From Vibrio gazogenes (GTDB lineage: Bacteria > Pseudomonadota > Gammaproteobacteria > Enterobacterales > Vibrionaceae), in assembly GCF_002196515.1 (NCBI RefSeq), contig NZ_CP018835.1, forward strand, positions 3,286,001 to 3,350,000: 64,000 nucleotides of DNA, given 5' to 3'. Position 1 is the stretch's first letter; each line of letters starts with the position of its first letter. Below are positions 1 to 64,000 of this stretch, piece by piece. A program made the translations under genes and the position numbers. The notes beneath the pieces were generated by a model. That model made no database searches. It was given only the letters and a program-made list of their open reading frames with translations, and was not told where the DNA came from.

Positions 1-853
1 GCCTCAGGACAACGATCCACTTGCACAATATTTGATCATCGGAACGATGCAAGATTTACATGCCGGAGATTATACACTTTTCCTCGGTCATCAGTTAGCA
101 AGACAACTGAATGTTTCTCAAGGCGATAAAGTCCGTCTGATGGTGACACAAGCGAGTCAGTTTACACCTCTGGGGCGCATTCCCAGTCAACGCAACTTTA
201 CCGTCGCCGGTATCTTTAACACCGGTTCTGATATCGATGCTCAACTGATGATTACCCATATCCATGATGCGCAGCGGCTATTACGTTTCAATGAGCACAC
301 CATTTCCGGCTGGCGATTGTCGTTTGCCGACCCTTTTATGGTCTCTGAACTGGCGAAAAAACCATTACCACAAGGGTGGCACTGGAGTGACTGGCGGGAT
401 CAGCGTGGCGAATTATTTCAGGCCGTGCGGATGGAAAAAAACATGATGGGGCTGATGCTGGGACTGATTGTCGCCATCGCCGCTTTTAATATTATTTCTG
501 CGTTGATCATGGTTGTGATGGAAAAACAGTCAGAAGTGGCGATTTTGAAAACGCAGGGGATGACCAATTTGCAGGTTCTGTTTGTCTTTATTGTTCAGGG
601 GGCCAGCAGTGGTATTGCCGGTGCGCTGAGTGGTGGTATTCTCGGCATCCTGACTGCGAGTTACCTGAATTCGATTTTACAAATATTGGGGGTGGACTTG
701 ATTGCGATGGGCGGTTCGTTACCCGTGATGATTCGGCCCAGCCAAATTGTAGTGGTGGAGTTGCTGACCATTGCTTTGAGTCTTTTGGCAACCTTATATC
801 CTTCACTCCGTGCATCGTCCGTTCATCCAGCAGAGGCTTTACGATATGAATAA
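1..853 (+). CDS. lolC: Lipoprotein-releasing ABC transporter permease LolC (5' end missing)
   Basis: This is the C-terminal part of an inner-membrane permease that, with LolD and LolE, extracts outer-membrane lipoproteins and hands them to LolA. The frame is open from base 2, so the gene starts before the window; about 283 codons are visible of the roughly 400 usual for LolC. The visible part holds the end of the periplasmic MacB-like domain, then the FtsX-type membrane domain starting near base 430 with three hydrophobic segments, and the typical family ending PAEALRYE. It overlaps lolD by 8 bases and lolE follows, which gives the standard lolCDE operon order and supports LolC rather than LolE. 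Confidence 0.93.
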
Positions 854-1520
854 TCTCCTTGAATGTCGCCAGCTCACTAAAATTTATCGGGAAGGAGAGC
901 TTGCGACACATGTCTTACAAGGTGTCAGCTTTTCGATGCAGCCTGGAGAGTTTGCTTCGATAGTGGGGTCATCCGGCTCGGGGAAAAGCACCTTACTACA
1001 CATCTTAGGGGCTCTTGATCAACCCACCAGTGGCGATGTGACGTTTTTAGGTCATGACATGTTGCAGCTCCGCTCCGCGCAGCAGGCAAAAATCCGTAAT
1101 CAACACATTGGCTTTGTGTATCAGTTTCATCACTTACTCGCCGATTTTTCAGCATTAGAAAATGTGGCAATGCCGTTGCTGATTGGTGGTGAGTCAGTTG
1201 CCAATGCGACCCACACGGCGCAACAATGGCTTGCCCGTGTCGGGCTTGATCACCGGCTCTCTCATCGCCCGAGTGAACTTTCGGGCGGCGAGCGGCAACG
1301 GGTTGCGATAGCCCGGGCGCTGGTCAACAAACCATCTCTGGTATTAGCGGATGAACCAACTGGTAATCTGGATCATCAGACGGCCCTGGCTGTGTATGAG
1401 CTAATGAGAGAGTTGAATGAAGATTCTCAGACAGCATTTTTAGTGGTCACGCATGATCAGGAACTTGCGGGAAAAATGAATCGTATTCTGACGATGAAAG
1501 ACGGTTTACTGACGTCGTAA
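846..1520 (+). CDS. lolD: Lipoprotein-releasing ABC transporter ATPase LolD
   Basis: Cytoplasmic ATPase of the LolCDE lipoprotein exporter, 224 residues. Walker A is GSSGSGKST at residues 41-49, the ABC signature is LSGGERQR, and Walker B plus D-loop is [12 protein letters not shown]. An in-frame ATG exists 36 bases upstream at 810, but the family N-terminus ([14 protein letters not shown]) begins at 846, which is overlapped by the lolC stop and preceded by AGAGG. The 8-base overlap with lolC and the 12-base gap to lolE suggest translational coupling within one operon. Confidence 0.95.
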
Positions 1521-1532
1521 GGAGAGCACAAA

Positions 1533-2780
1533 GTGATTTCATCATTATCTCTGATGATTGGTCGTCGTTTTAGCCGTTCCAAAAAAAGAAACAAACTGGT
1601 TTCCTTTATTTCAATGTCCTCCACTCTAGGGATTGCTTTCGGGGTGGCTGTGATTGTGATTGGTTTATCAGCGATGAACGGGTTTGAAAGAGAATTAGAT
1701 AACCGGGTTCTATCAGTGATCCCGCATGGTGAATTTGAGGGGGTCGAAGGGCCGCTCCAAGCATGGCCGGCCATGATGAAGAAAGTCACTTCTTTTCCTC
1801 AGATTGTTGCGGCAGCACCTTATGTCCGGTTTACCGCGTTGGCAGAGAAAGGCCAGCAACTGAAAGCGATAGAGGTCCGTGGTATTGACCCAGAGATGGA
1901 GCGTCACGTGTCTGAGCTTTCCCGCTATATCACGGGACAGACATTTACGAAGGCTTCTCCCGGTAAGCATCAGGTCATCCTCGGGCAGGGCGTTGCCCAA
2001 CGTTTGGGTGTCCATGTCGGTGACGCTTTGACATTGATGGTGCCGAATATGTCTGGGGGAGCCAAATCACTGAAAGCCCCTCAACGGATACGGGTCACAT
2101 TGGTTGGCGTATTGGCACTGCATGGGCAGATTGATCACAATCTGGCATTGATTCCTCTGGAAGATGCACAGCAATATACCAGTATTGGTTCAGCGGTGAC
2201 CGGTGTATCCGTCAAAGTACATGATGTGTTCCGTGCCGAGCAGATTGTGCGTCAGGTCGGTAATCAGCTCAATCAATATGTTTATCTGCGAAGCTGGCAG
2301 CGGCAGTACGGCTATCTTTACCGGGATATTCAGTTGGTGCGTACAATTTTGTATCTGGTGATGGTTCTCGTGATTGGGGTGGCAAGTTTTAATATTGTTT
2401 CAACCTTAATGATGGCGGTGAAAGATCGCGCTGCGGAAATTGCGATTTTGAGAACGATGGGGGCTTCGGATCGCTTGATTCGGCAGATATTCATGTGGCA
2501 GGGAATTTTTTCCGGTGTATTGGGTAGCCTGTGTGGCAGCGTCATTGGCGTATTGGTTGCAATGAATCTCACCGGGCTGATTCAACAACTTGAATCACTC
2601 ATCGGTCATCACTTTTTATCGGGTGATATTTATTTTGTCGACTTTCTGCCATCTCAAGTGGAAGTCCGAGATGTGGTGTTGGTGTCTGGAACCGCAATTT
2701 TGTTAAGCCTGGCTGCGACATTCTATCCCGCCTTGAAGGCGAGTCGTCTTAATCCCGCAACCGTTCTTTCTTCCCGATAG
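1533..2780 (+). CDS. lolE: Lipoprotein-releasing ABC transporter permease LolE
   Basis: Second membrane subunit of LolCDE, 415 residues, close to the 414 of Escherichia coli LolE. It starts with GTG at 1533, with AAGGAGAG just upstream. An N-terminal transmembrane segment lies around residues 25-48. The large periplasmic domain follows, then three C-terminal FtsX segments from about residue 270 and the ending LNPATVLSSR. The heterodimer with LolC binds outer-membrane lipoproteins in the periplasmic leaflet. It is the last gene of lolCDE and is followed by a hairpin. Confidence 0.95.
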   Translation: MISSLSLMIGRRFSRSKKRNKLVSFISMSSTLGIAFGVAVIVIGLSAMNGFERELDNRVLSVIPHGEFEGVEGPLQAWPAMMKKVTSFPQIVAAAPYVRFTALAEKGQQLKAIEVRGIDPEMERHVSELSRYITGQTFTKASPGKHQVILGQGVAQRLGVHVGDALTLMVPNMSGGAKSLKAPQRIRVTLVGVLALHGQIDHNLALIPLEDAQQYTSIGSAVTGVSVKVHDVFRAEQIVRQVGNQLNQYVYLRSWQRQYGYLYRDIQLVRTILYLVMVLVIGVASFNIVSTLMMAVKDRAAEIAILRTMGASDRLIRQIFMWQGIFSGVLGSLCGSVIGVLVAMNLTGLIQQLESLIGHHFLSGDIYFVDFLPSQVEVRDVVLVSGTAILLSLAATFYPALKASRLNPATVLSSR

Positions 2781-2817
2781 ATTCCCTTCGATAGACACTT
2801 TTCTATAGACAGACAGC

Positions 2818-2855
2818 AAGCGACTTCAGCATCGTTCACGATCTGAAGTCGCTTT
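2818..2855 (+). terminator. Probable terminator of lolCDE
   Basis: A 12-bp perfect inverted repeat (AAGCGACTTCAG at 2818-2829, CTGAAGTCGCTT at 2843-2854) with a 13-base loop follows lolE by 37 bases. The U-run is short, so it may be leaky. The rest of the 301-base gap to 3081 shows nothing else I recognise. Confidence 0.65.
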
Positions 2856-3081
2856 GGTGATGATTTCCGGCGCGTATCGCGTTGCCATGCCTGAATGTAT
2901 CAAAGTTACCTGAACTGTATCACTTGAACTGGGTACAGAGCGATGTGAAAGAAAGTGTGAAGTGAACCGAGGATAGTTATTCACTCATATCAACGCTTTC
3001 ATACCTTTATTACGAGTGCCTCGTAATGACGAATACTTGTCAAGACGCTCTCTTCCTATCCAGTTATTTTAATTCTGCCGG

Positions 3082-3591
3082 TTACTTTAATTGTCGCTTT
3101 TGCCAGCTCCTGACCACGGAGTAACGCCACAAACCATGAATCCCAAAATAGCCGAGCAGGGCACAGACGACACCACAAATTAAACAGCCCACAACCAGTG
3201 AAGGTGCAATGGTTGACATCTGTTGCGTGATATAGCTCCAAGACAGTTCGAAATGAAAGTGTTGGGGCGGTTCATGGAGCACCCAAGCGCCCAGCTTATA
3301 AGCAAAATAGAAGAGGACGGGCATGGTGATCGGGTTACTGACCCAAACCAAGGCAACAGAGAGTGGGAGATTGACACCACATGCGATAGCAAGTCCAGCA
3401 GACATAATCATCTGACTGGGCAGCGGAACAAATGCCATAAATAAGCCGACAGCAAAAGCACCAGCAGCTGAACGACGGTTCAGACACCATAAATTGGGGT
3501 TATACAACACGTTACCAAAGATTCTCAGGGCTTTTTGCCGTTTGATTAGTTCCCTGTCTGGTAAGAATCGCTTAATTAATTTTTTAGGCAT
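3082..3591 (-). CDS. DUF2062 domain membrane protein
   Basis: A 169-residue inner-membrane protein of the DUF2062 family. The N-terminus is basic (MPKKLIKRFLPDRELIKRQK). The family core has an Arg-Arg-Ser followed by a hydrophobic segment with FVPLPSQM, then PLSVALVWVSNPITMP, and a last hydrophobic segment near residues 130-155. The molecular function of the family is not established. It is transcribed divergently from comEC with only 8 bases between the two start codons, so the two promoters must lie inside coding sequence. Vibrios commonly keep this gene next to comEC. Confidence 0.85.
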   Translation of the reverse strand: MPKKLIKRFLPDRELIKRQKALRIFGNVLYNPNLWCLNRRSAAGAFAVGLFMAFVPLPSQMIMSAGLAIACGVNLPLSVALVWVSNPITMPVLFYFAYKLGAWVLHEPPQHFHFELSWSYITQQMSTIAPSLVVGCLICGVVCALLGYFGIHGLWRYSVVRSWQKRQLK

Positions 3592-3599
3592 ATAAAACG

Positions 3600-5867
3600 A
3601 TGGCTCTTATAAAAAACAACTGGTTGCTCAGTTCTTATTGTTTAACATTATTATCATCACCTTACTGGCCGAAGATGCCGGGCATGATTTATTGCTGGTG
3701 GGGTGTCTTACTGCTGTTTTTTGCTCTCCGGATTCATCAATTGTGGTACACAATTGGTATATGCACCGCATTGATATTGGTATTACTTCACGGAAATATA
3801 TTCAAACGACAATCTGACGTTCTATTTCAATCTAAGCACGATATTACCATAAACGTTAAAGTTGACAGCTTTTTTACACCAAATAGTTTTGGCTATAGTG
3901 CGCAAGCGCAAGTGTTATCGATAAATAACACACCTATTAGGTGGTGGATGCAACCAAAAGTCAAGCTATATACAACGGGTCAATACGACCCCGGTGATAT
4001 ATTGAAAATGTCGGTAACGATCAAACCGATTACCGGTGTATTCAATGAAGCAGGATTTGATAGTGAACGCTATTTTTTCAGTCAAGGTATTGTGGCAAAA
4101 GTATTCGCCCGTTCTGATATTGAGGTAAAAAAGTCAGGAGATACTTGGCGTTATCGTCTGTTTCAGCAAGTGGCTCAGCAGCTCCGGGACGACTCGTTGA
4201 AAGGCATTATCTTGGCGCTTTCTTTTGCTAACCGTCATGATTTAACGGAGCAACAGTGGCAGGTTCTGAAAGAGAGTGGTTTAGCACATTTGATTGCTAT
4301 CTCTGGTTTGCACATCGGTATTGCTTATTCATTTGGTTTTTTGCTTGGTATCCCCGTTTCTCGTTTAGGCCGTCGCTGGTTATGGACACCCGTTATCTTG
4401 GGTGGCTGTTCAGCTTTGATTTACGCATGGTTAGCCGGTTTTTCACTGCCGACCCAACGGGCGATACTGATGTTACTTATCCATATTGTACTCAGGATGA
4501 ACCATAGTCGAGTCAGTCTCAGAGAGCGATTTTTACTCACGTTGAGCGGTATATTAACCATTCATCCGTTTGCTGGTATTTCAGCCAGTTTCTGGATGTC
4601 GTTTGCTGCGGTTTTCTTTGTCTTGTATTTGGTGAATCAAGAAAGAGATGTTCTACACCGTGATCGCGTTGGAAAACTGATACGACAGATGAAAGGGCAT
4701 CTTGTATTAATGATCGGTATGTTGCCGGTCAGTGCTTACTTTTTTGGCGGGGTGAGTCTGATTTCCCCCCTGTATAACTTGGTATTTATTCCTTGGTTCA
4801 GTGTCTTGGTGGTACCTTTAGTTTTTGTCGGTTTGTTGGTCACGAGTTTAGGGGGCTCGGCCATCCTCATATGGCAGGTCATTCATGGGCTACTTGAACC
4901 GGTTATGTGGGCTGCCAGTTTCGCCGGACCGGCTTGGTTGTTTACCCCTTCTCATCTTATTGCTCTCTTGATTATTGCCACAACGGTTGTGTTACTTTGG
5001 CCCATCTTATCATCCCGTAGTCTCGGTTTTTTTCTGGTCATGATGTGCGGCTTTTCCGTTGGACGTAATACAACAACCGACTGGCAGATTGACATTCTGG
5101 ATGTCGGTCATGGTTTGTCAGTCTTAATTGGGAGACATGGGCATTACATTCTCTATGACACGGGTAAAAGCTGGCCGGGTGGGAGTATGGTTCAGTCGGT
5201 GGTCACACCCATTTTAAGACAGCGAGGGATTCGTCATCTCGATGGTTTAATTCTCAGTCATTTGGATAATGATCATGCCGGGGGGCGTTTTGAACTTGAA
5301 AAAGTCTGGCATCCCCAATGGAAACGAGCCAGTGAGTTTCTGCCGGGATATCAGCCTTGTGCGCAAGGGCATTCATGGCAATGGCAAGGATTAACGTTTG
5401 ATGTTTTATGGCCACCGAAACGTGTTGTAAAAGCAGATAATGATGCTTCATGTACGCTTCGGATTTCTGATGATGACGGACATTCTATTCTGTTGACCGG
5501 TGATATTGAAAAGGGGAGTGAATGGCAGATGTTACAACAGGACCTGCCGCTTGGCAGTGACGTGGTGATTGTGCCTCATCATGGCAGCGATACATCCTCT
5601 TCTCCTTTATGGGTTAAACGGGTTGGTGCCGAGTTAGCGATTGCCTCTTTAGCTGGGGTGAATCGCTGGCATTTACCGAATAAGGGAGTCGTCAAACGCT
5701 ATCAGCAAAATGGCACGCAATGGCTGGATACGGCTATATCCGGTCAGGTTCGGGTCATCATTTCCGGTCAAAAACGCGAGGTCAATACAATGCGTAGTGA
5801 GACCTTCTCGCCATGGTATAGGCAGACGCTGCGTAAACAGGTAGAATGGCGCGGTTATTCTCGATGA
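3600..5867 (+). CDS. comEC: DNA uptake channel protein ComEC/Rec2
   Basis: Inner-membrane channel that carries single-stranded DNA into the cytoplasm during natural transformation, 755 residues. Hydrophobic segments and the DUF4131 region come first, then the multi-spanning competence domain (about residues 200-470, including [12 protein letters not shown]). A metallo-beta-lactamase-like domain follows, with H554-x-D556-x-D558-H559 and the VPHHGSD motif near 660. The metal ligands look intact, which fits the proposed strand-degrading role. The full length implies competence, as in other vibrios. The 3' end reaches into the msbA leader, so comEC and msbA may be co-transcribed. Confidence 0.92.
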
Positions 5868-5884
5868 AAAGTACCATGGTATCT

Positions 5885-7633
5885 ATGTCAAATATAAATG
5901 ATGAAACGACTTGGCAAACGTTTAAGCGTCTTTGGGTTTATATCCGCTTATATAAGTCAGGTTTGTTTGTTGCCGTTATTGCTCTGATTATTAATGCTGC
6001 GTCGGATACCTACATGGTTTCCCTGCTCAAGCCCCTGTTGGATGAAGGGTTTGGTTCCGCTGAATCTAACTTCCTGAAAATACTGCCACTGATTATCCTA
6101 GCCATGATGCTGATTCGCGGATTCAGTGGCTTCGTGTCATCATATTGCTTGAGTTGGGTCTCGGGGAACGTCGTAATGATGATGCGACGTAAAATATTTA
6201 GCCATTTCATGCATATGCCGGTGAGCTTCTTTGACAAGGAATCAACCGGTGGATTGTTGTCAAGAATTACCTATGACACGGAACAGGTTGCCGGGGCTAC
6301 AAGTCGGGCATTGGTCAGTATTGTCCGCGAAGGGGCCAGTATTGTCGGTTTACTGGCATTGATGTTCTGGAATAGCTGGGAGTTATCTCTGGTTTTGATT
6401 GTGGTCGCGCCCGTTGTCGCTGTGGCTATCAGGGTTGTGTCGAAACGGTTTCGGAAAATATCAAGAAACATGCAGGATGCGATGGGGCAGGTCACTTCGT
6501 CTGCGGAGCAGATGCTGAAAGGTCACAAAGTGGTTCTCAGCTATGGCGGTCATGATGTTGAATGCAAGCGTTTCGATGATGTGAGCAACCGGATGCGTCA
6601 ACAGACGATGAAACTGGTCGCTGCTCAGGCTATCGCGAACCCTGTCATACAGATGATTGCTTCTTTGGCATTGGTCACGGTGTTATTTCTAGCCAGTGTG
6701 GACTCGATTCGTTCCGAGTTGACTCCCGGCACATTTACGGTGATTTTTTCTGCAATGTTCGGTTTGATGCGTCCATTAAAAGCGTTGACGAATGTCACGT
6801 CAGATTTTCAACGTGGGATGGCTGCCAGTCAGACATTATTCTCATTGATCGATCTGGAGACAGAAAAAGATACCGGTCATTATGAAGCAGAGGCGGTGAC
6901 AGGGTTAGTTCAAGTCAATGACGTGACGTTTACCTATCAGGGTAAAGAAAAACCGACGCTTTCGCATATTTCTTTTGCCATCAAACCAGGTCATACCGTT
7001 GCTTTGGTTGGTCGTTCTGGATCGGGGAAAAGTACCATTGCCAGCTTATTTACCCGTTTTTATGATGTGGACGATGGTGTGATTCAGTTAGACGGGCAAG
7101 ATATCCGAGATTATAAGTTGACCAATCTCAGAAAACATTTTGCGTTGGTTTCGCAAAATGTGCACCTATTTAACGATACGATCGCAAATAACATTGCCTA
7201 TGCGGCAGAGGGTCTTTATACCCGGGAACAAATTGAACACGCCGCCCGACAAGCACATGCGATGGAATTCATTCAGCATATGCCCGCAGGTCTAGATACC
7301 TTGATCGGGGAGAATGGTGCCAGCCTGTCTGGCGGACAACGGCAGCGGATCGCGATCGCCCGGGCGCTGCTCAGAGATGCACCGATTCTGATTTTGGATG
7401 AAGCGACATCCGCACTGGATACCGAATCAGAACGGGCGATTCAGGAAGCTTTGGCTGAATTGCAGAAGAATAAGACGGTTCTGGTGATTGCACACCGGTT
7501 ATCAACGATTGAAGAAGCCGATGAAATTTTGGTGATCGATGAAGGTGAAATTATCGAAAGAGGCCACCATGTAGCGCTACTAGAAAAACATGGTGCCTAT
7601 GCTCAACTTCATCGTACACAGTTTGGTAGTTAA
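5885..7633 (+). CDS. msbA: Lipid A export ABC transporter MsbA
   Basis: Inner-membrane flippase for core-lipid A, 582 residues from the ATG at 5885, which is the usual Vibrio length. Longer in-frame starts at 5846 and 5864 have no better ribosome site and would add residues absent from the family. The six-helix membrane domain covers about residues 20-320. Walker [10 protein letters not shown] is at 376-384, followed by the signature LSGGQRQR and [11 protein letters not shown]. lpxK follows after 3 bases, the common msbA-lpxK pairing. It is essential in Gram-negative bacteria. Confidence 0.95.
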
Positions 7634-7636
7634 ATC

Positions 7637-8644
7637 GTGATTGAGGATATCTGGTTTAAACGTCATATTGTCGGTCGGTTATTGGCACCGATCTTATGGC
7701 CGCTGAGTTTGCTATATCGCTGGATCAGCGAATCGCGCAGAAAAGCCTATCAACAAGGGCGCAAGCCAACTTATCGTGCACCAGTTCCGGTGATTGTTGT
7801 CGGCAATATTACCGCTGGCGGAAACGGTAAAACCCCAGTGGTTGTTTGGCTGGTGGAAGCATTGCAGCAGATGGGGATGACACCGGGTGTCATTTCTCGG
7901 GGGTACGGTGGCAAAGCGCCACAATATCCATTACTGGTGACTCAAGAGACACCGGTTCACCATTGTGGTGATGAACCGAAACTGATACATCAGCGAACAG
8001 GCGCACCGGTTGCCGTGGCACCACACCGCGAAGATGCAGTGAAAGCATTATTAACGCAAGGTGTGAATGTCGTGGTTGCTGATGATGGTTTACAGCATTA
8101 TGCGCTGGCGCGGGATATTGAAATTGTGGTTGTTGATGGTCAACGGCGGTTTGGTAATCAGCGGTTTATTCCTTACGGCCCGTTGCGTGAGTCGCTGCAA
8201 CGACTGACATCGGTGGATTTTGTCATTAACAATGGTGGTTCCCCTGAATCGAATGAGATTTCAATGACACTGACGCCTCAGCAAGCGGTTCATCTTTGCT
8301 CCGGTACCCGTTGTGATGTCGCGCAGTTAGGAAAATTAGCTGCTATTGCAGGAATTGGTAATCCGCCACGTTTTTTTCAGACACTATTGCATTTAGGCGC
8401 ATCTTTGGTGACAACCCGAGAATTTGCTGATCACTATCAATATGGTGTCCATGATATTGAGGGGATTGCAGAAGAAGCCGAACGTGTCATCATGACGGAA
8501 AAAGATGCTGTGAAATGTCTTTCTTTTGCGCAAGATAACTGGTGGTATTTACCCGTATCTGCGACGTTCCAACCGATGGATGCGCAAAAAATATTACGAT
8601 CAATTGAAGAGGTTATTAAACATTATGGATCATCGTCTGCTTGA
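7637..8644 (+). CDS. lpxK: Tetraacyldisaccharide 4'-kinase LpxK
   Basis: Membrane-associated kinase that phosphorylates the 4' position of the lipid A disaccharide, 335 residues (E. coli about 328). It starts with GTG at 7637. An N-terminal membrane-associated helix ([16 protein letters not shown]) precedes the P-loop [12 protein letters not shown]. The catalytic region [13 protein letters not shown] and the later [10 protein letters not shown] are family hallmarks. It lies 3 bases after msbA and overlaps ycaR by 20 bases, so translation of lipid A and KDO genes is tightly coupled. Confidence 0.95.
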
Positions 8645-8804
8645 AATTGTTGCCTGTCCGGTATGTAAAGGAAAACTGACCTATGATAAAGAGCAACAAG
8701 AGTTGATTTGTAAATTTGATCGGCTTGCATATCCAATTCGAGAGGGAATCCCTGTGTTGCTAGAGCCAGAAGCACGAACCATGTCAATGGAAGAGGGGCG
8801 CTGA
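8625..8804 (+). CDS. ycaR: Trm112-family small protein YcaR
   Basis: A 59-residue zinc-ribbon-like protein of the Trm112 (formerly DUF343/UPF0434) family. The N-terminus [18 protein letters not shown] carries C11 and C14, with a third cysteine at C29 in [13 protein letters not shown]. coli YcaR has the same three. The start at 8625 is chosen from this family N-terminus. It overlaps the end of lpxK by 20 bases and kdsB by one base (CTGATG). Trm112 proteins activate methyltransferases in other organisms, but the role of the lpxK-kdsB-linked version is not known to me. Confidence 0.9.
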
Positions 8805-9565
8805 TGACGACTGCCTATACTGTTGTGATTCCTGCGCGTTACCAGTCTTCTCGGTTACCGGGAAAGCCACTGGCTGATATTGGCGGGAAGAGCATGATCC
8901 AGCGTGTTTATGAACAGGCGATTCAGTCTGGCGCGGAACGAGTTGTGGTCGCAACAGATGATGAAAGAATTGAACAGGCTGTGAAATCCTTTGGTGGACA
9001 AGTCTGTATGACAGGATCTGAACATGAATCCGGTACGGAGCGATTGGCGGAAGTTGTCCGAAAATTATCGATTCCGGATGAGCATATCGTCGTTAACGTT
9101 CAAGGGGATGAGCCATTGATTCCGCCTGCGATTATTACGCAAGTGGCCGAAAATCTGGCAAGTCACAATGTCCCGATGGCAACCCTCGCGGTTGAAATTA
9201 CTGACCGGGAAGAAGTGTTCAATCCTAATGTCGTCAAGGTTGTTACAGACCATCAAGGGTATGCACTCTATTTTAGTCGTGCAAGCATTCCCTGGGATCG
9301 CGACCAATATGGTCAGCAGCAGCCTGAAATTCATACTCCATTATTACGGCATATTGGTCTCTATGCTTATCGTGCCGGATTTATTCAGACTTATATTCAG
9401 TGGGCACCAAGCCAACTGGAGAAAATTGAAAGTTTGGAACAGCTACGTGTCCTTTGGTACGGTGAAAAGATTCATGTGGATGTTGCTTTGGAAACACCCC
9501 CGATTGGGGTCGATACTGAGGCAGATTTGGCACACCTTCGCGCAATTATCGCCCAAAACCACTAA
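8804..9565 (+). CDS. kdsB: 3-deoxy-manno-octulosonate cytidylyltransferase KdsB
   Basis: Cytoplasmic CMP-KDO synthetase, 253 residues. It activates KDO with CTP before transfer to lipid IVA. The nucleotide-binding N-terminus [18 protein letters not shown], the TERLAEV segment and [11 protein letters not shown] are family signatures. Its start overlaps the ycaR stop by one base. It closes the msbA-lpxK-ycaR-kdsB run and is followed by a strong hairpin. Confidence 0.95.
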
Positions 9566-9568
9566 TAG

Positions 9569-9595
9569 AAACGGATGGGAAATCCCATCCGTTTT
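9569..9595. terminator. Bidirectional terminator between kdsB and ycgB
   Basis: Twelve-bp arms AAACGGATGGGA and TCCCATCCGTTT flank a 2-base loop, with A residues on one side and T residues on the other. It therefore can serve both kdsB (plus) and the convergent spoVR-like gene (minus). Confidence 0.85.
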
Positions 9596-9646
9596 GTATG
9601 ATGACCGGATGTTGATCTCACGGTCACGCTGGTGGATTTTATGCTT

Positions 9647-11197
9647 TTACGGTGTTGAGAGCTGTGTCGTCTCCTTGCTAGGACAAACAGCCAACCGCTC
9701 TCGTCTGCCGGTATCTTTGACTTCTTCAAGAATGACTTCAAACCCCCATAAGCGGTGCAAATGTTTTAAAACTTCTTCATAGCTCGGATCGAGTGGGATA
9801 CGGTCATGAGGAACGTACTGGAGAGAGAGGGAACGATCCCCCCGGATGTCAACATTGTAAACCTGAATGTTGGGTTCAATATTACTCAGGTTGTACTGTG
9901 CGGCGAGCTTTTCTCGGACTTTCTGATAGCCCAGTTCATCATGGATCGCATTGACTTCAATAAAATTCTTACGGTCATCATCTGTAATAGCAAATAGTTT
10001 GAAATCTCGAATAAGTTTAGGGGAGAGGTACTGACTGATAAAACTCTCATCTTTGAAATTTTGCATCGCAAAATGAACCGCGTCCAGCCAATCAGTTCCG
10101 GCCAGATTCGGGAACCATTCTTTATCTTCCTCCGTTGGCTCCTGACAGATACGCTGAATATCTTTGAACATAGCAAACCCTAACGCGTATGGGTTGATAC
10201 CACTGTAGTAGGGGCTATTATACGATGGCTGAGCAACCACACTGGTGTGACTGTGAAGAAATTCGAGAATGAATTTTTCAGAGACCAGACCTTCATCATA
10301 GAGGTGGTTTAAAATCGTATAGTGCCAGAACGTAGCCCATCCTTCATTCATGACCTGGGTCTGTTTCTGAGGATAGAAGTATTGGCTGATTTTTCTGACA
10401 ATTCGGACTATCTCGCGCTGCCATGGTTCAAGTAAAGGCGCATGTTTTTCAATGAAATAGAGTATGTTTTCCTGCGGCTCACTCGGAAATCGAATTCGCT
10501 CATCCTCTGATTTTTGTTCGGTTTTCGGAAGTGTTTTCCAGAGTTCATTCACCTGAGATTGTAAGTACATCTCGCGTTGCTCTTGGCGAATTTTTTCTTC
10601 AGTAATCGATATTTTTTCTGGTCTTTTATATCGATCCACGCCGAAATTCATCAGGGCATGGCAAGAATCTAAAGTATCCTCGACTTCGGTGACCCCATAT
10701 TTTTCTTCACACTCGCGGATATAGTTTTTGGCGAATAGTAAATAGTCAATGATAGAACTGGCATCTGTCCATGCTTGAAACAGATAGTTCCCTTTAAAGA
10801 ATGAATTATGCCCGTAGCAGGCATGAGCCATGACCAGTGCTTGCATGGTGACGGTATTTTCTTCCATCAGATAAGCAATGCAAGGGTCAGAATTGATGAC
10901 AATCTCGTAGGCCAATCCCATTTGGCCATGTTTATAACCTTGTTCTGTCTGAATGAATTTTTTACCAAAAGACCAGTGGTTGTAGTTGATCGGCATACCG
11001 ATACTTGAGTAGGCATCCATCATTTGTTCCGACGTGATAACCTCTATCTGGTTGGGATAAGTATCAAGACGATAATGCTCTGCAACCCGCTTGATCTCGG
11101 TGTGATAGCGTTCGAGTAAATCAAAGGTCCAGTCCGGTCCGTCCGGGAGCCGTTTACTTTGGTGCTTGTCAGGTGTCGACTTTGTTTTGGTTACCAT
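9647..11197 (-). CDS. ycgB: SpoVR family protein (YcgB)
   Basis: A 516-residue cytoplasmic protein of the SpoVR/YcgB family. The N-terminal half has the typical WTFDLLERYHTEI, a region with YGHNSFFKGNYLF, and MNEGWATFWHYTILN, whose conserved His and Glu residues resemble a metal site but are uncharacterised. The end of the protein binds no recognised ligand. The family is named for a Bacillus spore-cortex protein, but non-sporulating bacteria keep it. It is the last gene of a prkA-yeaH-ycgB cluster and begins 13 bases after yeaH. The cluster is associated with nutrient stress and stationary phase in enterobacteria. Confidence 0.92.
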   Translation of the reverse strand: MVTKTKSTPDKHQSKRLPDGPDWTFDLLERYHTEIKRVAEHYRLDTYPNQIEVITSEQMMDAYSSIGMPINYNHWSFGKKFIQTEQGYKHGQMGLAYEIVINSDPCIAYLMEENTVTMQALVMAHACYGHNSFFKGNYLFQAWTDASSIIDYLLFAKNYIRECEEKYGVTEVEDTLDSCHALMNFGVDRYKRPEKISITEEKIRQEQREMYLQSQVNELWKTLPKTEQKSEDERIRFPSEPQENILYFIEKHAPLLEPWQREIVRIVRKISQYFYPQKQTQVMNEGWATFWHYTILNHLYDEGLVSEKFILEFLHSHTSVVAQPSYNSPYYSGINPYALGFAMFKDIQRICQEPTEEDKEWFPNLAGTDWLDAVHFAMQNFKDESFISQYLSPKLIRDFKLFAITDDDRKNFIEVNAIHDELGYQKVREKLAAQYNLSNIEPNIQVYNVDIRGDRSLSLQYVPHDRIPLDPSYEEVLKHLHRLWGFEVILEEVKDTGRRERLAVCPSKETTQLSTP

Positions 11198-11210
11198 TCA
11201 AAAGCCCCTC

Positions 11211-12482
11211 CTAAGCTGTTGTTTCTTTCTGAAACAATTCCCTGAATACGGGGAAAATATCATCCACGGACTGAATATTTTTCATGGCAAAGTTATCAAA
11301 GCTTGTCTGTAACTTTTCATATTCATGCCAGAGTGTCTGATGAGAGCGGTGTGTGATTTCAATATATGCGTAGTATTGACAGCACGGTAGTAGGTTTTCA
11401 GTGAGTATTGAACGACAGCGAGGAGAATCATCTGCCCAGTTATCTCCGTCAGATGCCTGTGCTGCGTAGATATTCCATTGATTAACCGGATAACGTTCTT
11501 CCACAATTTCATGCATCAATTTGAGGGCACTGGATACAATGGTTCCTCCAGTTTCTTGTGAGTAGAAAAACTCATGTTCATCTACTTCTTTCGCTTGTGT
11601 GTGGTGACGGATGAATACAACTTCAACATTTTTGTAAGTCCGGGTTAAAAATAGATAGAGGAGGACGTAAAAACGTTTCGCAATATCTTTAGTCGCCTGA
11701 TCCATTGAACCCGACACATCCATCAGACAAAACATGACGGCTTGACTGGAAGGGATAGGGCGTTTCTCATAGTTTTTATAACGCAAATCGAACGTATCAA
11801 TAAATGGGACTTGATCGATTTTTTTTCGGATATCCAAAATTTCCTGTTGTAGGCGTTTCTCTTCCAGAGGTTGTGCCGGTTCCAGATTCTGAATTTCTGC
11901 CAGTGTTTCTTCGAGTTCATGAAGTAAGCGGCGTTTACCGGAAGTCATTGCTGTTCTTCTTGCCAGCGATTGTTGGAGTGAACGGACAATTGAAATATTG
12001 GCTGGCACGCCGGCAGTTTGATAGCCAGACCGATGCGTTTTCCATTCGACGATTCGATTGACTTGCTGTTTTTTCAGATTCGGCAGGGCCAAGTCGTCAA
12101 ATAAGATATCCAAGTATTCATCTTTAGATATCTGGAACACAAAATCATCGCTACCTTCACCATCGGCACTGGCATCGCCCTGACCGGATCCACTGCCGCC
12201 ACCTTGTTGCGGGCGGTCAATTTTGTCACCCGTAATGAATTGATCATTTCCGGGATGCACACGTTCTTTCAGGCCACCTTTCCCCTCATGAAAACTTGGC
12301 TCTTTGATGTCTTTACTAGGGATTGCGATATCTTCCCCAGATTCGGTATTGGTAATAGAGCGACGATTCACCGCATCCGCAATCGACTCTTTAATTTGTT
12401 GCTTGTGGCGGCGGAGAAAACGTTGGCGATTCACCGCACTCTTATTTTTACCATTTAATCTTCTGTCAATAAATTGCGCCAT
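11211..12482 (-). CDS. yeaH: DUF444 family protein YeaH
   Basis: A 423-residue protein of the YeaH/YhbH (UPF0229, DUF444) family. It opens with [28 protein letters not shown] glycine-rich low-complexity stretch lies near residues 85-110, and a von Willebrand A-like C-terminal domain follows, with the metal-site motif DVSGSM. The partner gene prkA encodes a kinase; in E. coli the pair yeaG-yeaH is co-expressed under nitrogen and stationary-phase stress. The molecular role is unproven. It lies between prkA (215 bases upstream) and ycgB (13 bases downstream). Confidence 0.92.
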
Positions 12483-12612
12483 GAATATCCCCTTTACTTA
12501 ACATCACCGAACAACAACCTAATTGGGTCTACGAGTTGTCGTATGGCTCTCTCGGCATAGAAGCAGAAGCGGTTGAGCACTGTGTTTCTCAACGCGCCAT
12601 CATCAAGTTGTA

Positions 12613-12646
12613 CCGCTTTAAAGTTTACGTAAACACGTTAAAGCGG
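12613..12646. other. Nested palindrome in the prkA-yeaH gap
   Basis: Outer arms CCGCTTTAA (12613-12621) and TTAAAGCGG (12638-12646) enclose a perfect 12-bp palindrome GTTTACGTAAAC (12623-12634). In the prkA-yeaH transcript this would be a stable hairpin without a U-run. It may be an RNA processing or stabilising site that separates prkA and yeaH expression, or a protein-binding site. The rest of the 215-base gap shows no gene. Confidence 0.6.
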
Positions 12647-12697
12647 CGCCTTTTGACGTCTGCCTCCGACCACACCGAGCGTATGGTGCAAGATGAT

Positions 12698-14632
12698 TTA
12701 TGACGATTTACGAACACGTAAATACCATTCGGATAACAATCTGACTTGTTTCTCGGTATAGCCTTTTTCCATCATCCGCGCGACGAAATCATCATGTTTT
12801 CTCTGTTCTTCAGAGGATGTTTTCGTATTGAAAGAAATAACCGGTAAGAGCTCCTCTGTATTGGAGAACATTTTTTTCTCAATCACAGTGCGCAGTTTTT
12901 CATAACTGGTCCATACAGGATTTTTACCACTGTTATTCGCTCTGGCACGTAACACAAAGTTAACGATTTCATTCCGGAAATCTTTTGGATTACTGATACC
13001 AGCGGTTTTTTCGATTTTTTCCAGCTCACTATTGAGCGCGGAGCGATCAAACAGTTGGCCGGTTTCCGGATCGCGATATTCTTGATCCTGAATCCAAAAG
13101 TCCGCATAAGTGACGTAACGGTCAAAGATGTTTTGCCCATATTCAGAATAAGACTCCAGATAAGCGGTCTGGATCTCTTTGCCGATGAACTCAACATATC
13201 TGGGCACCAGATAACCTTTGAGATATTCGAGATATCGTTCGGCAGTATCCTGAGGGAACTGTTCCCGCTCTATCTGCTGTTCGATGACATAAAACAGATG
13301 CACTGGGTTGGCCGCAACTTCTGTCTGATCAAAGTTGAATACACGGGAGAGTATTTTGAAGGCAAAACGTGTTGATAGACCGTTCATCCCTTCATCCACA
13401 CCGGCATAGTCTCGATACTCCTGATAGCTCTTCGCCTTCGGATCGGTATCTTTGAGTGTCTCACCATCGTAGACTCGCATTTTGGAGAAAATGGACGAGT
13501 TTTCCGGGACTTTGAGACGAGACAGAACACTAAATTGTGCCAGTGTTTCTAAGGTGCTGGGTGAGCAAGGCGCAAGAGACAGTTCACTGTGATCCAATAG
13601 TTTTTGATAGATTTTGACTTCTTCCGAGACGCGTAAGCAGTAAGGCACTTTGACGATATATACCCGATCCAGAAATGCCTCGTTATTTTTATTGTTCCGG
13701 AATGCCTGCCATTCTGACTCATTCGAGTGAGCGAGGATCATGCCTTCAAATGGTAAGGCGGATAAACCTTCCGTTCCGTTATAGTTCCCTTCCTGAGTTG
13801 CAGTCAGCAGGGGATGCAGCACTTTAATCGGTGCTTTAAACATCTCGACAAATTCCATCAAACCCTGATTGGAGCGACAAAGCGCGCCAGAGTAACTATA
13901 CGCATCGGGGTCATCCTGAGAGAAATGTTCCAATTTACGAATATCAACCTTACCGACGAGTGAAGAAATGTCTTGGTTGTTTTCATCTCCCGGTTCTGTT
14001 TTTGCGATAGCAACTTGATCCAGTATGGATGGGCGTAATTTGACGACTTTGAATTTTGTGATATCCCCGCCAAATTCATGGAGTCGTTTGGCTGCCCATG
14101 GTGACATGATGCTCCGGAGGTAGCGTTGATCAATGCCGTATTCGGTTTTGAGCAGCTCTCCGTCTTCACTGATGTCGAACAGGCTGAATGGATGGTCATT
14201 CACCGGACTACGTTGCCCATTTGCACTGAGTACGTAGATAGGCATCTGCTGCATTAATGATTTTAGTTTTTCTGCAAGTGATGATTTACCACCCCCGACA
14301 GGGCCAAGTAAATAGAGAATTTGTTTCCGTTCTTCAAGTCCTTGAGCAGCATGTTTTAGGTAAGAGACAATTTGCTCAATGGATTCTTCCATCCCATAAA
14401 AGTCTTTAAAAGTATCATAACGAGAGATCACCCGATTCGAGAAAATACGGCTCAAACGGGGATCTTTTGATGTATCGATGACTTTAGGCTCACCAATGGC
14501 TAATAGTAGACGCTCGGCAGCATTAGCATAGGCACTTTTATCTTCTTTACATAACTGTAAGAAGTCTTGTAGTGATAACTCTTCTTCCTTCGCTGCTTCA
14601 TAACGCGCTTGAAAATGGTCGAATATACTCAT
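12698..14632 (-). CDS. prkA: PrkA-type AAA+ serine protein kinase YeaG
   Basis: A 644-residue protein, the same length as E. coli YeaG. The N-terminal AAA+ domain has Walker A GPVGGGKSS near residue 111, in a region running from SRIFSNRVISRY through the first 380 residues. The C-terminal PrkA domain (about 390-640) is related to kinases. Family members phosphorylate serine in stress adaptation, and a protease activity has been proposed for the Bacillus protein. It is the first gene of the cluster with yeaH and ycgB. Confidence 0.93.
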   Translation of the reverse strand: MSIFDHFQARYEAAKEEELSLQDFLQLCKEDKSAYANAAERLLLAIGEPKVIDTSKDPRLSRIFSNRVISRYDTFKDFYGMEESIEQIVSYLKHAAQGLEERKQILYLLGPVGGGKSSLAEKLKSLMQQMPIYVLSANGQRSPVNDHPFSLFDISEDGELLKTEYGIDQRYLRSIMSPWAAKRLHEFGGDITKFKVVKLRPSILDQVAIAKTEPGDENNQDISSLVGKVDIRKLEHFSQDDPDAYSYSGALCRSNQGLMEFVEMFKAPIKVLHPLLTATQEGNYNGTEGLSALPFEGMILAHSNESEWQAFRNNKNNEAFLDRVYIVKVPYCLRVSEEVKIYQKLLDHSELSLAPCSPSTLETLAQFSVLSRLKVPENSSIFSKMRVYDGETLKDTDPKAKSYQEYRDYAGVDEGMNGLSTRFAFKILSRVFNFDQTEVAANPVHLFYVIEQQIEREQFPQDTAERYLEYLKGYLVPRYVEFIGKEIQTAYLESYSEYGQNIFDRYVTYADFWIQDQEYRDPETGQLFDRSALNSELEKIEKTAGISNPKDFRNEIVNFVLRARANNSGKNPVWTSYEKLRTVIEKKMFSNTEELLPVISFNTKTSSEEQRKHDDFVARMMEKGYTEKQVRLLSEWYLRVRKSS

Positions 14633-14943
14633 AGCTCATTCCCTCTAAAATGTCTTGACGACATGTCAACGCTTCAACACAAATCGCACACTCTTTAAGA
14701 CTAGTCGCTAATTAGCAATTCTGCTTACAAAATATGCGTTTAATCAAAAAATTTGGTCTGCGTCATACTCGGTGTTTAAATGATTTGTTAAATGAATGTT
14801 TTATCAATTTAACAAAAAATCGCGCATTGCGGAGGGTCTAAAATGACCTCAGTAGAGAGGTCGATGGTTTGCGTTTGAGTAATAAATCTGATTGATTGTG
14901 TTTTCGGGCGATAGGAGGTTATCGCCCGGATTGGTATGCTCAG
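14633..14943. other. Intergenic region upstream of prkA
   Basis: These 311 bases hold the prkA leader and the end of yfbU transcription. A 9-bp hairpin (CGGGCGATA at 14905-14913, TATCGCCCG at 14920-14928) lies 16 bases beyond the yfbU stop and may end or process that transcript; no U-run follows on the minus strand. I see no gene and no promoter I can defend. Confidence 0.5.
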
Positions 14944-15444
14944 TTAAGCGTTAAAAATCTGCTGGAATTCAGAGACAGAGAGGTGGTATTGACGGGGACA
15001 TGATTGCCATTTTGCGGCCATACGGCGGTATTTATCCAGCATAGGTACCTGACTGTTAAACTGGTGTTCACCCTGTTCAAAGTGGGTATATAACTTCTCG
15101 GAGTTGACTAAGAAGCGTACATAGTGAACCAATTGTGTTTCTGTCGATAAATCAAAGCCTAAAAATTGCAGGCGTCTTGCATCAATCTTGTCCTGATCCC
15201 CTTCAGTTAACTGCTTATAGGACTCTTGCATCGCATGATACATTTCCATGATATTGATGATTTCACTGCATTCACTCTCTGGCAAACAGCCAAATTCTTT
15301 ATCCAGCTCCCGTATGTGCAATTCATAACCACGTTCAATAATTGTTCTGAAACGCTTATATTTTTCAGCATTTTCTGGGTCAAGCTGGGTCATCAATAAA
15401 TATTGATTGGATAGGATAAGGCGTTGAGCATTGGTCATTTCCAT
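14944..15444 (-). CDS. yfbU: YfbU family protein
   Basis: A 166-residue cytoplasmic protein of the UPF0304/YfbU family. The N-terminus [20 protein letters not shown] and the C-terminal region [18 protein letters not shown] match E. coli YfbU (164 residues) almost residue for residue. E. coli YfbU has been reported to be toxic when over-produced, but its molecular function is not known to me. It stands alone between the prkA cluster and pflA, all on the minus strand. Confidence 0.93.
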
Positions 15445-15598
15445 AGCAAATTCCTACTCGAATGATAAAAGATTGTTATCAGTAGAGTAACGTGAATTTT
15501 AGGTCTGAAATATGATCTCAATACGGATTTTATCGGATTTGTATGATTTGGTTACCGAGATGTTTCATTTTTGAGCATCTCGGTCTTGGTAAGCGTGG

Positions 15599-16339
15599 TT
15601 AATATTTCACATTGGCATGATATTGACTCAAGATTGAAACAATATTATCCATCGTCTCTTTTGACGGGGGTTGAACGCCATCAAGGGGGTAGTCTATGCC
15701 CATGGCCTCCCATTTATGTGCCCCGAGTTTGTGATAGGGCAGAAGTTCTATCTTCTCAATATTATCCATATCTTGAATAAATTGCCCCAACTGATGCGCA
15801 GCGTCTTCATCGTCAGTGTATCCGGGGACTATCACATAGCGAATCCACGTTGTTTGACCGATTTTATGCAGGTAGCGGGCGAAATCTAACGTTCGGTGAT
15901 TGGATACACCGATGAGCTTTTGGTGAATCTCATCCTGCATGTGTTTGATATCCAGCATCACCAAATCTGTAACGTCAAGCAGTTCATCAATGACGGGGGT
16001 GTGTTTACGGACATAGCCATTGGTATCAAGGCAGGTATGCATGCCTTCAGCTTTGGCGGCTCTGAAAAAATCTCTGACAAATTCAGGCTGTAGAACCGCC
16101 TCGCCACCAGAACACGTGACGCCACCACCAGATGCATTCATAAAGTGGCGGTAAGATTTGGCTTCTTGAATGATATCTTCGACAGAAATCAGTTTTCCTG
16201 CATGAACGTCCCAAGTATCTCTGTTATGGCAATACATGCAGCGCATCAAACACCCTTGCATGAACACAATAAAACGAATACCCGGACCATCAACGGTGCC
16301 ACATGTCTCAAAAGAATGGATACGACCTAGAGTTGACAT
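15599..16339 (-). CDS. pflA: Pyruvate formate-lyase activating enzyme PflA
   Basis: Cytoplasmic radical SAM enzyme that installs the glycyl radical on PflB, 246 residues (E. coli 246). The [4Fe-4S] motif CxxxCxxC is C30, C34 and C37 in [12 protein letters not shown]. The glycine-rich [10 protein letters not shown] for SAM binding and LDTNGYV are present. Its substrate enzyme PflB is encoded about 2.3 kb away on the same strand with an MCP gene in between, so pflA must have its own promoter. That promoter lies in the 344-base divergent region with repeated ATTCTGATTCT sequences. Confidence 0.95.
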
Positions 16340-16439
16340 GATGATTTCTCTTTGGAGGATTTACCCGTCATTTTATTACATTTCCATGCTTAGATATAGA
16401 TCTAACTCACCAGAGCATACTGAATGTGTGCGTTTTTAA

Positions 16440-16505
16440 ATTCTGATTCTTTGAATGGGTAAGAATCAGAATCATATTGTTTTTAATACTTTTAATTCTG
16501 ATTCT
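16440..16505. promoter_or_regulatory. Three-copy ATTCTGATTCT element between pflA and the MCP gene
   Basis: The sequence ATTCTGATTCT occurs at 16440-16450 and 16495-16505, and its exact complement at 16462-16472. The first two form an 11-bp inverted repeat around an 11-base spacer; the two direct copies are 55 bp apart. It sits 101 bp upstream of pflA and about 180 bp upstream of the MCP gene, so it could be a shared operator. The rest of the 344-base gap has no gene. Confidence 0.55.
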
Positions 16506-16683
16506 CATATCAGGTGAGCGATGTCGAAGTCGGCCTCGACCGCGCAAACGAAGCATTTACTTTTCTGTATAAAGTTGTAGTAATTTTGTGACGCGTGTAA
16601 TAAATTTGTTGGTAACAAAAGGATTGATATTGGTTCAAAAATTTGCTTTTTAAACGCTGACTTGAGTGAAGGATATTGTGGTC

Positions 16684-18564
16684 ATGGATGTACTGAAATT
16701 ATCGCAAAAGCGGAAGATTGCTATTTTCATTGTTGTTTTATGTTTTGGTTTTTTAGCGATGGGGGGATTTATTGCTCGCAAGTTATCGATGATGACATCT
16801 CAGTATGATTTGAGTGGGGGGATTTCTCAGGGAACAACCAAGTTATTTGCCTCTCAGACAAAATTATTGTCTCTGGCAGCAGAAAGAAATGCGCTCCAGA
16901 TTAAAGATGTTGCCCGCGTGACGGAATTACTGGCAGGATTGAGTCACGATATCGATAAGGATGTCACTTTTCTTAAAAATGCAGGCTTTGAGCGTGAAGG
17001 TGAGATGCTCTATGAAGCGATGACCCGGTTTGAAAACGCGATGCATCCTTGGCTGAAAACTAAATCTGAGCTGGGGTTTAACTTCAGCGAAGGGAAAGAG
17101 GGGGAGTTGACACAGCTTGCTGCGCAGATCGAGGCAAAGATTGAAGAAACAGGGATGGTGACGATTCGTTCTGATTTTCGGGCAATGATCAAAGCCCAGC
17201 AGAATTATTTATTGGCACCGAATGAAAAAAATCTCAAGTTATTCAATCGTGCCATGGCAACCTTTATCAACACATCTAAGCTTTACGCAGCCCTGTCGGG
17301 CTACCAATCGGAAGTTGACCAGTTTAAACAGACTTTTGCCCGGGTTGGTGAATTATCTCAACAAGTAAAAAATTATGAACGGGAACTCTCGGCATCAGAG
17401 CAAGCCGTTCAGCAATTAATTCAGAATGCTTCCGAGCAATTAAAAACGGTTAGTCATGATTATCAGCAGACCGCTCATCGGGAAGCAACACAAACATTGT
17501 GGTCGGTGATGGCAGCTTGTGCGTTGCTTGCTGCGATTACGATTACCATTTTTATCACTCTGAGATTATCTTTGACGCGAGCTCTGACGCAGACAAAAAT
17601 ATTTCTGGATGCGTTATCTCAAGGCGATCTATCAAAGCGTTTACCGATCTCGACGAATCCAGAGGATGAATTTAATCAACTGGCTATCGCTTTGAATGAT
17701 AGTTGTGAGCATCTAGGGCTGTTGGTGAATCAGGTACAGCAAAACAGTCAAGCATTGTCTGGTGACGCCGCAGACCTTAATGATGGTTTAGACCAGCTCA
17801 TGTCCGCTCAGACTCAGATTGTCCGTCAAACCGATTTGCTTGCTTCTGCGACGGAGCAAGTTAGTGTCACGACTCAGGAAGTGAGTCACTCACTTGAATT
17901 TGTGGCGGATGTGAGTCAAGCATCAACCGCTGCAGCACAGTCAGGGGGGGAAGTGATTGAGACGGCCATTCAGTCCATTCAGGATGTCGGCAACATTTTG
18001 AATTCAGCTGCCGGTCATATTCAGCAACTGGAGTCAGCTTCAGAGAAAGTGGATGCCATCATGGACATTATCAATGGCATTGCTGAGCAGACCAATTTAC
18101 TGGCTTTAAATGCTGCGATTGAAGCTGCCCGGGCTGGTGAACAGGGGCGGGGATTTGCTGTCGTTGCTGATGAAGTTCGCAATCTCGCTGTCAAAACTGT
18201 TGATGCCGTATCCGAAATAACCGAAACCATCGAGACGATGAAACGTGAAAGTGCAGAAGTGATTCAGTCTATCACCCAGTCTGAAGATTCGATGAAACGC
18301 GGGCAAGAGCTGGGACAGGAAGCGATACAGGCGCTTTCTCATATCACTGAAAAAACTAATGAAGCGGCCAATCAGACAGCAATGATTTTTGAATCAATCA
18401 AAGAATTAGCGGTAACCAGTCACTCGATGGCTGATAACATGGTGCAGATTTCATCTTCGATGAAAAACTTGGAAGAGAATAATCAAAGGCTCAGAAAAAC
18501 CAGTAAGGTTGTCGCTCAGCGTTCAACGCATCTTTCAGAGGATTGCCAACGTTTCGCGGTATAA
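16684..18564 (+). CDS. Methyl-accepting chemotaxis protein
   Basis: A 626-residue chemoreceptor. TM1 is near residues 10-30 ([17 protein letters not shown]), followed by a periplasmic sensor of about 240 residues. TM2 is near 275-295, then a HAMP domain and a cytoplasmic signalling domain with the hairpin tip [20 protein letters not shown] and [10 protein letters not shown]. The ribosome site AAGGA at 16669-16673 lies inside the longer frame from GTG 16666 and fits ATG 16684 (or GTG 16678), so the shorter form is preferred. Vibrio cholerae, from memory, also has an MCP between pflA and pflB. The ligand is unknown. Confidence 0.92.
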
Positions 18565-18620
18565 GCCAATCTATGATTGCATCCTCACATTTTCGTATAA
18601 GCTGACTGAGATTGATCATA

Positions 18621-18648
18621 AAAGAAGCTCCCCGAAGGGAGCTTCTTT
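18621..18648. terminator. Bidirectional terminator between the MCP gene and pflB
   Basis: Perfect 12-bp arms AAAGAAGCTCCC and GGGAGCTTCTTT with a 4-base loop lie between the convergent MCP and pflB genes, 57 bases after the MCP stop and 34 bases beyond the pflB stop. Confidence 0.88.
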
Positions 18649-18681
18649 ATCAGGACTTGATATTGAGTCAGGTCTCAATGA

Positions 18682-20958
18682 TTAAAGCGTTTCAGTGAAT
18701 GTACGAGCAATCACATCAGCTTGTTGTTCTGCTGTCAGAGAGTTAAAGCGAACAGCATAACCTGATACACGGATAGTCAGCTGTGGATATTTCTCAGGAT
18801 GTTTCACAGCGTCTTCCAATGTTTCACGATTCAGAACGTTGACGTTCAAGTGTTGACCACCTTCAAGGCCTGTTTCGTGGTGGAAGTAACCATCCATTAG
18901 ACCAGCAAGGTTAGAACGTTGTGCATCTGTATCTTTACCAAGAGCATTCGGTACGATAGAGAAGGTATAAGAGATACCGTCTTTAGCGTGAGCAAATGGC
19001 AGTTTACCAACTGAAGTCAGTGATGCAACCGCGCCTTTTTCATCACGACCATGCATTGGGTTTGCACCCGGTGCAAATGGTGCGCCAGCACGACGTCCGT
19101 CAGGTGTGTTACCAGTTTTCTTACCATACACAACGTTTGATGTGATAGTCAGAATTGACTGTGTAGGAACCGCATCACGGTAAGTTTTCAGTGAACGGAT
19201 TTTGTTCATGAAGACTTCAACCAATTGACATGCAATGTCATCAACACGAGGGTCATTGTTACCAAATTTAGGATAGTCACCTTCGATCTTGAAGTCGGTC
19301 GCAATACCATCTTCATCACGGATAGGTGTAACTTTCGCATATTTGATAGCAGACAGAGAGTCGGCAGCAACAGACAGACCAGCGATACCACAAGCCATGG
19401 TGCGTTTTACATTCAGGTCATGCAATGCCATCAGGGAAGCTTCGTAGCTGTATTTGTCATGCATGAAGTGAATCGCATTCAGAGCGGTGACATAATTTTT
19501 TGCCAACCAATCCATGAAGTGATCCATTTTTTCCCACAATTCATCATAGTCCAGAACTTCAGACGTGATTTTTTCCAGTTTTGGACCAACTTGAATTTTC
19601 AGTTTTTCATCAATACCACCGTTGATGGTATAGAGCATGGTTTTTGCCAGGTTGGCACGAGCACCGAAGAACTGCATTTGTTTACCAACAACCATTGGTG
19701 ATACACAACATGCAATCGCATAATCATCAGACTCAAAGTCAGGACGCATCAAATCATCATTTTCATATTGGATTGATGATGTGTCGATAGAGACTTTCGC
19801 ACAGAAACGTTTGAAGCCTTCTGGGAGTTGCTCTGACCAAAGTACAGTAATGTTTGGCTCTGGTGATGGACCCATTGTGTACAGGCTGTTCAGGAAGCGG
19901 AAGTTAGTCCGAGTGACCAGCGTCCGTCCGTCAATTCCCATACCACCGATAGATTCTGTTGCCCAGATTGGGTCGCCAGAGAATAGTTCATCATATTCAG
20001 GGGTACGTAAGTAACGAACCATACGCAGTTTCATGACGAAGTGGTCAATCATTTCTTGAGCACTTTCTTCAGTCAATTTGCCTGCGGCAATATCACGCTC
20101 TAAGAAGATATCGAGGAACGTTGATGTACGACCCAGAGACATTGCAGCGCCGTTTTGAGATTTTACAGCGGCCAGATAACCGAAGTAAGTCCATTGAATT
20201 GCTTCTTGAGCTGTTTCAGCAGGACGAGAAATATCACAGCCATATTTAGCCGCCATTTCTTTGATTTGGCCAAGCGCGCGGTGTTGTTCAACAACTTCTT
20301 CACGCAACTGCATTGTCATATGCAGATCTTCACCCGATTCAAATTTCTCTTGCAGAGAAGTGAACTGAGCGAATTTATCTTTCATCAGGAAGTCAATACC
20401 GTACAGGGCAATACGACGGTAGTCACCAATAATACGACCACGACCATAAGCATCTGGCAAACCAGTTAAGACACCTGATTTACGACATTTGATAATTTCA
20501 GGTGTATAGATATCAAAGACACCTTGGTTATGTGTTTTACGATATTCAGTGAAGATTTTTTTCACTTGAGGGTCAAGCTCACGACCATAAGCTTGGCATG
20601 AACCTTCAACCATACGGATACCACCATTTGGAATGATGGCACGTTTTAACGGTGCGTCAGTTTGCAAACCAACGATTTTTTCTAAATCTTTATTGATGTA
20701 TCCCGCATCGTGTGCCGTGATGGTAGAAATAACGGAAGTGTCAAAATCAACAGGAGCGTGAGTTGAGTTTTCCTGTTTGATACCTTCCATAACAGCGGCC
20801 CATAGAGAATTGGTCGCTTCAGTACCTTCAGAAACTAGGAAAGACTCATCACCTTCATAAGGTGTGTAGTTCTTTTGAATAAAATCACGAACGTTAACTT
20901 CGTTTTGCCAATCTCCTGCGACAAAACCTTCCCAAGCTTTAGCAAATTGCTCTGCCAT
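18682..20958 (-). CDS. pflB: Formate acetyltransferase (pyruvate formate-lyase) PflB
   Basis: Cytoplasmic glycyl-radical enzyme converting pyruvate and CoA to acetyl-CoA and formate under anaerobic growth, 758 residues (E. coli 760). The catalytic cysteines are C417-C418 in [10 protein letters not shown], and the radical glycine is G733 in RVSGYAVRF. PflA, encoded about 2.3 kb away, should activate it. No focA formate-channel gene lies directly upstream, unlike E. coli. The leader is long (over 700 bases to xthA) and contains a 50-bp inverted-repeat structure. Confidence 0.97.
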
Positions 20959-21060
20959 GATATACCTACCTTTATATAGTAGAGAAAAACACGTACTGAC
21001 TTAGCTGTTGAGCCAACTTGTCTTTTTGTTGAAAAAGACCTCAGTACACTCTTCGAATAA

Positions 21061-21110
21061 CAATATGATTGAACACCTGATGGTATACATCAGTTTGATT
21101 AATCATATTG
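21061..21110 (-). promoter_or_regulatory. Nested inverted repeat in the pflB leader
   Basis: CAATATGATT (21061-21070) and AATCATATTG (21101-21110) form a perfect 10-bp inverted repeat. Inside it, CTGATG and CATCAG flank GTATA. The structure starts 102 bases upstream of the pflB start and could form one long two-part hairpin in the mRNA or two nested protein sites. The rest of the gap from 20959 to 21595 has no gene I can support. Confidence 0.5.
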
Positions 21111-21172
21111 CGACTCTCACCACGAACCTCATCGTATGGATCGTAGCTTAGGATAAAAAAAACATACAAACC

Positions 21173-21186
21173 TTAAACTAAATCAA
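21173..21186. promoter_or_regulatory. Weak FNR-like site upstream of pflB
   Basis: TTAAACTAAATCAA matches the FNR consensus TTGAT-N4-ATCAA at 8 of 10 defined positions. It lies 215 bases upstream of pflB. FNR control of pfl is established in E. coli; this particular site is only a suggestion. Confidence 0.3.
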
Positions 21187-21595
21187 TAAAACTTCAAAAA
21201 TAGGGATAAAATTTGGTGTCATATTGACTTGCACAATCAGTCAGTGGTTCAGAGTCGACGGTGCAAAATCCATCTTCTCAGTATAGATACTGTTAGTGAA
21301 ACTCCCAGTCGCCCTCATGTTCAACCCTAATTCGATACTATTTTTTTCATGTTCAATTCCTTAGACCTGTGCAACATTGATTCTATCCCATCAATTTTAT
21401 TTTATCGGCAGGTTGTGATAGTAAAATGAAGACTTGATGTTATGACGCGTCATACTTGGTACTTGGAGAATGCATTGTCTATATAAATGCATTGCCTATA
21501 TAGAAGCAGAAGCAGATGAATAACGTGTTGTTGTGCTAGGAGAGTCTGGTTTATCGATGCACGCAGCACTTAGGAGAGGTTCATGGATGTCACAC

Positions 21596-21616
21596 AAAGG
21601 CCTCATCAAAGAGGCC
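21596..21616 (-). terminator. Terminator of xthA
   Basis: GGCCTC (21599-21604) and GAGGCC (21611-21616) flank a 6-base loop. On the minus strand the hairpin is followed by TTTGTGT. It lies 60 bases beyond the xthA stop. Confidence 0.65.
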
Positions 21617-21676
21617 GAACCGTCGATAGCATGAATCGTTTTATGTCAGCGGTGTGGTTATCACAGATGAAAGTTA

Positions 21677-22486
21677 TCACAGATGAAAAGTACTCCAGAT
21701 TGGCGCATGGTCTGATGGTTTCTCTATCCCTCTCAATTCATAATCGATTCCCGCTTCCTGACATTGCTGAGAGAGTGCTGCTGTAGCAAGAATGACATCA
21801 ATTCTGAGCCCTCGGTTATCATCAAATCCGCGCGAGCGATAATCAAACCATGAATATTGTTCTGTGACATCAGGATGAAGATAGCGGAAGGTATCAACTA
21901 ATCCCCAGTTGAGTAGTGTCGCAAACCATTCCCGTTCTTCTGGCTGGAACGAACATTTACCGGTTTTCAGCCAGCGTTGTCGGTTTGGTTCACCGATACC
22001 AATATCCAAATCGATCGGACTAATGTTGACATCTCCCATGATAACAAGGTGATCATCCGGCTGGTGATTCGCAGACAGATAACCCATCAGATCCTGATAG
22101 AATTGGCGTTTGTAAGGGAATTTTGTTTCGTGAGCAATATTCTCCCCCTGAGGGAAATACCCATTGAGCACTGTAAACGGTTTACCACTCGGCGTCTGGA
22201 ATGTCGCCATGATCATCCGTTTTTGATGCTCAGGGGTATCATCGGGGAATCCATACTGTACTGAAACGGGAGTCTGTTTGCAGAGTAAAGCCACCCCATA
22301 GTGTGCTTTTTGACCATAATAGAAAACCTGATATCCCATGCTTTCCAGATCCGCAAGCGGAAAGGCTTCATCGTGAACTTTTGTCTCTTGAAGTCCGATA
22401 ATATCAGGCTGATGTTTGTCGATAAGTGCTTGCAACTGATGAAGACGTGCTCTGAGTCCATTGATATTAAAACTAACCAATTTCAT
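21677..22486 (-). CDS. xthA: Exodeoxyribonuclease III
   Basis: Cytoplasmic 3'-5' exonuclease and AP endonuclease of base-excision repair, 269 residues (E. coli 268). It begins [18 protein letters not shown]. The catalytic segments of the EEP fold are present: GLQETKVHD, the [10 protein letters not shown] region, [13 protein letters not shown], and the C-terminal [13 protein letters not shown] with the catalytic Asp-His. It stands alone with its own hairpin terminator. Confidence 0.96.
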
Positions 22487-22608
22487 GATAAATATCCTTG
22501 AATTCTATTGAATAAGCGATGTTAACAGTCTGTTGTTTATCTGCAACTGTCCGTTATCTGCAAGTTTTGCGCGAAGAGTCGAATGCAATCACCAACTATT
22601 CAGTAATC

Positions 22609-22779
22609 TTATACTTCAGTTGCAGCATTTAATTTGTTTTTGAGGTCTGCTTCTACCATCTGGATCGCTTCCAGAGCAACGGCTGGGTCGATGGCATTCG
22701 ATTCAAGCAGGTAAATCAAATCGACGGCAAGCTGTACGGGTTCTGGCGCTTGCTCTAAAGGGGGATGTTGCTCATTCAT
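22609..22779 (-). CDS. rsmS: Small protein RsmS/YbaM (DUF2496)
   Basis: A 56-residue protein starting at the ATG complementary to 22777-22779. It contains VQLAVDLIYLLESNAIDP and a C-terminal helix ending in DLKNKLNAATEV. The block LAVDLIxLLExNxI matches E. coli YbaM (RsmS, 53 residues, DUF2496). It overlaps the priC stop by an ATGA junction, and E. coli has the same priC-ybaM order, which makes the call firm despite the small size. It has been linked to pleiotropic regulation in enterobacteria; I know no mechanism. Confidence 0.85.
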   Translation of the reverse strand: MNEQHPPLEQAPEPVQLAVDLIYLLESNAIDPAVALEAIQMVEADLKNKLNAATEV

Positions 22780-23333
22780 TTGAAGCCTTTTCTCTCTCTG
22801 GCAGTAATTTTATTCTCAATGCGCTGTCTGGATTGTTGACAGCGGATCAGACGTTGTTCCAGTGTCAGAATAGCCTGCTGACAAGCGGTTTTCTCAGCCA
22901 GCCCCGTTGACTTGATATCAAGCAGTTGTTCTTTCTCAAAGATCATTTCCTGTAAACGTCTTTCCCAGTCCTGATGTTGTGCTAATTCTTGATAAAGAGA
23001 ACTGATTGATGTTTGACGAGGCAAACCATGACTCTCTTTTTTTCTCAAATCCGCGGTAGCAAGTTCTCTTTGAATCGCATTCAGCTGATTCAGGAGTCGC
23101 TCTGTCAGGTAAGCGGCTTGGGTTGTGGTCAGACGTTGATGTTCCTGACTCTGCACAATTTCATGATATGTGTTTTTAAGTTCGGCAATACAAGGAACCA
23201 GCAAAAGAGACTTGCAGCGGAACAGCTGTGGATCAAACAGCGGATTATGCTGTTCTCCACGCTGTTCATCGAGCTTGATGGCTTGCTGTTCTAGAGAAAA
23301 AATCAAGTCATGTAAACGAGACAGATCAATCAT
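22776..23333 (-). CDS. priC: Primosomal replication protein PriC
   Basis: A 185-residue, mostly helical protein resembling primosomal replication protein N'' (E. coli 175). Conserved blocks include PLFDPQLFRCKSLLLVPCI, TERLLNQLNAIQRELA, and QHQDWERRLQEMIFEKE near residues 120-135, the family signature. PriC helps reload DnaB at stalled forks. It overlaps the TSUP gene upstream by 4 bases (ATGA) and rsmS downstream by 4 bases, so three genes are coupled. Sequence similarity to E. coli is modest, but neighbours and signature support the call. Confidence 0.85.
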   Translation of the reverse strand: MIDLSRLHDLIFSLEQQAIKLDEQRGEQHNPLFDPQLFRCKSLLLVPCIAELKNTYHEIVQSQEHQRLTTTQAAYLTERLLNQLNAIQRELATADLRKKESHGLPRQTSISSLYQELAQHQDWERRLQEMIFEKEQLLDIKSTGLAEKTACQQAILTLEQRLIRCQQSRQRIENKITARERKGFK

Positions 23334-24109
23334 AATGTATCAAACCATGCATGATATCCCAGCCGAATTGCGAGGATACTGACCACCAGAATAAAAACTG
23401 GCCGAATCAATGACGTTCCGAAACGAATCGCGGAATGGGCGCCGACATAAGCGCCAACCATCAGACAAACTCCCATTGTCAGCCCGAGTACCCAATTAAT
23501 ATGACCTAAAATTGCAAATGTCACCAGTGATGTCACGTTACTGGTTAAGTTCATGGCTTTGGCGAGACCCGAAGCAAATAAAATATTGAGTCGGTAAAGT
23601 GCCATTGAAGAGACCACCCAGAATGCGCCAACTCCGGGACCGGCGATACCATCATAGAAGCCGAGACTTAAGCCCTGTGAGACCTGCTTGAATTGACTCT
23701 GCGGGGGGATGTTTGGATCCGTGTGCAACTTACCGTGTTGTGGATGATAAAAAATCGTATACAGCGCTGTTGCCAGAATAATGATGGGGAGCACTTTATC
23801 CAGTAATGCAGTGCTGATGAAATCAACGATAAGCGTGCCGATAATGGCACCGACGAATGTTGAAACAAAAACGTGTTTCCAAGCAGCAGGGTGAAACATT
23901 TTTTTACGGTAATAGGTAAAGGCTGCGGTTGATGTCGCGAAAGTAGCGGCAACTTTGTTGGTCCCTAAGGCAACATGAGGCGGGAGCCCTAAAGATAATA
24001 ATGCGGGGACGGTTAGCATACCACCACCACCGGCAATGCCATCAATAAACCCGGCAACAAAAGCAACCACTGCCAAGACAATTAAAAGCGTCGGCTCCAG
24101 AAAATCCAT
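23330..24109 (-). CDS. TSUP family membrane transporter (YfcA-like)
   Basis: A 259-residue inner-membrane protein of the TauE/SafE (TSUP) family with about eight hydrophobic segments. The duplicated family motif is visible as GFIDGIAGGGGMLTVPALL with TNKVAATF in the first half, and GFYDGIAGPGVGAFW in the second. It resembles E. coli YfcA. TSUP members move sulfur-containing or organic anions; the substrate here cannot be told. It is the first gene of a coupled run with priC and rsmS and follows dinG by 36 bases. Confidence 0.88.
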   Translation of the reverse strand: MDFLEPTLLIVLAVVAFVAGFIDGIAGGGGMLTVPALLSLGLPPHVALGTNKVAATFATSTAAFTYYRKKMFHPAAWKHVFVSTFVGAIIGTLIVDFISTALLDKVLPIIILATALYTIFYHPQHGKLHTDPNIPPQSQFKQVSQGLSLGFYDGIAGPGVGAFWVVSSMALYRLNILFASGLAKAMNLTSNVTSLVTFAILGHINWVLGLTMGVCLMVGAYVGAHSAIRFGTSLIRPVFILVVSILAIRLGYHAWFDTL

Positions 24110-24145
24110 TAATTTGATTGGCCTTCTTATTTTCTCATCAACGTT

Positions 24146-26227
24146 TTACGGCTCGATGATGCGTTTAAATGGAGGCAGAGCATCCAGTAATGCTTTACCG
24201 TACTGTTTAGTGACAACACGGCGATCAAGGATGACAACTCTACCAGAATCTTCCTCATTACGCAGTAGTCTTCCCACACATTGAATTAATTTTCGGCTGG
24301 CTTCCGGGACGGTGATTTGCATAAAAGGGTTGCCGCCTTTGGAAAGAATGTATTCCGCATGGGCTTGCTCAATCGGTGATGTCGGGACTGAGAATGGGAT
24401 TTTAGTAATAATGACGTTTTCCAGCAGCCGACCAGGCAGATCCAGGCCCTCCGAAAAGCTACCGGTGCCAAAAATAATCGATGTCCCCTGATGTTCTATG
24501 GTAAAGCGGTGCGTTTTTAGAATTTCTGTTCGTGATTTTTTACCTTGAATCTGAAGCAGCCAGCCGCGCTTTTTAAAATCGGATTTGAGCGCATCAGTGA
24601 CCTGATTCATTTGCCAGTAGGAAGAAAATAGAACCAGCGTCGCTTGTTTTTCGCGAATTAACGTGGGTAACTGGTCAATCAGTGCCTGAGTATAATGAGG
24701 CGACTGCGGTTCCTGATGAACATGCGGAATATATAATTCTCCCTGACTTGGGTAGTCAAATGGTGACGCTAACGCAATGAACTGGGTTCCCTCATCTGGT
24801 TGGGCACTGATGCCGCTCTGATGACAAAAGAAAGCAAATGAATTCAAGGCTCGCAGTGTTGCAGAGACCATAATCGCGCCATAACAGCGGCTCCAGAACT
24901 GTTGATCCAGCTTCCAGCCGACTTCTATCGGAGAGACGTGGACGGTGTAATCTCCAGGAAGGGCTTCTGATGCTGTGATCCAACGCGCCATCGGTGCTCC
25001 ATGCTCTCTCGGTGGCTCGGCCATCAAGGTCCATACTTGTGCCATACTGTCCAGACGTTGCAAAGCTACCCCTAACTCAGCTAAGACAGGGCTAGCGATG
25101 CGATTACTAATTTGACCTTCCTGAATTCGTTCAGTCAGTAAATCTGCGACTTTAGCCGTAGCCTGACAGATTTTAATCGATGCTTTTTTCAGAGCCTTGG
25201 ATTCTGTAAATAACCACTCTGGGAGTTCCCCATGCTCGAAACGGAGCACACCCTCCTGACATTGTTCCGGTGTGAACTGTCGGGCCAGTTGAGACAATGT
25301 CGGAATTAGAATTTGAATCGCATTAGCAATTTCATCTTTAAAGCGCGATGCACGGCTTTCATCCGTCAGTTGCACCCATTGCGCTAATGATTGATGAAAT
25401 TTTTCCAGCCAAGATGCCGTACTTTTCAGAGTGGACGATGCCGCAGCATGATCTCGGGCAACCTGAGGTAAATGATGTGCTTCATCAAAAATATAAATGC
25501 TATTTTCCGGCTCCGGAAGAATAATACCGCCTCCCAGATCGGCATCGGCCATGACTAAACTATGGTTAGCAATAATGACATCGGCTTGTTCTAACGTTGC
25601 ACGCGCTTTTTGAAACGGGCAATGGTGATGAACCGCAAACGCCGGATTACAACTATGCTTGTCACTGACGATTTGTAGCCACATCGAATCTTCAATTGGG
25701 GTGGGCCAACTATCCCGGTCGCCATCCCACTGACCTGTAGACCATTGTGAATAGAGCGCTTTATAGAGAGAAATATCCTGCTCCGTCGGTGGGCTTTCAA
25801 ATAGCGCTACTTGTCCTGATGACATTTCCGGTTCGCAAATCGCAGCCAGCTTTTCGGCACAACAGTAACGTTGTCGGCCTTTGGCGATTCGAAACTGAAA
25901 GTCTAAATCGGTCAGACGACGATAAAGCGGTAAGTCTTTATGGAGTAATTGCTCCTGTAGTGCCACGGTTGCTGTCGCAATAATCAGTTTTTTATTGTTC
26001 AACACGGCAACAGGTACAGCTCCCATCAGATAAGAAAGTGATTTGCCAATCCCTGTCCCCGCTTCGGCAACCAATAGGCGATTTTTCGCATGGTAGGTAC
26101 CGCATAATGTTTTGGTAATTTCAGCAACCAGATAATTTTGTCCGCGTCGAGGGGTAAAATTTTCCATCTGAGCTTGCAGGTTTTGATAACTCTGACGGAC
26201 CGATTTCTGAATTTTGGGTGTAATCAT
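24146..26227 (-). CDS. dinG: ATP-dependent DNA helicase DinG
   Basis: An XPD-like 5'-3' helicase of the damage response, 693 residues. Walker A is AEAGTGIGKS near residues 54-63, the DEAH box is IFDEAHHL, and helicase motif VI is QCVGRLLRN. Cysteines suited to the [4Fe-4S] cluster lie in RQRYCCAEK and in the HSCNPAFAVHHHCPFQ segment. DinG unwinds R-loops and G-quadruplexes. The gene probably heads the run into the TSUP transporter, priC and rsmS. Confidence 0.95.
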   Translation of the reverse strand: MITPKIQKSVRQSYQNLQAQMENFTPRRGQNYLVAEITKTLCGTYHAKNRLLVAEAGTGIGKSLSYLMGAVPVAVLNNKKLIIATATVALQEQLLHKDLPLYRRLTDLDFQFRIAKGRQRYCCAEKLAAICEPEMSSGQVALFESPPTEQDISLYKALYSQWSTGQWDGDRDSWPTPIEDSMWLQIVSDKHSCNPAFAVHHHCPFQKARATLEQADVIIANHSLVMADADLGGGIILPEPENSIYIFDEAHHLPQVARDHAAASSTLKSTASWLEKFHQSLAQWVQLTDESRASRFKDEIANAIQILIPTLSQLARQFTPEQCQEGVLRFEHGELPEWLFTESKALKKASIKICQATAKVADLLTERIQEGQISNRIASPVLAELGVALQRLDSMAQVWTLMAEPPREHGAPMARWITASEALPGDYTVHVSPIEVGWKLDQQFWSRCYGAIMVSATLRALNSFAFFCHQSGISAQPDEGTQFIALASPFDYPSQGELYIPHVHQEPQSPHYTQALIDQLPTLIREKQATLVLFSSYWQMNQVTDALKSDFKKRGWLLQIQGKKSRTEILKTHRFTIEHQGTSIIFGTGSFSEGLDLPGRLLENVIITKIPFSVPTSPIEQAHAEYILSKGGNPFMQITVPEASRKLIQCVGRLLRNEEDSGRVVILDRRVVTKQYGKALLDALPPFKRIIEP

Positions 26228-26593
26228 AATGTAACCTGATGGGATAGGGCGGACATACTAACACATACAGAAAACAGGAGAAGTTCCTTTAGATGTGATT
26301 TTTTTGTTCTAAATAGGGATCTTGTTCACAAAAAATTTTCATCGTCAGGAACTTAAAATAAATTCAGAACCTGAAAAATATAAAGCCTTTAACTTAGTTA
26401 GAAATTTTTATAAAAATCCAAAATTGATGTTTTTTTAGAGTATGCATAGTTTTTTATGCTGCATTTTTGGTAAAAAACAGAATTCACTTTGATTTATAAA
26501 AATGGTCACAAAATATGCACTATTGAGAATAATTGGTAGTAATTGATTGTTTTATAAGTATTTATTTAAATTTATTTTGCTGCTTTAGAATAT

Positions 26594-26622
26594 TTGACAC
26601 ATAAGCTATTCTTTTGCAATCT
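26594..26622 (+). promoter_or_regulatory. Candidate sigma-70 promoter of the porin gene
   Basis: TTGACA (26594-26599), a 17-base spacer and CAATCT (26617-26622) lie in a very AT-rich 508-base gap, 114 bases before the porin start. The -35 is perfect and the -10 is poor. AT-rich DNA upstream would suit H-NS or ToxR-type control known for Vibrio porins, but no site is defined here. Confidence 0.4.
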
Positions 26623-26643
26623 AATCTCCGTAATTGAAATGGC

Positions 26644-26672
26644 GGTGATGAGGGCTTGATGTTTTCATCACC
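26644..26672 (+). other. Hairpin in the porin mRNA leader
   Basis: GGTGATG (26644-26650) and CATCACC (26666-26672) form a 7-bp stem. It sits near the expected 5' end of the porin transcript, where a stem can stabilise abundant mRNA or shape small-RNA control. The rest of the gap from 26228 is AT-rich and shows no gene. Confidence 0.4.
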
Positions 26673-26735
26673 ATCAAAAAACAAAAGGAATCCAGATAAG
26701 GAATTCCTAATCTAAGAAAAGGCAGTGGATTAATT

Positions 26736-27701
26736 ATGAAAAAGACTCTAATCGCTCTTGCGGTTCTGGCAGCAGGTTCTGCTAGCGCGGCTGAAATCTA
26801 CAACCAAGATGGTGTTGCAGTAACAGTATCTGGTGCAGGTGAAGTTCAACTATATCAAGCATACGAAAAAGATGGTACTGATGTATCAACTAAGCTACGT
26901 CTTGACGACATGCAGTTGAACACTCACGGTACAATCGAAGTAGCTGAAGGTCTGAATGCAATCGTTGGCTTGGATTTCACTTTCGAAGATAATGATAACG
27001 CAAAAGGTGAAGTTAAAACTGATGGCTCTTATGTCGGTTTTGCCTATGCTGATTACGGTACAATCACTTATGGTCGTCAATATCTGATCACTGATGATTC
27101 TGGTATCGGTGCTGATTTTGAAGTTGGTAAAAAGCAGTATGGTCAAGAAGAGACTGTTGGAAAAGACGTTATCAAATATGTCTACGACAACGGTACTTTC
27201 TACTTTGGCTTGTCACATGATTTAGACGAGAGTGAAGGCGCAACAGTTGATGCAACTTCTACAGATGGTCGTATCGGCTTCCGTCATGAAGGCTTAGATG
27301 CTCGTCTGTATATCTACTCTGGTGATGATGTCAAATTGAATAGTACAACAACTGGTGATGAAGACTCATTCAACCTTGAAGTTACTTATGAGATGGACGC
27401 ATTTAACTTTGCAGCATCTTACGGTCAGGTTGAGCAAGATGATCAAGCTGGCAAAGAATTTGCTGATCTTGACATCATCGAACTGGTTGGTTCTTACACC
27501 ATGGACAAAACCACTTTCTCTCTAGGTTATGTTCATAACGACGATGATACATCCAATGTAGATGGCGATAACATCTATGGTGTTGTTGTTTACAAGATGA
27601 ATGCTAACGTTCGTACTTATGCGGAAATTGGCTTCTATGACGATAACAGCAACACTGATTACGATCCAGCTTACACTCTGGGTATGGAAGTTAAATTCTA
27701 A
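26736..27701 (+). CDS. Outer-membrane porin (OmpU/OmpT-like)
   Basis: A 321-residue general porin of the Gram-negative porin_4 family. It has a signal peptide cut after about residue 18 (AGSASA/AEIYNQDG), alternating beta-strand sequence, acidic loops and a C-terminal phenylalanine (GMEVKF) recognised by the Bam machinery. In V. cholerae, from memory, ompT occupies the position between dinG and the DUF2057 gene, so this may be the OmpT counterpart, though the sequence alone does not separate OmpT from OmpU. Codon use is strongly biased (AAC, GGT, CGT), as expected for an abundant protein. Confidence 0.9.
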   Translation: MKKTLIALAVLAAGSASAAEIYNQDGVAVTVSGAGEVQLYQAYEKDGTDVSTKLRLDDMQLNTHGTIEVAEGLNAIVGLDFTFEDNDNAKGEVKTDGSYVGFAYADYGTITYGRQYLITDDSGIGADFEVGKKQYGQEETVGKDVIKYVYDNGTFYFGLSHDLDESEGATVDATSTDGRIGFRHEGLDARLYIYSGDDVKLNSTTTGDEDSFNLEVTYEMDAFNFAASYGQVEQDDQAGKEFADLDIIELVGSYTMDKTTFSLGYVHNDDDTSNVDGDNIYGVVVYKMNANVRTYAEIGFYDDNSNTDYDPAYTLGMEVKF

Positions 27702-27732
27702 TCATTGTTGATTCGAATACTTGCTAGTAAAG

Positions 27733-27756
27733 CCGCCTCAACCGAGGCGGTTTTTT
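27733..27756 (+). terminator. Rho-independent terminator of the porin gene
   Basis: CCGCCTC (27733-27739), loop AACC, GAGGCGG (27744-27750), then six T residues. It starts 31 bases after the porin stop. Confidence 0.92.
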
Positions 27757-27872
27757 CATTGATGCATCAGTTATATTGATCAAGTCATTATTATGTTTAT
27801 CGTCCGTATCCATCAGGCTACGGATACATTAGAATGTGTATTACAGAGTTCAGTGAAAGGAAACTATCAACC

Positions 27873-28532
27873 ATGTTGTTATGGAAAAAAGTGTTAGGGT
27901 CAGTATCCCTGATGAGTCTTTCAATGTTTGGTTTTTCGGTGCAGAGTCATGCTGCGACCATTTCCAGCCAAAGTGATGTTGAAATTCTTGCATTAGATGG
28001 GGTGAAAGTAAGTAAAGCAAATTTTACTAACCCCGATATGCTGGAAGTACAGGCAGGGCGTCATCAGGTGGTGTTCCGCTATTATGGTGATGTCAGAAAA
28101 GGGCAGCGCGATGTGATTTATTCAACAGCACCGGATGTATTTACCATTGACCTGAAGCAAGATGACAGCATTAAGATTTTAGCGCCACGTCTGAACAGCT
28201 ATACACAGGCCGAAGGTTATTTTCGTCGTGGTGCAGACTGGAAAGTTCAGGATCAACATGGCGATGTAAAATCGGTAGATTACGAGGCGTTGACTGGCAA
28301 TGGTATTATGCCATTTAATGATATCGAGAGGGCGGTTGCTCGACATAATGCCGAGCAGGGCAATGAGTTTGCATCGGCTCAACAAGCGGCTGTCACGACT
28401 CCCAATATTGCTGCGCAAAAAATTACGCCCCCAAAAGGGGATGATACTCTGATTCAGACTATTCAACTGTTGTATAACAATGCGTCTCCTGCTCAGAAGC
28501 AGAAAATTAAGGCGTGGGTTGCTGAGCAGTAA
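27873..28532 (+). CDS. DUF2057 (YccT) family periplasmic protein
   Basis: A 219-residue exported protein. From ATG 27873 it has a signal peptide (LGSVSLMSLSMFGFSVQSHAA) followed by the DUF2057 core with the typical VEILALDGVKV, and AGRHQVVFRYYGDVR. A longer frame from 27834 exists, but it would bury the signal peptide and the ribosome site AAAGGA (27856-27861) lies inside it. The E. coli relative YccT is described as an inhibitor of curli synthesis; the role in vibrios is unknown. The last 35 residues form a separate helical tail. The gene follows the porin but has its own terminator. Confidence 0.85.
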   Translation: MLLWKKVLGSVSLMSLSMFGFSVQSHAATISSQSDVEILALDGVKVSKANFTNPDMLEVQAGRHQVVFRYYGDVRKGQRDVIYSTAPDVFTIDLKQDDSIKILAPRLNSYTQAEGYFRRGADWKVQDQHGDVKSVDYEALTGNGIMPFNDIERAVARHNAEQGNEFASAQQAAVTTPNIAAQKITPPKGDDTLIQTIQLLYNNASPAQKQKIKAWVAEQ

Positions 28533-28560
28533 TCACTCGTAATCAGGTTGATTGAGGAAG

Positions 28561-28587
28561 AACCACCGTATTTGCGGTGGTTTTTTT
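28561..28587 (+). terminator. Terminator of the DUF2057 gene
   Basis: AACCACCG and CGGTGGTT arms with a 6-base loop are followed by a run of T residues to 28587. It begins 28 bases after the stop. Confidence 0.9.
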
Positions 28588-28608
28588 ATAAGGTCTGTTT
28601 GTTAGAAG

Positions 28609-29004
28609 TTATTCGTTTTCAGCAAATTCGCCGTCGATGTAATACCATCGGCCGTTTTCCCGGATAAACCGAGAACGCTCTTGTAGTGAGTAAGGCTCAC
28701 CATTTTGCTCGAAATAAGCCTTAAAACTGACAAACCCTTCATCTGTATGATGGCCGTTTTCTGCCTCAAGCACGACCAGCTTGATCCACTGGGTTTGTGT
28801 TCCTTGCTCGATCTCTTGGCGATCATTTTCTGCCTGACAACTCGGGTGATATGTCGCCACAATAAAATCAACTAATCCGAGTGCATAAGCACTATAACGT
28901 GCTCGCATCAACTGAGCTGGGCGTTTGGCTGCATCAGGAGAGCGATGTATCGGTTGGCAGCAGTTTTTGTAGTGGCGCTGAGAGCCACACGGACATTTTT
29001 TCAT
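28609..29004 (-). CDS. ychJ: YchJ family protein with one SEC-C motif
   Basis: A 131-residue protein of the UPF0225/YchJ family. The N-terminal SEC-C zinc motif is CPCGSQRHYKNCC, followed by the NTF2-like YchJ core (LMRARYSAYALG, ERSRFIRENGRWYYIDGEF). E. coli YchJ (152 residues) has a second SEC-C motif at its C-terminus that is missing here. The ATG at 29004 is preferred over an upstream TTG at 29046 because the family begins directly before the first cysteine. Function unknown; SEC-C motifs also occur in SecA. Confidence 0.85.
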   Translation of the reverse strand: MKKCPCGSQRHYKNCCQPIHRSPDAAKRPAQLMRARYSAYALGLVDFIVATYHPSCQAENDRQEIEQGTQTQWIKLVVLEAENGHHTDEGFVSFKAYFEQNGEPYSLQERSRFIRENGRWYYIDGEFAENE

Positions 29005-29091
29005 AGTGTTATCAATTGTGATGTGCTGGGTGAATGAGTCATTCAAATCATGGTGTATAAAAATAGAGCAATGCGACCGCTTGTCAGTTCA

Positions 29092-29838
29092 TCAACATGA
29101 GTCGGCTAATGACGAAACCGGCTGATGAACAAGGCGGTAACTCGCATCCTGAGAGTATTCAAGCACAGAGATTTCATCGTCCCAATCCCCTAATACAATG
29201 CGGGTTTTTTCAATCCCATCAAGAGCAAAATGGTGAATGTTGGGGCGATGTGTATGACCATGAATCATCATATCAACTTGGTATTCAGTCATCACGCGTT
29301 CCACCTCGGCTTGCGTGACATCCATGATATCAATTGATTTTGACTGCTTATCCATCCGGACATCTTGCTTCACTTTGCTCACGATTCGCTGCTTCAATGT
29401 GAAAGGCAATCGGTAATAAATCCATTGTAACCAAGGCTGATGAACTTTCTTTCTAAACTGGAGGTAACGAATATCTTCCAGACATAATGTGTCACCATGC
29501 ATGATGACGACCGGTTTCCCGTAGAGATTAATACGAGTTTTTTCTGCAAGTAACTGGACTCCAGTTTCCCGGGCAAAGCGTTTTCCAACCAAAAAATCCC
29601 GGTTTCCTTGAACGAAATAGCAAGGCGTTCCTGACGCGGTCAGATTTTTGAATGTCGCTCTGATGGTTTGTGCAAAAGTGTCGGGATCATCATCCCCGAT
29701 CCAAAAATCAAATAAATCGCCAAGAATATAGAGTGCGTCTGCTTGTGGCGCCCGATGTTGCATCAAATGTTGAAAAGCAGCGGTTAAGTCCGGGCGGGCT
29801 GGGGTTAAATGGAGATCAGAAATAAAAAGTGTATGCAT
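29092..29838 (-). CDS. lpxH: UDP-2,3-diacylglucosamine diphosphatase LpxH
   Basis: Peripheral membrane metallophosphoesterase of lipid A synthesis, 248 residues. It cleaves UDP-2,3-diacylglucosamine to lipid X and UMP. The binuclear metal motifs are visible: DLHL near residue 8, GDLFDFWIGDD, GNRDF, HGDTL and the C-terminal HGHTHRP. It is linked to ppiB and cysS, an order common in gammaproteobacteria. It serves the same pathway as lpxK and msbA at the start of the window. Confidence 0.95.
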   Translation of the reverse strand: MHTLFISDLHLTPARPDLTAAFQHLMQHRAPQADALYILGDLFDFWIGDDDPDTFAQTIRATFKNLTASGTPCYFVQGNRDFLVGKRFARETGVQLLAEKTRINLYGKPVVIMHGDTLCLEDIRYLQFRKKVHQPWLQWIYYRLPFTLKQRIVSKVKQDVRMDKQSKSIDIMDVTQAEVERVMTEYQVDMMIHGHTHRPNIHHFALDGIEKTRIVLGDWDDEISVLEYSQDASYRLVHQPVSSLADSC

Positions 29839-29906
29839 AAATTCGCTTGTCAGGAAAGGAGATTGGTGCAGAACATCAGTACTGCACCAATCAGATCAGT
29901 GATTGA

Positions 29907-30401
29907 TTACTCTTCGATAGTTGTTCCAGTAATCAGAACTTCTTCCAGAGGCACATCTTGATGCATACCGAATGAACCAGTACTCACGCCTTTAATCTGG
30001 TTGACAACATCCATACCCTCAACAACTTCAGCGAATACACAATATCCCCATCCATCGAGACTTTCTGAACGAAAATCAAGGAAAGTATTGTCATTTACAT
30101 TAATGAAGAATTGGGAACTTGCTGAATGGGGCTCCATGGTTCTGGCCATAGCAAGTGTTCCGACTTTATTACTTAGCCCATTGTTGGCTTCATTTTTAAT
30201 CGGAGCTTTGGTTGCTTTCTCTTTCATGCCTGAAGCCATACCACCGCCCTGAATCATGAAACCGTCAATGACACGGTGGAACAGGGTATTGTCATAGAAA
30301 TTTTCACGACAGTATTGTAGGAAATTTGCACAGGTTTCAGGAGCTTTGTCCTCATGAAGCTGAATTTGAATATCGCCGAAGTTTGTATGCAGGGTGATCA
30401 T
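29907..30401 (-). CDS. ppiB: Cytoplasmic peptidyl-prolyl isomerase PpiB
   Basis: Cyclophilin-type isomerase, 164 residues (E. coli PpiB 164), no signal peptide. Motifs include [32 protein letters not shown] with the catalytic-loop arginine and Gln-Phe-Phe, and the family tryptophan in [18 protein letters not shown]. The start at 30401 ([11 protein letters not shown]) is preceded by AAAGG at 8 bases. A longer frame to 30428 adds nine residues not found in the family. It is divergent from cysS. Confidence 0.95.
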
Positions 30402-30554
30402 CACGATTACCTTTCTATTTTTGTACAAAGAAGCCGTGATTCTAACTTAGTTTTAGCGACATTCAAATGTTCTTAAAAGAATAGGATGACCTATAGACAA
30501 GAGCATTGTTATAATCGGATTATTCAGTAAATTACCATAACTTAGATAGAGATC

Positions 30555-31940
30555 ATGTTACAAATATATAACACACTTACCAGACAAAAAGAGCAGTTCA
30601 AGCCCATTACCGCCGGAAAAATTGGCATGTATGTCTGTGGCGTCACTATATATGATCTCTGTCATATTGGTCATGGAAGGACGTTTGTATCTTTTGATGT
30701 CGTTGCCCGTTATTTACGTTATCTGGGATACGATTTGACCTTGGTAAGAAATATTACCGATATTGATGACAAAATTATTCATCGTGCTGCGGAAAATAAC
30801 GAGTCGTGCGATGAGCTGACTGACCGTCTGATTCAGGATATGTATGCCGATTTCGATGCATTGAATATACTCCGTCCGGATGTTGAACCCCGTGCTACCG
30901 CATATATCGAGGAAATCATTGCGCTGGTACAACGGCTGATTGATAAAGGCTTTGCCTATATCGCAGAGAATGGCGATGTGATGTTTGAGGTGAGTCGCTT
31001 CGCTGAGTACGGCAAGCTTTCCCGGCAAGATCTGGAACAACTTCAGGCTGGGGCTCGGGTTGATATTGAATTGGCAAAACGTAGCCCGCTTGACTTCGTA
31101 TTATGGAAAATGTCTAAGCCGGGGGAACCAAAGTGGGAATCACCATGGGGTGAGGGCCGCCCGGGCTGGCATATTGAGTGTTCAGCGATGAACTCTTCAA
31201 TCTTAGGGACACATTTTGATATCCATGGTGGTGGTTCTGATTTGCAATTCCCGCATCATGAAAATGAAATTGCTCAGTCCTGCTGCGCGTATGACACTGC
31301 CTATGTAAATACATGGATGCACAGTGGCATGGTGATGGTTGATAAAGAGAAGATGTCTAAATCTCTGGGGAACTTCTTTACCATCCGTGATGTTCTGTCT
31401 CACTATGATCCAGAAACGGTACGCTATTTTCTGATGTCTGGCCATTATCGCAGTCAATTGAATTACAGTGAAGAAAACCTCAATCAGGCTCGGGCAGCTT
31501 TGGAGCGTCTCTATACGGCATTACGTGGACTTGACCTCACCGTGGCAGCATCTGGCGGAGAGGCGTTCGTGACTCGTTTCGAAGCTGCCATGAATGATGA
31601 CTTCAATACACCGGAAGCTTATTCCGTATTGTTTGATATGGCGCGAGAAGTCAATCGACTCAAACAGGAAGATCAGTTACAGCAAGCCAGTCAACTTGCC
31701 GTTCGTATGCGGGATTTAGCCAGTGTCATCGGGATTTTGTCTCAAGAGCCGGAGAGTTTCTTGCAAGGTGATAGCGGTTCAGAAGAGGAAGTGGCAGAAA
31801 TCGAGTCATTGATAAAAATGCGTAATGATGCACGAGCTGCCAAAGATTGGGCGAATGCTGATCTGGCTCGAGATAGACTGACGGCAATGGGTATCGTTCT
31901 CGAAGACGGGGCTGGTGGTACAACTTGGCGACGTAAATAG
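30555..31940 (+). CDS. cysS: Cysteinyl-tRNA synthetase
   Basis: Class I aminoacyl-tRNA synthetase for cysteine, 461 residues (E. coli 461). The HIGH motif is HIGH in [15 protein letters not shown] is in [11 protein letters not shown], and zinc ligands are offered by C28 (MYVCGVTIY) and the downstream WHIECSAM and FPHHENE segments. It lies divergently from ppiB with a 153-base shared promoter region and ends at a strong terminator. Confidence 0.97.
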
Positions 31941-31956
31941 TTGCGGCACGGTTTTG

Positions 31957-31986
31957 AAAGGGCTTATAACAGAATAAGCCCTTTTT
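31957..31986 (+). terminator. Rho-independent terminator of cysS
   Basis: AAAGGGCTTAT (31957-31967) and ATAAGCCCTTT (31974-31984) with a 6-base loop, followed by T residues. Confidence 0.92.
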
Positions 31987-32016
31987 GTTCATCCGATTGA
32001 AGGCAATAAAATAGAT

Positions 32017-32538
32017 ATGTCGATCATTTTAGGAATTGATCCGGGTTCACGGGTGACTGGTTACGGTGTTATACGGCAGCAGGGAAGAATCCTGACTTAC
32101 CTTGGTAGTGGTTGTATTAAAACGACAGAAAAAGAATTACCGGGACGCTTGAAGCAAATATATGCCGGGATCTCAGAAGTGATAATGCAATTTCAACCAG
32201 ATGTTTTCGCAATCGAGCAGGTTTTTATGGCGAAGAATGCGGATTCAGCATTGAAACTCGGACAAGCCCGGGGCTCTGCGATTGTGGCGGCTGTGAATGC
32301 CGATTTGCCGGTTTATGAATATGCTGCACGTTTAATCAAGCAGGCTGTTGTCGGAACAGGCGGTGCGGATAAAATACAGGTTCAGCACATGGTTCAACAA
32401 ATGCTGAAGTTACCATCTAAACCGCAAGCTGATGCTGCTGATGCGCTTGGTGTTGCTATTTGTCACGCAAATACAAATAAAACATTGATTGCACTTGCGG
32501 GGCAGGCGAAAGGGGCGCGGCGAGGGCGATATCGATAA
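32017..32538 (+). CDS. ruvC: Holliday junction resolvase RuvC
   Basis: Endonuclease that cuts Holliday junctions, 173 residues. Acidic catalytic residues appear in [13 protein letters not shown] (D8), FAIEQVFM and the C-terminal [12 protein letters not shown]. It works with RuvAB, encoded next. The 82-base gap to ruvA has no terminator, so the three genes probably form one operon. Confidence 0.96.
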
Positions 32539-32620
32539 AATTTGCCACGACCCAATACTGGCTATTTATCCAGTTATTGATTATGATCAATCAGACTGAA
32601 ATAGATGAAAAGGAAAAATT

Positions 32621-33238
32621 GTGATTGGACGTCTTAGAGGCATTCTGCTGGAGAAGCAGCCACCAGAAGTATTAATTGAAGTTGGTGGGGTTGGCTATGA
32701 AGTTCAGATGCCAATGAGTTGCTTTTATGAATTACCCGAAGTAGCACAAGAAGCGGTCATCTATACACATTTTGTGGTCCGTGAAGATGCTCAACTTTTA
32801 TATGGATTCAACAGCAAAGCGGAGCGTGCATTGTTCCGGGCCGTGATTAAAGCAAACGGTGTTGGTCCAAAACTTGGTTTAGCGATTCTATCCGGCATGA
32901 CGGCCAGTCAGTTTGTTGAGTGTGTCAAACATGAAGATGTTTCGATGCTGGTTAAATTACCGGGGGTCGGTAAAAAAACCGCAGAACGTTTGGTGGTTGA
33001 AATGAAAGATCGTCTCGCATCTTTCTCGACTTCTGAAATTGATGAATTTGAATTGGTTCAAGACGCTGTGCCAATTCGTCCACAAGATACAGCCAGTCAT
33101 GCAGAAGAGGAAGCGGTGAGTGCACTGTTAACGCTTGGCTATAAACCTCAGCAAGCTTCGAAGATCGTCGCTCAGATTGCCCAACCGGGAATGAGTAGTG
33201 AAACGTTGATTAAAGAAGCATTGAGAGCGATGGTATGA
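32621..33238 (+). CDS. ruvA: Holliday junction DNA helicase subunit RuvA
   Basis: Tetrameric junction-binding subunit, 205 residues (E. coli 203). It starts with GTG at 32621 behind AAAAGGAAAAATT. The N-terminal OB-fold begins [20 protein letters not shown]. The two helix-hairpin-helix motifs are [14 protein letters not shown] and [16 protein letters not shown]. The C-terminal domain III contacts RuvB. It overlaps ruvB by 4 bases. Confidence 0.96.
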
Positions 33239-34239
33239 TTGAGGCGGATCGTTTTATCACACCGGTGAGTACACCGTTTAAAGATGATGAGTTGATTGAT
33301 CGTGCGATACGGCCGAAGCTTTTGGCCGATTATCAGGGCCAAGATCATGTCCGTAACCAAATGGAAATTTTTATTGAGGCAGCTCAACGTCGTCAGGAAG
33401 CTTTAGATCATCTCCTCATCTTTGGTCCGCCTGGTCTGGGGAAAACCACCTTAGCTAATATTGTCGCCAATGAAATGGGGGTGAATATTCGAACTACATC
33501 AGGGCCTGTGTTAGAAAAAGCTGGTGATTTGGCCGCTTTGTTAACCAATCTTGAAGAGAATGATGTACTGTTCATTGATGAGATTCATCGTCTGAGCCCT
33601 GTGGTTGAAGAAGTCCTTTATCCGGCAATGGAAGATTATCAGCTCGATATTATGATTGGAGAGGGGCCGGCAGCCCGTTCAATTAAAATTGATTTACCGC
33701 CTTTTACCCTCATCGGTGCAACGACACGAGCTGGCTCTCTGACGTCACCACTTCGTGATCGTTTTGGCATTGTGCAGCGGCTTGAGTATTATCAGGTCGG
33801 TGATTTACAGAATATTGTCCAGAGAAGTGCAGCGTGTTTATCTTTGTCTATTGAACCAGAAGGGGCGCTAGAAGTTGCCCGACGTGCCCGCGGCACACCT
33901 CGCATCGCCAATCGCCTGCTACGGCGAGTCAGAGACTATGCTGAAGTTAAAGGGGACGGCAATATATGTGCGGATACGGCAGATAATGCCTTAAATATGC
34001 TTGATGTTGATGTTCTGGGCTTTGATTTTATGGATCGTAAGTTATTGATCACAATTATTGAAAAGTTTTCCGGCGGCCCTGTCGGTTTAGATAATCTCGC
34101 TGCTGCAATTGGTGAAGAAAAAGATACAATCGAAGATGTTTTAGAGCCCTATCTGATTCAACAGGGATATTTGCAACGAACGCCTAGAGGGCGGATTGCC
34201 ACAGAAAGAGCTTATTTGCATTTCGGATTCGAAAAATAA
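33235..34239 (+). CDS. ruvB: Holliday junction branch-migration ATPase RuvB
   Basis: AAA+ hexameric motor, 334 residues. Walker A is [10 protein letters not shown] near residue 63, Walker B DEIHRL, sensor GATTRAG, arginine finger region PLRDRFG, and the C-terminal winged helix with [13 protein letters not shown]. It starts at an ATGA junction with ruvA. No clear terminator follows before the cydA promoter region. Confidence 0.97.
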
Positions 34240-34332
34240 TTTTTCATGTATTATCGGATCCATAAGTTGGCTCCCTATGTGATAAATATCTCATTTATGA
34301 AAATTTTTTAGGTAGCAAATAGATTGCAAACT

Positions 34333-34481
34333 TAATGTTAATGTTAATGGTTTGTGTGTTTATTGAGTGAGCAAAATCTATTTGTTACAAAAAAATATCA
34401 ATTAACTCCCTCTTATTTTGATCTTAATCATTTTGTTGTTTTTTTGCTGGCTCACCGCGTGTGAAACTTGATCTAAATCAA
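34333..34481 (+). promoter_or_regulatory. ArcA/FNR-type control region upstream of cydA
   Basis: A perfect FNR-type site TTGAT-CTAA-ATCAA lies at 34468-34481. A second site with one mismatch, TTGATCTTAATCAT, is at 34418-34431, exactly 50 bp away. Tandem TGTTAA repeats resembling ArcA boxes lie at 34336-34347. FNR and ArcA control of cyd is established in E. coli. The remaining part of the 455-base gap is AT-rich and has no gene. Confidence 0.7.
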
Positions 34482-34694
34482 GACAGGCCTTGTAGATAAA
34501 CCCTTTGAAAGCTTACGCGTTTAAAAGTAGTATTTCGGCAATATGTATTTTACTTGATTAATATTTATTCAAATAAAAATACACGTTGATGTAACAAATA
34601 TTCTGCTTTTCTAGCATTTTTGACAGGTATGAATTGATAAAATTTGGTTGCTTTAATCTGAGTGGTGTCTTTCAGCCGACACAAAGGAGTTATC

Positions 34695-36281
34695 ATGATT
34701 GACATAGTTGATCTATCGCGGTTGCAGTTCGCGCTTACTGCGATGTATCACTTCCTGTTTGTTCCTCTGACTCTAGGGATGACGTTTTTACTCGCTATCA
34801 TGGAGTCACTTTATGTGATGACCGATAAGCAAATCTATAAGGACATGACAAAGTTCTGGGGTAAGCTGTTCGGAATAAACTTTGCTCTGGGCGTTGCCAC
34901 AGGGCTAACAATGGAATTTCAGTTTGGTACAAACTGGTCGTATTACTCGCACTACGTTGGCGACATTTTTGGGGCTCCTCTTGCCATCGAAGCGTTAGTT
35001 GCTTTCTTCCTTGAATCAACATTCGTCGGTTTGTTCTTCTTCGGATGGGATCGACTTTCAAAACGTCAACACTTAGTGACAACATGGCTTGTTGCATTAG
35101 GTTCTAACTTCTCTGCTCTTTGGATTCTTGTCGCCAATGGCTGGATGCAAAATCCAGTTGGTTCCGACTTTAACTTCGAAACTATGCGCATGGAAATGGT
35201 GAGCTTTGCTGAGGTTGTTCTAAACCCTGTCGCGCAGGTGAAATTTGTTCACACTGTCGCATCAGGTTATGTCACTGGCGCAATGTTTGTCTTAGGGGTG
35301 AGTGCTTATTATCTGCTGAAAGGGCGTGATATTGCTTTTGCTCGTCGCTCATTTACTGTTGCTGCATCATTTGGCATGGCTGCGATTCTTTCTGTCATCG
35401 TCTTAGGTGATGAATCTGGTTATGAATTGGGTGATGTCCAAAAAGCGAAATTGGCTGCAATTGAAGCTGAATGGCATACAGAAGAGGCGCCTGCATCGTT
35501 TACGCTGTTCGGTTTCCCGAATCAGGATACGATGCATACAGATTTTGCGATTAAGATCCCTTATGTCATGGGTATTATTGCAACGCGCTCGTTGGATACT
35601 CCTGTTAAAGGTTTAAGTGATTTACGTGAAGAGCACCTTGAACGGATTCGTAATGGGATGTATGCGTATGATCTACTTCAAAAATTACGTGCAGGTGATA
35701 CTTCTGAAATGAATCGAGATGCCTTCGATGAGGTGAAATCTGATCTGGGCTATGGCATGTTACTGAAACGTTATACTGATGATGTAGTCAATGCGTCAGA
35801 AGAACAGATTCAAGCCGCTGCTGATGATTCACTCCCAACAGTCTGGCCGTTGTTCTGGTCGTTCCGGATCATGGTTGCTTGTGGTGTCATTATGCTGGTT
35901 GTCTTCGCTGCTGCATTTGTTCAGACATGCCGTCAGAAAATTGAGCAGAAAAACTGGGTGCTCAAAGCCGCACTTTACAGTATTCCTTTACCGTGGATTG
36001 GTGTTGAAGCTGGTTGGTTTGTCGCGGAATATGGTCGTCAACCATGGGCTGTCGGTGAAATTCTCCCTGTACATATTGCGAATTCTGCATTGAGTGTCAG
36101 TGAGTTGGTTATCTCCCTGCTTGCAATTCTTGCACTATATACAGCGTTCCTTGTTGCCGAAGTTTACCTGATGGTTAAATTTGCTCGCAAAGGTCCAAGT
36201 AGTCTGAAAACTGGGCGTTATCATTTTGAGCAAAATGCGACTTCAGCAACAGATCAAGTTAACCGTCAGGTAGAAGCTTAA
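34695..36281 (+). CDS. cydA: Cytochrome bd ubiquinol oxidase subunit I
   Basis: Membrane subunit carrying haems b558, b595 and d, 528 residues. The start at 34695 has the ribosome site AAAGGAG at 34683-34689; the longer frame from 34662 contains that site within it. The N-terminus ([20 protein letters not shown]) carries the haem ligand His, and the periplasmic Q-loop follows. The [12 protein letters not shown] motif is diagnostic. With CydB it reduces oxygen at low tension without pumping protons. Confidence 0.97.
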
Positions 36282-36299
36282 GGCGAGGAGAATAATATT

Positions 36300-37433
36300 A
36301 TGGATTACGAAATCTTACGATTTATATGGTGGATCCTGATTGGTGTGCTGTTTGTCGGCTTCGCTATTGCAGATGGATTCGATATGGGGGTCGGTGCCTT
36401 GGTGCCGATCATCGGGAAAAATGACACAGAGCGTCGTGTCATGATCAACTCGATTGCACCTCACTGGGATGGTAACCAGGTTTGGTTAATTACTGCGGGT
36501 GGTGCTTTATTTGCTGCATGGCCTTTGGTCTACGCAACATCATTTTCCGGTTTCTACCTTGCAATGATCGTGACTTTGGCTGCTTTATGGCTCCGTCCTG
36601 TAGGGCTAGACTATCGTTCAAAAATTGAAGATACCAAATGGCGCAGTATTTGGGATATCTGTATCTCTATCAGTGGCTTTGTACCACCTCTGATCATTGG
36701 TGTTGCATTTGGTAATTTATTACAAGGTGTTCCTTTTGCACTGAATGAATTTTTGATGCCAAGTTATCATGGTTCATTCTTCGGACTACTGAATCCATTT
36801 GGTATTGTATGTGGTCTGGTTAGTGTCCTGATGTTTGTGCTTCAAGGTGCGTCTTGGTTACAAATGAAGACCTCTGATGCTGTACATACGCGAGCTCGTA
36901 GCGTTGCTCAGCTTTGTGGTGTACTTGTCGCGGTTCTTTTTGTAGCTGCTGGTTTTTGGGTTCAACACATCGATGGTTATGTCATCACCAGTACAATGGA
37001 TCATCTTGCATCGTCAAACCCATTGAATAAAGAAGTCGCTCGTGAATCTGGTGCGTGGATGGCAAACTTCAATCAATATCCATTGTTATGGTTGGCACCT
37101 ATTCTTGGTACCGCGATGCCATTGATTGCTGCGATTGCATCTCGAATGGAAAAAGGCGGTATCGCATTTATTGCTTCGAGTTTGACGAATGCCGGCGTTA
37201 TCTTCACGGCTGGATTTGCGATGTTCCCGTTCATTATGCCTTCAAGTATGGCACCAAGTAACAGTCTGACCATATGGGATTCAACATCCAGTGAGCTGAC
37301 GTTACAACTGATGACTGGTATTGCCTTTGTCATGGTACCAATTATTCTTGGGTATACTTGTTGGACGTACTATAAAATGTTCGGTCGTATCAATAATAAG
37401 TATGTCGAAGACAACAAAAATTCACTTTATTAA
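36300..37433 (+). CDS. cydB: Cytochrome bd ubiquinol oxidase subunit II
   Basis: Second membrane subunit of cytochrome bd, 377 residues (E. coli 379). It begins MDYEILRFIWWILIGVLFVGFAIADGFDMG, which I give only as its first and last features: acidic Asp pair and ADGFDMG. The APHWDGNQVW motif and multiple hydrophobic segments are typical. GAGGAG lies 10 bases upstream. cydX follows after 14 bases. Confidence 0.97.
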   Translation: MDYEILRFIWWILIGVLFVGFAIADGFDMGVGALVPIIGKNDTERRVMINSIAPHWDGNQVWLITAGGALFAAWPLVYATSFSGFYLAMIVTLAALWLRPVGLDYRSKIEDTKWRSIWDICISISGFVPPLIIGVAFGNLLQGVPFALNEFLMPSYHGSFFGLLNPFGIVCGLVSVLMFVLQGASWLQMKTSDAVHTRARSVAQLCGVLVAVLFVAAGFWVQHIDGYVITSTMDHLASSNPLNKEVARESGAWMANFNQYPLLWLAPILGTAMPLIAAIASRMEKGGIAFIASSLTNAGVIFTAGFAMFPFIMPSSMAPSNSLTIWDSTSSELTLQLMTGIAFVMVPIILGYTCWTYYKMFGRINNKYVEDNKNSLY

Positions 37434-37447
37434 CGAGGAGCTAAGTT

Positions 37448-37555
37448 ATGTGGTATTTTGCATGGATTTTAGGCGTCTTACTGGCTTGTTCTTTCGGCAT
37501 CATCAATGCACTGTGGTTAGAACATGCAGAGATGATGGATAAAGATAGTGAATGA
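37448..37555 (+). CDS. cydX: Cytochrome bd accessory subunit CydX
   Basis: A 35-residue single-span membrane protein, starting MWYFAWILGVLLACSFGIIN and ending in an acidic tail. It matches the CydX/YbgT family that stabilises the haem region of cytochrome bd. A GAGGAGC ribosome site lies 6 bases upstream. It overlaps ybgE by 8 bases, completing cydABX-ybgE. Confidence 0.95.
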   Translation: MWYFAWILGVLLACSFGIINALWLEHAEMMDKDSE

Positions 37556-37850
37556 TTTTTCTGCCTTAGTTGCGCAGTGGCATCGTCCCATTGATCGTAT
37601 CTTTTATCGAATACTGTTAATGGGCCTTGCTTTCTACCATGTTGCGTTGTTGATGTGGAATCCACACACTTATGCAGCAGCAATTGGTGGTTTTAATCTG
37701 GGAGTCGTCGCTCTGCTGATCTTGGCTATCTGTGCCAGCATGATCTTCGGTGTCGGCTTTAAGCCGAGACGATGGTTTTGGCAGATTCTATTTTCACCTT
37801 ATCTCGCCGGATGCATATTGGTTTATTTCAGTTTGATTCGAATAAGCTGA
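37548..37850 (+). CDS. ybgE: Cyd operon protein YbgE
   Basis: A 100-residue membrane protein of the YbgE family with three hydrophobic segments (about residues 20-37, 47-68 and 78-96). It starts with GTG at 37548 inside the end of cydX. It is always found behind cydX or near tol genes in gammaproteobacteria; the function is not established. A strong terminator follows. Confidence 0.9.
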   Translation: MNDFSALVAQWHRPIDRIFYRILLMGLAFYHVALLMWNPHTYAAAIGGFNLGVVALLILAICASMIFGVGFKPRRWFWQILFSPYLAGCILVYFSLIRIS

Positions 37851-37881
37851 ATTCAACGACCAGTATCCTATCGATAAAAGA

Positions 37882-37908
37882 AAACGCAGCCTTCAGGCTG
37901 CGTTTTTT
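37882..37908 (+). terminator. Terminator of the cyd operon
   Basis: AAACGCAGCC and GGCTGCGTTT arms with a TTCA loop, followed by six T residues. It isolates the cyd operon from ybgC-tol downstream. Confidence 0.93.
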
Positions 37909-38004
37909 GTCCAAAAAATCAAAATTCATTTCGTCTCACTCATGCGAAAGTGTTTGAGTTGCGTTATAGTAAACGATTGTTGTGAATCCGTTGAGGGACG
38001 TTAA

Positions 38005-38412
38005 GTGCATCATTCTAAATCAGCTTTTTTTCGCTTTCCTGTGACGATCTATTATGAAGATACCGATGCTGGCGGTGTTGTATACCATTCAAACTATCTT
38101 AAATTTTTTGAACGTGCGCGAACGGAAATGCTCCGAGAGCAAGGGGTATGTCAGCGAGAGTTATTGGAACAAAAATGTGGCTTTGTGGTCCGAAGCATGG
38201 AGATTGATTTTCTGAAACCTGCACGTCTGGATGACAATTTAGTCGTTTTAACTCAGCTAACCGAGAGAAAAAAGGCTTCTTTAATATACTGTCAGGAGCT
38301 GGTTAATCCTCGTGAAGAGGTATTGTGTCGAGCAATAGTTAAGGTAGCATATATTGACATGCAAAAAATGAAACCCCAAGGTATTCCCGACACAGTATTT
38401 TCGGAGAAGTAA
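38005..38412 (+). CDS. ybgC: Acyl-CoA thioesterase YbgC
   Basis: Cytoplasmic hot-dog-fold thioesterase, 135 residues, starting with GTG at 38005 behind GAGGGACG. The active-site region is YYEDTDAGGVVYHSNYLKFFERARTE, whose key residues are the Asp of EDTDAGG and the following His-Ser-Asn. It is the first gene of the tol-pal operon, as in E. coli, where YbgC acts on acyl-CoA and is linked to phospholipid metabolism. tolQ starts 3 bases after it. Confidence 0.94.
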   Translation: MHHSKSAFFRFPVTIYYEDTDAGGVVYHSNYLKFFERARTEMLREQGVCQRELLEQKCGFVVRSMEIDFLKPARLDDNLVVLTQLTERKKASLIYCQELVNPREEVLCRAIVKVAYIDMQKMKPQGIPDTVFSEK

Positions 38413-38415
38413 ACA

Positions 38416-39099
38416 GTGAGTGCTGAAATTTCAATACTTGATCTTTTTTTACAGGCTAGTTTTCTAGTCAAAGTGGTGATGATGATTCTCTTGGGCATGT
38501 CTATCATGTCATGGGCGATGATTTTTAAAAGAACCAAAGCATTATCGGCTGCTGAAAAGCAAGCAGCTTCATTTGAGGACCGTTTCTGGTCCGGCACTGA
38601 TTTAGCGGTTTTATACCAAGACGTAAAAGGTAGAAAAGACCAGTTGAGTGGCAGTGAAGAAATTTTCTATTCCGGTTTTACTGAATTCGCCCGATTAAGA
38701 AAAAACCATGCCGGCGAAGCTAGTTTTGTCATGGATGGGACTGCAAGAGCCATGCGAGTTGCGGTCTCCCGAGAAGTTGAATCATTGGAAACTCATCTAC
38801 CGTTTCTGGCGACCGTCGGTTCAATTAGCCCTTACATCGGGTTGTTTGGAACAGTATGGGGGATTATGCACGCATTTATTGCGTTAGGTGCGGTAAAACA
38901 AGCAACATTAGCAATGGTTGCGCCCGGAATCGCAGAAGCGCTTGTTGCAACAGCTATGGGGCTTTTCGCTGCCATTCCAGCGGTGATGGCTTACAACCGA
39001 CTGACAACCGTTGTCAGTAAACTTGAAATGAATTACGCGACATTCTCTGAGGAGTTTCATAGTATCCTTCATCGTCAGGCAATGACTGGTAGGGAGTAA
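38416..39099 (+). CDS. tolQ: Tol-Pal system proton channel subunit TolQ
   Basis: Inner-membrane protein of the TolQ/ExbB family, 227 residues, GTG start. It has three membrane segments: near residues 15-37, 132-155 and 165-190. The last includes the conserved [19 protein letters not shown]. With TolR it uses the proton motive force to energise TolA during cell constriction. Confidence 0.96.
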
Positions 39100-39104
39100 G
39101 CTTT

Positions 39105-39545
39105 ATGACAGGTTACCAACCAAAGAAGCGTAAAATGACCGCAGAAATTAATGTGGTACCCTATATAGATGTGATGCTGGTTTTGTTAATCATTTTTATG
39201 GTGACATCTCCGTTTATCACTCAGGGCGTGGATGTTGAACTACCAAAAACCGAAACAGCAAAACCGGCCTCCGATTTGGTCGGTGACGATGGTAGCTTCA
39301 TTATTGTCGAGATCAATAAGGAAGGTAGCTTGGGAGTCAGTATCAATAATGAACCTTTCAAACGGGGACTATCCTTACAGGATGCTATTGTTCTGGTAAA
39401 AGCTGAGCTGAGTTTACATCCAGATTCACCTGTTGCAGTCGGTGGTGAGGCGACAAGCCCCTATGCAGAGATTGTGCATGTGTTGGATGAGCTGAGTAAA
39501 GCTGGTATTCCAAAGGTTGGTTTGTTAACAGATATCAGGGAATAA
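39105..39545 (+). CDS. tolR: Tol-Pal system subunit TolR
   Basis: Inner-membrane protein of the TolR/ExbD family, 146 residues. One N-terminal membrane segment (NVVPYIDVMLVLLIIFMVT) contains the conserved aspartate of the proton path. A periplasmic domain follows. It lies 5 bases after tolQ. Confidence 0.96.
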   Translation: MTGYQPKKRKMTAEINVVPYIDVMLVLLIIFMVTSPFITQGVDVELPKTETAKPASDLVGDDGSFIIVEINKEGSLGVSINNEPFKRGLSLQDAIVLVKAELSLHPDSPVAVGGEATSPYAEIVHVLDELSKAGIPKVGLLTDIRE

Positions 39546-39559
39546 GCAGTATAACCTTC

Positions 39560-40570
39560 ATGAAAAAGAGAGAAGATAAGCGCTCAGGTTTTACAAAACC
39601 GCTGATAATTTCTATCGTGTTACATGCGATTTTAATTGGTTTATTGCTTTGGGGCGGACAGTTTTATCAGGAAAAGCCGCGTCCGACCGGTAATATGGTT
39701 CAGGCGGTCGTGATTGATCCAGCATTGGTGCATCAGCAGGCGCAACAGATTAAGGCGACTCGAGAAGCTGCTGCCCGCAAGGAAAAAGATCGACTTGATC
39801 GTTTACGACGTGAAAGTGAACGTCTTGAAGAGAATCGTCGAGCTGAAGAAGAGCGAATCCGGCAGTTAAAAGAACAACAAGCCCGTGAGGCGAAAGCAGC
39901 CAGAAAAGCGGAGCAGCAGCGTAAGCAGAAAGAGCAAGAGCGACAAGCTGAAGAACGGCGCGCCGCGAAAGCTGAGGCTGCAAGGAAAGCAAAAGAAGCA
40001 GCCATTGCAAAAGCGGAACAGCAGCGAATTGAACGCGAGAAAGCGGCCAAACTAGCGGCAGAAAAAGCACGTAAAGAGCGTGAGGCCGCTCAGAAAGCAG
40101 AACGGGAACGTTTAGCCAAAGAGAAAGCAGCAAAGGCTGCTGCTGAGAAGGCTCGACAGGAAAAAGAGCGCCTGAAAAAACTGGAAAAAGAAAGAAAGCA
40201 ACGGGAAGCGGCTTTAGATGATATTTTTTCCGGTCTACAGGCTGAAGAGCAACAAAACTCTAGTGCTCGAAGTCAATATATTGCTAGCGAAGTTGGACGT
40301 TATGGCGAAATCTACAAACAGCTCATCCGGCAAAATTTACGCGTAGAAGATACGTTTAAAGGTAAAAATTGTCGGGTTAATCTGCACCTGATTCCTACAG
40401 GGAGCGGTGCAATTGTTGGTAGTTTGAAAGTATTAGGGGGAAACTCGGCCGTTTGTGCTGCAACACAGCGAGCGGTTGCTCAGGTTCCGTCTTTTCCTCT
40501 GCCAAAAGATGACTCGGATGTTATCAATAAGCTAAAAGATATTAATATAACCGTTGAACCGAATATATAA
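39560..40570 (+). CDS. tolA: Tol-Pal system protein TolA
   Basis: A 336-residue inner-membrane protein that spans the periplasm. The N-terminal segment (LIISIVLHAILIGLLLWGG) includes the Ser-His pair used with TolQR. Domain II is a long Ala/Lys/Glu/Arg-rich helix from about residue 60 to 220. Domain III (about 235-336) carries two cysteines, in GKNCRVNLHL and NSAVCAATQRA, that form the expected disulfide. It contacts TolB and Pal. Confidence 0.95.
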   Translation: MKKREDKRSGFTKPLIISIVLHAILIGLLLWGGQFYQEKPRPTGNMVQAVVIDPALVHQQAQQIKATREAAARKEKDRLDRLRRESERLEENRRAEEERIRQLKEQQAREAKAARKAEQQRKQKEQERQAEERRAAKAEAARKAKEAAIAKAEQQRIEREKAAKLAAEKARKEREAAQKAERERLAKEKAAKAAAEKARQEKERLKKLEKERKQREAALDDIFSGLQAEEQQNSSARSQYIASEVGRYGEIYKQLIRQNLRVEDTFKGKNCRVNLHLIPTGSGAIVGSLKVLGGNSAVCAATQRAVAQVPSFPLPKDDSDVINKLKDINITVEPNI

Positions 40571-40604
40571 TTTTGACTGAAGTATCAGAGAAAAGGAAAA
40601 GCTT

Positions 40605-41957
40605 GTGTTACAGCGATTGATTTTGAGTTGTATGTTCCTCGTAATATCAGGCATACACACCGCAAATGCAGCATTAGAGCTCGTCATTACTGATGGGATT
40701 AACTCAGCGAGGCCGATCGCGATCGTTCCGTTTCAATGGGAGGGTAAGGGGCAATTACCAGAAGATGTTTCAGGTGTCGTCGCTTCAGATTTACAGCGAA
40801 GTGGTAAGTTTAGCCCTGTTGCGACCAGTAATATGCCCCAGACGCCTTATGACGAGTCCGCTGTCGATGTGGATGCATGGACCCGCCTCGGGGTCGATTC
40901 ATTATTGACCGGAACCATCAAGCAAAATGCAGCGGGTAATTATGTTATCCATTACCAGTTGGTTGATATCGTTCAGGCGCAATTACTAAAAGGTAAAAGG
41001 CAGTCCCTCACAGAGGATGGTCAACTTGTTGAGTCAAAAGATTATGTATTACTCAATAATATTGCGACGGTTTCACCGAAGCGTCTTCGTGAGTACGCCC
41101 ATCGTATTTCTGATTTAGTCTATGAAAAATTGACTGGGGATAAAGGCGCGTTTTTAACGCGAATTGCTTATGTCGTTGTACATGACGGTGAGAAGTATCC
41201 TTATCAGCTGAGAATCTCAGACTATGATGGTTACAATGAACGGCTAGTTCTTAGCTCTAAACAACCATTAATGTCGCCTGCTTGGTCTCCGGATGGTAAA
41301 AAGCTGGCTTATGTCAGTTTCCAAAATGGACATGCTGAAATCTACGTCATGAACATTTATACGGGAAAACGTGAAAAAATATCGTCATTTCCTCGTCACA
41401 ATGGCGCGCCAGTATTCTCACCAGACGGTAAATCATTAGCCATAGTCTTGTCGAAATCGGGAAGCTTACAGGTCTATATCATGGATTTAGCGACGAAGAA
41501 AATTCGTCAAATAACGCGGGGCAGATCAAATAATACAGAGCCTTTTTGGTATCCAGATGGAAAATCTCTGATATTTACCTCAGATCGGGGTGGTAAACCA
41601 CAGATATATAAAGTAGATTTGTCTTCTGGCGTGACAAATCGTCTTACTTGGCAGGGCTCACAAAATTTAGGTGGGCAGATTACGCCTGATGGAAAATTCT
41701 TGATCATGGTGAATAAAAACCAGTCAGGATTTAACTTGGCAAAGCAAGATTTGGAAACCGGCAGCGTGCAAATTCTGACAAGAACTTTGCTCGATGAGTC
41801 TCCAAGTATTGCGCCTAACGGTGGTATGGTTATTTATAGTTCGATATACAATAAAACCAATGTATTATCTATGGTTTCTATTGACGGGCGATTTAAAGCC
41901 AGGTTACCAGAAACAAACGGACGCGTAAGAGCGCCGGCGTGGTCACCGTTTTTGTAA
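40605..41957 (+). CDS. tolB: Tol-Pal system periplasmic protein TolB
   Basis: Periplasmic beta-propeller, 450 residues with a GTG start at 40605 behind AAAAGGAAAAG. A signal peptide ends near residue 22 ([12 protein letters not shown]). The N-terminal alpha/beta domain is followed by WD40-like propeller repeats, each carrying a pattern such as [15 protein letters not shown] and [13 protein letters not shown]. It binds Pal and couples the outer membrane to TolA. Confidence 0.97.
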
Positions 41958-41988
41958 TGAGTCATGATTAAAAAATAAGGAAAAGAAG

Positions 41989-42531
41989 ATGCAACTGAAT
42001 AAAGTTCTTAAAGGGCTATTGATTGCACTACCAGTACTCGCGGTTACTGCGTGTAGTTCAAGTGATGATGCAGTGAGTGCCTCAGGAAATGAGACGACGA
42101 CTAACCAATCTACATCCGGCTCCGCAGAGAGCACAGATACAACTGTTGTATCACCCATGACTGATGATGGTAAGCTTTCTGAGCAGGAACAAAAAGATAA
42201 GGTTATGCAAGAGCAAACCGTATTCTTTGCTTTTGATAATTCAACAATTGCATCAGATTATAAAGATATGCTGTCAACTCATGCCTCTTATCTGAGTAAG
42301 CATCCAAGAGTTCACGTTACAATTGAAGGTCATGCCGATGAGCGTGGTACGCCTGAGTACAACATTGCTTTGGGTGAGCGCCGTGCAGAAGCTGTATATA
42401 AATACCTTCAGGCTCTTGGTGTACAAACCAGCCAAATGTCAATTGTTAGCTATGGTGAAGAAAAACCATTAGTACGTGGACATAACGAAGCTGCATACGC
42501 AAAAAACCGTCGTGCAGTGATTGTTTACTAA
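41989..42531 (+). CDS. pal: Peptidoglycan-associated lipoprotein Pal
   Basis: Outer-membrane lipoprotein, 180 residues. The lipobox is AVTAC with the lipidated Cys near residue 22; the following residues are Ser and Asp-rich, and no Asp at +2 blocks outer-membrane sorting by LolCDE. A Ser/Thr-rich linker precedes the OmpA-like domain, which has IEGHADERGTPEYNIALGERRA with the peptidoglycan-binding Asp and Arg. Confidence 0.97.
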   Translation: MQLNKVLKGLLIALPVLAVTACSSSDDAVSASGNETTTNQSTSGSAESTDTTVVSPMTDDGKLSEQEQKDKVMQEQTVFFAFDNSTIASDYKDMLSTHASYLSKHPRVHVTIEGHADERGTPEYNIALGERRAEAVYKYLQALGVQTSQMSIVSYGEEKPLVRGHNEAAYAKNRRAVIVY

Positions 42532-42551
42532 TCTGAAGAGTTTGATTAAAC

Positions 42552-43334
42552 ATGTTCGGTAACTTAAAGCGACCAATGATGCTTATGTTACTGGTCAGTA
42601 CAGCAAGCCCAGTGCTTGCTGTACCCGCTCCAGTATCGGACCTAAGTGAAGGCATGGAGCAACATGCGACTTCGGGGAGCCCTGAGACGAGAATTGATCG
42701 TCTGGAACGTCTACTTCAAAACAGTAGTCAGTTGCGAGTGCAAATGCAGCAACAGATTGATGAAATGGCGACCGAGATTCAACATCTGCGTGGTCAGGTA
42801 GAGAAGAACTCTCACGATATGGGCAAGATGCTTGATCGACAGAGAGAATTATTTGTTGAAATTGATAATCTTAGAGAAAAGCTCAATTCAAAGCGTAGTG
42901 ATGGGGCACAATCAGGTTCAACAACCAATGATCAATCGGCATCCTCTGGTACGTACAGCGAAAATGCTGATGAGCAAACGGCTTATCAAAATGCTGTTGA
43001 TTTGATCTTGAAGAAAAAAGATTATTCTGGTGCGATTAACGCCTTCACTAAATTTCAGCGTGATTTCCCCAAATCTAATTTTGCGCCAAATGCACATTAT
43101 TGGTTAGGTCAACTTTACTATGCCAAACGACAGGATGATAAAGCGGTTGAAAGCTTTAAAGCTGTGTTGGATTTCCCTAAATCGAATAAACGTGCGGATG
43201 CATTAGTCAAATTAGGTGATGTTGAGAAACGTCGCAAGAACACAAAGTTAGCGAATCAGTATTATCAACAGGTGATTGATGAATATCCTGATACCGCTTC
43301 TGCTGAATCTGCAAAACGATCTATAGCAAAATAG
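42552..43334 (+). CDS. cpoB: Cell division coordinator CpoB (YbgF)
   Basis: Periplasmic protein, 260 residues. A signal peptide ends near residue 24. A trimerising coiled coil spans about residues 40-110, followed by a Ser/Gly/Thr linker, and a C-terminal TPR domain (about 140-260) contains the repeated SNFAPNAHYWLGQLYYA and related units. CpoB links Tol energy to peptidoglycan synthesis during division. It is the last gene of the tol-pal operon. Confidence 0.95.
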   Translation: MFGNLKRPMMLMLLVSTASPVLAVPAPVSDLSEGMEQHATSGSPETRIDRLERLLQNSSQLRVQMQQQIDEMATEIQHLRGQVEKNSHDMGKMLDRQRELFVEIDNLREKLNSKRSDGAQSGSTTNDQSASSGTYSENADEQTAYQNAVDLILKKKDYSGAINAFTKFQRDFPKSNFAPNAHYWLGQLYYAKRQDDKAVESFKAVLDFPKSNKRADALVKLGDVEKRRKNTKLANQYYQQVIDEYPDTASAESAKRSIAK

Positions 43335-43394
43335 TAGTATGGGTAAACTTTAATTGCTTTGTCAGCGCTAATATTTGCATCTCGAATGCACACA

Positions 43395-43418
43395 AAAGGA
43401 GAACCTCGGTTCTCCTTT
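43395..43418 (+). terminator. Terminator of the tol-pal operon
   Basis: AAAGGAGAACC and GGTTCTCCTTT arms with a 2-base loop, then ATGTTTTT, 61 bases after cpoB. Confidence 0.85.
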
Positions 43419-43529
43419 ATGTTTTTCATTATCAATTATTTTATCAATGAGTCGCCAGACTGGCTTTTGACACGTTGTAAAGAGCGTGTAAAATGCGCTA
43501 ATTACTGGAAATTGCGTAGAGCAAAAGCA

Positions 43530-44591
43530 ATGAGCCATATCACAGAACAGATTGAAACCGTGTACCCATTTCCACCGAAGCCGGTACCTCTCTCAAAAGA
43601 ACAGAAAGCATTCTATATAGACGAGATCAAGCGTCTCTTAATCGAGAAAGACGCCGTCTTGATTGCCCATTACTACACAGATCCTGAAATTCAGGCGTTG
43701 GCTGAAGCAACCGGTGGATTTGTCGGTGACTCACTGGAAATGGCGAAATTCGGCAATCGACATCCAGCCAAGACACTGTTGATTGCTGGTGTGCGCTTTA
43801 TGGGTGAGTCCGCTAAAATCCTGACACCAGAAAAACGCATTCTGATGCCAACATTGGAAGCGGAATGTTCTCTGGATCTTGGATGCCCCGTGGAAGAATT
43901 TTCCGCTTTCTGTGACGCTCACCCAGATCATACCGTTGTCGTGTATGCGAATACTTCTGCAGCGGTCAAAGCCAGAGCCGACTGGGTGGTGACATCCAGC
44001 ATCGCATTAGAAATTGTTGAACATCTGGATTCGGAAGATAAGAAAATCATCTGGGGACCCGACCGCCATCTGGGGGGATATATTGCAACCAAAACTGGTG
44101 CTGATATGTTGCTTTGGCATGGTGAATGTATTGTCCATGATGAGTTTTCAGCCGATGCGTTGAAAAAAATGAAAGCGTTATATCCCAAAGCGGCTGTTTT
44201 AGTTCACCCCGAATCACCTTCCAGTGTTGTTGAACTGGCTGATGCAGTCGGATCAACCAGTCAATTAATCAAAGCTGCAAAAGCTTTACCACATCCACAA
44301 ATGATCGTGGCAACGGATAAAGGTATTTTCTTCAAAATGCAGCAACTTGTGCCTGAAAAAGAGCTGATTGAAGCGCCTACAGCCGGTGCTGGCGCGACAT
44401 GCCGAAGTTGTGCGCATTGCCCTTGGATGGCGATGAACGGGCTCCAGGCCATCGAGAAAGCCCTCAGAGACGGGGGAGAGGAACACGAAATCTTTGTGGA
44501 TGAGTCGATTCGGGTTAAGTCTCTGATCCCGTTGAACCGCATGTTGGATTTCGCTGAGCAGTTGAATGTCTCTGTCAAAGGCAATGCCTGA
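43530..44591 (+). CDS. nadA: Quinolinate synthase NadA
   Basis: Cytoplasmic [4Fe-4S] enzyme of NAD synthesis, 353 residues. It condenses iminoaspartate with dihydroxyacetone phosphate. The three cluster cysteines are offered by [22 protein letters not shown] and [13 protein letters not shown]. The frame is open from 43359, but that part crosses the tol-pal terminator. The family N-terminus ([16 protein letters not shown]) begins at 43530, so I choose that start although its ribosome site is weak. Confidence 0.95.
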
Positions 44592-44612
44592 GTGGGATGT
44601 GAATCCGATAAT

Positions 44613-44648
44613 AAAAAAGAAGGCGATGTTACCATCGCCTTCTTTTTT
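44613..44648. terminator. Bidirectional terminator between nadA and the UPF0149 gene
   Basis: AAAAAAGAAGGCGATG and CATCGCCTTCTTTTTT arms flank a 4-base loop. Both strands give a U-run, matching the convergent genes on either side. Confidence 0.93.
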
Positions 44649-44672
44649 TGATGTGTTGAATATATCCCGTTT

Positions 44673-45251
44673 TTAATCGTCAGATTCAGCAATCGCCAGT
44701 GCACGTTGGCTGAGTCCGGATAGCATGACGGGCACCGCCTGGTAAATCTCTTCGAACTGAGCCATTGCATCCGCACCCGCTTCATTCAATGTTACCAGTG
44801 AGGTTTCTGGGTCATAAAGCATGGTAATGGACAGCAACACACCGCCCAATAAGGCGCCATTTTCTGTTTCAGGCGGCATCAGGGCTTCCCAGTCATCTCT
44901 GGTCAACTGCCAGCCTTGTAACATGCCTTCACAGAAGTCCCGCGTCGCTTGATTGACAATTTCTTCATCATCCAACTGACATGAAGCTGGCCATTGCCAT
45001 GAACCACTGAGTAATGATTCCCGGGCTGTATTCCAGTGTTGAACCACGTGTTGGCAATACATCTCAAGATGAGAGGGTTCCGCGAACGGTGCGACATCAC
45101 TCCCTCCCCAAAGATAGGGAAGCCATTCTTCCGGTGAAATCAGATAAGGTGTTGCCGCGAGAGCAACAATAAATCCCGTCATCTGATGTTCATTGAGCAG
45201 TTGTTCGGGCTGTTCTACCGACGCAATAATTTCAGTTAGTGTCACATTCAT
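44673..45251 (-). CDS. UPF0149 (YecA/YgfB) family protein
   Basis: A 192-residue acidic, helical protein of the YecA/YgfB family. Motifs include EHQMTGFIVALAATPYLI near residue 20, WCEG-like FCEGMLQGW in the centre, and a C-terminal helix ending IAESDD. It lacks the C-terminal SEC-C motif found in longer YecA proteins. In other bacteria YgfB-type proteins modulate gene expression, but the role of this one is unknown. It stands alone on the minus strand, with a 289-base AT-rich gap before alaE that shows no other feature. Confidence 0.85.
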   Translation of the reverse strand: MNVTLTEIIASVEQPEQLLNEHQMTGFIVALAATPYLISPEEWLPYLWGGSDVAPFAEPSHLEMYCQHVVQHWNTARESLLSGSWQWPASCQLDDEEIVNQATRDFCEGMLQGWQLTRDDWEALMPPETENGALLGGVLLSITMLYDPETSLVTLNEAGADAMAQFEEIYQAVPVMLSGLSQRALAIAESDD

Positions 45252-45540
45252 GCTTCATTAAATCGATTGAGTGGGTGGACCGTTATGGTATTTGAAATTG
45301 GAAGAAGTTGCGAGACATCCAATCTGTTTCTTTTGAAACGACTGATTTTTCAGATAGTTGTTTTAATTTTGTTTCTTAATTTACAAATTATTAACCATTT
45401 ATTTTTTGTAGTTTTTTAAACTGGTTTTGTGTTTGTTTTTTGGTTTTATATTCAGTTTATTTTAAAATAATTAGTGATTAATTTCGTAATTATTGTGTTC
45501 TAATGCGCATAAATAGTGTTGTTTGTCTGGGTGAGATGAA

Positions 45541-45987
45541 ATGAAAAATAGCGCGCCTTTTTGTGTTCGCAATGCAGCTGCCGATACATTTGCTATGGTG
45601 GTATTTTGCTTCGTGACAGGTATGGGCATTGAGGTGTTTATCTCGGGAATGACGCTGGAACAGTCATTATCTTCGAGGCTGCTTTCGATCCCAGTCAATA
45701 TTGCCATTGCTTGGCCATATGGGCTCTTTCGTGATCTTATTCTGAGATCCGGACGGCGCCTTTCTCCCAGCGGATGGATGAAAAATATTTGTGACTTGTT
45801 TGCTTATGTCGCATTTCAATCACCAGTCTATGTGGGAATTTTACTGGCGGTAGGGGCGACATATGATCAGATCGTCACAGCCGTTTCTATCAATGCTGTG
45901 ATTTCTTGCGGTATGGGAGTCGTTTACGGTTACTTTCTCGATTGTTGCCGACGCTGGTTCCGGGTACCCGGTTATTACCATGTATGA
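45541..45987 (+). CDS. alaE: L-alanine exporter AlaE
   Basis: Small inner-membrane exporter, 148 residues (E. coli AlaE 149). Four hydrophobic segments lie near residues 13-32, 45-63, 85-105 and 112-135. [36 protein letters not shown] and the Cys-Gly-Met [14 protein letters not shown] match the family. It relieves high internal L-alanine, for example during growth on peptides. Confidence 0.93.
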
Positions 45988-46080
45988 TTCATGCACGGTT
46001 ACTGATTGTTCAGATAATCGGCCAATCAGCTAATTAATAACCATTTGATTGTCAAAGGGCGGTTTTTACGATTTTTCTCC

Positions 46081-46109
46081 TTGACCTTCTTCCGAAGAAT
46101 CATTAAATT
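46081..46109 (+). promoter_or_regulatory. Promoter of the tRNA-Ser gene
   Basis: TTGACC (46081-46086), a 17-base spacer, and TAAATT (46104-46109) are followed by the GC-rich discriminator GCGCCCCG (46111-46118), typical of stringently controlled stable-RNA promoters. The tRNA starts 34 bases after the -10. Confidence 0.7.
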
Positions 46110-46142
46110 AGCGCCCCGTTGAAACAATAATTTCAACGATTC

Positions 46143-46230
46143 GGTGAGTTGTCCGAGTGGCTGAAGGAGCACGCCTGGAAAGTGTGTATACGGCAACGTA
46201 TCGAGAGTTCGAATCTCTCACTCACCGCCA
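46143..46230 (+). tRNA. tRNA-Ser (anticodon GGA)
   Basis: An 88-base class II tRNA with encoded CCA. The acceptor arms are GGTGAGT and ACTCACC, the anticodon loop CTGGAAA gives GGA, a long variable arm follows (GTATACGGCAACGTATCGA region), and the T-arm has GAGAGTTCGAATCTCTC. It nearly matches E. coli serW/serX. It is a single gene followed directly by a terminator and then by accessory DNA, so it may be the island's anchor. Confidence 0.97.
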
Positions 46231-46235
46231 CATTC

Positions 46236-46266
46236 AAGGCCGTAGACATTCGTCTGCGGCCTTTTT
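46236..46266 (+). terminator. Terminator of tRNA-Ser
   Basis: AAGGCCGTAGAC and GTCTGCGGCCTT arms (one G-T pair) around a 4-base loop, followed by TTT. It starts 5 bases after CCA. Confidence 0.92.
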
Positions 46267-46304
46267 CGTTTCTGAAATTCGTTGCTGAAATCTATACCGG
46301 AAAA

Positions 46305-46403
46305 TCAATGTTGCAGCATGAGAATACATTGATGTGAAGTGCCTCGGGAAAAGCAGCGATACGGATTCAAACTGGTGAAAAACCATAGACTTTTGCGCAG
46401 CAG
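46305..46403 (+). repeat. 99-bp direct repeat, copy 1
   Basis: This 99-bp sequence is repeated at 47940-48038 in the same orientation with one mismatch, 1,635 bp apart. It starts 38 bases after the tRNA terminator. It contains a short inverted repeat TCAATG/CATTGA near its start and has no long reading frame. The two copies flank the RNase T2 gene, so they look like the edges of a gene cassette or a recombined insertion. I do not recognise the element. Confidence 0.9.
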
Positions 46404-46800
46404 TCTCCTGTTGGTTGTTGATCTGCCGAGATCAATCAACAGGAGATACACCGCGATCCCTTCAACACATACACCAGAAATCACTACATCTCTTTTTTGT
46501 GTCCGTATACCTTTCTATAACACTTGTATCTAAACCGGATAAAAGAGATGGCATCAGGTCTGAATTATCCGCTCTGGCTGGGAGCTTTAAGGGGCAGTCC
46601 TTCCAATGATTTTTATCCCATGAACTGGAAGACTAAACCGGGATTGACCCGGTTATTGCGGCATGTCCGGTGAAAAAAACAGTGTCATGATTATTTCGCA
46701 AAAATAATATGACACTAAGTTTTATTTAACTTCTTTCTTATTTAATTTGATATGTTTAGTATTGCGACGCTTACACATACTTATACAGGAAATTTGTTAA
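46404..46800. other. Non-coding region before the RNase T2 gene
   Basis: Directly after repeat copy 1 is an imperfect hairpin: CTCCTGTTG (46406-46414) pairs with CAACAGGAG (46437-46445), and TTGATCT with AGATCAA inside. A second hairpin AACCGGG/CCCGGTT is at 46636-46654. The rest is AT-rich leader DNA of the RNase T2 gene. I see no reading frame I would support. Confidence 0.5.
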
Positions 46801-47796
46801 ATGAAACTAAAAACTCTGTTGGCTGTTTTTTCTGCCCTGGCACTGTTGTTCGGTGTTGTCGGGCAGAGTTCCGCGGTGACTTTCTCTGGTACTTTTTATG
46901 CCAGCCAGTCATGTCCGGCTTATCAATCAAAAAACAAGAAAACCAATCCTGGTAACATCTATCTGGTTTCCGGGCAGTCTTACCAAATTCGTGAGGCGAA
47001 TAAAAATGACGCCACCTGGTACCGGGTGGTGGTTGAAAATGCTAATCCGCAGTTGCGTTGGGTCTCTGTCAGTTGTGGTGAGGTAAAAGGTGATGATTCT
47101 TCTTCATCTGGCAGCTCGGGTTCTGGCAGATGTTCAACGGCGGGTCAGGAAGACAGTTATGTCTTTGCTCTCAGCTGGCAGCCAGCTTTCTGTGAAACAC
47201 ACACGTCAAAGCCTGAATGTAAAGTCACGGATTCCAGCGCTTATCAGGCCGGAAACTTTACCCTGCATGGTTTATGGCCGAATAAAGCTTCTTGTGGCAC
47301 AAGTTACGGATTCTGTGGCAGTTATTCTCACTCGGTGAGTCCTTTTTGCAGCTATGATGCGGTTCCGATGCCATCATCGACGCTGGCATTACTGGGACAA
47401 TATATGCCAAGTGCAGCCTATGGTTCTTGTTTACAACGTCATGAATGGTACAAGCATGGTACCTGCCAGACGCAAAGAAACGCGGATGAATATTTTAAAA
47501 CTGCGATTCGTCTGCAAAAAGAGTTTAACCAGAATGTCGCTTATTTCATGCAGGAGCATCTCGGTGAATCTGTCTCCACGCAGGACTTTTTTGATGTTGT
47601 GGATCAGGCCTTTTTCGATGGAGCGTATAAACGGTTACAGATTTCATGTAAGAACAGAAAATTAGTGGATGTCTATATTAATTTGCCGAAACAACTGGAT
47701 GAAAATGCTTCCCTTGCAAGCTTAATGATGGATGCTGATCCGAAGTTTTCTAACCAATGTGGCAGCAGCTTCACTGTGGATGAAATCGGCTTTTAA
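46801..47796 (+). CDS. Secreted RNase T2 family ribonuclease
   Basis: A 331-residue exported ribonuclease. A signal peptide (about residues 1-25, ending SSA/VTFSGTF) precedes an extra N-terminal domain of some 70 residues with cysteines and a Ser/Gly linker (residues 98-110). The catalytic T2 domain follows. CAS1 is FTLHGLWPN and CAS2 is RHEWYKHGTC, with both histidines and the glutamate present; many cysteines suggest disulfides. E. coli RNase I lacks this N-terminal domain and linker. It sits alone between the two 99-bp repeats, which suggests transfer as a unit. Possible roles are nutrient scavenging or competition. Confidence 0.92.
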   Translation: MKLKTLLAVFSALALLFGVVGQSSAVTFSGTFYASQSCPAYQSKNKKTNPGNIYLVSGQSYQIREANKNDATWYRVVVENANPQLRWVSVSCGEVKGDDSSSSGSSGSGRCSTAGQEDSYVFALSWQPAFCETHTSKPECKVTDSSAYQAGNFTLHGLWPNKASCGTSYGFCGSYSHSVSPFCSYDAVPMPSSTLALLGQYMPSAAYGSCLQRHEWYKHGTCQTQRNADEYFKTAIRLQKEFNQNVAYFMQEHLGESVSTQDFFDVVDQAFFDGAYKRLQISCKNRKLVDVYINLPKQLDENASLASLMMDADPKFSNQCGSSFTVDEIGF

Positions 47797-47862
47797 TCAT
47801 CCGTTCTGACGGATAAAAAAGAAGGCGGTTTTCCCGCCTCCTTCTTGTGATTACATTGGTAT

Positions 47863-47886
47863 AAAACCCGGTTCAATCCGGGTTTT
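47863..47886 (+). terminator. Terminator of the RNase T2 gene
   Basis: AAAACCCGG and CCGGGTTTT arms around TTCAAT, then ATTT. An earlier hairpin with GGCGG/CCGCC (47824-47838) lies 27 bases after the stop and may act with it. Confidence 0.75.
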
Positions 47887-47939
47887 ATTTCTGAAAGTTA
47901 TCTAAATCAATCAAATTGAAAGATAAAATCCCGCTGAAC

Positions 47940-48038
47940 TCAATGTTGCAGCATGAGAATACATTGATGTGAAGTGCCTCGGGAAAAGCTGCGATACGGA
48001 TTCAAACTGGTGAAAAACCATAGACTTTTGCGCAGCAG
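47940..48038 (+). repeat. 99-bp direct repeat, copy 2
   Basis: Second copy of the 99-bp element, identical to 46305-46403 except for one base (A to T near its middle). It ends 49 bases before the MNT-HEPN start. The frame upstream of that gene runs through the repeat from 47974, but this is a chance extension. Confidence 0.9.
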
Positions 48039-48087
48039 CTCGCCACACTGTGGGCATTGTTCACTAACCGATTCAAATCATTCAGGT

Positions 48088-48969
48088 ATGAAGACTTCAC
48101 TCGACCATCTTCCCGAACGTAAACAGCATGAACTTGCGCTGATCTCGGCCATTTTGCGCGATACGCTGGAAGAATACCTCGTTGGTAAGCAGGGGAGTAA
48201 AGCTGAATTTCGGATCCTGAAAATCATTCTGTTTGGCAGCCATGCCAAAGGCGGTTGGGTGAGCGATATTCCCAACGGCTATGTCAGTGACTACGACATT
48301 CTAGTGATCGTCAACAAACCCTCGCTGGTGGAAGAGGATCTCGTCTGGCGCAGGGCCGAAGAGCAGATCGACCGTAAAGTCAAAAGCGCGCCGCTGGGGC
48401 TGATCGTTCATACGCTCAAAGAGGTCAATGAACAACTACAAAAAGGTCATTACTTTTTTACCGATATTCGTGAACAAGGTATCTTGCTTTATAACGCCAA
48501 TGGGAAGGAGCTCGCTGAACCGGGGAACTTAACCGAAGAAGAGCATCGAGAGATTGCGCAGGGGCATTTTGATCATTGGTTTACGAGTTCTCAGCAGTTT
48601 TTGCGTTCTTTTGAATTTTCATTTCACGAGCAAAAGTGGTTGAATCATTCTGCATTCCTACTCCATCAAGCCACGGAACGTTTTTTCGCCTGTACGTTAC
48701 TGGTGCAGACCAACTACCTACCCAAAACCCATAATATCGAGAAACTGAAAAAATATTGCGCCGAGCAAGATCTTGCTTTCGCTGATATCTTCCCGATGGA
48801 CGACAAATTCCACCGTCGCAGCTTCCGCCGCCTGCAACGTGCCTACATCGACGCCCGTTACTCGATGCATTACGAAATCACCGAAGAAGAACTGGTGTAT
48901 CTGCAAGGGGAAGTGGAGAAGCTGAAAGGGCTGGTGGAGCAAGTTTGTCTGACGCGACTTGAGGTTTAG
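48088..48969 (+). CDS. MNT-HEPN fusion protein (nucleotidyltransferase + HEPN)
   Basis: A 293-residue single-chain protein. The N-terminal half is a minimal nucleotidyltransferase with G50-S51 in ILFGSHAKGGW and D68-x-D70 in SDYDILV. The C-terminal half (about residues 150-290) is a HEPN domain with the conserved LLHQATERFFACTLL and ARYSMHYEITEEE. In two-gene systems the MNT protein silences a HEPN toxin by adding nucleotides. Here both halves are fused, and the HEPN active-site motif R-x4-6-H is not clearly present, so ribonuclease activity is uncertain. The shorter start at ATG 48088 (MKTSLDHLPERKQHELA) is the family N-terminus. The LRR-Roco-TIR gene follows after 194 bases. Confidence 0.88.
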   Translation: MKTSLDHLPERKQHELALISAILRDTLEEYLVGKQGSKAEFRILKIILFGSHAKGGWVSDIPNGYVSDYDILVIVNKPSLVEEDLVWRRAEEQIDRKVKSAPLGLIVHTLKEVNEQLQKGHYFFTDIREQGILLYNANGKELAEPGNLTEEEHREIAQGHFDHWFTSSQQFLRSFEFSFHEQKWLNHSAFLLHQATERFFACTLLVQTNYLPKTHNIEKLKKYCAEQDLAFADIFPMDDKFHRRSFRRLQRAYIDARYSMHYEITEEELVYLQGEVEKLKGLVEQVCLTRLEV

Positions 48970-49163
48970 GCTATTTGAGGAAGGAGGGGAATGTACCGAT
49001 CATTTTGTGGTTTCAGAGACCATAAGACTTTTGGCATCCTTCATCTATATTGCATAATTGATCGCATCGATCTTTCTATGTCTGAGGATTATGCCAATCC
49101 ATGATTATGCGATATCTTGATTAATAACAAATAATCATCCGTTGTTTAATCTCGGGAATACAT

Positions 49164-52100
49164 ATGATGAGTCCATTCGAACACCCTGGTGCCTTACGTG
49201 AATCCAATCGCCTCATTGAGCAAGCTTTAGCCACCGGCCAGAATCATCTCGATTTAAGCCAATTAAATCTCAGGCAACTCCCCCCACAGCTTGAAAAGCT
49301 CTCGCAGCAGTTAACCTCGTTGAATGTGAGTGGGTGTAGAAATCTGAGCAGTCTATTCGGAATCGAAGGTTTGTCTCAGCTGACTTCGTTGGATGTGAGT
49401 AGGTGTGACAACCTGAGCAGTCTATCCGGAATCGAAGGTTTGTCTCAGCTGACCTCGTTAAATGTGGGTGGGTGTAGCAACCTGAGCAGTCTGTCCGAAA
49501 TCGAAGACTTGTCGCAATTGACCTCATTGAATGTGGGTGGGTGTAGCAACCTGAGCAGTCTGTCCGAAATCGAAGGCTTGTCGCAATTGACTTCGTTGAA
49601 TGTGAGAGAGTGTGGCAACCTGAGTAGTCTGTCCGGCATCGAAGGCTTGTCGCAATTGACTTCGTTGAATATGAGTTGGTGTAAGAATCTGAGCAGTCTG
49701 TCCGGCATAGCAGGTTTGTCTCGGTTGACCTCGTTGAATGTGAGTTGGTGTGACAACCTGAGCAGTCTGTCCGGCATAGCAGGCTTGTCGCAATTGACTT
49801 CGTTGAATATGAGTTGGTGTAGAAATCTGAGCAGTCTGTCCGGCATAGCAGGTTTGTCTCAGCTGACCTCGTTGAATGTGGGTGGGTGTGAGAATCTGAG
49901 CAGTCTGTCCGGAATCGAAGGTTTGTCTCAGCTGACTTCGTTGGATGTGAGTGGGTGTTACAACCTGAGCAGTCTGTCCGGCATCGAAGGTTTGTCTCAG
50001 CTGACCTCGTTGGCAGTGAGTTGGTGTGACAACCTGAGCAGTCTGTCCGGAATCGAAGGTTTGTCTCAGCTGACCTTGTTGAATGTGAAGAATCTGTCCA
50101 GCATAGAAGGGCTGTCTCAGCTGACTTCGTTGGATGTGAGTGGGTGTGACAACCTGAGCAGTCTGTCCGGCATCAAAGGTTTGTCGCAATTGACCTCGTT
50201 GAATGTGAGGTGGTGTAGCAACCTGAGCAGTCTGTCCGGCATCGCAGGTTTGTCTCAGCTGACCTGGTTGAATGTGTTTGGGTGTGACAGCCTGAGCAGT
50301 CTGTCCGGAATCGAAGGCTTGTCGCAATTGACTTCGTTGAATGTGGGTGAGTGTGACAACCTGAGCAGTCTGTCCGGCATCGAAGGTTTGTCGCAATTGA
50401 CCTCGTTGAATGTGTTTGGGTGTAGCAACCTGAGCAGTCTGCCCGGCATCGAAGGTTTGTCGCAATTGACCTGGTTGAATGTGTTTGGGTGTGAGAATCT
50501 GAGCAGTCTGTCCGGCATCGAAGGTTTGTCTCAGCTGACTTCGTTGAGTGTGGGTGGGTGTAGCAACCTGAGCAGTCTGTCCGGAATCGAAGGTTTGTCG
50601 CAATTGACCTCGTTGAATGTGAGAGGGTGTAGCAACCTGAGCAGTCTGTCATGGGAAGTCGGAGAGCACATCATTACTCAATTCCCAAGATTATCTATTT
50701 TGGGTCGTTTACCGATAGAGCATGTGCCTGTTGAACTGACTGAGGACTTTAATCAACGCGCAGTTGAGGATTGGTATCATGACTTGCAAACCAGTGGGTA
50801 TGAATCCCCTGAGGCTTTAAAAGTGATGTTGTTGGGCAATGGTCGGATTGGAAAAACCCAGTTGGCCCGTCGTTTGCGCGGTGACAGTTTTGATGTTTCT
50901 GTTCCCAGTACCCACGGCATTCAAATCAACCAGTTCACCCATAAGAGTGGCGCACAGATTCATACCTGGGATTTCGGCGGTCAGGATGTTTATCTGAGTA
51001 CGCATACGATGTTTATTGATAAGCAAGCGATTTACCTACTGTTATGGCATCCTGAGGCGGAAAATACAGACCTGATCTGTTGTGATCAGTTAACTATTCG
51101 CAACAAACCTTTGAGTTACTGGTTGGCCTATCTGAATTCTCTGGTCGGGGAACAGGCCAATGTGATGGTGTGTCAGTCCCAGTGTGATTCGCCGGCTCAG
51201 GAGTTGCCTGAACCGATTCCACATCCGACACCGCTGAAGCGATTAAAACGAGTGGCTTGTAGCGCAAAAGCCGAAGATGGGCTTGAGCTGTTCCACGCCC
51301 AGTTTGACAGGGCGGTGAAATATCAGTTGGCGGTCAACGGTGAGATATGGCTTCCTAAAACCTGGTTGAAGGTCCGTCAGTTGCTCCAAAATCACTATGA
51401 TGATGGTGAAAAACGGATGTGTTTCGAACAATTTGAGGCACTATGCCAAGCCTCTCATGTATCGGCACCGTATACACTGGCAAAATACCTGCATCAGTCG
51501 GGCTGTGTGTTCTTCCGTCAAGGGCATTTTAATAACGATCTGATTCTGGATCAGGCGTGGGCATTACAAGGCGTTTACCTACTGTTGGAGCGAGATATTG
51601 CGTTGCCACAATTAAGAGAAAATCAGGGGAAATTCTCTCAGGAGACTTTGCGCCGCCTGTTATGGGACAACCCGGAGAATGCAGGAGATGAAGCACTATT
51701 TATCAAGATGATGCAGCAATGTGGCGTCTGCTTTGAAATTGAAGTGAATCAATACATTGCTCCGGATGCCTTGCCAGATAAAGCCAGTATTAGCGCACAG
51801 CTAATTCAGATATGGCAGTCGGCGGTTCCGGATATTGAAATCCGGCTTGATTACCCGTTTTTACATGAGGCGACCCAAAGAGTCATCCTGAGTCGGATGG
51901 GTTCCATCGCAAAAGCAGCCGCCTGTTATTGGCGCTATGGGTGTTGCTATTTTGACAGCAAACATCAGGTGAAAGTGATGCTGGAGTGCTTTGAGATTGC
52001 CGAATCTGAGTTAACTCAAGAACATATTGATAGCTTTAGTCGTCCGGGGCATATCCGGATCCATATTGCAGGGGCAAAGGGAGGCGAACTGGCTGAACAC

Positions 52101-52826
52101 TTGGTGGATTCAATCAAGGAGACTCATGCGCTGGGGGCAAAGCCACAAGTACAATGGTTGAAAGGTGCACCGAAGCAGGAGGAATCTATGGAGAGTCGCA
52201 GTTCAAAAGAGCCGTTTTCAGAGATGGGGGAAGCGGTTCAACCACCTGTACCTAAAGTCTTTTTTTCATATGCTTGGGGGGCTGAGAGCGATGAGCGCCA
52301 GCAGCGATGTGATGAAATCTATCAACACATAGAGCAACAGGCTTGGCTGGATGTGTATCGGGATAAAGAATCGATGAGCATCGGGGATAGTATCGATAAG
52401 TTTGAACGACAGATCGGCCGTGGTGATTTTATCGTTTTGCTGATTAGTGAAAAATCACTTCATTCGGCGCACTGCATGAAAGAGATGGGGCATATTTACC
52501 AACGTTGTCAAAGGCAGAAAGAGGAGTTCGTCGGCAGGGTTATTCCTGTCGTGCTATCGGATGCAAAAATCGATTCACTCAAAGACAGATTAAGCATCGC
52601 TTCATACTGGAAAAAAGAGTGCACTGAGCTGAATGCACAAGTTGAGGAACTTGGGGCAGCGATAGCTGGTGCTGAGTCGATCAAGGAGTTGGAAATCATG
52701 CGTTCATTCCTCGACAGTTGTGTTAATACACTGAAATGGGTCAGTGACTTAGTGACAGAAAGACACCCGGACTTACAAGTGGATGCTACGGTTGAGCTGA
52801 TATTGAAGCGGATTCGGGAGGCGTGA
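49164..52826 (+). CDS. LRR-Roc-COR-TIR protein (bacterial Roco with TIR effector)
   Basis: A 1220-residue multidomain protein without signal peptide or membrane segments. Residues 1-49 look like a helical cap with one degenerate LRR. Residues 50-497 are twenty leucine-rich repeats, nineteen of 23 residues and one of 17. Then comes a Ras-of-complex GTPase with P-loop GNGRIGKT at 558-565, DFGGQD at 603-608, a changed G4 (QSQCD) and CSAKAEDG for G5. A COR-like region follows (about 730-1000, with YLHQSGCVFFRQ). The TIR domain begins near 1031 (KVFFSYAWG), with the C-M-K-E motif at 1104-1107, E1107 being the likely catalytic Glu for NAD cleavage. LRR, GTPase switch and TIR effector suggest a sense-and-suicide immune receptor. 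Downstream is a 271-base gap. Confidence 0.9.
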   Translation: MMSPFEHPGALRESNRLIEQALATGQNHLDLSQLNLRQLPPQLEKLSQQLTSLNVSGCRNLSSLFGIEGLSQLTSLDVSRCDNLSSLSGIEGLSQLTSLNVGGCSNLSSLSEIEDLSQLTSLNVGGCSNLSSLSEIEGLSQLTSLNVRECGNLSSLSGIEGLSQLTSLNMSWCKNLSSLSGIAGLSRLTSLNVSWCDNLSSLSGIAGLSQLTSLNMSWCRNLSSLSGIAGLSQLTSLNVGGCENLSSLSGIEGLSQLTSLDVSGCYNLSSLSGIEGLSQLTSLAVSWCDNLSSLSGIEGLSQLTLLNVKNLSSIEGLSQLTSLDVSGCDNLSSLSGIKGLSQLTSLNVRWCSNLSSLSGIAGLSQLTWLNVFGCDSLSSLSGIEGLSQLTSLNVGECDNLSSLSGIEGLSQLTSLNVFGCSNLSSLPGIEGLSQLTWLNVFGCENLSSLSGIEGLSQLTSLSVGGCSNLSSLSGIEGLSQLTSLNVRGCSNLSSLSWEVGEHIITQFPRLSILGRLPIEHVPVELTEDFNQRAVEDWYHDLQTSGYESPEALKVMLLGNGRIGKTQLARRLRGDSFDVSVPSTHGIQINQFTHKSGAQIHTWDFGGQDVYLSTHTMFIDKQAIYLLLWHPEAENTDLICCDQLTIRNKPLSYWLAYLNSLVGEQANVMVCQSQCDSPAQELPEPIPHPTPLKRLKRVACSAKAEDGLELFHAQFDRAVKYQLAVNGEIWLPKTWLKVRQLLQNHYDDGEKRMCFEQFEALCQASHVSAPYTLAKYLHQSGCVFFRQGHFNNDLILDQAWALQGVYLLLERDIALPQLRENQGKFSQETLRRLLWDNPENAGDEALFIKMMQQCGVCFEIEVNQYIAPDALPDKASISAQLIQIWQSAVPDIEIRLDYPFLHEATQRVILSRMGSIAKAAACYWRYGCCYFDSKHQVKVMLECFEIAESELTQEHIDSFSRPGHIRIHIAGAKGGELAEHLVDSIKETHALGAKPQVQWLKGAPKQEESMESRSSKEPFSEMGEAVQPPVPKVFFSYAWGAESDERQQRCDEIYQHIEQQAWLDVYRDKESMSIGDSIDKFERQIGRGDFIVLLISEKSLHSAHCMKEMGHIYQRCQRQKEEFVGRVIPVVLSDAKIDSLKDRLSIASYWKKECTELNAQVEELGAAIAGAESIKELEIMRSFLDSCVNTLKWVSDLVTERHPDLQVDATVELILKRIREA
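49311..50654 (+). repeat. In-frame tandem repeat array, 69-bp LRR units
   Basis: Twenty DNA units lie head to tail from 49311; the last starts at 50604. Nineteen have 69 bp and unit 12 (50070-50120) has 51 bp, an in-frame loss of 18 bp. Most bases are identical between units. Differences cluster at unit codons 7, 8 and 10, around an invariant cysteine at 9 (missing in unit 12): codon 7 is Ser, Gly, Arg or Phe; codon 8 is Gly, Arg, Glu or Trp; codon 10 is Arg, Asp, Ser, Gly, Lys, Glu or Tyr. These should be exposed on the solenoid. The array also lacks stops on the other strand, which creates large false antisense frames. Confidence 0.95.
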
Positions 52827-52872
52827 GTATGCTGCTTTTCTCTCTTAAAGGATATTTTTAGAGGAATAAATG

Positions 52873-52980
52873 GGATATATACCCAAGTAACCTCAAGATG
52901 CAGGATTCAGAGTGTCTTCAATCGGCGTCATTCAAGGAAAATGTGGGCAGGAATGGCCTTCCCATTTCAATGGTATAACA
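52873..52980. repeat. ERIC-like Vibrio intergenic repeat
   Basis: An imperfect palindromic segment that begins TATATACCCAAGTAACCTCA and ends near GGTATAACA, with TATACC and GGTATA at opposite ends. Sequences with ACCCAAGTAACCTCAAGATGCA are, from memory, common between genes in vibrios and resemble enterobacterial ERIC elements. It fills most of the 271-base gap after the TIR gene. Confidence 0.5.
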
Positions 52981-53097
52981 CCGTGCGTTTTTGGCTATCA
53001 AGAATTTTATCTGCATAAAATGTTTCCAACTTAAAAAGATATTTTCCGTAATTTATTGGTTACACTATCGATATTGTTAGCACACTGAAGACTGGGT

Positions 53098-54051
53098 ATG
53101 GAAGTAGAAGAGATTTATCGCCGAGATTTAAACTTGTTAGTGGCATTACGGATTCTGGTTGAGGAGCGCAGTGTCAGCCGGGCAGCGAATCGTTTAAACC
53201 TCAGTCAGTCAGCAATGAGTCGGGTTTTAGGACGATTACGTAGCTTACTATCGGATCCTCTATTCACACGCCAAGGGCAGTATCTTATTCCTACAGAAAA
53301 AGCGTTATCCGTGAATCGGGCTTTAGGGGAACCGCTTGAGTCTCTTCGACAACTTTTGTCCCCAATCGATTTCGATCCTAGGTCTTGTGATCAGACATTC
53401 ACGATTGCGACGACTGACTATGCAATGCAAACCATTCTACCATTTGCTTTACCGCGTATTTATCAGGAAGCCCCCAATGTTGCGTTTGAGTTTTTACCTC
53501 TACAAAATGAACATTTGAAAGATCAACTCACATACGGCAGAGCAGACTTAGCGATTTGTCGCCCAATTCACTCGATTGAAGCATTACATTATGAAATATT
53601 GGGTCGTGTCGGGGTGTTGTGTTTATTATCGAAGCAGCATCCGTTGGCGAATGAACAAATGGGGATCGATGACTATTTGAGGTTTCCCCATGCCATGATT
53701 GCGATCAGTGACGGGGTTAAATCACTCATTGAACAGGCATTAGAAGATAAACCTAAACGGCGCATGGTGCTGAGGGCATATCATTTAGAAGCTGCGTTAG
53801 CGATTGTCGATATGATGCCACTCATTATCACTGTCCCTGCCGATTTGGCATACTTAGTGTCTGAGCGTTATGACCTGATCGTCAAACCTTTACCTTTTCA
53901 CTTTACGCCATTTGATTATTCAATGATTTGGCACCCTCGTTGTGAACATTCGCCTGCACAGGAATGGTTGCGAAGCATCGTAAAAGAAGAATGTGGCAGG
54001 CTAATTGCCAAACGAGTAGAGGATATGGGGTTGGATGAAGTAAGGCCCTGA
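53098..54051 (+). CDS. LysR family transcriptional regulator
   Basis: A 317-residue LysR-type regulator. The N-terminal winged helix-turn-helix (about residues 10-68) has SVSRAANRLNLSQSAMSRVLGRLR and FTRQGQYLIPTEKA. The effector domain follows from residue 90, with TIATTDYAMQ. It is convergent with acuI across a 22-base gap and a hairpin. Its likely target is the acuI/flavoprotein divergent region, which has two tandem LysR-style palindromes. The known acrylate regulator AcuR is of the TetR family, so this would be an independent solution. Confidence 0.9.
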   Translation: MEVEEIYRRDLNLLVALRILVEERSVSRAANRLNLSQSAMSRVLGRLRSLLSDPLFTRQGQYLIPTEKALSVNRALGEPLESLRQLLSPIDFDPRSCDQTFTIATTDYAMQTILPFALPRIYQEAPNVAFEFLPLQNEHLKDQLTYGRADLAICRPIHSIEALHYEILGRVGVLCLLSKQHPLANEQMGIDDYLRFPHAMIAISDGVKSLIEQALEDKPKRRMVLRAYHLEAALAIVDMMPLIITVPADLAYLVSERYDLIVKPLPFHFTPFDYSMIWHPRCEHSPAQEWLRSIVKEECGRLIAKRVEDMGLDEVRP

Positions 54052-54062
54052 GTGGGCCTTAC
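54040..54062. terminator. Hairpin between convergent lysR and acuI
   Basis: GTAAGGCCC and GGGCCTTAC form a perfect 9-bp stem around TGAGT; the lysR stop codon lies in the loop. U-runs are weak, but the position between convergent genes fits a bidirectional terminator. Confidence 0.65.
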
Positions 54063-54073
54063 TCAATAGAGAT

Positions 54074-55054
54074 TTAAAGCTTTATCACCACACGACCAGT
54101 TGTCTGACCCGTGGTAATTTTCTCTGCATATTGTGGCGCTTCATTTAATGTTATTTCAGTACACGCCTGCTCAAAATAATGCGTTGGTAGCAGTTGGGCA
54201 ATTTTTTCCCATGCGGCAATGCGTTTTTCACGTGGGCAACTGACCGAATCAATACCTTGCAAGCGGACATTACGCAAAATAAATGGCATAACCGTTGTTG
54301 GCAGATCAAACCCGCCAGCAAGACCACAGGCCGCGACAGCACTGTTATAGTCCATTTGAGCCAATACTTTTGCCAACATCTTGCTGCCAACTGTATCAAT
54401 GGCACCTGCCCAGACTTGCTTTTCTAGCGGACGGGCCGGTTCGTCAAATTCACTACGGTCAATGATTTGAGAGGCACCTAGTTTTTCTAATAGCGGGCCA
54501 TTTTGTTCTACACGACCTGTAACAGCGGCGACTTTGTAGTTGAGTTGAGATAACAGCGTGACCGCGACAGAGCCGACACCGCCACTTGCGCCGGTCACCA
54601 GAATTGTTCCGTCTTCAGGTTTAATGTCTGCGTCAATTAAAGCCTGAACACAAAGCATTGCAGTAAAACCAGCAGTGCCGACCATCATGGCTTGTTTTGC
54701 GTTGAGACCCTGTGGAAGAGGGACAAGCCAGTCCGCTTTCAGGCTCGCTTTTTGTGCCATGCCTCCCCAGTGGTTTTCTCCGACTCCCCAACCTGTCAAT
54801 ACAACAGAGTCACCTTCTTGATAACGAGAATCATCAGAGTTGAGTACTTTTCCTGCCAAATCAATTCCGGGCACCATCGGAAAATTACGAATGATTTTGC
54901 CTTTGCCTGTAATAGCCAAGCCATCTTTATAGTTCAGTGACGAGTAATCGACAGCGATTAACACTTCACCTTCCGGGAGATGTGACTCATCGAGTTGTTC
55001 GATAGTTGCAACGGTTTTTTTATCTTCTTGATTCAGGATCAAAGCGTCAAACAT
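54074..55054 (-). CDS. acuI: Acryloyl-CoA reductase AcuI (YhdH/MDR family)
   Basis: A 326-residue zinc-independent medium-chain reductase. It begins MFDALILNQEDKKTVATIEQ and has SSLNYKDGLAITGKG, PGIDLAGKV, the Rossmann motif VTGASGGVGSVAV and HWGGMAQKASL. This matches the AcuI/YhdH group, which reduces toxic acryloyl-CoA to propionyl-CoA with NADPH in DMSP and acrylate metabolism. The divergent flavoprotein and its ApbE partner strengthen an acrylate role. YhdH-type proteins without that role look similar, so substrate identity is inferred. Confidence 0.88.
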   Translation of the reverse strand: MFDALILNQEDKKTVATIEQLDESHLPEGEVLIAVDYSSLNYKDGLAITGKGKIIRNFPMVPGIDLAGKVLNSDDSRYQEGDSVVLTGWGVGENHWGGMAQKASLKADWLVPLPQGLNAKQAMMVGTAGFTAMLCVQALIDADIKPEDGTILVTGASGGVGSVAVTLLSQLNYKVAAVTGRVEQNGPLLEKLGASQIIDRSEFDEPARPLEKQVWAGAIDTVGSKMLAKVLAQMDYNSAVAACGLAGGFDLPTTVMPFILRNVRLQGIDSVSCPREKRIAAWEKIAQLLPTHYFEQACTEITLNEAPQYAEKITTGQTTGRVVIKL

Positions 55055-55141
55055 AGGTTCTCCACAAATATTGTAATGATTAACTCATCGCAGTCTAGCG
55101 CTGATATCTCTATGAATTAAATGAAGCTTTAGCATATTTAG

Positions 55142-55237
55142 CTATGCATAATAATCATAGTGCTTGCCAGTATAGAGAATGGATGTGTATTGCGGTGAGT
55201 TGTGCGCATTGAAGTTAGCTATGCACAATGATCATGG
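55142..55237. promoter_or_regulatory. Two tandem CTATG-N9-CATAG palindromes
   Basis: CTATGCATAATAATCATAG (55142-55160) and CTATGCACAATGATCATGG (55219-55237) lie 77 bp apart in the 341-base divergent region between acuI and the flavoprotein gene. The match extends to 26 bases (55138-55163 and 55215-55240). Dyads of this size with T-N11-A character are typical of LysR regulators, and a lysR gene lies 1 kb away. No other feature is evident in the gap. Confidence 0.65.
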
Positions 55238-55395
55238 TATTGATGTAAATAAGTCATTTTACTCATATATTAAATTCCATGATATTAATACGGTTATTGA
55301 TCCCGAAGTTTTCATATGAAACAGGCTACTAGAACCCGAAACCTTAGGTGGTTGGCACGTTTGATATGAGAATTCACCGATTAGAGGAACAATTT

Positions 55396-58300
55396 ATGGC
55401 TAAGTTAACCGATGACATCATATTCCAGTCAGGAGGCAAACTGCACAACCGAATCGTAATGGCACCGATGACGATTCAATCTGCATTTTTCGATGGTGGT
55501 GTAACGGAAGAAATGATCAATTATTACGCTGCTCGTTCGGGTGATGCTGGTGCTGTCATCGTCGAAAGTGCGTTTGTTGAAAAATATGGCCGGGCATTCC
55601 CTGGTGCGCTTGGTATCGATACCGATAGCAAAATCACGGGGTTACGCAAGCTTGCTGAAGGCATTAAAGCAAAAGGCTCAAAGGCTATTTTGCAGATCTA
55701 CCATGCAGGACGGATGGCGAACCCAGAGTTCAACGGCGGGCATCAGCCTATCTCTGCCAGTCCGGTTGCAGCTTTGCGTGATAATGCGGAAACGCCATTG
55801 CAAATGACCCAAGAGCAAATCGAAGACATGATTGAACGCTTTGGCGATGCAGTGAATCGAGCGATTCTTGCCGGTTTTGATGGGGTCGAAATTCACGGTG
55901 CAAACACGTATCTGCTCCAGCAATTTTTCTCTCCGCATTCAAACCGCAGAACCGACAAATGGGGCGGTGATATTGAGAAACGTACAACTTTCCCGCTCGC
56001 CGTACTCGCAAAGGCAAAAGCAGTTGTTCAAGCGCACGATAAAGCTGATTTTATTATCGGTTACCGATTCTCTCCGGAAGAGATTGAACAACCGGGTATC
56101 CGCTTTGATGACACCATGTATCTGCTCGATAAACTGGCGACATGTGGCTTGGATTATTTGCATTTCTCGATGGGGAGCTGGGCACGGAACTCGATTGTGA
56201 CTCCGGAAGATCTAGAGCCGCTCATCAACAAGTACCGTCATCTACAATCTGACGCCTTGGCACAGGTGCCAGTGATTGGTGTTGGTGGTATTGCGCAACG
56301 CAGTGATGCTGATAAAGCGATTGAACAAGGGTACGACATTGTCGCCGTGGGTAAAGGCTTCTTGGTTGAGCCAACTTGGGCTGAGAAGGCGCTTAACAGC
56401 GAATCTTGTGCCGAGTTTGCCGACATCGCACAACAAGAGGCATTGCAAATCCCGACCCCATTGTGGGAAATCATGGATTACATGATTGTCGATAGTGCAG
56501 CCGAAGCGATTAAGCACCAACGAATTAAAGAGTTGCAGAGCATTCCGATCAAGTTTAACGCCGGTGAATATACAGCGTATGGCCGTGGTCATAACGATGA
56601 CTTACCTGTGACAGTCTCTTTCTCTGAAGATAAGATCCTCAATATCTTTGTTGATTCATCAAAAGAATCTGACGGAATTGCCAACCCTGCCTTTGAACGT
56701 ATTCCGCAACAAATTCTAGACGGTCAAACGCTGAACATTGATGTCATTTCAGGTGCAACCGTCAGTAGCCAAGCCGTGCTTGATGGTGTTGCTAACGCAG
56801 TTGATCTCGCCGGTGGTAACTCTGAAGCGTTACGCTGTAAAGCAAGAGAAGCGGTTGAGTGGTCAACAAAAACGATTGAAGAGACCGTTGATATTGTGGT
56901 TGTTGGCGGCGGTGGTGCCGGTTTAAGTGCAACATTGACAGCCATGGATAAAGGCAAATCAGTCATTTTACTTGAAAAGTTCCCTGCGATTGGTGGTAAC
57001 ACCGTCCGTACGGGGGGATGGGTCAATGCGGCAGAACCTGCGTGGCAGGGTGAGTTTGCAGCGTTACCCGGTGAAAAAGAGACGTTAATGCAGCTCGCCA
57101 ATACACCTGAGTCTGAGTTTGTTGACGAATATTTAGCAGACTTTAGAACACTGAAATCTCAGTTAGATGGCTATTTCACTGATATAGAGTCAGGCAAACA
57201 GTACCTCTTTGATTCAGTTGAACTGCACCGGATTCAAACCTATCTGGGCGGTAAACGTACCGACCTCAATGGTGAATCGATTTATGGTCAATATGATCTT
57301 GTAGAGACGTTAACGTCTCGTTCAATGGAGTCAATTGATTGGCTGACTGAGAAGGGCATCGATTTTGATCGCAGTGTTGTTGAAATCCCAGTCGGCGCAT
57401 TATGGCGTCGGGCACATAAACCAAAACGCCAGAAAGGTGTTGAGTTTGTGGACAAGCTATCAAAACGTATTCAGGAGCAGAACGGTCGCATTATCACTGA
57501 TACTCGCGCAACTGATCTGATGGTTGAAGATGGCAAAGTTGTTGGTATCAAAGCGGTACAGGCCGATGGTACAGAACTGATTCTGCATGTGAATAATGGT
57601 GTGGTTATGGCTTCTGGTGGTTTTGGCGCAAATACGCAAATGATCAAGAAGTACAACACCTACTGGAAAGAAATTGCTGACGATATCAAAACAACTAACT
57701 CACCAGCACTGGTTGGTGACGGTATTGAGATTGGCGAAAAAGCAGGTGCAGATCTTGTCGGTATGGGCTTTGTTCAGTTGATGCCAATTGGTGATCCAAA
57801 ATCAGGTGCATTGCTGACAGGCTTGATTGTGCCACCTGAAAACTTTGTGTTTGTGAACCAACAGGGCAAACGCTTTGTTGATGAGTGTGGAAGTCGAGAT
57901 GTGTTATCTGCATCCTTCTTCGATAACGGTGGTCTCGTTTATATGATTGCCGATGAGAATATTCGTCACACTGCGGCAAATACTTCAGATGAAACTATCG
58001 AGCGAGAAATCAAAGAAGGCACCATTATTAAAGCGGACACGATTGAAGAGTTAGCTGAAAAAATTGGTGTGCCGGCAGAGACATTGTCGAACACCATCGC
58101 TCAGTACAATCATTGTGTAGAGCAAGGGCATGATCCTGAGTTTAATAAGAGTGCATTTGGCCTCAAAGTGGCACAGGCTCCGTTTTATGCCACACCACGT
58201 CAACCGTCAGTTCACCACACCATGGGTGGCTTGAAGATTGATACACAGGCGCGTGTCATTGGTAAAGATGGCAATGTTATCCAAGGCTTATACGCTGCCG

Positions 58301-58410
58301 GTGAAGTCGCAGGTGGTATCCATGCCGGGAACCGCTTAGGGGGCAACGCATTGATTGATATCTTCACATATGGTCGTATTGCGGGTGCAAATGCAGCCAA
58401 TCGGGTGTAG
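55396..58410 (+). CDS. OYE / FMN-bind / FAD flavoprotein, probable NADH:acrylate reductase
   Basis: A 1004-residue cytoplasmic flavoprotein with no signal peptide. Residues 1-350 are an Old Yellow Enzyme-like domain (IVMAPMTIQSAF, HGANTYLLQQFFSPHSNRR). Residues 400-480 are an FMN_bind domain with the flavinylation motif DVISGATVS, T455 being the expected site of covalent FMN. Residues 505-1004 are a fumarate-reductase-type FAD domain (VVVGGGGAGLSA, PSVHHTMGGL, GNRLGGNALIDIFTYG). Klebsiella NADH:fumarate reductase and, from memory, the NADH:acrylate reductase of Vibrio harveyi share this layout. The acuI neighbour favours acrylate. AGAGGA at 55383-55388 selects the ATG at 55396 over upstream frames. 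Confidence 0.88.
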   Translation: MAKLTDDIIFQSGGKLHNRIVMAPMTIQSAFFDGGVTEEMINYYAARSGDAGAVIVESAFVEKYGRAFPGALGIDTDSKITGLRKLAEGIKAKGSKAILQIYHAGRMANPEFNGGHQPISASPVAALRDNAETPLQMTQEQIEDMIERFGDAVNRAILAGFDGVEIHGANTYLLQQFFSPHSNRRTDKWGGDIEKRTTFPLAVLAKAKAVVQAHDKADFIIGYRFSPEEIEQPGIRFDDTMYLLDKLATCGLDYLHFSMGSWARNSIVTPEDLEPLINKYRHLQSDALAQVPVIGVGGIAQRSDADKAIEQGYDIVAVGKGFLVEPTWAEKALNSESCAEFADIAQQEALQIPTPLWEIMDYMIVDSAAEAIKHQRIKELQSIPIKFNAGEYTAYGRGHNDDLPVTVSFSEDKILNIFVDSSKESDGIANPAFERIPQQILDGQTLNIDVISGATVSSQAVLDGVANAVDLAGGNSEALRCKAREAVEWSTKTIEETVDIVVVGGGGAGLSATLTAMDKGKSVILLEKFPAIGGNTVRTGGWVNAAEPAWQGEFAALPGEKETLMQLANTPESEFVDEYLADFRTLKSQLDGYFTDIESGKQYLFDSVELHRIQTYLGGKRTDLNGESIYGQYDLVETLTSRSMESIDWLTEKGIDFDRSVVEIPVGALWRRAHKPKRQKGVEFVDKLSKRIQEQNGRIITDTRATDLMVEDGKVVGIKAVQADGTELILHVNNGVVMASGGFGANTQMIKKYNTYWKEIADDIKTTNSPALVGDGIEIGEKAGADLVGMGFVQLMPIGDPKSGALLTGLIVPPENFVFVNQQGKRFVDECGSRDVLSASFFDNGGLVYMIADENIRHTAANTSDETIEREIKEGTIIKADTIEELAEKIGVPAETLSNTIAQYNHCVEQGHDPEFNKSAFGLKVAQAPFYATPRQPSVHHTMGGLKIDTQARVIGKDGNVIQGLYAAGEVAGGIHAGNRLGGNALIDIFTYGRIAGANAANRV

Positions 58411-58436
58411 CTGTATCTCAAGCAAGTAGGCCGTAC

Positions 58437-58461
58437 AGAGGGGAGCGTAGCTCCCCTCTTT
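58437..58461 (+). terminator. Hairpin between the flavoprotein gene and apbE
   Basis: AGAGGGGAGC and GCTCCCCTCT, a perfect 10-bp stem with a GTA loop, followed by TT only. A partial terminator here would lower apbE expression relative to the enzyme it modifies, which needs only catalytic amounts. Confidence 0.7.
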
Positions 58462-58481
58462 CGTTAACACGCAATGACGAT

Positions 58482-59417
58482 ATGAACATGAATAGCTATA
58501 GCGCAAGATTTGAAATGATGGGGACCTTTATTGATTTGGTGGTCTACCATCCAGACGGTGAGCAGCTCATCAAAGATGCGTACGTTCAATTAAAGGATTA
58601 CGCGACTCGATTTACCGTAAATCAAGCCGATTCTGAGTTGATGCGCGTCAATCAAAATGCCGGTATTGCGCCTGTCGTGGTGGCCCCAGATCTGTTTGAG
58701 CTGATCAAGCTCGGCCAATACTATAGTGAAGATATGACGACCCCTTTCAATATTGCCATTGGCCCTTTGGTCAAAACATGGCGCATTGGGTTCCAAGAAG
58801 CGACGGTGCCGTCGCCAGAGGTCATTGACGAAAAACTGGCATTAGTTGACCCAACTCAGATTATGTTGAATGAGCAAGAGCACTCCGTGTTCCTTCGTCA
58901 AACCGGGATGGAAATCGATCTGGGCGCGATTGCAAAAGGTTATTTTGCTGACCAAGTGAAGCAAAAGCTGACAGATGCGGGGGTGGCGTCCGGCTTTATC
59001 AGCCTGGGAGGCAATGTGCTCACAATCGGACATTCACCAAAGAATGCCAATCAGGCTTGGAACGTGGGGATTCAGAATCCATTGTCTCAACGAGGTGATG
59101 TGATACGGATTGTTCCGTTGCAAGGGATGTCGATGGTCACCTCTGGTATCAATGAACGTTTCTTCGAATTAAATAGCCAGCGTTATCACCACTTGTTGGA
59201 CGGGAAAACAGGGATGCCGATTTCAACCGATATTGCGAGTCTGACGATTATTTCCGAGCGTTCTGTGGATGGCGAGATTTGGAGTACTGCGGGTTTTCTT
59301 CCCTCAGCGTCGCAATCGATCCGCTTTCTAAACATGATCGAAGGGATTGAGGCGGTTGTTGTTTCAATACAAGGAGAGGTAATGACGACCAGTGGATTCG
59401 TCGGACGAACGCAGTGA
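58482..59417 (+). CDS. apbE: FAD:protein FMN transferase ApbE
   Basis: A 311-residue flavin transferase that attaches FMN to a threonine in D-x-x-S/T-G-A-T motifs. It begins MNMNSYSARFEMMGTFIDLV. The family signature regions are FNIAIGPLVKTW, IDLGAIAKGYFAD, GGNVLTIG and HHLLDGKTGMP. No signal peptide or lipobox is visible, so it is cytoplasmic, unlike most ApbE lipoproteins; the same cytoplasmic location as its neighbour flavoprotein makes that protein (T455) the probable substrate. Confidence 0.93.
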   Translation: MNMNSYSARFEMMGTFIDLVVYHPDGEQLIKDAYVQLKDYATRFTVNQADSELMRVNQNAGIAPVVVAPDLFELIKLGQYYSEDMTTPFNIAIGPLVKTWRIGFQEATVPSPEVIDEKLALVDPTQIMLNEQEHSVFLRQTGMEIDLGAIAKGYFADQVKQKLTDAGVASGFISLGGNVLTIGHSPKNANQAWNVGIQNPLSQRGDVIRIVPLQGMSMVTSGINERFFELNSQRYHHLLDGKTGMPISTDIASLTIISERSVDGEIWSTAGFLPSASQSIRFLNMIEGIEAVVVSIQGEVMTTSGFVGRTQ

Positions 59418-59625
59418 CATAGAAAGCGCGCGTGTCTCCATCAGGGCCGTGTCATCGTTAAGTGGCTCAATCAGTGTCGCCGGTGACGCTTGCTTGCCTT
59501 GTGTGTTTTCCTGCCTTGTTCCATTCCTTACACTCTGCTCATCAATCCAAACGTCAGAGAACAGCAGTTGCACTGCATCAAAGCATTCGACATTTTGTTT
59601 TTTGCAAACATAAGGTCGAATTTGA

Positions 59626-59683
59626 ACCATTAAAACCATATTGTTTATTTACATTTGGTTACAATTTGTAAATTGTCACAGAT
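59626..59683. promoter_or_regulatory. 58-bp shared upstream sequence, copy A
   Basis: This segment aligns without gaps to 63137-63194, with 45 of 58 identical bases. The best parts are the first 21 bases and the last 12 (ATTGTCACAGAT). It lies 305 bases before the MFS gene and 208 after apbE; the similarity continues weakly downstream (GAATTTA at 59695-59701). It is probably a promoter or an operator. The rest of the 570-base gap (59418-59987) holds no gene I would support. Confidence 0.6.
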
Positions 59684-59987
59684 AAAACCCGCCTTGGAAT
59701 TTAGCATCCAGAGAATGCTTTTATTGAATTAAGAGTTACGTGATACGTTTTTATTATTGAGTAACAAGCTTGAAATCAAATTTTTCATGGTAAGAGAAGA
59801 GTTACTATAGAAGGGTTTTCTGTATCGTCACCTCAACTGACAAGGGCTCATTACCACAAATATTAACGTTTATCATTCGATGAAAAGGATGTTTGAGAAG
59901 GGTACTGCGAGTCGGATATATCGCTCAACATGACGACATAAGAATATCTTAAAAACATCCAACTTAAATAATCACCATGAGAATATT

Positions 59988-61217
59988 ATGAAAACTTCCA
60001 ATACATTCGGTGAAGGGAATAGAAATAAATCTTATATTGCAGTTACTTTTGCTCTGGCTCTTTCTGGTCTCTCTGAATTAGCATCAATTTATTTTGTTCA
60101 GCCTCTGCTTCCTTTCCTTTCTGATAAATATCATATTTCTGTCGACCATGTGAGTATTATTCTGTCGGTTGAAATGGCTTTGTTAGCAATCGGTCTTCTG
60201 TTTACCGGAAGTCTCTCTGACCGGTTCGGCCGGAAAAAACTCATCGTGACTTCTCTGTTTTCCGGCGCGATACTGACTTGTTGTTGCTCGTTTATCACTT
60301 CCTGGAATGTTCTGGTTGCGGTCATGGGGCTGTTAGGGCTGACACTCAGTGGCATCGCTGCGGCAGCAACGGCATACATCAGTGAAGAAGTGGCTCCGGC
60401 CGTTGCTGGTATCGTCACCGGATATTTTGTCTTTGGTAACTCAATGGGCGGGATGTCCGGCCGTGTCTTTGCCAGTCAAATGATTGAACATACCACGCTG
60501 CATAATATTTTCTATGGATTTTCGATATTACTATTGTGTGTTTCTGTTTTAGTTCTGGTTATTTTGCCTGAGTCCAAAAACTTTAAACCGACGCCAAAAC
60601 TGAATCTGAGTCGGATGATTAACGGGATGGGTGAACACTTCAAAAATAAAATGATTTCACCTGTTTATGGTCTGGGATTTATTATTTTTGGCTCATTTGC
60701 GTCACTATATAACTACCTGACTTTCTATGTCTCTCATAAACCATTTAATCTGACACATGCTCAGGCTGGTTTAATTTCAGTTTGTTTTATCTTAAGTGTG
60801 ATTACAGCACCTCAGGCTGGCCGTCTTGCAAATAAATTCGGTGCAACTAAAGTCTTAACCGGATTATTTTCCGTCATGATCGTGGGTATGTTGTTAGCAT
60901 TGACACATACACTGACGACGTTACTTATCGGTGTTGTGATTTTTACCGGTTGTTTCTTTGGATGCCACTCTGTATGTCTGCGTTGGGTAAACAAAAATGC
61001 GACTCATAACAGAGGTCAGGCAACGTCTCTGTACCTGTTCTGTTACTACTTGGGTGGTTCTATACTTGGCTACTGTAACGGATATGTTTATACCTATTTC
61101 GGATGGGCTGGTATGGCAACGTTTGTTATCGCGCTTTTGTGTATCGGGATTTGCATTGCAACTTATTTAAAAGCGCAAATCCAGCGTAATGAGGCACTGG
61201 TTGCTGTCAGAAGCTAG
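59988..61217 (+). CDS. MFS transporter (YnfM-like)
   Basis: A 409-residue major facilitator protein with twelve predicted membrane helices. The motif A region is GSLSDRFGRKKLI (residues 73-85). Motif-like ALSGLSELASIYFVQPLLP in helix 1 and GNSMGGMSGRVF in helix 5 are typical of the YnfM group of the family. The substrate is not known; acidic or organic-anion export is possible from context. It has a long leader with the shared 58-bp sequence and precedes a sensor kinase gene by 251 bases. Confidence 0.88.
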   Translation: MKTSNTFGEGNRNKSYIAVTFALALSGLSELASIYFVQPLLPFLSDKYHISVDHVSIILSVEMALLAIGLLFTGSLSDRFGRKKLIVTSLFSGAILTCCCSFITSWNVLVAVMGLLGLTLSGIAAAATAYISEEVAPAVAGIVTGYFVFGNSMGGMSGRVFASQMIEHTTLHNIFYGFSILLLCVSVLVLVILPESKNFKPTPKLNLSRMINGMGEHFKNKMISPVYGLGFIIFGSFASLYNYLTFYVSHKPFNLTHAQAGLISVCFILSVITAPQAGRLANKFGATKVLTGLFSVMIVGMLLALTHTLTTLLIGVVIFTGCFFGCHSVCLRWVNKNATHNRGQATSLYLFCYYLGGSILGYCNGYVYTYFGWAGMATFVIALLCIGICIATYLKAQIQRNEALVAVRS

Positions 61218-61468
61218 TTTAGTCTGAGCGCATCCTCCTCTGGAGCGTCAGACCAGGTTGAATGTCGGTAACTCAAAACGGATGAGTTACTGGCATGATT
61301 CATTTCGGGTGTCCGGTTCCCATTCCCCCTTCTTGTGGTCACCCGGTTTTACGTTGAATGACACCAACGATTGAGTTCATTAAAACTATTTTTAATTCTT
61401 CACATGAGATAGATCAGTATAATAGGGTAGCATTATGATTTAGAAAAACGTTCAGTTGGGGGGACAAA

Positions 61469-63106
61469 GTGGTAAGAAATATTATCTACCTTAGAAAAAG
61501 GTCGTATTACTTTAAACTGGTCGTGACCATTAATGTGCTTTGCTTTATCGGTCTAGTGCTGGTTGCCCTGAATCTCTATAACCGAAATTTCTCTGAAAAT
61601 CTTCAAGAATTGAAAAACTACGGGTTATCTCAGGCCAGAGTGATTGCTCATGATCCGCTATTGTCTGAACAAGTATTTAAGAAAGACATCAAAAAATTGA
61701 CCGAGATTGCTCAAAAGTATCAATGGGGAGGTGAAATTGAGTACATCTCTATCTCAAATACTCATGGCATCCGGTTATTTCATAGTAAAGGCTATGAGAT
61801 CGGCCACAAAATTCATTCTAATAAAATTGATGAAATTGCGCAGGGAAAGGAAATCTCAGATGTCAGTGAAGGGTTGTACGGGCGGGTTTTAGTCAAAGCT
61901 CGGGTGCCGATTTTTTATCATGGTCGCTTTATCGGGATTGTTTCTACCGGTATCTCTTACCCTAAATTCATCGAAAAACAGAAAAAAGATCTGAATGAAA
62001 TTGCAATGTTATTTATTGCTGCCTGGTTCATTAATCTGGGGATTAGTTATTTATTAATCCGCAGCTTACGTTACCGGTTAAACTTAATGACGCCCGAGCA
62101 GATAGAAAAAGGCTTTGTTTATCGTCAGTATATTCTTGATTCTGTCTATGAGGGGATTGTCGCTGTAGACAAAGAAGATAACGTGGTTCTGATTAATGAT
62201 GCTGCAATGGAATATTTGGACATTCTTGACGCGGACATCCGTGGGAAACCCATTTCAGATTATATCTTTAACACGGATTTTTTTAGCAGTAACTCTCTTG
62301 AAGAGCTGAAAGACGAAACCATTATTTGCAATGGTCATTCTCTGATTGCGACCCGTAAACCCATATACGATAAACAGGGCCATGAGCTCGGTTTAGTTGT
62401 GAGTTTTCGCATTAATACCATGCAAACTGAGCTCGAAAACAAAATGAATCAGTATGCAAAGGATAAAGATAATCTCCGAGCGATCATTCACGAGTTCAAC
62501 AACCAGATGTCTGTGATTTACGGCTTACTTGAGATGAGACGTTATGACAGTGTCTTGCAATACATTAATACAGAATTTTCGACCCGGCAGAATGATGTTC
62601 GAGAAATATCAAGGATGTTACCCGTACCTGACCTTGCTGCGATGTTCCTAAGTAAAAGAGCGCGGGCGAAAGAGCTGAACATTACGCTCGAGATCGATCC
62701 GATGAGTCAGATTGACAGTAAGTTGTTACCCATCGATATACAGGATATCACGTGTATTATTGGCAACTTGATCAGCAATGCTTTTGAAGAAATAGTCAAC
62801 AGTAACGCAGAGCAACGGGTTGTCAGTCTGTATGTCTATCAGAGTGATGAGTTCATTATTGAAGTTGCAGACAGTGGCAGAGGGATTTCCGAAGAAGATG
62901 TCGACAAAATTTTTGAGCGTGGTGTCACTTCGAAAGATGGTGATAATCACGGCATTGGGTTGCATCTGGTTAAAACACTGGTTGAGCAAGCCGGAGGGCG
63001 AATTGTTATTGAAGAATCAGATTTTGGCGGCGCTTTATTTATTGTGTTTATTCCGTTAAAAATTTGTTCTATATCAAAGCAATCAAGATATGTTGAAGTG
63101 GATTAA
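61469..63106 (+). CDS. CitA/DcuS-type sensor histidine kinase
   Basis: A 545-residue membrane sensor with a GTG start at 61469 behind GGGGGGA. TM1 is at about 16-38, a periplasmic PAS-like sensor at 40-178, TM2 at about 180-202, and a cytoplasmic PAS domain at 210-320. The SpoOB-like dimerisation region has IIHEFNNQMSVIYGLLE with the phosphoacceptor H341. The ATPase has NLISNAFEEIVN, DSGRGI and GIGLHLVK. Relatives sense citrate or C4-dicarboxylates. The usual response regulator is not directly downstream; a DASS transporter is. Confidence 0.92.
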   Translation: MVRNIIYLRKRSYYFKLVVTINVLCFIGLVLVALNLYNRNFSENLQELKNYGLSQARVIAHDPLLSEQVFKKDIKKLTEIAQKYQWGGEIEYISISNTHGIRLFHSKGYEIGHKIHSNKIDEIAQGKEISDVSEGLYGRVLVKARVPIFYHGRFIGIVSTGISYPKFIEKQKKDLNEIAMLFIAAWFINLGISYLLIRSLRYRLNLMTPEQIEKGFVYRQYILDSVYEGIVAVDKEDNVVLINDAAMEYLDILDADIRGKPISDYIFNTDFFSSNSLEELKDETIICNGHSLIATRKPIYDKQGHELGLVVSFRINTMQTELENKMNQYAKDKDNLRAIIHEFNNQMSVIYGLLEMRRYDSVLQYINTEFSTRQNDVREISRMLPVPDLAAMFLSKRARAKELNITLEIDPMSQIDSKLLPIDIQDITCIIGNLISNAFEEIVNSNAEQRVVSLYVYQSDEFIIEVADSGRGISEEDVDKIFERGVTSKDGDNHGIGLHLVKTLVEQAGGRIVIEESDFGGALFIVFIPLKICSISKQSRYVEVD

Positions 63107-63136
63107 TTTTCGGGGTACTGATTCAATGGAATTAAA

Positions 63137-63194
63137 ACCATTAAACCCATATTGTTGATTTTCACTTGATTATTCAAAGTTTATTGTCACAGAT
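63137..63194. promoter_or_regulatory. 58-bp shared upstream sequence, copy B
   Basis: Copy of the sequence at 59626-59683, 45 of 58 bases identical. It ends 63 bases before the start of the DASS transporter gene, a normal distance for a promoter or activator site. The neighbouring sensor kinase suggests its response regulator may bind both copies. Confidence 0.6.
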
Positions 63195-63257
63195 GATATT
63201 CTTGTTTGAATTTACTATCTACTCAGTTATTTATTTTAATGCTGAGAGTGACAAATT

Positions 63258-64000
63258 ATGACTTCGACACTGATGAGCGAAAGGCTCCCACGAGAGCCCT
63301 TTATTAACAAGAAATTGTTATCCATATTATTGGTCGTTATTGTTCCACTTCTATTTTATATATCACCAGCTCCGGAAGGTTTATCTGTCCAGGGATGGCA
63401 TTTATGTGGCTTGTTTATCGCGACAATCCTTGGATTAATATTTAAACCTTTTCCTGCCCCTGTAATTTTATTATCCGTGATTTCGGTTATCGGTCTGACT
63501 GGTGGCGATGCGAAGCTGGCGTTAAGCGGATATTCATCCACGACAACCTGGATCGTATTTTCTGCGTTAATTATGAGTAACGCAATTCTGGTCACTGGTC
63601 TGGGAAAACGGATTGGATATCTTCTGATTGATAAGTTCGGAAAAACCAGTCTGAGACTGGGGTATGTTCTGGCTATGCTAGACTTCATTATTGCCCCCTG
63701 TACACCATCGATTACGGCCAGAGCCGGTGGGATCGTCTTCTCTGTTGCAAAAAGTATTTCAGCTTCTCTGAATTCCTACCCGGATTCAGGTGCCAGAAAA
63801 ATTGGTTCTTATCTGATGATGAACTCGTTTTTAAATACTAAATCAACAGCTTATGTATTTTTGACCGCGGCTGCTCCCAACCTGCTGATTTTACCGTTTA
63901 TTAAAGACATTCTTGGTGTTGATCTGACTTGGACGAGCTGGTTCGTTGGTGCCGTTGTTCCTGGTATCGTCATGCTGCTTCTGACACCGCTGATTATCTA
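63258..64000 (+). CDS. DASS family anion transporter (3' end missing)
   Basis: The first 247 codons of a divalent anion:sodium symporter-type transporter that runs off the window. It begins MTSTLMSERLPREPFINKKL, followed by at least six hydrophobic segments. The signature IAPCTPSITARAGGIVFSV (about residues 147-165) with the Ser-Ile-Thr motif is typical of the CitT/SodiT1 branch that carries citrate, tartrate, succinate or 2-oxoglutarate. The citrate-type kinase next to it supports a tri- or dicarboxylate substrate. Confidence 0.88.
   Translation, partial: MTSTLMSERLPREPFINKKLLSILLVVIVPLLFYISPAPEGLSVQGWHLCGLFIATILGLIFKPFPAPVILLSVISVIGLTGGDAKLALSGYSSTTTWIVFSALIMSNAILVTGLGKRIGYLLIDKFGKTSLRLGYVLAMLDFIIAPCTPSITARAGGIVFSVAKSISASLNSYPDSGARKIGSYLMMNSFLNTKSTAYVFLTAAAPNLLILPFIKDILGVDLTWTSWFVGAVVPGIVMLLLTPLII

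Follow-up and report, generated by a model that had tools for sequence, protein, structure and literature searches.

The direct repeat that flanks an RNase T2 gene in Vibrio gazogenes is the conserved upstream region, or leader, of a multicopy gene encoding a nucleotidyltransferase-HEPN protein (NT-HEPN), and it is no insertion sequence of its own. Taken as a whole, the observations are probably best explained by a leader that forms the 5' part of a repeated NT-HEPN module recombining by shared homology. The window analysed comprises 64,000 nucleotides of the V. gazogenes genome (G000), and its relevant features are collected in Table 1. A sequence-only reading had described two copies of a 99-bp sequence, identical at 98 of 99 positions, in the same orientation, in non-coding DNA and 1,635 bp apart, which match no family known to that reading and define a discrete RNase T2 unit that recombination between them would delete cleanly. 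The identity (99% over these 99 bp) and the orientation were reproduced, and the repeat extends to 102 bp with 98% identity between the left (L) and the right (R) copy; the 1,635 bp hold as start-to-start spacing and not as the gap, which measures 1,533 bp. Such a pair of 102-bp repeats cannot have arisen by chance. L is situated between tRNA-Ser(GGA), just downstream of the tRNA terminator, and the RNase T2 gene, while R lies between the RNase T2 gene and the NT-HEPN gene, ending 49 bp before the ATG at 48088, so that the repeat covers about -151 to -50 relative to this start codon. A mechanical list of open reading frames carries the NT-HEPN frame into R through a GTG at 47974; a coding leader was rejected, because a one-base indel separates the aligned copies inside the leader, which is thus read as untranslated. 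With both copies intergenic, their non-coding nature stands as far as the analysis tells. Overlooked were the tRNA-Ser, the NT-HEPN gene following R and three further copies on another contig.

Table 1. Features of the window around the two leader copies (positions in the window).
Feature	Position	Strand	Remark
tRNA-Ser(GGA)	46143..46230	+	left edge of variable island; ARAGORN
Terminator-like hairpin	46236..46263	+	after tRNA
L copy	46302..46403	+	orphan leader without its NT-HEPN gene
Relic of PhzF-like region	46404..46493	+	region upstream of RNase T2 in G001; 90% over 90 bp to L103:714-801
Relic of GNAT gene 3' end	46531..46615	+	same G001 neighbourhood; 94% over 85 bp to L103:1943-2027
RNase T2 gene	46801..47796	+	331 aa; PF00445
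R copy	47937..48038	+	upstream leader of intact NT-HEPN gene
NT-HEPN gene	48088..48969	+	293 aa; N-terminal nucleotidyltransferase, C-terminal HEPN
Hypervariable NT-HEPN segment	48565..48687	+	about residues 160-200
LRR-Roc-COR-TIR protein gene	49164..52826	+	1220 aa; cargo of same island

A search of the 99-bp sequence in the genome and in other vibrios, as the sequence-only reading had proposed, identified it as the leader of the NT-HEPN gene. The genome itself contains five copies, namely L, R and three diverged ones (84-87%) on the 1.3-Mb contig C2, presumably chromosome 2, and the repeat matches in six of 227 vibrio genomes (up to three candidates scored per genome). A 21-bp core was then used to search eight chosen genomes, counting copies with at most one mismatch in the fetched stretches and leaving out those with more. 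This yielded 26 leader copies in six genomes: 13 stand at a fixed distance before an intact NT-HEPN open reading frame (292-293 aa), a further two precede a truncated frame, and the remaining 11 are orphans. The view that the element belongs to no known family is thereby superseded; the repeat comes close to being part of a conserved gene, the finding named beforehand as speaking against that view, since it forms the upstream region of a multicopy gene that is conserved, and precedes whole or truncated NT-HEPN in 15 of the 26 copies. Homology between the window and its relatives spans leader and gene, from 47937/9 to about 48964, which makes the repeat the front part of a repeated module, with L as an orphan. 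A tail of about 540 bp 3' of the stop codon accompanies five of the 13 intact copies, with fragments at two others, and is absent after the window's NT-HEPN gene; its copies at L006:7045-7592 and 13216-13750 are about 90% identical, with no long open reading frame of their own seen and no Rfam match. Within a site, the leader copies of a genome share one direction, and most belong to arrays located either downstream of tRNA-Ser(GGA) in the large contig or on C2; at both sites the leaders are separated by other genes, of which several are defence-like. These two sites do not cover all copies, because one G201 copy, its fourth leader, is found about 18 kb outside the first site, beyond the start of a conserved LysR block, and the copies of G133 (V. 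ruber) are scattered over separate contigs. Terminator-like hairpins occur within 135 bp upstream of 18 of the 26 leaders (all 11 orphans and seven of the 15 others) versus 47 of 520 random stretches from the same loci, an association which is a lead only, because the leader copies are not independent. Collections of plasmid and phage DNA contained no repeat match at E 1e-5, and the 21-bp core has no exact match among viral contigs.

The gene that follows R encodes a protein with conserved ends and a strikingly variable middle. Nucleotidyltransferases are characterized by the motif GS...DxD and HEPN RNases by Rx4-6H. The HEPN domain of the window's protein matches PF05168 above the cut-off, and its N-terminal nucleotidyltransferase matches fall below the Pfam cut-offs. 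Across the 13 intact proteins, mean identity per 20-residue block amounts to 94-97% for residues 1-120 and 90-100% for residues 201-280, versus 81-87% for residues 121-160, 46% for 161-180, 69% for 181-200 and 70% for the C-terminal end. Differences at the three codon positions are 0.056/0.011/0.187 for residues 1-120 and 0.292/0.199/0.442 for residues 159-200. Comparing the genes at the same position in G000 and G060, nucleotide identity is 97% in the leader, 92% over codons 1-120, 58% over codons 159-200 and 96% over codons 201-280, and the variable segment of G060 is 92-93% identical (nucleotides) to those of G130_C2 and G133_75; a conserved leader and conserved ends around a middle of 58% argue for a segment swap between NT-HEPN paralogues. 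The variable stretch recurs in an alignment of 32 proteins, the non-vibrio sources being Terasakiispira (three), Marinomonas transparens (six, five of them aligned), an uncultured Marinomonas (four) and Saccharospirillum (two); the alignment omits L080, which does not match in a single clean frame, and L065-L067, which duplicate the V. ruber copies included under G133. Conserved ends, a variable segment and several copies per genome are thus also seen in Terasakiispira, Marinomonas and Saccharospirillum. Invariant in all 32 proteins are G50, S51, D68 and D70, i.e., the nucleotidyltransferase motif is present, as well as R257 and H261, which form a HEPN motif R-x3-H. In an AlphaFold model (pLDDT 86.3, pTM 0.72) the variable segment maps to the opening pair of long HEPN helices with the turn between them, and structure matches include 4nqf (HEPN, Z 23.6), aminoglycoside nucleotidyltransferases, MNT antitoxins and HalB. 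HEPN domains fused to MNT have been described as typically devoid of the RNase residues and most likely inactive, co-opted instead for substrate binding or regulation (PMC3710099). From this description together with the structure matches, we infer that NT-HEPN is a nucleotidyltransferase whose choice of substrate or partner varies.

The RNase T2 stretch between the two leaders has a history of its own. RNase T2 matches occur in 18 of the 227 genomes, eight of them at 88% protein identity or above, and each of the six leader genomes holds a single match. In G001 and G127, which lie outside this group, the gene resides at another place, flanked by a penicillin-amidase-like gene and by endonuclease V; farther upstream come a GNAT gene and, in G001, also PhzF-like and GGDEF genes (neighbours named by Pfam for G001 and by resemblance for G127). 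Window positions 46610-47860 align to the 3' end of the G001 amidase gene plus RNase T2, and together with the PhzF-like and GNAT relics (Table 1) this block follows the same order as in G001; the DNA between the copies is therefore a piece of the old neighbourhood with two internal deletions. Since the PhzF-like sequence of G133 continues 15 bases further to the left than that of the window, the boundary 46403/46404 is read as a deletion junction. A DNA search of the six leader genomes detected no other trace of the G001 amidase, and endonuclease V gave only two matches there (65%, both in G000). Directly after L a strong hairpin was noted (46404-46446, z -5.9). It was rejected as an insertion-sequence end, being single-copy in its own genome and mostly contained in the PhzF-like region of G001, and because it is mostly inherited, a template switch was dropped as well.

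The movement of this stretch was recent, which lends the sequence-only reading partial support. Synonymous divergence (dS) of RNase T2 from the window is 0.03 for G201 and G060, 0.04 for G153, 0.05 for G133 and 0.08 for G130, versus core-gene values of 0.15-0.91 for these five genomes (the core gene set differing among genomes), and it rises to 0.29 for G001 and 1.87 for G127. Likewise, identity among the six species is 96.6-99.6% for RNase T2 versus 85.5-96.4% for core genes, and a stretch so much less diverged than the core therefore indicates recent horizontal spread. For the pair G130 and G133, about equally close in RNase T2 (96.9%) and core genes (96.4%), descent fits. In G060 and G201 the tract of low divergence covers about 46000-48150, just past both copies, with the exception of leader variants and of a 13-base gap before L in G060. 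The tract of G130 and G133 ends near 47857-47957, by the RNase T2 terminator and before the leader, which therefore did not serve as the exchange point in these two genomes.

The supposed discrete unit did not survive this comparison, because the bracket is not clean: L is an orphan, relics form the left end, and only three of the six genomes have both copies around the RNase T2 stretch (start-to-start 1,634-1,635), two of the remaining three having R only and one, G153, a shortened L only. In G153, R is lacking and about 81 bases of L are kept, which join the sequence upstream of RNase T2 at a short shared stretch. Nor was a clean deletion found, as none of the four tRNA-adjacent copies heads an NT-HEPN gene in the tRNA-leader-NT-HEPN arrangement that excision would leave. 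What the two copies share is instructive: in the window and in G201 both read AAAA-GC[A/T]GCGATACGG and in G060 both read AAAAGGCCGAGACATGG, with the L-specific and R-specific flanks kept in all three. Inside the repeat, the comparison of the window with G060 gave four columns shared between L and R within a genome and none shared between orthologues, and that with G201 one orthologue-shared column (52) and none paralogue-shared. These lineage-specific bases common to L and R point to gene conversion as the simplest reading of the alignment. The four columns cluster within 11 bp and could reflect a single event, or L and R could both have been converted by a C2 copy.

The tRNA-Ser site is a variable island, which runs from the tRNA to the conserved LysR/acuI block (from 52978 in the window). 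Its length is 6.7 kb in V. gazogenes, close to 14.7 kb in G060 and close to 24 kb in G201. G130 has its RNase T2-leader-NT-HEPN unit some 15 kb away from the tRNA. The functions of the cargo are predicted from profile matches, which give Dsr1 for G201, a KAP NTPase (PDC-S20) for the C2 array and, for G130, a helicase, a type III methyltransferase and a HEC-01 pair. PADLOC matched the window's TIR protein weakly and NT-HEPN only weakly (PDC-S09, E 2e-4), and gave no match for RNase T2, for one G201 protein and for three of four C2 proteins. A 626-aa G201 island protein (L022:7036-8916) has neither a Pfam nor a PADLOC match. The LRR-Roc-COR-TIR gene contains a run of units of about 69 bp (window 49272-50500; 17 listed copies up to 50500, the others 67-87% identical to the reference copy), a candidate for changes in repeat number. 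The right flank of the C2 array has no long match in G153, G001, G127, G133 or G130, so these five genomes offer no comparable empty site.

Three other explanations were weighed. The original idea of a discrete mobile RNase T2 element with its own 99-bp ends would agree with the recent spread between six species and with the bracketing at nearly constant spacing in three of them, but the stretch is unbracketed in the other three, its left end is gene debris, and 15 of the 26 leaders accompany an NT-HEPN gene, whole or truncated, most leaders being without RNase T2 because the six genomes hold one match each; we consider it very improbable. An attachment site, i.e., the leader or the tRNA 3' end plus terminator and leader being used by a site-specific recombinase, with L and R as att copies around RNase T2, is an unlikely reading that nonetheless draws on the location of L at the 3' flank of the tRNA, on the C2 arrays of G060 and G201 being bordered on both sides by orphans of terminator and leader, and on degenerate tRNA-Ser 3' ends carried by some C2 copies. 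Against it, all seven Phage_integrase (PF00589) matches in the window's genome fall outside both leader sites, orphans stop at differing leader positions, and scanning the window for the tRNA-Ser 3' end (20 nt, up to three mismatches) returned one match only, hence none at the right edge. No inverted pair of at least 18 nt was detected at the ends of the repeat copies. An integron, considered for the cassette-like C2 neighbours, was discarded, the best IntI (TIGR02249) score being 73.7 bits against a cut-off of 265.

A leader kept by selection of its own, as a functional RNA or regulatory element, appears quite improbable, even though TGTGAAGTG.CTCGGGAAAAG is invariant in all 12 aligned leaders, which were chosen by BLAST hits and not by this block (the 26-copy count uses the block and so says nothing on its conservation). 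No Rfam family overlaps the leader, and consensus folding gave weak covariation, with one of 24 pairs changed on both sides. A promoter scan of the leader yielded no sigma-70-like site. The preferred explanation, the leader as the front of a recombining NT-HEPN module, also has a point counted against it, since transposase-like ORFs within the arrays may be what moves the cargo (L006:16397-17352 and L088:2135-2842, which we take to belong to transposase families).

Several known systems resemble parts of this picture. The HEPN-MNT (MntA-HepT) type VII toxin-antitoxin system, in which AMPylation neutralises the toxicity, has the same two domains (VIA-align: 8xeo, Z 10.4; 7ae8, Z 9.2), but consists of separate genes, MNT antitoxin followed by HEPN, whereas here a single fused polypeptide of 293 aa is encoded and the HEPN motif is R-x3-H rather than Rx4-6H. 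The modelled two-domain layout is the same as that of ANT(4), KNTase, AadA and AAD(9), with VIA Z of about 10-11.5 and rmsd of 4.0-5.3 (ANT-4: Z 11.5, rmsd 4.0, 225 aligned, residues 6-293; KNTase: Z 10.8, residues 7-292); such middling Z values are common, identity to these aminoglycoside nucleotidyltransferases is 7-16%, and NT-HEPN differs by its hypervariable segment. Relatives of NT-HEPN are encoded in 386 plasmid records, all below 60% identity. In 358 of these records the match spans 80% or more of the query, and Rhizobium, Sinorhizobium and Agrobacterium account for 281 of the 386; the RefSeq name "Nucleotidyltransferase and HEPN domain-containing protein" is carried by ten of the 20 plasmid records listed. 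One phage record encodes a relative (40%), and a two-pattern scan of viral contigs gave no confirmed one. Defence islands borne by tRNA genes are of a known kind, as exemplified by VPI-2 of V. cholerae at a tRNA-Ser. The present island is like them in its tRNA-Ser edge and in cargo such as Dsr1 (G201), the type III methyltransferase and HEC-01 (G130), and unlike them in having neither a Phage_integrase gene nor a second tRNA 3' end at the window's site. Among the matches listed from the open-access literature, titles and the beginnings of abstracts mention neither multicopy leader arrays nor a hypervariable NT-HEPN segment.

In the module explanation, the repeated unit consists of leader, NT-HEPN gene and, in some copies, the tail of about 540 bp; R heads an intact module and L is the remnant of another one directly after the tRNA terminator. 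The RNase T2 stretch, having arrived with pieces of its old neighbourhood, would have come between modules, and a deletion would have joined the left leader to it. Leaders and gene ends would then serve as shared homology, through which RecA-type recombination may homogenise L and R, swap the variable NT-HEPN segment between paralogues and perhaps help neighbouring genes to move between genomes, a dedicated recombinase being unnecessary. A role of the leader as shared homology in defence-island arrays is what the comparison of these loci suggests. More tentatively, and with less expectation of being right, we propose that the NT-HEPN modules make up a polymorphic family of immune or conflict genes. 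Their nearly invariant leaders and gene ends would act as homology arms, by which a recognition segment of about 40 residues in the substrate-binding HEPN domain is swapped and adjacent defence genes are exchanged as cargo, both between the two chromosomal sites and between species, with no dedicated recombinase taking part.

What was puzzling about the repeat is thus accounted for by a recombining gene family, of which it is the visible edge. If the segment swap is true, the family would provide a simple natural system for finding out what a polymorphic NT-HEPN protein recognises, and a model for the shuffling of defence-island cargo by homologous recombination instead of integrases.
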